Part shown: positions 1 to 18,312 of the stretch, piece by piece | Layout of the letters: each line of letters starts with the position of its first letter | How positions within the stretch are numbered: position 1 is the first letter of the stretch | Source of the DNA: Candidatus Desantisbacteria bacterium CG1_02_49_89 | GTDB taxonomy: Bacteria > Desantisbacteria > UBA1551 | Reading direction: 5' to 3' | Assembly (NCBI GenBank): GCA_001871075.1 | Contig: MNUP01000078.1 | Coordinates: forward strand, 1 to 18,312 | DNA length: 18,312 nucleotides | Notes under the pieces: model-generated | The model's database searches: none | What the model was told of the DNA's origin: nothing | Seen by the model: the letters and a program-made list of their open reading frames with translations, nothing else | Program-made: the position numbers and the translations under genes

Positions 1-1782
1 CTCGATCTTATCCAGTTCGGTTTTGTCTATCACGGGGACGTGCGTGAAATCAAAACGCAGGTATTCAGCAGTAACCAGTGAACCCCTCTGCTCAACGTGC
101 ATACCCAGGACCTGGCGCAGCGCCGCCTGCAGCAGGTGGGTCCCGGTATGGTGCCTTGCTATAAGGCTTCGCCTGAATGCATCGACTTGGGCCGTAACGC
201 AGTCCTCCCTGCTTATTTTCCCCTCCAGCACTTTTATCCTGTGTAATCCGGGTTTCTGCGTGTCGATCACGTCCGCTTTTGACGAACCGCCGCTCAAACT
301 GCCCGTGTCCCCTATCTGGCCGCCGGATTCTCCGTAGAACGGGGTCTCAACAAGCACCGCTATGCACTCTTCGCCGCTACTAACCGCGTCGATTTCTTTT
401 TCATCCCTGAAAAGGGCTTTTATTTTTGTATCCGATCTCATGGTATCGTATCCTACGAATTTCGAAAACGAGTCTCCTGCTGTGCCTGTAACAGTAAATT
501 CCTTTTTCTCGCGGCTTTCGCGGCTTCTTGAACGCTGCCTGCCCATTTCCTGCGCGTATCCTTCTTCGTCAACGCGCATTTCGTTCTCCGAGGCTATCTC
601 CTTTACAAAATCCAGCGGCATTCCGTATGTATCGTAAAGCCTGAACGCGTCGCTGCCCGGGATCTCCGGGGATCCTTTTTTCTTCAGGTCTTCTATTATT
701 TCCTGTAAGATCCTTATCCCGTGGTTAAGGGTTGCGTCGAAACTCTTTTCTTCGTCAAGCAACACCCTGGACGCGTATTCCCTTTTTTCAAGCAGTTCCG
801 GATATGCGTCTTTCATTATCTCCACGACCGCAGGCACAAGACGGTAAAGAAAAGGACCGCTATCCCATTTTTTGCCGTACCTGATCGCCCGCCTCAGGAT
901 CCTGCGCAGCACATATCCCCTTCCTTCATTGGAAGGGTATATGCCTTCGCTGATGAGAAAGGCCGCCGCCCTCACGTGGTCTGAAACAACCCTCAGGGCA
1001 GTGGTATGGATCTCGGGGGCCAGGTTGTATCTTTCCGCGAGATATCCGATCACCGGCTTAAAAAGATCAGTTTCAAAAGCGCTGTCCGCTCCCTGTACCA
1101 GAGCGGTAAGCCTTTCAAGCCCCATCCCCGTGTCTATGTTCTTCTGTTTCAGCGGCACAAGGCTTCCGTCCTTCTGCCTGTCAAACTGGGTAAAAACAAG
1201 GTTCCACAGCTCTATAAACCTGTCGCAGGTGCAGGTTATATCGCATTCCTTCCTTCCGCAGCCCTTGCCGGCCCCCCTGTCCACTATGATCTCGGAACAC
1301 GGGCCGCAGGGCCCTGTTTCACCCATGGTCCAGAAATTTTCTTTGAATTGCACGATGCGTTCTTCCCGTATTCCCAGCTTCTTCCAGGCATCGGAAGCCT
1401 CTGTGTCACCGGTGTATATGGTGACCCACAGCTCATCCCCGGGGATATTCATCTTTTCAGTCACAAATTCCCAGCCCCAGGCGCATGCCTCCTTCTTGAA
1501 ATAATCACCGAAAGAAAAATTCCCCAGCATTTCAAAAAAGGTATGGTGCCTGTTTGTTTTTCCCACCATTTCAAGGTCATTCGTGCGCAGGCATTTCTGT
1601 ACGGTAGTAGCCCTTGTTATGCCTTCGTCCCTTTTGAAAAAATACTGCTTAAGCGGAGCCATCCCGGCATTTATAAAAAGCAGCGTGGGGTCATCTGCCA
1701 CAAGGGAAGCGCTGGGCAGGACCTTATGGTTTTCCCCTTCAAAAAATCTCAGGAATTCTTTTCTTATTTCGCTGCTATTCAT
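1..1782 (-). CDS. alaS: alanyl-tRNA synthetase, C-terminus cut by window edge
   Basis: Ligates alanine to tRNA-Ala in the cytoplasm and clears mischarged Ser/Gly through its editing domain. My translation from the ATG at 1780-1782 starts MNSSEIRKEFLRFFE and runs open for 594 codons to base 1 without a stop. It contains the class II catalytic core (INAGMAPLKQYF, then NRHHTFFEMLGNFSFGDYFKKEA), a cysteine-rich stretch of the type GCGRKEC..CTCDRF before the conserved ELWNLVF segment, and the start of the editing domain with the metal-binding HHTGTHLL motif followed by LRFDFTH. The second editing cysteine/histidine motif and the C-Ala domain lie beyond the window. The start overlaps the recX end by 8 nt, and AGGA sits 6 nt upstream of the ATG, so coupled translation with recX is likely. 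Family assignment is secure; only completeness is unknown. Confidence 0.97.
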   Translation of the reverse strand, partial: MNSSEIRKEFLRFFEGENHKVLPSASLVADDPTLLFINAGMAPLKQYFFKRDEGITRATTVQKCLRTNDLEMVGKTNRHHTFFEMLGNFSFGDYFKKEACAWGWEFVTEKMNIPGDELWVTIYTGDTEASDAWKKLGIREERIVQFKENFWTMGETGPCGPCSEIIVDRGAGKGCGRKECDITCTCDRFIELWNLVFTQFDRQKDGSLVPLKQKNIDTGMGLERLTALVQGADSAFETDLFKPVIGYLAERYNLAPEIHTTALRVVSDHVRAAAFLISEGIYPSNEGRGYVLRRILRRAIRYGKKWDSGPFLYRLVPAVVEIMKDAYPELLEKREYASRVLLDEEKSFDATLNHGIRILQEIIEDLKKKGSPEIPGSDAFRLYDTYGMPLDFVKEIASENEMRVDEEGYAQEMGRQRSRSRESREKKEFTVTGTAGDSFSKFVGYDTMRSDTKIKALFRDEKEIDAVSSGEECIAVLVETPFYGESGGQIGDTGSLSGGSSKADVIDTQKPGLHRIKVLEGKISREDCVTAQVDAFRRSLIARHHTGTHLLQAALRQVLGMHVEQRGSLVTAEYLRFDFTHVPVIDKTELDKIE

Positions 1783-2239
1783 TTGTTATCCTGGCCCTGT
1801 TAAGCGTGCCGGTAATGACGTCAAACGAGAAACCGCGCCGCAGCAGAAAGCGGTAAACTTTTTCTCTTTCTGCCTTTCGCCCGAATTTTCTCCTGACGGC
1901 TTCACGCGCAAATTCCGTTTCAGGCTTTGCCTCGAACATTTTCCCGACGACCTGCTTTATTAATTTTTTCTCTATCCCTTTCCTGGCAAGCTCAAATTCC
2001 AAAAGCCTGGGCCCGCACGGCCTGGAATCCAGCCGGGCCTCTGAATATCTGAAGGCAAATTTCTCGTCGTTTATCAGGTTCCTTTCTTTGAAATATCTTA
2101 TGGCTTCTGCGGCTGATGGCCGCGTGTATCCTTTCCTGGCCAGTTTCGCCTGAAGCTGCTTCTCCGTGTAATCCTTTCTTCCAAGAAGCCTTAAAACATA
2201 TTCTTTGACATCCGCTAAAACATCCTGCCTGCTTCTCAC
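1775..2239 (-). CDS. recX: RecX regulatory protein
   Basis: RecX binds RecA filaments and limits their extension and recombinase activity. The protein is about 154 residues, small and helical, built of three-helix repeats as in the family: KEYVLRLLGRKDYTEKQLQAKL, then a second repeat around AIRYFKERNLINDEKFAFRY, then RREV-type basic helices near the C-terminus (FLLRRGFSFDVITGTLNRA). Position directly behind recA is the classic arrangement. I chose the GTG at 2237-2239 because GAGG/GGGAG lies just upstream and the start then falls after the recA stop. A longer reading from GTG at 2276-2278 adds 13 residues and overlaps recA by 29 nt. The end overlaps alaS by 8 nt. The ribosome binding site is inside a strong hairpin (see 2244-2276), which suggests expression only when recA is being translated. 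The start is less sure than the identity. Confidence 0.88.
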   Translation of the reverse strand: MRSRQDVLADVKEYVLRLLGRKDYTEKQLQAKLARKGYTRPSAAEAIRYFKERNLINDEKFAFRYSEARLDSRPCGPRLLEFELARKGIEKKLIKQVVGKMFEAKPETEFAREAVRRKFGRKAEREKVYRFLLRRGFSFDVITGTLNRARITNE

Positions 2240-2243
2240 TACT

Positions 2244-2276
2244 CCCGCCTCAACGGCGGGTCGCCGAAGTGGCGAC
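2244..2276 (-). promoter_or_regulatory. tandem hairpins over recA stop / recX ribosome binding site
   Basis: Two perfect 6-bp GC-rich hairpins stand back to back: GTCGCC/GGCGAC (2260-2265 with 2271-2276, loop 5 nt) and CCCGCC/GGCGGG (2244-2249 with 2255-2260, loop 5 nt); they share base 2260. The recA TGA lies in the loop of the second, and the GGCGGG arm contains part of the recX Shine-Dalgarno region. There is no T-tract after them on the minus strand, so this is not an ordinary intrinsic terminator. Inference: translational coupling or damping of recX relative to recA. Partial readthrough control of recX is known in other bacteria, but by a terminator. Confidence 0.6.
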
Positions 2277-3296
2277 ACTCTTCACTGTCTTTAAGACTGC
2301 GAGCTTTTCGCGCACCTTCGCCTCTATCTCTTTGGTGACCTGCTGGTTTTCTTTCAGGAAAGACCGTGCGCCCTCAGCTCCCTGGCCGACCTTCTGCCCT
2401 CCGAAAGTATACCAGGTGCCGCTCTTTTCCACTATACCCTGTTCCACTGCAACGTCGAGGATAGAACCCTCTCTTGAAATACCTTCCCCGTAGATAATGT
2501 CGAACTCGGCTTTCCTGAAAGGCGGGGCAACCTTATTTTTCTTGATCGTGACCCGGACCCTGTTCCCGATCTCCACATCGCCCTGTTTTATCGCCTCGAC
2601 TCTCCTTATGTCCATCCTGACAGAAGCGTAGAATTTCAGGGCCCTTCCTCCCGGCGTCACCTCGGGGTTACCGAACATTATCCCGACTTTTTCCCTGAGC
2701 TGGTTTATAAAAACTACGCAGGTCTTGGATTTGCTTATGGCTGCAGTGAGTTTTCTGAGGGCCTGGGACATAAGCCTTGCCTGAAGCGCCATCTGCTGGT
2801 CCCCCATTTCTCCCTCTATCTCTGCCTGCGGGACAAGCGCCGCAACCGAATCAATGACTATTACGTCAACAGCCCCGCTCCTCACAAGTGTCTCCACTAT
2901 TTCAAGCGCCTGCTCCCCTGAGTCCGGCTGCGAAACAAGAAGGTTCTTTATGTCAACCCCCAGCTTTGAGGCATACGACGGGTCCATTGCGTGCTCCACG
3001 TCCACGAATGCGGCAGTGCCGCCGGTTTTCTGGGATTCCGCGATAATATGAGACGCAAGCGTTGTTTTGCCTGACGCGTCGGGACCGAATATTTCGATAA
3101 CCCTGCCGCGCGGAACTCCCCCTATCCCGAGAGCCAGATCAAGAGAAAGAGCGCCGGTGGAAATCGCTTCAATGGGCACAACCTTGGCTTCCCCCAGCTT
3201 CATTACAGCTCCCTTGCCGAATTGCTTCTCAATCTGCGAAATCGCAAGCTCAAGAACTTTTTCCTTTTCACTTTTCTTTTCTTTATCCTCTGCCAC
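2250..3296 (-). CDS. recA: recombinase RecA, GTG start
   Basis: ATP-dependent strand-exchange protein and co-protease of the SOS response, acting on single-stranded DNA. From the GTG at 3294-3296 the protein has 348 residues, close to the usual 340-355. It begins VAEDKEKK and shows Walker [10 protein letters not shown] at about 71-79, the VDVEHAMDP segment containing the catalytic glutamate, [12 protein letters not shown] (Walker B), the loop 1 region [21 protein letters not shown], and [28 protein letters not shown] with loop 2. The reading frame extends 37 codons further upstream, but the extra N-terminus is not RecA-like and overlaps another gene; the GTG has AAGGGGGAG just upstream (3300-3308). 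The start overlaps the preceding small gene by 14 nt and recX follows at once. No SOS box was identified by eye near the start. Confidence 0.97.
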
Positions 3297-3528
3297 TTTC
3301 TCCCCCTTTTCCCCGGGATTTATGAATAATATTTTCAACATCCACTTCCGTAAGTGATGAAAAGCTTTTTTCTTTCGCAAGATTTTCCGCGTAAGAATAA
3401 ATATCAACCTCTGATGAAAAAGGAATAAGGATTAACTCAACAATTTTGCCGGATTCTTTGGCAGTATCCTTCGGTAAAATTAAGCGACCATCCTGCGGAA
3501 TCTTGCTGATAAATCTTTTGACTTCCAT
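3283..3528 (-). CDS. small antitoxin-like protein, possibly AbrB/MazE-fold
   Basis: An 81-residue acidic-basic protein. The N-terminus ([21 protein letters not shown]) has the look of a swapped-hairpin AbrB/MazE-type DNA-binding segment, in which a strand-turn-strand with DGRLxLP is typical. The C-terminus ([18 protein letters not shown]) resembles the toxin-neutralising tails of small type II antitoxins. Both likenesses are my pattern recognition, not proven homology. No toxin gene is adjacent: thpR ends 12 nt upstream and recA begins inside its last codons. A strong Shine-Dalgarno GGGAGGAG lies 4 nt before the ATG, which supports real translation. Its stop codon lies 14 nt into recA, so its ribosomes would pass over the recA Shine-Dalgarno. 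It could be an orphan antitoxin or a recA-linked regulator. Confidence 0.6.
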
Positions 3529-3540
3529 TGAACTCCTCCC

Positions 3541-4104
3541 TTATAGTAAAATATTTTCCAGAACAGTATAAACCGGACCTTCGGGTTTCAAATCGCTGCG
3601 AATTACATAAACATTCTCAACAATCATGTTACCCAACTGCACAGCGTTCTTAGTTTTCATCAACTCCTGAAGTCTCTCCATATTCTTGAAACCCTTTGCC
3701 CTTCCTATTGTCAGGTGAGGAGCATATTCCCTGTCTTCCTGCGCAAAATTAAATCTCTTTAAAGAATTTTCGATCTTGCCCTGTAATCTGATTACATCTT
3801 CACTTCCGGCATTAACTCCAGCCCATATAATCCTTGGCTTGCCTTTTTCCGGGAACGAGCCAAGTTTTGCAATTTCGATTGAGAAAGAACCGAAACCTGC
3901 GAGTCCGCTCTTTAATTCACCTGCAATTTCTGGAATCTGTTGAGCAGGCGTAGAACCAAGAAATTTCAGCGTGAGATGGATATTATCCGGTCTGGCCCAT
4001 TTCATATCTGCATTCGCTTTTTTTAATTCTTCCTGTATTCCCTTCAGATTTTCTTTTATTTCCTGCGATAATTCAACAGCTATGAAAGTCCTCACTTTTT
4101 CCAT
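3541..4104 (-). CDS. thpR: RNA 2',3'-cyclic phosphodiesterase (ThpR/LigT, 2H family)
   Basis: A 2H phosphoesterase expected to open 2',3'-cyclic phosphates on RNA ends (the family was first named for 2'-5' RNA ligase activity). The 187-residue length matches the family. The protein begins MEKVRTFIAVELSQEIKENL and carries both catalytic HxTx motifs: HLTLKFLG at about residues 43-50 and HLTIGRAKG at about 130-138. It begins 6 nt after the hicB stop with no clear Shine-Dalgarno, so translation may depend on coupling to hicB. A small antitoxin-like gene and recA follow. ThpR next to recA is a recurrent neighbourhood in several phyla. The local sequence is more AT-rich than recA or rarA, like the hicAB genes beside it. 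Confidence 0.93.
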   Translation of the reverse strand: MEKVRTFIAVELSQEIKENLKGIQEELKKANADMKWARPDNIHLTLKFLGSTPAQQIPEIAGELKSGLAGFGSFSIEIAKLGSFPEKGKPRIIWAGVNAGSEDVIRLQGKIENSLKRFNFAQEDREYAPHLTIGRAKGFKNMERLQELMKTKNAVQLGNMIVENVYVIRSDLKPEGPVYTVLENILL

Positions 4105-4110
4105 TGGATT

Positions 4111-4323
4111 TTATTTGACAGCCACAAACTCAGAAAAAGATTTTGATTTAGGAATAGATAGATTATCTTCGGTTAGCCCCTTTATGTGCATTTCAATTGC
4201 TTTATACATATTTCTTTCCGTTTCTTCACGGGTTTTACCTGTTGCTACACAACCAGGCAAATCAGGTGAATATGCGGAATAATTCCCATTTGCCTTTTCA
4301 ATAATTATAAGAAACCGGTGCAT
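4111..4323 (-). CDS. hicB: HicB family antitoxin (short form)
   Basis: Antitoxin of a HicAB type II module, expected to bind and block HicA. The 70-residue protein shows the partial RNase H-like fold typical of HicB: strand FLIIIEKANGNYSAYSPDLPGCVATGKT with the YSPDLPGCVATG signature, then the helix TREETERNMYKAIEMHIKGL. It stops before any C-terminal helix-turn-helix or ribbon-helix-helix domain, so it is the short HicB form, and who autoregulates the operon is unclear. The Shine-Dalgarno AAGGAGGTG lies about 7 nt upstream of the ATG and inside the 3' end of hicA, whose stop is only 2 nt before. Gene order toxin then antitoxin is normal for this family. Confidence 0.93.
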   Translation of the reverse strand: MHRFLIIIEKANGNYSAYSPDLPGCVATGKTREETERNMYKAIEMHIKGLTEDNLSIPKSKSFSEFVAVK

Positions 4324-4325
4324 AG

Positions 4326-4523
4326 TTATTCCACCTCCTTCAATTTTGCCTGCTTTAAAATGCTGTTTAATGTTCCTCTGCTTAAATCATGACCGGAGTG
4401 CCCCGCAATAGTCACCCTCCCGGATTTTGCAGGATGTTTGTATTGCCTATGGCTACCTTTTGTGTCAACTAAATACCAGCCATTCTTTACAATCATTTTA
4501 ATTGCATCACGTATTTTCATCAT
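4326..4523 (-). CDS. hicA: HicA family mRNA interferase toxin
   Basis: Toxin of the HicAB pair; the family are small double-stranded-RNA-binding-fold ribonucleases that cleave mRNA independently of translation. The 65-residue protein has the full signature: RDAIKMIVKNGWYLVDTKGSHRQYKHP, with the catalytic histidine at position 24 or 25 depending on which of the two adjacent ATG codons is used, then GRVTIAGHSGHDLSRGTLNSILKQAKL. Nothing is visibly broken, so it is predicted active. It begins about 30 nt after the rarA stop and has no good Shine-Dalgarno. Weak toxin initiation next to a strong hicB ribosome binding site would favour antitoxin excess. The pair is inserted between rarA and thpR-recA. 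Confidence 0.93.
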   Translation of the reverse strand: MMKIRDAIKMIVKNGWYLVDTKGSHRQYKHPAKSGRVTIAGHSGHDLSRGTLNSILKQAKLKEVE

Positions 4524-4552
4524 TATTAAGTTGCTTTAAGAGGTCTCTGCCA

Positions 4553-5854
4553 CTACTTTTTCATCCTTTTTTTAATTTCTGCTTCATAACCGCTTTCCAA
4601 AGGGATATAGTATTTTTTTCCTTTTCCCAGATACTCCTGTTTTATCTCGCCGGATTTGAGCTTTTTCGCCGTTTCGGGGTCATGCGGGTACTGGTAGCCG
4701 CCCCTGCCAAGCTCCTGCGCGCCTTTGTAGCCGGCAACCTTAAGGTGGTCGGGAACCCCGGCAGTTTCCTCTTTCTCTACGTCTTCCAGGGCACTGTTGA
4801 TTGCGGCGTACGATGCGTTACTTTTGGGGGCTGTCGCTATATAAACCGCTGCCTGGGCCAGCGGTATCTTCGCCTCAGGCATCCCTATGAAGAGCACGGA
4901 CTGCAGAGCGGCGGCAGCTAACACCAGCGCCTGCGGGTCAGCGTTACCCACATCTTCGCTGGCGCATATGACTATCCTTCTTGCTATGAACCGGGGATCT
5001 TCTCCCGCATAGAGCATTTTTGCCAGCCAGTAAAGAGCCGCGTCCGGGTCACTGCCCCTCATGCTTTTGATGAAAGCCGAAATTGTGTCATAATGGGCGT
5101 CGCCGTCTCGGTCATAGGCAACTTTTTTCTGTATGGATTCCCTTATCGTTTCAGCGTCAATGACCACTTTGCCGTTCAGGGGTTTTGTCGTGATGACTGC
5201 CAGGTCCAGCGCGTTCAACGCCTGCCTTGCGTCCCCGTCAGCCGCGGAAATCAGGTAGTCCATTGCGTCTGCGGATATCTCGGTATTATATCTGCCCAGG
5301 CCTTTCTCTTTGTCATAAAGCGTTCTTTCCAGGATGGCCCGCATTTCTTCGTGTGACAGAACCTTGAACTCAAAGATCCGTGAACGGGAGATCAGCGCCT
5401 GGCTGACAGTGAAATACGGGTTTTCCACCGTCGTGCCTATAAGCACAACGGTGCCGTTCTCAACATCGGGAAGAAGAGCGTCCTGCTGGAGCTTGTTAAA
5501 ACGGTGTATCTCGTCGATAAAAAGCATGGTGCGCCGGCCCATACCGCGCCGCTTTCTTGCCTCCAGGACCGCTTCCCTTATCTCAGCCACACCCGAGGTC
5601 ACCGCGTTGATGCTTATGAAATATGCTCCCGTTTTTTTCGCGATGATGCGGGCTAGCGCCGTCTTGCCTGTTCCGGGAGGGCCGAAAAAGATCAAAGAAC
5701 CGAGCCTGTCGGATTCAATGGCGCGCCTTAGCAGTTTACCGCTTCCTATTATGTGCTCCTGCCCGGCAAAATCCTCAAGCACGTCCGGCCTCATCCTGCT
5801 GGCCAGTGGCTCCTCGAATCCTGTTTTTTCAAACAACTCTTTCTCTTCTTCCAT
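4553..5854 (-). CDS. rarA: replication-associated recombination protein A (RarA/MgsA)
   Basis: AAA+ ATPase of the clamp-loader clade that acts at stalled replication forks. From the ATG at 5852-5854 the protein has 433 residues, normal for the family. Domains: N-terminal segment LASRMRPDVLEDFAGQEHI, Walker A GPPGTGKT at about 58-65, Walker B LFIDEIH at about 111-117 followed by RFNKLQQDALLP, sensor 1 region LIGTTVENPYF, arginine-finger region ALISRSRIFEF, then the tetramerisation domain (SAFIKSMRGSDPDAALYWLAKML, EDVGNADPQAL) and the C-terminal segment YQYPHDPE. A TTG three codons upstream is a possible alternative start. A -10 like TATAAT at 5906-5911 may drive it separately from zapA. No truncation seen. 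Confidence 0.96.
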   Translation of the reverse strand: MEEEKELFEKTGFEEPLASRMRPDVLEDFAGQEHIIGSGKLLRRAIESDRLGSLIFFGPPGTGKTALARIIAKKTGAYFISINAVTSGVAEIREAVLEARKRRGMGRRTMLFIDEIHRFNKLQQDALLPDVENGTVVLIGTTVENPYFTVSQALISRSRIFEFKVLSHEEMRAILERTLYDKEKGLGRYNTEISADAMDYLISAADGDARQALNALDLAVITTKPLNGKVVIDAETIRESIQKKVAYDRDGDAHYDTISAFIKSMRGSDPDAALYWLAKMLYAGEDPRFIARRIVICASEDVGNADPQALVLAAAALQSVLFIGMPEAKIPLAQAAVYIATAPKSNASYAAINSALEDVEKEETAGVPDHLKVAGYKGAQELGRGGYQYPHDPETAKKLKSGEIKQEYLGKGKKYYIPLESGYEAEIKKRMKK

Positions 5855-5905
5855 CAAAACCAATCCGTGTTTAACCGAAAAATTTTAAATTTGCTGATAT
5901 ATTGT

Positions 5906-5936
5906 ATTATACAGGCCCCGCCCCGACCGTGTGTAA
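5906..5936 (-). promoter_or_regulatory. possible rarA promoter
   Basis: A perfect TATAAT reads on the minus strand at 5911-5906, preceded directly by TG, about 50 nt upstream of the rarA ATG. The best -35 candidate, TTACAC at 5936-5931, is poor and 19 bp away. The -10 lies just beyond the closing helix of the structured RNA described at 5917-6058. Only the -10 box is convincing. Confidence 0.35.
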
Positions 5937-6058
5937 CATGTTTCAACCTTTTAAGTTAAAGTGGGTACGCTAAATCCGGCCGTGAGGCAAGATCTAAGCT
6001 TGTTCCCGTTTTAAAAGGCGTTGGGTTAAAATCATGCCGCATCACGAGAAGGGGCAGG
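5917..6058 (-). ncRNA. ssrS: candidate 6S RNA directly downstream of zapA
   Basis: The 198-nt spacer between zapA and rarA folds by eye into one long rod. In minus-strand order: a closing helix CCTGCCCC with GGGGCGGG (6058-6051 with 5924-5917, one G-T pair), CGTG with CACG (6046-6043 with 5931-5928), CATG with CATG (6036-6033 with 5940-5937), TTTTAACC with GGTTGAAA (6031-6024 with 5948-5941), TTTTAA with TTAAAA (6016-6011 with 5954-5949), and a GGG/CCC-based apical part near 6007-5963. Internal loops separate the helices. A long interrupted rod of this kind and a place immediately behind zapA are both hallmarks of 6S RNA, which binds RNA polymerase holoenzyme. A promoter-like sequence ends just before it. 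Length, about 142 nt, is at the short end. No terminator was seen, and I cannot score it against a covariance model. Confidence 0.5.
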
Positions 6059-6060
6059 AT

Positions 6061-6090
6061 ATTATTTCAGTTCCTTCTCAATCTTTTCAA
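6061..6090 (-). promoter_or_regulatory. candidate promoter for the RNA behind zapA
   Basis: Inside the last codons of zapA the minus strand reads TTGAAA (6090-6085), an 18-bp spacer, then AATAAT (6066-6061). Each hexamer differs from the sigma-70 consensus at one position. A start about 7 nt downstream falls at 6058-6053, at the first base pairs of the rod-like RNA. That coincidence is the main argument. Confidence 0.45.
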
Positions 6091-6367
6091 TGAGTTCAAA
6101 TGCCTTCTTGGCAACCGCGCTGCTTTCGTCGCCGTCTATCTCCCTCTTTTTCGTCGAGCTGGATTTGTAAAGCTCATCCACTATGTGCAGAGAGGCAAGT
6201 ATCGCTATCTTGTAAGGCGATATTATACCTGTTGCCTGCTGCATATCTTTCATTTTCTTGTCTATGTAAGCGGCAAGCTTCTGCATGTATGCTACGTCGT
6301 CCTCGCTTTTGAGAAGGTAGCTGGTCCCGAATATTTCGACCCTTACTTTATTTTCTCTGTTAGGCAT
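6062..6367 (-). CDS. zapA: cell division protein ZapA
   Basis: A small cytoplasmic protein that bundles FtsZ filaments at mid-cell. The 101-residue length is normal. The N-terminal globular head reads NKVRVEIFGTSYLLKSEDDVAYMQKLAAYIDKKM, matching the ZapA pattern of an I-x-G-x-x-Y strand pair followed by a helix. SPYKIAILASLHIVDELYK forms the linker, and the rest is a charged coiled coil ending ELIEKIEKELK. It begins 6 nt after the stop of the ZapB-like gene, with only weak ribosome-binding sequence, so coupling is probable. ZapA behind pheT and in front of a structured RNA recalls the zapA-ssrS arrangement. Confidence 0.93.
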   Translation of the reverse strand: MPNRENKVRVEIFGTSYLLKSEDDVAYMQKLAAYIDKKMKDMQQATGIISPYKIAILASLHIVDELYKSSSTKKREIDGDESSAVAKKAFELIEKIEKELK

Positions 6368-6373
6368 TTTAGT

Positions 6374-6655
6374 CTACTTTTCTTCCTTCTCGATCTCATC
6401 GATGCTTTTAAGCATTTCCTCTATCCTGGACGCGATCGCTTCCCCGTCTCCGGCAGTCTTGCGCGTCTCTTCCTTCTCCTGTTTAAGCTTGGCGTTTTCT
6501 TTTAGAATATCGTTGAGCACCTGCTCCTGTTCGTTGAGCTTGGTCTGCAGAACCGAATTCCTGGACGCCAGCATCTCATTTTCTTTCTTGAGCTTGCTGA
6601 CAAGCTCCAGGATCTTCTGGACCTTTTCCTCCAGTTCCTGTATCCGCTCCATCAT
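6374..6655 (-). CDS. coiled-coil protein, ZapB-like
   Basis: The 93-residue protein is almost wholly coiled coil: heptad hydrophobics run through MERIQELEEKVQKILELVSKL, then ENEMLASRNSVLQTKLNEQEQVLNDILKENAKL, with a short break at TAGDGEAIAS before a final helix. This composition and its place directly upstream of zapA fit a ZapB-type divisome factor, which bridges ZapA and FtsZ ring components. Coiled coils match each other without homology, so the name is a functional guess. AAGGGAG lies 6 nt before the ATG, and the gene starts 46 nt after the pheT stop in the same direction. Confidence 0.75.
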   Translation of the reverse strand: MMERIQELEEKVQKILELVSKLKKENEMLASRNSVLQTKLNEQEQVLNDILKENAKLKQEKEETRKTAGDGEAIASRIEEMLKSIDEIEKEEK

Positions 6656-6701
6656 ATTAGGCTCCCTTTTTCAATTGAAGATGGTAGATTTTAAATTGCA
6701 T

Positions 6702-8771
6702 TTATTCCCTGAGCTTTATCCCTTTGCGCGAGAGTGCCTCCACAATCCTGAAATGCAGGCTGTTCACTTCTTCATCTGTCAGCGTTTTTCCTCTCGACTG
6801 ATATATCAGCGTGAAAGCCAGGCTTTTGTATCCCTGCGGTATCTGGCCGCCCTGATAAAAATCAAAAAGTTCTATATCGGAAAGAAGCTCCCCTCCTTCG
6901 CTTCTTATTATACCTGCCGCTTCTCCGGCGCTTATCCCGAAGGGAACAAGCAGCGCCGCGTCCCTTCTTACAGCCGGGAATTTTGAGATCGGATCATAGC
7001 GCATGCCGGGCTTCCTGCGGTCTTTCAGAACTCCCAGGTCCATCTCAAAAAAGCATACTTCCCCGGCAAGCTTGTAATGGTCCGTTATCCCGCCTGAAAG
7101 CTTTCCTATAATGCCCGCCTTTTCTTTACCGGCAAATACCGACAGTGTATAATCAGCGAAAGGGCAATCATGACCTTCGGCGGCCATGAAAGAATAATCG
7201 GCTGCGCCCAGATTGCGCAGCAGGTATTCCGCAGCTCCTTTCAGATCAAAAAAATCGAACTTCCTTTCCTTGTCCTGCCAGAATTTATGGTTTTTCCCGT
7301 ACGCGGCAGCGGAGATCATAGTCCTTTCCTCGGGTAATTTTCCGCCGGAGTCTTCAAAGACCCTTCCTATCTCGAAAATTTTCAGTGATTCCGCGTCTCT
7401 GTTCGCGTTGAAAGCAAGATTTTCGGCCAGCCAGGGCACAAGGGATGGCCTTAACAGAGGCATTTCCTCATCCAGGGGATTTGAAATCCTGACGATTTTT
7501 TTGCTTTTTGATATTTCTTCCGCGAATATACCGCTCTTCATCAGGCCGTAATTCATACACTCGGAATAACCTATGGCTGCCATCGCCTCGCGGGCGCTTT
7601 CCTGCATGGCAAGCGTTCCGCTGCTTACCGAACCATACCTGCGGTCGCTTTCTATACCGGGAAGCAATACCGGGATTGACGGCTTGATCCTGTCATAACC
7701 GTAGTGCCTGGCTATCTCCTCTATGACGTCGATCTCCCCGGTCACGTCAGCCTGCCTCCATGACGGAACCCCAACCCTGACAAATGATTCGTGCTTTGTG
7801 GTGCAGAAACCCAGTTTCCGCAGGATCCTCGATATTTCTTTCACCGGGATCCTGTTGCCAAGTATCTGTTCTACTCTCGCTAACCTGACTTTTATCTTTA
7901 GGGCCTTCTGTTTAAACGGATACTCATCCAAAACCCCTTTCAATATTTTCCCGCCTGCTACCTGCTGGACAAGCTGGCAAATCCTGTCAACCGACCTCCT
8001 GGCCTCTTCTATATCGGAATTTCTTTCAAACCTGTATGAAGCTGCTGTGTCCATTCCCATTTTCAGAGAGGTTTTTCTTATACTTGAAGAATTGAAACAT
8101 GCGCTCTCTATGACCACGTCTTTTGTCGAGGGATTAACCTCGGTATTCGCACCGCCCATTATTCCGGCAAGGGCGACAGCGCGCTGGGTATCAGCTATCA
8201 CAAGCATGTCGTTTTCCAGTTTTCTTTCAACACCGTCAAGCGTAACCAGGCTCTCGCCCTGCCCTGCTGTCCTTACGATAATATGCCTGCCCTTCAGGAG
8301 TGAATGGTCAAAAGCATGGGTGGGCTGTCCTGTTTCGAGGAGAACATAGTTTGTAACGTCAACGACATTGTTTATTGACCTTACCCCCATCGATTCAAGT
8401 CTCCGGCTCATCCACGCAGGAGAAGGTCCGATCTTTACGTCTTTTATGACCCTGGCCGTATACCTGGCGCAAAGCTGCGGGTTCCTGATCTCAACCTTAA
8501 GGTAATCGCCTGCTTTTTCTGCACCTTCGGCAATGGCAGGACTATGTTCCACAAATCCCAGGTTATAGGCGCAGGAAATCTCCCTTGCAAAACCTATAAC
8601 CGAAAGGCAATCCCCGCGGTTGGGCGTGATCTCAATCTCGAATATGGAATCTCCGCCAGATTCCTGGACAGATATCACCTCGAAACCGAACGAAGTAAGT
8701 TTCTCCGCGAGTTCCTTCGGAGTAATTTCAAAATCCACGAATTCTTTTAACCAAGCATAAGATATTTTCAT
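6702..8771 (-). CDS. pheT: phenylalanyl-tRNA synthetase beta subunit, short form
   Basis: Beta subunit of the (alpha-beta)2 enzyme that charges tRNA-Phe. It has 689 residues against about 800 in E. coli. The start MKISYAWLKEFVDFEITPKELAEKL is normal, but after FGFEV the sequence goes within about 15 residues into FEIEITPNRGDCLSVIGFAREI. The roughly 100-residue EMAP/tRNA-binding (OB-fold) domain normally inserted there is absent. The B3/4 region (LETGQPTHAFDHSLLKG, LDGVERKLENDMLVIAD), the B5 domain, the catalytic-like core and the C-terminal ferredoxin-like anticodon-binding domain (YDPISKFPAVRRDAAL to the end) are present. The B3/4 region is where misacylated Tyr is edited. Its ATG overlaps the pheS stop as ATGA, a coupled pair. 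No frameshift is visible. Confidence 0.96.
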   Translation of the reverse strand: MKISYAWLKEFVDFEITPKELAEKLTSFGFEVISVQESGGDSIFEIEITPNRGDCLSVIGFAREISCAYNLGFVEHSPAIAEGAEKAGDYLKVEIRNPQLCARYTARVIKDVKIGPSPAWMSRRLESMGVRSINNVVDVTNYVLLETGQPTHAFDHSLLKGRHIIVRTAGQGESLVTLDGVERKLENDMLVIADTQRAVALAGIMGGANTEVNPSTKDVVIESACFNSSSIRKTSLKMGMDTAASYRFERNSDIEEARRSVDRICQLVQQVAGGKILKGVLDEYPFKQKALKIKVRLARVEQILGNRIPVKEISRILRKLGFCTTKHESFVRVGVPSWRQADVTGEIDVIEEIARHYGYDRIKPSIPVLLPGIESDRRYGSVSSGTLAMQESAREAMAAIGYSECMNYGLMKSGIFAEEISKSKKIVRISNPLDEEMPLLRPSLVPWLAENLAFNANRDAESLKIFEIGRVFEDSGGKLPEERTMISAAAYGKNHKFWQDKERKFDFFDLKGAAEYLLRNLGAADYSFMAAEGHDCPFADYTLSVFAGKEKAGIIGKLSGGITDHYKLAGEVCFFEMDLGVLKDRRKPGMRYDPISKFPAVRRDAALLVPFGISAGEAAGIIRSEGGELLSDIELFDFYQGGQIPQGYKSLAFTLIYQSRGKTLTDEEVNSLHFRIVEALSRKGIKLRE

Positions 8772-9802
8772 TTAAACTGCCTTAAAAAACGGATATCATT
8801 CTCGCAGAATAAGCGTATATCTTCAACGCCATACTTAAGCATGGCAAGCCTTTCCAGGCCTACCCCAAATGCGAAACCTGTATATTTTTCACTGTCATAT
8901 TTCACATAATTGAAAACATTCGGATGGACCATGCCGCAGCCCAGTATCTCAAGATAACCGTTCCCGCATATCCTGCAGCCTTTGCCTCCGCAGGCACTGC
9001 AGCTTATGGCTGCTTCCGCGCTTGGCTCAGTAAAAGGGAAGAAACTCGGGGTAAACCTTACTTTTCTTCCGCTGCCGAATAACCGCGTAAGGAAAAACGA
9101 AAGGACTCCTTTCAGATGGGAAAAATTTATGCCTTTGTCCACCAGCAAACCCTCAACCTGGTTGAAAACGGGGGAATGCGAGGCATCAGAAGCATCCCTT
9201 CTGTAGCACTTACCCACGGCCACTATCCTTACCGGCGGCCTTACTTTCTCCATAACCCTTACCTGGATCGGTGAAGTGTGGGTCCTGAGCAGAACATCAT
9301 TTTTTATGAAAAAAGTGTCCCTTACATTCCTTGCCGGATGGTTTTTGGGATGGTTTAGCGCATCGAAATTGTAGTATTCGGTCTCTACCTCCCTGCCGTC
9401 CACAACATCGAAACCCAGTTTAGAAAAAATCCCCAGAACTTCTTTCTGAATAAGCGAAACGGGATGGAGCCCTCCCGCCCTGACAATCCTGCCGGGAAGC
9501 GTGGCGTCGATCCCCTTATATGCATCCGAAGATGCATCCTCAGGCCTTGTAAAGAACTCCGGTTTCCGCGAACTCCAGGTTTCGAGCAGGCTGTTTTTAA
9601 GCGCGTTGACGAGAATCCCGAAAGCGGGCCTGTCTTCTGCGGGAACGCTCCCGATGCCAGCCATGACCTCGGAAAGCAGGCCCTTCTTCCCGAGATATTT
9701 TATCCTGCATGCCTCGAGCTGCGAACTGCTTGAAGCTGAAGAGAACTCATCACGGGCTTCTTTTACTATAGCTTCGATCTTTTTCTTTATTTCCTCAAAC
9801 AT
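8768..9802 (-). CDS. pheS: phenylalanyl-tRNA synthetase alpha subunit
   Basis: Catalytic subunit of PheRS, 344 residues. The N-terminal 85 residues form the tRNA-contacting coiled coil (RIKYLGKKGLLSEVM). The class II core follows: HPVSLIQKEVLGIFSKLGF, LLRTHTSPIQVRVM, motif 2 around GKCYRRDASDASHSPVFNQVEGL, PSFFPFTEPSAE, and motif 3 GFAFGVGLERLAMLKYGV. Four cysteines at about 268, 271, 276 and 279 (CSACGGKGCRIC) form the small zinc-ribbon-like insert found in many bacterial PheS proteins. It overlaps the rplT end by 8 nt and pheT by 4 nt. No T-box or histidine-operon-type leader is seen upstream; it appears to be co-transcribed with infC-rpmI-rplT. Confidence 0.97.
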   Translation of the reverse strand: MFEEIKKKIEAIVKEARDEFSSASSSSQLEACRIKYLGKKGLLSEVMAGIGSVPAEDRPAFGILVNALKNSLLETWSSRKPEFFTRPEDASSDAYKGIDATLPGRIVRAGGLHPVSLIQKEVLGIFSKLGFDVVDGREVETEYYNFDALNHPKNHPARNVRDTFFIKNDVLLRTHTSPIQVRVMEKVRPPVRIVAVGKCYRRDASDASHSPVFNQVEGLLVDKGINFSHLKGVLSFFLTRLFGSGRKVRFTPSFFPFTEPSAEAAISCSACGGKGCRICGNGYLEILGCGMVHPNVFNYVKYDSEKYTGFAFGVGLERLAMLKYGVEDIRLFCENDIRFLRQFK

Positions 9803-10145
9803 TTCCCTTCACCAGCCCGGCCAGATATTTTATAGCGCCTTCATCGCTTGCTGCCATTTCGCCAAGCATCCTTCTGTCCAGGATCACGCCCAGTTTCCTG
9901 AGCCCTTGTGTCATTTCAGCGTATGTAAGGCCTGCCTGCCTTGCCGCGGCATTGATCCGCATGATCCATAAAGTCCTGAAATCCCTTTTTCTCGTCCTGC
10001 GGTCCCTGTACGCGTAGGCAAGCGCTTTTTTAAAAGCGTCTGACGCTGTGCGGTACAGTTTGCTTTTACCTCCGTAAAATCCCTTTACATACTGGAATAA
10101 TTTCTGTTTTCTCCTTTTTTTAACAGTACCTCTCTTAATTCTCAT
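9795..10145 (-). CDS. rplT: 50S ribosomal protein L20
   Basis: Early-assembly 23S rRNA-binding protein and, in bacteria studied, the autogenous repressor of the infC-rpmI-rplT operon. The 116 residues match the family. The N-terminus is a long basic helix (RIKRGTVKKRRKQKLFQYVKGFYGGKSKLYRTA) and the globular C-terminal domain carries WIMRINAAARQAGLTYAEMTQGL and LDRRMLGEMAASD. AAAGGAG is 8 nt before the ATG. It sits 159 nt downstream of rpmI, an unusually long gap for this pair, filled with secondary structure and a heptamer repeat. Confidence 0.98.
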   Translation of the reverse strand: MRIKRGTVKKRRKQKLFQYVKGFYGGKSKLYRTASDAFKKALAYAYRDRRTRKRDFRTLWIMRINAAARQAGLTYAEMTQGLRKLGVILDRRMLGEMAASDEGAIKYLAGLVKGNV

Positions 10146-10163
10146 CTGTCTTGCTCCTTTCTG

Positions 10164-10184
10164 CCATTTTTCATTTTACATTTT
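10164..10184 (+). repeat. tandem heptamer NCATTTT x3
   Basis: Three abutting 7-nt units on the plus strand, CCATTTT, TCATTTT and ACATTTT, differing only in the first base. They lie shortly upstream of rplT on its coding side. The format matches the heptamers at 11166-11193 and 11460-11487 although the core word is different. Confidence 0.7.
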
Positions 10185-10228
10185 GTTGAGCTGGTAGCGA
10201 TTGAACTGGTAATGAAATCCCCGCGTCT

Positions 10229-10285
10229 AACCCATAAAGGGTTGTGGGGGAATCCCCCCTGTTTGCCCATTCAGGGCAAGGGGGG
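10229..10285 (-). promoter_or_regulatory. structured leader between rpmI and rplT with competing hairpins
   Basis: The plus strand holds TTGCCC/GGGCAA (10263-10268 with 10274-10279, 5-nt loop) extended by CCCCCC/GGGGGG (10254-10259 with 10280-10285) across a 3-nt bulge. The C-tract can instead pair with GGGGG at 10246-10250 over a 3-nt loop, so the two foldings exclude each other. A third hairpin, AACCC/GGGTT (10229-10233 with 10239-10243), follows in the direction of transcription. No T-tract ends it, so control of rplT translation or mRNA processing is more plausible than termination. A mobile or palindromic repeat is an alternative. Confidence 0.5.
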
Positions 10286-10304
10286 ACATTCAGCATAATA
10301 GTTT

Positions 10305-10502
10305 TTACATATTGGGTATCAGCCTTTTGATGTCCTGCTGGTTTGATTTATCCACGACGCAGCTTCCCCTCATACCCCTCTTTCTCTTCGATGTTTTCTT
10401 GGTGAGCAGGTGCCTGCGGTAAGCCATGTATCTTATGACTTTGCCTTTCCCGGAAATCTTGAACCTCTTTGCCGCGCTTTTCTTTGTTTTTATTTTTGGC
10501 AT
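10305..10502 (-). CDS. rpmI: 50S ribosomal protein L35
   Basis: Small basic protein of the large ribosomal subunit, 65 residues as expected. The whole family pattern is present: MPKIKTKKSAAKRFKISGKG, then RRHLLTKKTSKRKRGMRG, ending DIKRLIPNM. GGAG lies 7 nt upstream of the ATG. It is the middle gene of the infC-rpmI-rplT translation operon, with structured spacers on both sides (127 nt after infC, 159 nt before rplT). Confidence 0.98.
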   Translation of the reverse strand: MPKIKTKKSAAKRFKISGKGKVIRYMAYRRHLLTKKTSKRKRGMRGSCVVDKSNQQDIKRLIPNM

Positions 10503-10522
10503 TATATCTCCAATTTTTCATT

Positions 10523-10555
10523 GCTCACTCTTCGCTTGCTGTTCGCTCACTGTTC
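10523..10555 (+). repeat. tandem 11-mer x3
   Basis: Three abutting 11-nt units on the plus strand: GCTCACTCTTC, GCTTGCTGTTC and GCTCACTGTTC. Unit 3 differs from unit 1 at one position, and the middle unit differs from unit 3 at two. They lie just upstream of the rpmI ribosome binding site, in the infC-rpmI spacer. Confidence 0.6.
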
Positions 10556-10569
10556 AATAATACAAAAAT

Positions 10570-10629
10570 ACCGGCATCGGGAGGGATCCTCCCTGGTTGC
10601 TGGATCATCGGACCGGGTCTTGCCGCGGT
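10570..10629 (-). promoter_or_regulatory. branched structure in infC-rpmI spacer, possible L20 operator
   Basis: ACCGGCA at 10570-10576 can pair with TGCCGCGGT at 10621-10629 with a 2-nt bulge, closing a domain that holds a perfect GGGAGG/CCTCCC hairpin (10579-10584 with 10588-10593, 3-nt loop). The region starts right at the infC stop codon. In E. coli the L20 repressor site lies at the infC-rpmI junction, so an autogenous operator is the natural hypothesis. I have not matched it to a known L20-site consensus. Confidence 0.35.
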
Positions 10630-11145
10630 CTATTTCTTTACAGGAGCGATAATCGCAATTTTATACATACCTTCCTGCCTGGGTGCCTGCTCGAACACGA
10701 AAAGTCCGCTGAGTTCCGTATTCAGCCTTTCCAGCAGTTTGTTGCCCCGCTCCTTGTATGCGATCTCCCTGCCGCGGAACACGATGCTGAGTTTTACCTT
10801 GTCGCCTTCCTCGAGAAATCTTTTGATGTTCGCAAGTTTTATCATGAAATCATGCTCGCCTATCTGCGGCCTGACGCGCACCTCTTTTATATGCGTTACT
10901 TTCTGCTTCTTTTTTTGGAGCCTTTCTTTCTTTTCCAGTTCATACTTGAACTTGCCAAGTTCCTCAATCTTGCATACAGGAGGAATGGCAGACTCAGACA
11001 CCATTATCAGGTCCAGACCTTTCTCGCGGGCTATCCTGAGAGCGTCAGACGCAGACAGGACCCCGAGTTGCTGCCCGGTTTCATCTATAACCCTCATTTC
11101 CTTCGCCCGTATCTCCTCGTTTATCCTTACTCTTCTGGTGAAAAT
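10630..11145 (-). CDS. infC: translation initiation factor IF-3, AUU start
   Basis: IF3 binds the 30S subunit, checks start-codon pairing and keeps subunits apart. The first ATG in frame (11095-11097) would give 155 residues and lose part of the conserved N-domain. Reading upstream in the same frame restores FTRRVRINEEIRAKE, the standard IF3 N-terminus, and the only well-placed initiator is an ATT at 11143-11145, about 6 nt after a near-perfect Shine-Dalgarno (AAAGGGGGTGAT, 11149-11160). The product is then 171 residues, normal length. The linker helix (KFKYELEKKERLQKKKQ) and the C-domain (KEVRVRPQIGEHDFMIKL, KVKLSIVFRGREIAYKERG) are intact. AUU initiation of infC is the known basis of IF3 autoregulation in E. 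coli. rpmI and rplT follow. Confidence 0.93.
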   Translation of the reverse strand: MFTRRVRINEEIRAKEMRVIDETGQQLGVLSASDALRIAREKGLDLIMVSESAIPPVCKIEELGKFKYELEKKERLQKKKQKVTHIKEVRVRPQIGEHDFMIKLANIKRFLEEGDKVKLSIVFRGREIAYKERGNKLLERLNTELSGLFVFEQAPRQEGMYKIAIIAPVKK

Positions 11146-11160
11146 ATTATCACCCCCTTT
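11143..11160 (-). promoter_or_regulatory. infC ribosome binding site and AUU start codon
   Basis: AAAGGGGGTGAT (minus strand, 11160-11149) matches the anti-Shine-Dalgarno complement at nearly every base and is followed after AAT by ATT. A strong Shine-Dalgarno with a non-canonical start is how E. coli infC is set up: initiation at AUU is disfavoured when IF3 is plentiful. This site decides the infC start. Confidence 0.75.
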
Positions 11161-11165
11161 AATAA

Positions 11166-11193
11166 TCTATTTTCTATTTTCTATTCTCTATTG
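11166..11193 (+). repeat. tandem heptamer TCTATTN x4
   Basis: Four abutting 7-nt units on the plus strand (TCTATTT, TCTATTT, TCTATTC, TCTATTG), varying only at the last base. The opposite orientation of the word (AAAATAG, AAAATAGA) appears around 11250-11273, so the array has an opposing arm. It lies directly upstream of the infC ribosome binding site. Confidence 0.75.
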
Positions 11194-11353
11194 TTCAATT
11201 GCTCTGATTTTTCGCTTCGCGAAAAAATACCGAAACACCATAAAATACTGAAAATAGAACAATGGAAAATAGACCGCAATCTCGCAATTTCATTTCTCTA
11301 TTCTCTATTGTTCAATTGCTCTATTGCTCTGATTTTTCGCTTCGCGAAAAATC
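11180..11353. repeat. pair of near-identical 47/55-nt direct repeats, each ending in a hairpin
   Basis: Copy A spans 11180-11226 and copy B 11297-11351. They are identical except that B has an extra TATTGCTC inserted. Each ends in a perfect hairpin: TTTTTCGC/GCGAAAAA with a 3-nt loop at 11208-11226, and GATTTTTCGC/GCGAAAAATC at 11331-11353. On the minus strand copy B's hairpin begins at the very end of the tRNA and could serve as its terminator or processing signal. The 70 nt between the copies carries reverse-complement versions of the same short words. Confidence 0.8.
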
Positions 11354-11426
11354 TGGGCCCACCCGGATTTGAACCAGGGACCTACTGATTATGAGTCAGC
11401 CGCTCTCACCGCTGAGCTATGGGCCC
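11354..11426 (-). tRNA. tRNA with CAU anticodon (Ile2 or elongator Met)
   Basis: A full 73-nt cloverleaf on the minus strand: acceptor GGGCCCA/TGGGCCC (7 bp), D-stem GCTC/GAGC, anticodon stem GCTGA/TCAGT around loop CTCATAA, T-arm CCTGG/CCGGG with loop TTCAAAT, discriminator A at 11354. CCA is not encoded (GAT follows). The anticodon CAU is read by elongator Met, initiator Met or lysidine-modified Ile2; the paired first base excludes a typical initiator. The short D-loop and GGGCCC acceptor recall E. coli ileX-type Ile2 tRNAs, but sequence alone does not settle it. It lies between rpoD and infC. Confidence 0.92.
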
Positions 11427-11432
11427 GCTTTT

Positions 11433-11487
11433 AGTTAAAAGTTGAAATCAGATTTTACTTTTAGCTTTGAGCTTTCAGCTTTTAGCT
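11433..11487 (+). repeat. opposed heptamer arrays AGTTNAA x2 and TTNAGCT x4
   Basis: On the plus strand AGTTAAA and AGTTGAA (11433-11446) face four abutting units TTTAGCT, TTGAGCT, TTCAGCT, TTTAGCT (11460-11487), in which only the third base varies. The right array is nearly the reverse complement of the left, so transcripts could fold into a hairpin. It occupies the gap between the rpoD stop (3 nt away) and the tRNA and may act as the rpoD 3' end, though it lacks a GC-rich stem. Confidence 0.75.
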
Positions 11488-11490
11488 AAA

Positions 11491-13287
11491 CTACGGGGCA
11501 AGGTAATCTTTTAAAATCCTGCTTCTTGCCGGATGCTTCAGTTTCCTCAGGGCTTTGGATTCTATCTGCCTTATCCTTTCCCGCGTTACGTTGAATATGC
11601 GCCCGACCTCTTCAAGCGTATGCCTGTACCCATCCTTGCCAAGGCCGAAACGCAGTTTCAAGATTTCTTTCTCTTTAAAGCTCAAGGTATCCAGAACGGA
11701 AAGCAGTTTTTCGCGGCACATGGACGAGATAACCATGTTGGACGGCGCTTCCACGTTCTTGTTCTCAATAAAATCAGCAAGGTGGGCGTCATCCCTTTCC
11801 CTGATGGGAGTCTCGAGCGAGATCGGCTCCTGGACGATCCTCAGCACCCTCCTGACCTTGCGCAGCGGCAGGTGAACCTCTTTAGAAATTTCCTCGGGTG
11901 AAGGCTTCCTTCTCAGGCTCTGGACCAGGTTCCTCGAAGCGTGTATTATCCGGTTTATCTGTTCTATCATGTGCACGGGCACCCTTATGGTCCTGGACTG
12001 GTCCGCAAGAGCGCGCGTTATTGTCTGCCTGATCCACCATGTTGCATAGGTGCTGAACCTTCCCTTCTTGTAACTGTATCTGTCAACTGCCTTAATAAGA
12101 CCGATATTCCCTTCCTGTATAAGATCCAGGAACGAAAGACCGCGGTTCATGTAATTCTTGGCGATGCTGACGACAAGCCTGAGGTTGGCGGTGATCAACC
12201 TGTCCCTGCAGTCATTTATCGTCTTTTCTTCTTTTGAAATAAGCCTGCTGGTCTTTTTAAGCTCCTCTGTCTTCATCTTGGCTTTTCTTTCCATGCCGGA
12301 AATTTTACGTTCCAGCGATCTGATCCTGGAAACCAGCAATTTTTTTCTCTTCTTTATTTCGGGCTTCCTGCTCTCTTTCGGCCCAAAGGCGTTCAGCCTG
12401 CTCATAAGGCTGTGCCTTTCGGAATTCATTTTATCGATTTTCCCGCAGAGGTCAGTAAAAATCCCCGAGACCCTGGTAATAAACTCGCTGGATATGTTCG
12501 CACCGAGTATCCAGGAACTTATCTTCGGCATATCTTTCTTTTTCCTGTTCATTTCCCTTGCCACGGCTGACATATCTTCTTTTACTTTTTTTTCATCTTC
12601 AAGAAATGCGCGGCCGTCGTTCTGTATCAGTTCCGATATTTCCAATTCATCATTATTAATGCTGTTAAAAAAAATCTTCAGTTCTACAAAACCGACCTCG
12701 CTAAGCAGCGTAAGCTCCTTGATTTTCCTTTTGCTCTCCTCCGTGTCTTTTGCTATTCCTTCTTCTTCTTCGGGATTCAACAGGGATGTCTGGCCCATCC
12801 TGCCCAGATACATCTTGATCGCGTCCAGCGGTTCGGTGAATTCCTCTTTTTGCGCGGCTTCCTTTGCCGGCTCGGTTGTTTCTCCGGGGATCTCGGGCTC
12901 CGCGGGCTCCGCGGCCTGGGCATCCTTGGCCGCATCGACAATTTTAATGTTCTTATCTTTCAACACAACAAAGATGTTGTCTATATCCTCCGGATCAACT
13001 ATGTCGGAGGGAAGTATTTCGTTTATTTCCTCGTAAGACAACTGGCCTTTCTGCTTGCCCTTGGCAAGCAGCTGTTTCAAGCCGGACGCTATAAGGTTTT
13101 TGCCCTGCGCGTGAGTCGCCCTGCTGCTTCCTTTTTCGATCCTGGCTTTTATTGCTTTAGGCTTTGGCCGGGGCGCCAACTTTTTCTTCTTCATGATCCC
13201 GTGTTTTTGCCTGTGTGTGGTTTTTCTGTCAGGTTTCCGGCTTACGCTCTTTTTCACGTGTTTCATTCTTTTTTTTCCGATAGGCAT
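11491..13287 (-). CDS. rpoD: RNA polymerase primary sigma factor with basic N-terminal extension
   Basis: The housekeeping sigma-70 factor, 598 residues. The first 60 or so residues are very rich in Lys and Arg and precede a recognisable region 1.1 ([28 protein letters not shown] at about 65-92, [20 protein letters not shown]). An acidic Pro/Ala/Glu linker and region 1.2 ([16 protein letters not shown]) follow, then a long helical non-conserved region, region 2 ([36 protein letters not shown] and [19 protein letters not shown]), region 3 ([17 protein letters not shown]) and region 4.2 ([21 protein letters not shown]). The ATG abuts the dnaG stop; GGGGAGA in the dnaG 3' end lies about 10 nt upstream, which supports the long start over Met-8 or Met-32. 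The gene sits in a dnaG-rpoD operon. Confidence 0.96.
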
Positions 13288-15099
13288 TTAATTAAATCTC
13301 CCCGAATTAACGGCACGGTGGTCCTTTTCCAGTTCCTGGTACTGCAGAAGAAGCACCTGCAGTTTTTCCGCGCTCTTTTCCTTTTCTGCCTGCCTTATTT
13401 CTTTTTCTATCGTCTTTTTCCTTTTAATGAACTTTCCTTCCCTGATCTTCCTCACGCAGTCTCCCAGCATCCTTTCCCTGTCAGACTGCTTCCCGGACCC
13501 CTCATCCTCAAATATACCCAGCTCGTCCTGCAGGGAGAGCATTGAGGCTATTCCCGCAAGCTTCTCGTCACCAAGACAATCCATCAGCACCTTGAAATCC
13601 ACACGCCCGCTTTCTTCGAATATCCTGAATATATTATCCACTATCTTCTTGTATCCGGGATTCTCGAAATCCTCCAGCTCCAGATTTTTCCTGATCACTG
13701 GAATAAACGAGCTGTCGCCCAGCATCAGCCTGACTATCATTGACTCTGCCTTTGCCATATCGCTTAATCCGGTTGTTTCCGTAACCGATTTTTTTGTAAA
13801 ATCGCGCTCCGAGAATGCCTGCAGGATCCGGTCGTATTCAGCGTAAACATATTTTTCCAGAAGTTCGAGTTCTTCAGCCAGCTTCTTGAGATAAATGCTC
13901 TTTTTCACCTCGTTCTTCAGCTTTCCTATTACCGGAAGCAGTTCCGCGACTATCTTCTGCTTGCCTTCATTGGTATTCCTGTCGAGTTTCGAAAAAACCC
14001 TTCTGAAATGATAATCCATAAGCGGCAGGGCACCTTCAGCGAGTTTTGCGAATGCGTCCTTCCCGTATTCCCTGATATAACTGTCAGGGTCGCCCGAGGG
14101 AAGCACGAGTATCCTTGGCTCAACATCCCTTTCGACCAGAAGGTCCAGGCCTCTCATGGTAGCCGCTTCCCCGGCAGTATCGGCATCATAGCATATTATC
14201 GGCCTTTCAGCATATCTCCTTAAGAGAGAGATCTGGCTGTCGGTCAGGGCGGTACCCAGGGATGCAACCGCATTTTCTACGCCGTTCTGATAGAGCATGA
14301 GAAAATCCATATAGCCCTCGACTATGATCGCCTCGCCTGTCCTGCGGATCCCCTCTTTGGTAACATTCATCCCGTAAAGTACCCTGCCCTTGCTGAATAC
14401 CTGTGTTTCGGCTGTGTTAAGGTATTTCGGCTCTCCTTCCTCCAGGATCCTTCCGCCAAATCCCAGAACCTTCTGCCTGAGGTCGAATATAGGGAACATC
14501 AGGCGCCTGCGGAAATAGTCCTGCGGATGGCCCTGGTATTCTCCCGATGCAGCCAGGCCCGCCTCCCTCAACTGGCTTATGTGCGTTCCGCTCCCGGTGA
14601 GCTCTTTGACCAGATAACCGCCTCCCGGCGCATATCCTATTTTGAATTTTTCAATTATTTCTTTTGCAAGACCCCGCTTATCAAGGTAGCTCCTGACTTT
14701 CCTGTTCTCTTCCCGCAAAAGGCATGTATGGTAGATCTCTGCCGCTTTTTCGTTTATCTCGAAAAGCGTTTCCTTCTTTTTGGCGCTTTCGGTCTCATAT
14801 TCAGAAGTGACAATGGCAACATTCAGTTTTTGGCCAAGCGATCTGACGGCTTCCGGGAACGGCATGTTCTCCATTTTCATTACAAGATTTATTACATTCC
14901 CCCCTGCGCCGCACCCGAAACAGTGGAAGATCTGCTTGTCAGGGCTTATGACGAATGATGGTGTTTTTTCCTGATGGAAAGGACAAAGCGCTTTAAAATT
15001 CCTGCCTGCCTTTGTCAGCTTGAAATATCCCGAGGCTACCTCGACAATATCAGCCCCTTCTCTTATCTTCTCAATAACGCTTTCAGGTATCTGGGCCAT
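13288..15099 (-). CDS. dnaG: DNA primase
   Basis: Makes RNA primers for lagging-strand synthesis. It has 603 residues, normal for bacterial DnaG. The N-terminal CHC2 zinc-binding domain has C39, H42, C60 and C63 (LCPFHQEKTPSF, FHCFGCGAGG). The RNA polymerase core contains KIGYAPGG, FPIFDLRQKVLGFGGRIL and PKYLNTAETQVFSKG, and the TOPRIM domain has EGYMDFLMLYQNGV and the metal-binding CYDADTAGEAAT. The C-terminal helicase-interaction part (about 440-603) is helical and poorly conserved. The ATG lies 5 nt after the tmk stop; no Shine-Dalgarno is seen, because the palindromic word repeat of the tmk end fills that place. rpoD follows with no gap (TAAATG). Confidence 0.97.
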   Translation of the reverse strand: MAQIPESVIEKIREGADIVEVASGYFKLTKAGRNFKALCPFHQEKTPSFVISPDKQIFHCFGCGAGGNVINLVMKMENMPFPEAVRSLGQKLNVAIVTSEYETESAKKKETLFEINEKAAEIYHTCLLREENRKVRSYLDKRGLAKEIIEKFKIGYAPGGGYLVKELTGSGTHISQLREAGLAASGEYQGHPQDYFRRRLMFPIFDLRQKVLGFGGRILEEGEPKYLNTAETQVFSKGRVLYGMNVTKEGIRRTGEAIIVEGYMDFLMLYQNGVENAVASLGTALTDSQISLLRRYAERPIICYDADTAGEAATMRGLDLLVERDVEPRILVLPSGDPDSYIREYGKDAFAKLAEGALPLMDYHFRRVFSKLDRNTNEGKQKIVAELLPVIGKLKNEVKKSIYLKKLAEELELLEKYVYAEYDRILQAFSERDFTKKSVTETTGLSDMAKAESMIVRLMLGDSSFIPVIRKNLELEDFENPGYKKIVDNIFRIFEESGRVDFKVLMDCLGDEKLAGIASMLSLQDELGIFEDEGSGKQSDRERMLGDCVRKIREGKFIKRKKTIEKEIRQAEKEKSAEKLQVLLLQYQELEKDHRAVNSGRFN

Positions 15100-15104
15100 A
15101 ACTT

Positions 15105-15812
15105 TTAGTTTGCTGGTTTGCTGGTTTTCCGGTTCCCTGGTTTATAGCAAGCTAACCGGCTAACTGGCCAACCAGCGGATTTTTTCAGAAGCTTATCGAT
15201 ATGTTTTTTTATCATTGCGAACGTGCGTTCAGCGGGAGAAACAACCTTGACGATCTTTATCCTGCCGGGTTCCCTGCGCGCAAGGCTCAGGTAGCCGTTC
15301 CTGACCTTTCTGTGGAAAGAGATCCTCTCCTCTTCTATCCTGTCCCTGATATTTTTGCTTTTTGCCCTCAGCAGCCCCGATTTTATATCGGGGCCAAGAT
15401 CAAGGCATATCGTAAGGTCAGGCCTGATGCCTGCGGTTACGCTGCGGTTAAGTACGTCTATCAAGCTTGCGCTGATCCCCCTGCCAAAACCCTGGTAGGC
15501 AACAGTGGCATCCGTAAACCTGTCGGTTACCACAGCCCTGCCTTTTTTATTGAGCGCGGGGATCACTACCTGCCTTATATGCTGCGCCCTGTCCGCCATA
15601 TAAAGAAAAAGCTCGGTATATGCATCGATCTCTTTATTTGAAGGATCAAGTAGTATTTTTCGTATGCTTCTGCCGATCCTTGTACCGCCGGGCTCAAAGG
15701 TCAGAAGAACGCTGTATCCGCGGGCCTGAAGGTAATCCCTGATCAATCCTGTTTGCGTTGTTTTGCCCGTTCCTTCCCCGCCCTCTATGCTAATAAATAT
15801 TCCACGCTTCAT
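15105..15812 (-). CDS. tmk: thymidylate kinase with repeat-derived C-terminal tail
   Basis: Phosphorylates dTMP to dTDP in dTTP synthesis. From the ATG at 15810-15812 it begins MKRGIFISIEGGEGTGKTTQ, with the P-loop GGEGTGKTT at residues 11-19. The dTMP-binding FEPGGT and the DR motif in VVTDRFTDATVAYQGFGRG follow, then a lid-like basic region with an arginine-rich loop (RDRIEEERISFHRKVRNGY). An ATG four codons further upstream is an alternative start. The protein has about 235 residues against the usual 200-215. The last 24 (SAGWPVSRLACYKPGN and on to SKPAN) are encoded by an octamer repeat array (15111-15176) and do not look like part of the kinase fold. Upstream is rfbB, downstream dnaG. 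Confidence 0.95.
   Translation of the reverse strand: MKRGIFISIEGGEGTGKTTQTGLIRDYLQARGYSVLLTFEPGGTRIGRSIRKILLDPSNKEIDAYTELFLYMADRAQHIRQVVIPALNKKGRAVVTDRFTDATVAYQGFGRGISASLIDVLNRSVTAGIRPDLTICLDLGPDIKSGLLRAKSKNIRDRIEEERISFHRKVRNGYLSLARREPGRIKIVKVVSPAERTFAMIKKHIDKLLKKSAGWPVSRLACYKPGNRKTSKPAN
15111..15176 (+). repeat. opposed octamer arrays inside the 3' end of tmk
   Basis: On the plus strand four abutting octamers of form NNCNGGTT (TGCTGGTT, TGCTGGTT, TTCCGGTT, CCCTGGTT; 15111-15142) are followed by an 8-nt spacer (TATAGCAA) and three octamers GCTAACCG, GCTAACTG, GCCAACCA plus GC (15151-15176). The second array is an imperfect reverse complement of the first, so the whole can fold into a hairpin of about 30 nt per arm. 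It reads in frame as the tmk C-terminal tail. Confidence 0.75.
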
Positions 15813-15869
15813 AAAATAGTCCATAACAAAGTTGCAAGTGACCAGATGAAATATGTCCCAAAGGGATCC

Positions 15870-16838
15870 CTAGCATCTTGCCCCTTGTATTTTAGTCAGT
15901 ATTTTCGACCACCATCTTTTATTATCCGCGTACCATTTCACTGTTTTTGCCAGGCCTTCCCTGAAACTTGTCCTGGGCGCCCACCCAAGCTTCCTGACCT
16001 TTTCCGAGTCTATAGAATATCTGCGGTCATGGCCAGGCCTATCCTTGACAAAATTTATCAGCTCTTCACCCCTGCCAAGTTCTTTCAGTATCATCCTGCA
16101 GGTATCTATGTTCTTTTTTTCGTTCCCGCCGCCGATATTGTAAATTTCTCCGGGAACGCCTTTTTGCATTACGGCATCGATCGCCTCACAGTTATCTGCC
16201 ACGTAAATCCAGTCCCTTACGTTCTTGCCATCGCCGTAAACAGGGATCTTTTTATCCTGCATGGCATTCAGAATAACAGTGGGCATGAATTTTTCCGGGT
16301 GCTGGAACGGGCCGAAATTATTTGAGCTGCGTGTAATAATAACGGGAAAGCCGTATGTTATACAATATGACCGGCACAGCATGTCAGAGCTCGCTTTGCT
16401 CGCTGAATAAGGGCTGTTAGGCGCAAGTGGGCTTTCTTCCGTGAATGAACCCTTTTCTGTGGAGCCGTAAACCTCGTCTGTGCTTATCTGGATGAATTTT
16501 TTTACCCCTCGTTTCTTTGCTTCCTCGAGAAGAGTGTATGTTCCCAGCACGTCTGTTTTTACAAAAACCCCCGCATCCGTGATAGACCTGTCTACGTGGG
16601 TCTCGGCTGCGAAATTTATCACAGTTCCGCAGCCTGCCATAGCTTCTGCAACGGCTTTCCTATCGCAGATATCCCCTTTAATAAATATTATATTGTGTAT
16701 TATATCTGACAAATTATCAAGATTGCCCGCATATGTCAAATTATCTAATATTAATATTTTATTAGAGTATTTGCTTAATATATAATGGACGAAGTTGCTA
16801 CCGATGAACCCGGCTCCGCCTGTTACCAGAATTTTCAT
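15870..16838 (-). CDS. rfbB: dTDP-glucose 4,6-dehydratase
   Basis: NAD-dependent short-chain dehydrogenase of the extended type that converts dTDP-glucose to dTDP-4-keto-6-deoxyglucose, a precursor of rhamnose and other surface sugars. The protein has 322 residues. It shows the Rossmann motif GGAGFIGS at about 7-14, DNLTYAGNLDNL, the substrate-binding FAAETHVDRSI, the catalytic triad region ISTDEVYGS with YSASK, RSSNNFGPFQHPEKFMP, and RDWIYVADNC near the nucleotide-binding end. These features separate RmlB from general epimerases. The usual partners rfbA, rfbC and rfbD are not in the window. It has its own promoter and a Shine-Dalgarno (GAGGG, about 4 nt before the ATG). tmk starts 57 nt after its stop. 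Confidence 0.94.
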   Translation of the reverse strand: MKILVTGGAGFIGSNFVHYILSKYSNKILILDNLTYAGNLDNLSDIIHNIIFIKGDICDRKAVAEAMAGCGTVINFAAETHVDRSITDAGVFVKTDVLGTYTLLEEAKKRGVKKFIQISTDEVYGSTEKGSFTEESPLAPNSPYSASKASSDMLCRSYCITYGFPVIITRSSNNFGPFQHPEKFMPTVILNAMQDKKIPVYGDGKNVRDWIYVADNCEAIDAVMQKGVPGEIYNIGGGNEKKNIDTCRMILKELGRGEELINFVKDRPGHDRRYSIDSEKVRKLGWAPRTSFREGLAKTVKWYADNKRWWSKILTKIQGARC

Positions 16839-16905
16839 TCATCCCTCTTGCATAGTGAAGCTTGTTTTTTCCCGCTGCTACCGCCTTTTTAGTATAATTG
16901 TATAT

Positions 16906-16933
16906 ATTATATGCATTTTAGGCAAAAAGTCAA
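16906..16933 (-). promoter_or_regulatory. sigma-70 type promoter of rfbB
   Basis: TTGACT (16933-16928), a 16-bp spacer, and TATAAT (16911-16906) on the minus strand. Transcription would begin near 16899, giving a leader of about 60 nt before the rfbB ATG. It also separates rfbB-tmk-dnaG-rpoD from the toxin-antitoxin operon upstream. Confidence 0.7.
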
Positions 16934-16985
16934 GGATTTTTTCCTGTTTTTTCTGTTATGTGCGTGTCCCTAATAAGCGCGTATG

Positions 16986-17267
16986 TCAGAATTGCTTCAA
17001 TATGCGTTCAAGATACTTTCTCAAAATAACACGCAAAATAATCAATGAATCCTTATTAAGTTGTCTATAAATTGTTCTATAAACACCGCTTCTGAGACGC
17101 CAAAAAGCACCGTTTTTACCGCGGATTTTTTTGCCTTTTGGTGGCCTTGGGAAAGGTTCTTTTTGAAGATTTTTGATGTCAAAGATGATATTCCCATAAT
17201 CTTTAGGTTTTTCTATCTTAATTTCATCCAGTTCGTCCTGCGCTGTTTTAGTCAAAAATATCTTCAT
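16986..17267 (-). CDS. RelE/ParE superfamily toxin
   Basis: The 93-residue basic protein has the RelE/ParE fold pattern: N-terminal strand and helix MKIFLTKTAQDELDEI, a two-helix hairpin with the conserved K-x-L region (LQKEPFPRPPKGKKIRG), then the sheet FWRLRSGVYRTIYRQL, LIILRVILRKYLERIL. In RelE proteins this sheet carries the mRNA-cleaving residues, in ParE it blocks gyrase. RLRSGVYRTIY is the standard family signature, and the final Lys/Arg helix favours a RelE-like ribosome-dependent nuclease, though not decisively. Its ATG directly abuts the antitoxin stop (TAAATG). The local sequence is strongly AT-rich compared with rfbB, suggesting recent acquisition. Confidence 0.9.
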   Translation of the reverse strand: MKIFLTKTAQDELDEIKIEKPKDYGNIIFDIKNLQKEPFPRPPKGKKIRGKNGAFWRLRSGVYRTIYRQLNKDSLIILRVILRKYLERILKQF

Positions 17268-17519
17268 TTAAACCCTTTCACCTTTTAGATAATTTTCAAC
17301 TGAGATAATTTTGCCGGCTGATATATCTTTTTCTGCTTCTTTTAAGAGCTTATTAATGTGTGGGCTATTTGCAATAATAAAATCTTCCACACCCATGTCG
17401 CTGGAAAACGGTATAATGCCAAAGCAAGGTTTGCCTCTTCTGGTTATTATCATTGGCTTTTTTTGCAACGCAATTTTGGGAAAATTCAGTCTTATATCCC
17501 TGACCGTTACGGTTTCCAT
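17268..17519 (-). CDS. Phd/YefM family antitoxin
   Basis: The 83-residue partner of the RelE-like toxin. The N-terminal half METVTVRDIRLNFPKIAL followed by KPMIITRRGKPCFGIIPF is the Phd/YefM DNA-binding fold, in which the VRDxRxNFxxxL helix and ITRRGKP hairpin are diagnostic. The C-terminal half (from about 45) is helical and charged, as in toxin-wrapping tails. GGGAGGT lies about 9 nt before the ATG. A perfect consensus promoter and two direct repeats lie upstream, fitting autorepression by the antitoxin or the antitoxin-toxin complex. Antitoxin-first order with an abutting toxin is the common arrangement. Confidence 0.9.
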   Translation of the reverse strand: METVTVRDIRLNFPKIALQKKPMIITRRGKPCFGIIPFSSDMGVEDFIIANSPHINKLLKEAEKDISAGKIISVENYLKGERV

Positions 17520-17537
17520 ATTTTATACCTCCCTTTT

Positions 17538-17557
17538 ATGTTTCACCGATGTTTCAC
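17538..17557. promoter_or_regulatory. direct-repeat operator of the toxin-antitoxin operon
   Basis: Plus-strand ATGTTTCAC occurs twice, at 17538-17546 and 17549-17557, so the units are spaced 11 bp, one helical turn, and face the same side of the DNA. They lie between the -10 box and the antitoxin Shine-Dalgarno, over the expected transcription start. Phd/YefM antitoxins repress by binding repeats in this position. Confidence 0.6.
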
Positions 17558-17559
17558 AT

Positions 17560-17588
17560 ATTATAACACAAAAAAATGATTATGTCAA
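17560..17588 (-). promoter_or_regulatory. full-consensus sigma-70 promoter of the toxin-antitoxin operon
   Basis: TTGACA (17588-17583), exactly 17 bp, TATAAT (17565-17560) on the minus strand. Both hexamers and the spacing are the consensus, with a T-rich spacer. Start is expected near 17553, within the direct repeats. Such a strong promoter implies tight repression. Confidence 0.88.
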
Positions 17589-17622
17589 GAAAAAATGCAT
17601 TAGAATGTAAAAATCGACAAAT

Positions 17623-17648
17623 AAAAAAAGGTCCTCGTTTTGAGGACC
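17623..17648 (-). terminator. intrinsic terminator behind the PorV-like remnant
   Basis: A 7-bp GGTCCTC/GAGGACC hairpin (17630-17636 with 17642-17648, 5-nt loop) is followed on the minus strand by seven T residues (17629-17623). It closes transcription coming from the outer-membrane-protein remnant and shields the toxin-antitoxin promoter. Confidence 0.9.
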
Positions 17649-17680
17649 CGATTTCTCCGGGCATTCACTCGGCTGCGTTA

Positions 17681-17729
17681 GAATTTCGCAATGAGCGAAA
17701 TTCGGCCCGCCACCACGAATTTGGCGGAT
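17681..17729. repeat. two inverted repeats between remnant gene and its terminator
   Basis: GAATTTCGC/GCGAAATTC (17681-17689 with 17695-17703, 5-nt loop) is a perfect 9-bp hairpin that resembles the two TTTTTCGC/GCGAAAAA hairpins near the tRNA. CCGCCA/TGGCGG (in 17707-17727, 9-nt loop) follows. The function is not evident. Together with the terminator they form a dense 3' untranslated region. Confidence 0.55.
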
Positions 17730-17736
17730 CTTCATC

Positions 17737-18117
17737 TTAGAACTTGGCAATAATCGATATTCGATGTGAGTAACCTAAATCCCCGTAAGGAACGAGGGCA
17801 TAATCTATGTCCAAAATACCGATCTTGAAGCCAACGCCGCAGGTTAGGCCGGCAAGCGCTCCCAGGGTGTTGTTTATCGCGCTGTTATACTTGTATCCTG
17901 CCCTTATGGCAAGCACGGGATGGACCCAGTATTCTATACCTGCTCCCACAGCCCAGATGGAATCAAGGATAGAGTAATTCAGGTCAACAGCAAGAGTAAG
18001 TTTGCTGTCAGTAGATTTATTGGCAATACCTGCTTTTAGGTTCATAGGCAGAGGGCTTGCCTCTAAAATAAACGGGGCTTCGTAGCCTATATTCTGCAGG
18101 GCAAGGCCCATAACCAA
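17737..18117 (-). pseudogene. PorV/PorQ-like outer-membrane beta-barrel protein, C-terminal remnant
   Basis: The 126-residue frame reads as the last part of a PorV/PorQ-type barrel: GLALQNIGYEAPF, PLPMNLKAGIANK, LTLAVDLNYSILDSIWAVGAGIEYWVHPVLAIRAGYKYNS, LAGLTCGVGFKIGILDIDYALVPYGDLGYSHRISIIAKF. It ends in phenylalanine, the normal outer-membrane C-terminal signal. Full-length family members are about 300 residues with a signal peptide; here that is missing. The frame is open a further 26 codons upstream (to about 18195, including YQYKLNKEG just before GLVMG) but has no ATG, and then meets a stop. Beyond it lie word-like non-coding sequence and a foreign terminator. I therefore call it 5'-truncated and probably dead, although the C-terminus and terminator are well kept. 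A TTG start at 18117 with AAGGAAG nearby cannot be wholly excluded. Confidence 0.7.
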
Positions 18118-18260
18118 GCCTTCCTTGTTCAGTTTATACTGATAGAATGAAGGGGATTTTGGGTTAAATGATATGAAAGATGCGTAGATGAAAAGTTATA
18201 AGTTGATGTGAAGGAGATGGGTGGCGTATGGTTTAGTAAGTTGTCTTATTGGGCTACAAT

Positions 18261-18290
18261 AAAAAACCCGTTCTGTTTTTTAGAACGGGT
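18261..18290 (-). terminator. intrinsic terminator of a gene beyond the right edge
   Basis: A 9-bp stem ACCCGTTCT/AGAACGGGT (18266-18274 with 18282-18290, 7-nt loop) is followed on the minus strand by a run of T (18266-18261). The gene it ends must lie to the right of the window. The 18118-18260 stretch between it and the remnant gene shows only loosely repeated ATG/GAT-rich words and no usable reading frame. Confidence 0.88.
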
Positions 18291-18312
18291 CTATAAATAC
18301 CGCCTGAATGAA

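Follow-up and report, generated by a model that had tools for sequence, protein, structure and literature searches.

The rRNA intervening sequences (IVS) of Leptospira and Coxiella consist of an S23 gene enclosed by inverted repeats at both ends, which pair into a stem (28 bp in Coxiella); the IVS has been called a selfish element, with mobility suspected and unproven (PMC4990558). In Xanthomonas, the heptamer GGGAATC forms arrays of mostly four units with one variable position, and 70-75 inverted pairs are found per genome (PMC4692102). The class 1-3 sites of Geobacter metallireducens are made of four tandem octamers or five heptamers and occur as opposite-strand pairs at variable distance; in the same genome four tandem heptamers of GGGACCG are present at 49 places, genes included (PMC2700814). 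Arrays of the heptamer TAACTGA lie in the spacers of marine Beggiatoaceae and are patchily distributed in Cyanobacteria and Bacteroidetes, for which horizontal spread has been suspected (PMC4679880).

Here we have analyzed a window of 18,312 nucleotides (positions 1 to 18,312 of contig MNUP01000078.1) from Candidatus Desantisbacteria bacterium CG1_02_49_89. A preliminary description had reported short tandem words in several of its spacers, with coordinates and sequences that were correct (Table 1). Arrays were scored with Tandem Repeats Finder (TRF) and counted at a score of at least 36 and a period of 7-11. By this count the window contains 5 arrays, where 30 local dinucleotide shuffles gave 0.1 on average and never more than 1, and the first 15 contigs, an unbiased sample of the genome, contain 100 arrays in 167 kb, where shuffles gave 0.8 (genome-wide statements are drawn throughout from sampled stretches or searches). 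Shuffled spacers of equal composition, the check that had been proposed, thus give almost no arrays, and pure chance as their source is excluded. Most of the arrays are real; those at 10164 and 10523 are unsupported as elements. The common format that had been recognized, i.e., short tandem words of fixed length in about four units and often opposite an inverted copy, was borne out, and the opposing arms are genuine at 11250-11330, 11433-11487 and 15108-15173. The RNA fold of the last of these beats its shuffles (z -3.7, 0/200) and is the only one in the window to do so, the others being unremarkable (z -1.4 and -0.9); for three complete elements from other parts of the genome, z ranges from -4.8 to -5.2. 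The Rfam scan of the window returned only the tRNA.

Table 1. Tandem-word arrays, putative element parts and the associated tRNA gene in the window.
Feature	Position	Strand	Evidence and remarks
CATTTTN x3	10164-10184		TRF 33 (10165-10184); no partner found, no fold; unsupported as element
11-mers x3	10523-10555		TRF 45; no partner, different period, fold z -0.5; unsupported as element
Solo second right half, TCTATTG family: TCTATTT x2, TCTATTC, CTCTATTG ... and palindrome	11166-11229		TRF 47 (11166-11192); near-duplicate of 11292-11353
Left arm GAAAATAGAACAATGGAAAATAGA of tRNA-linked TCTATTG/CAATAGA element	11250-11273		Sequence; inverse of right arm 11292-11330
Inner segment CCGCAATCTCGCAATTTC of TCTATTG/CAATAGA element	11274-11291		Recurs in family copies on L127, L128, L129, L130
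Right arm of TCTATTG/CAATAGA element: TCTATTC/TCTATTG/TTCAATTG/CTCTATTG	11292-11330		TRF 50; family matches
Palindrome GATTTTTCGCTTCGCGAAAAATC separating TCTATTG/CAATAGA element from tRNA, probable tRNA terminator	11331-11353		Sequence; similar palindrome beside other tRNA-linked copies
tRNA-Met (CAT)	11354-11426	minus	ARAGORN and Rfam; TCTATTG/CAATAGA element directly 3'
Small inverted element AGTTAAA AGTTGAAA ... TTTTAGCTTTGAGCTTTCAGCTTTTAGCT, rpoD stop to tRNA-Met	11433-11487		TRF 49 (11453-11487)
Left arm, octamers GTTTGCTG x4.5	15108-15143		TRF 44; three partial matches elsewhere in genome
Right arm GCTAACCG GCTAACTG GCCAACC, preceded by 7-base loop	15151-15173		TRF 32

The words had been taken as unrelated between loci, which is wrong because they recur as dispersed families. 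The spacer with the TCTATTG/CAATAGA element has 46 matches in its own genome, CACRGAG has 55 copies in this genome and is present in 14 of 289 other genomes, and more than 25 recurrent families were counted in one genome, with no common motif. Some arrays sit inside ORFs. Many families have a "master" copy in which an S23 or GxxExxY gene lies between the arms, and non-coding copies exist for the words of several S23 genes (CGTGTCAA, CGTCGTA, ATTGCAA and AACGTGT). Words of the AGCTTTT type (compare the element at 11433-11487) bracket the S23 genes L246, L270 and L271. In the assembly, the AATTATG and AGTTTACA families had no clear gene-bearing copy and the TCTATTG family only a doubtful gene-bearing partner (L236). 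A paired GCAAGGAATT core is common to the AATTATG and CGTGTCAA elements.

Something other than plain slippage had been suspected behind the arrays, and in this the preliminary description was right; the local process building palindromes that it offered instead did not hold, the arms belonging to dispersed families and inserting as whole units. Its claim that variation concentrates at one position stands to a modest degree for this genome (2.20 variable columns vs. 2.50 expected, p = 4e-4), while the arms of S23 elements showed no significant effect. Transitions make up about two thirds of the changes in these arms and are mirrored between both arms. Adenine mutagenesis of the DGR type was rejected as the origin of the variable position, the spectrum being mirrored between arms and not A-specific in the sense orientation, and only one RT match being present in the genome. 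S23 is distantly related to the DGR protein Avd.

This genome has 11 matches to PF05635 (~10 genes), all located between or beside word arrays, most of them between opposed ones, and nearly each with a word of its own. Over this genome and other phyla, inverted arrays bracket 25 of 37 PF05635 genes and 8 of 342 other ORFs (p ~2e-23), and at least three of these 8 are PF05635 genes themselves; about one third of the PF05635 genes in the set had no clear inverted arms. On cyanobacterial plasmids all the S23 genes examined (10/10) were bracketed by arrays. A sister class is formed by GxxExxY (PDDEXK-like) genes, bracketed in 25 of 34 cases vs. 2 of 74. PF05635 genes are present in this genome and in 70 of 192 genomes, and arrays are denser where they abound (8.3 per 100 kb in PF05635-rich genomes vs. 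1.2 in genomes without them, p = 0.004). Similar proteins go with similar words: word and protein similarity are correlated in the sense orientation (Mantel r = 0.165, p = 0.001; antisense control p = 0.23), and for proteins at least 60% identical the word similarity was 13 vs. 4.6. Such co-variation is no proof of binding, as it would also arise if word and protein had descended together in a linked element. Both solved structures of the S23 family have five chains per entry, and one of them, 2gsc (XCC0516), takes its name from a Xanthomonas campestris gene. In the open-access papers searched, we found no description of a link between S23 or GxxExxY and repeats.

Insertion polymorphism was observed for these units. 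Plasmid site A is occupied in L275 and L283 and empty in L280 and L281, with a left flank 99% identical and a 5-bp repeat (GTAAT). Plasmid site B is occupied in L284, L286 and L288 and empty in L285 and L287, with the 5-bp repeat TTCTA; presence and absence of the element were also observed at site C. The S23 gene of L288 itself contains a gene-less element of 182 bp that is built of the same words. Gene-bearing and gene-less forms are found at one and the same site D, which holds the gene in L274, a gene-less version with the same word in L291, and neither in L292. The 5-bp target repeats of sites A and B have no counterpart at site C or at the insertion in the S23 gene, so that no fixed target-duplication rule emerges. 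Unit number also varies locally, L275 and L283 differing at one site by the gain or loss of two heptamers. For the window, the comparison with orthologous spacers of the nearest relative (G001), also proposed beforehand, showed arrays wholly absent rather than diverged. G001 has no PF05635 gene; the 11433-11487 element is missing from its orthologous spacer, as is the 15151-15173 arm from its dnaG-tmk spacer.

We consider it likely that the arrays represent the inverted arms at the ends of small mobile elements, S23-gene-bearing or gene-less, that are found in many bacterial phyla. A complete element would have an arm of ~30-35 bp with four to five 7- or 8-nt words in tandem, followed by the gene for a four-helix-bundle protein of ~120 residues of the S23/23S-rRNA-IVP family (PF05635) and then by the arm inverted. 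In the sister class, a GxxExxY gene (PDDEXK_3 nuclease-like) would be flanked by word arms of the ACCRCAGA type. Most copies in a genome are gene-less, as arm-core-arm hairpins or single arms resembling MITEs, and the arrays of the window are probably copies of this kind; they are tied to the elements by their format, their family copies and their absence in G001 rather than by a gene-bearing copy of identical word. The S23 protein may bind the tandem words in RNA or DNA, each subunit taking one word. As S23 has no known catalytic domain, the protein may deliver the element to an enzyme whose gene lies elsewhere.

Among the alternatives, the one that survives best, unlikely in our judgement, is that the arrays are fixed regulatory sites, bound by a nucleoid or global regulator (IHF/HU, as in G. 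metallireducens) or working as RNA terminators or attenuators, with the S23 genes as neighbours or regulators. The arms do lie in spacers, often near start or stop codons, and some have strong RNA folds; IHF/HU binding has been proposed for the same format in Geobacter (PMC2700814), and the TCTATTG type follows 16 of 19 tRNA genes in sampled stretches partly picked by that very match. Fixed sites, however, fit poorly with so many words lacking a common motif in one genome, with insertion polymorphism that includes a gene, with arrays within ORFs and with orthologous spacers from which whole arrays are missing.

An ordinary REP/RAYT or IS-derived MITE system, in which the genome's Y1 transposases would have the arms as their cognate repeats, is less probable. 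There are ten Y1_Tnp matches in the genome and MITE-like non-coding copies are abundant, but several Y1_Tnp genes are flanked by conventional REP hairpins (GTAACTCAGG..CCTGA, CTCAACTTGTTGAG), which are also found inserted within word elements. Bracketing by word arrays of the kind found at S23 genes was seen for no Y1_Tnp gene, and no transposase lay between the arms of any element examined, only S23 or GxxExxY proteins. RAYT/REP was rejected as mobiliser because the Y1 loci have conventional REPs of their own. Least credible of all is generation in place, with polymerase slippage and template switching building and correcting short tandem palindromes and no dispersal: it would agree with the whole-unit changes between L275 and L283 and with the mirrored transitions, but it is contradicted as a full account by words shared among dozens of loci and between unrelated genomes, by complete arm-gene-arm units present or absent at one site and by the two specific gene families between arms, and may act on arms after insertion.

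Beyond the likely identification of the arrays as arms of mobile elements, it is possible, and we propose it only tentatively, that S23 pentamers are diversified sequence readers (one word of 7-8 nt per subunit) that mobilise transposase-less word-array elements across bacteria, that the cyanobacterial STRRs, the Xanthomonas, Geobacter and Beggiatoa repeats and the rRNA IVS make one superfamily, and that GxxExxY elements are a second, parallel class. Two old puzzles are joined here, the unexplained heptamer repeats of bacteria and the S23/IVP protein of rRNA intervening sequences, and both become open to laboratory tests through the gene-array association, the polymorphic insertions and the word-protein pairing. 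Should the S23 pentamer read its word, these elements would provide a large natural set of pairs of a small protein and a short recognition word, as well as a widespread class of mobile element, currently annotated as "four helix bundle protein", "S23 ribosomal protein" or "GxxExxY protein", or not annotated at all.

Like the rRNA IVS, the elements described here have a PF05635 protein and inverted repeats around its gene. Unlike the IVS, which lie within 23S rRNA and are excised by RNase III, the elements at the loci examined are situated in spacers, operons and plasmids and around tRNA genes, and there are many gene-less copies and insertion polymorphism. The arms described here are built of words, a different one per element, a trait that the IVS may share. 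The STRR heptamers of cyanobacteria had been put forward as a relevant comparison, and they proved to be one, being tandem arrays in spacers in many copies, abundant in Nostoc and Calothrix. The single core word shared genome-wide that the preliminary description gave for them does not apply here, where families are numerous; STRRs have been described as repeats only, and no link to S23 was found in the papers searched. The Xanthomonas repeats differ in having a single word per genome and have been read as G-quadruplexes (PMC4692102), those of G. metallireducens have been read as IHF/HU or regulatory RNA sites with no gene reported between the arms (PMC2700814), and the TAACTGA arrays of Beggiatoaceae have nearly no inverted pairs and have been read as translational control sites (PMC4679880). 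In contrast to MITEs and REP/RAYT, the elements here are without a transposase and their ends are word arrays. They resemble both in their inverted ends and in gene-less derivatives that far exceed the gene-bearing copies, and they share with MITEs and transposons the presence and absence at the same site, as at sites A, B and C and in the S23 gene of L288.

The preliminary description, which reported short tandem words in five spacers of the window, some with opposing arms, placed its arrays correctly by both sequence and TRF. At a TRF score ≥36 and a period of 7–11, the window holds five arrays, whereas 30 rounds of local dinucleotide shuffling averaged 0.1, and an unbiased sample of 15 contigs from its genome, G000 (2.48 Mb in 150 contigs; genome-wide statements come from samples), gave 100 arrays per 167 kb against 0.8, i.e., shuffling produces almost none. 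Spirochaete control loci had 0–1 apiece. Two of the five cases, 10164-10184 and 10523-10555, with no partner found, no fold and a weak or different periodicity, lack support as elements. In RNA folding the only window region to stand out was 15100-15182 (z −3.7), and three complete elements elsewhere in G000 reached z −4.8 to −5.2. The nearest relative, G001, shares the window's gene order (tmk, dnaG, rpoD, tRNA-Met, infC, rpmI, rplT), and its orthologous spacers, which are short, contain none of these arrays.

The words had also been considered unrelated between loci, a view we can now correct, as they fall into dispersed families. The window tRNA spacer by itself has 46 matches in G000, and clustering of 180 arrays (~273 kb) gave the families CGTGTCAA (15), AATTATG (14), AGTTTACAG (13) and ACGTACG (12), with TCTATTG and others. 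Many copies consist of arm, core and inverted arm, and a core with GCAAGGAATT...AATTCCTTG is common to AATTATG and CGTGTCAA elements. The word CACRGAGNCACRGAGNCACRGAG has 55 copies in G000 and also turns up in 14 of the 289 other genomes, which belong to different families (the reversed pattern, used as control, gave mostly zero); in a single foreign genus it was confined to 4 of the 17 species, at 113, 47, 14 and 6 copies. This distribution is a patchy, lineage-specific amplification. Its arms in a foreign genome measure exactly 23 bp, three octamers minus one base; the interiors they enclose vary, falling into size classes near 67 and 181–188 bp.

Other arrangements were seen along the way. 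TCTATTG/CAATAGA elements lie directly 3' of 16 of 19 tRNAs in sampled stretches partly chosen by spacer match, separated from the tRNA by a terminator-like palindrome, ATTTTTCGC..GCGAAAAAT. By eye, AGCTGAA- and ACGTGTA-type arrays appear intragenic, within signal-peptide coding sequence and immediately behind ATGAAAAA.., the same kind of place being occupied by different words. Composite arms, joining S23-type and GxxExxY-type words, are suggested by the AGTTTACA arrays, which regularly have AATCCGTG and TTTCGTGC arrays after or opposite them. Ordinary REP hairpins flank Y1 transposases of G000, and hairpins of this kind are also nested within word elements. In another genome, G202 (stretches L185-L224), CACAGAG arms flanked by GAACTGC..TTGC / GCAA..GCAGTTC enclose further hairpins in onion-like palindromes, as if older palindromes took insertions at their centre.

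A GxxExxY (PDDEXK-like) gene was found inside one long foreign element, and the genes between arms therefore became the key test. PF05635, the four-helix-bundle S23 family (23S rRNA IVP), was detected in 70 of the 192 genomes sampled, against 0 of 14 control genomes. An array with an inverted partner brackets 25 of 37 PF05635 genes vs 8 of 342 other, mechanically called ORFs (Fisher p ~2e-23), at least three of these eight being themselves PF05635 genes. In G000 the 11 PF05635 matches (~10 genes) have word arrays next to them or on either side, one case being doubtful, and opposed heptamer/octamer arrays bracket 10 of 10 S23 genes examined on cyanobacterial plasmids (Nostoc, Calothrix, Anabaena, Trichormus, Geminocystis, Pseudanabaena, Picosynechococcus, Stanieria). 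Inverted repeats, mostly of ACCRCAGA type, bracket 25 of 34 GxxExxY genes vs 2 of 74. No PF05635 gene was found in G001, where array density is 2.0 per 100 kb vs 48 in G000; ten PF05635-rich genomes averaged 8.3 arrays per 100 kb and ten without PF05635 1.2 (Mann-Whitney p = 0.004). Broken or truncated S23 genes persist inside GGTTAAA arms and may be steps on the way from gene-bearing to gene-less copies. S23 elements also sit as insertions in CRISPR-Cas operons of cyanobacterial plasmids (L270, L273, L278), once as cas10-S23-cmr3 and in two cases, whose words differ, as cas6-S23-cas4.

Locations of word arrays and associated features (L, sequence stretches examined)
Feature	Location	Words or remarks
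PF05635 genes	G000	AGTGGCC/ACTGACC, CGTCGTA, GGAGTCTA, GTCATGG, AGCTCAT, AACGTGT, AATTGCA
PF05635 gene	G000	CGTGTCAA; array on one side, contig end
PF05635 gene	G000	GGTTAAA; gene broken
PF05635 gene	G000, L236	TCTATTG; doubtful case
Broken/truncated S23 genes	L239/L240 (G000:C125 7111-7343); L237	GGTTAAA
Five GxxExxY genes	G000	CACAGAGG-, CACGAATT-, CACGGATGCA-, CACAGAT-, ATTACAGTGATT-type repeats on both sides
tRNA-linked copies	window 11166-11353; L127 13966-18944; L128; L129; L130	TCTATTG/CAATAGA
Apparent signal-peptide-region arrays	L126 2966, 4922, 9279; L131 2484; L118 16022; L119 987	
Composite arms	L115 5639-5711; L118 544-610; L120 1622-1705	AGTTTACA with AATCCGTG, TTTCGTGC; suggested
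REP hairpins	L153; L154; L155; L114 14660-14720	GTAACTCAGGGC.., CTCAACTTGTTGAG

The same plasmid sites, compared among relatives, show whole-element insertion and change by whole units. Site A is empty as AAAAAGTAATTAACAAATAAATATG (L280, L281) and occupied as AAAAAGTAAT|AAATCAGAATTCAG...S23...GAGTTCTTCTTT|GTAATTAACAAATAAATATG (L275, L283), with a 99% identical left flank, a 5-bp repeat (GTAAT) and a two-heptamer difference between L275 and L283; L282 is a deletion remnant. Site B is empty as TTCTAG.TTATGC (L285, L287) and occupied with the repeat TTCTA (L284, L286, L288). A gene-less element of 182 bp, carrying the same TCAGAAT words, interrupts the S23 gene of L288, and no target repeat was found there. 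At site D, S23 lies between AGGGAAC arms in L274, L291 has the same word without S23, and L292 neither; at sites C (integrase operon) and E (cas6-cas4) relatives lack S23. Gene-less copies exist as well as S23- or GxxExxY-bearing elements with inverted word arms.

Arms and proteins were compared for 35 bracketed genes, whose arms are heptameric in 30, octameric in 4 and nonameric in 1 (median arm 32–33 bp). With words read in the gene's sense, word similarity correlated with protein identity (Mantel r 0.165, p 0.001), being 13 (vs 4.6) where proteins were ≥60% identical; the antisense reading of the 35 gave no correlation (Mantel p 0.23). On Pseudanabaena and Calothrix plasmids and in genome G055, S23 genes have an AGCTTTT-type word in common, and window element 11433-11487 is also of this type. 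The correlation is consistent with recognition of the word by the protein, and common ancestry of a linked element would yield it just as well. With polarity set from HMM matches, the 5' arm is purine-rich in the gene's sense in 29 of 35 (p = 1e-4). Adenine-specific mutagenesis is disfavoured because arm variation is mirrored across the two arms and two thirds of it are transitions. The arms are a candidate recognition sequence for the element's own protein, and movement would depend on an enzyme supplied in trans. The only solved relatives of S23, 2gsc (XCC0516) and 2rld, have five chains each, suggesting one subunit per word.

Cyanobacterial STRRs are near relatives of the word arrays. Also among the nearest relatives are the S23-bearing intervening sequences of rRNA (PMC4990558) and the TAACTGA repeats of Beggiatoaceae (PMC4679880); Xanthomonas has GGGAATC repeats, mostly of four units, in 70–75 inverted pairs (PMC4692102), and Geobacter metallireducens has paired tandem octamers and heptamers (PMC2700814). 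In the openly accessible papers searched, preprints excluded, we found nothing that ties repeats like these to S23 or GxxExxY genes. The word-array elements are IVS-like and MITE-like.
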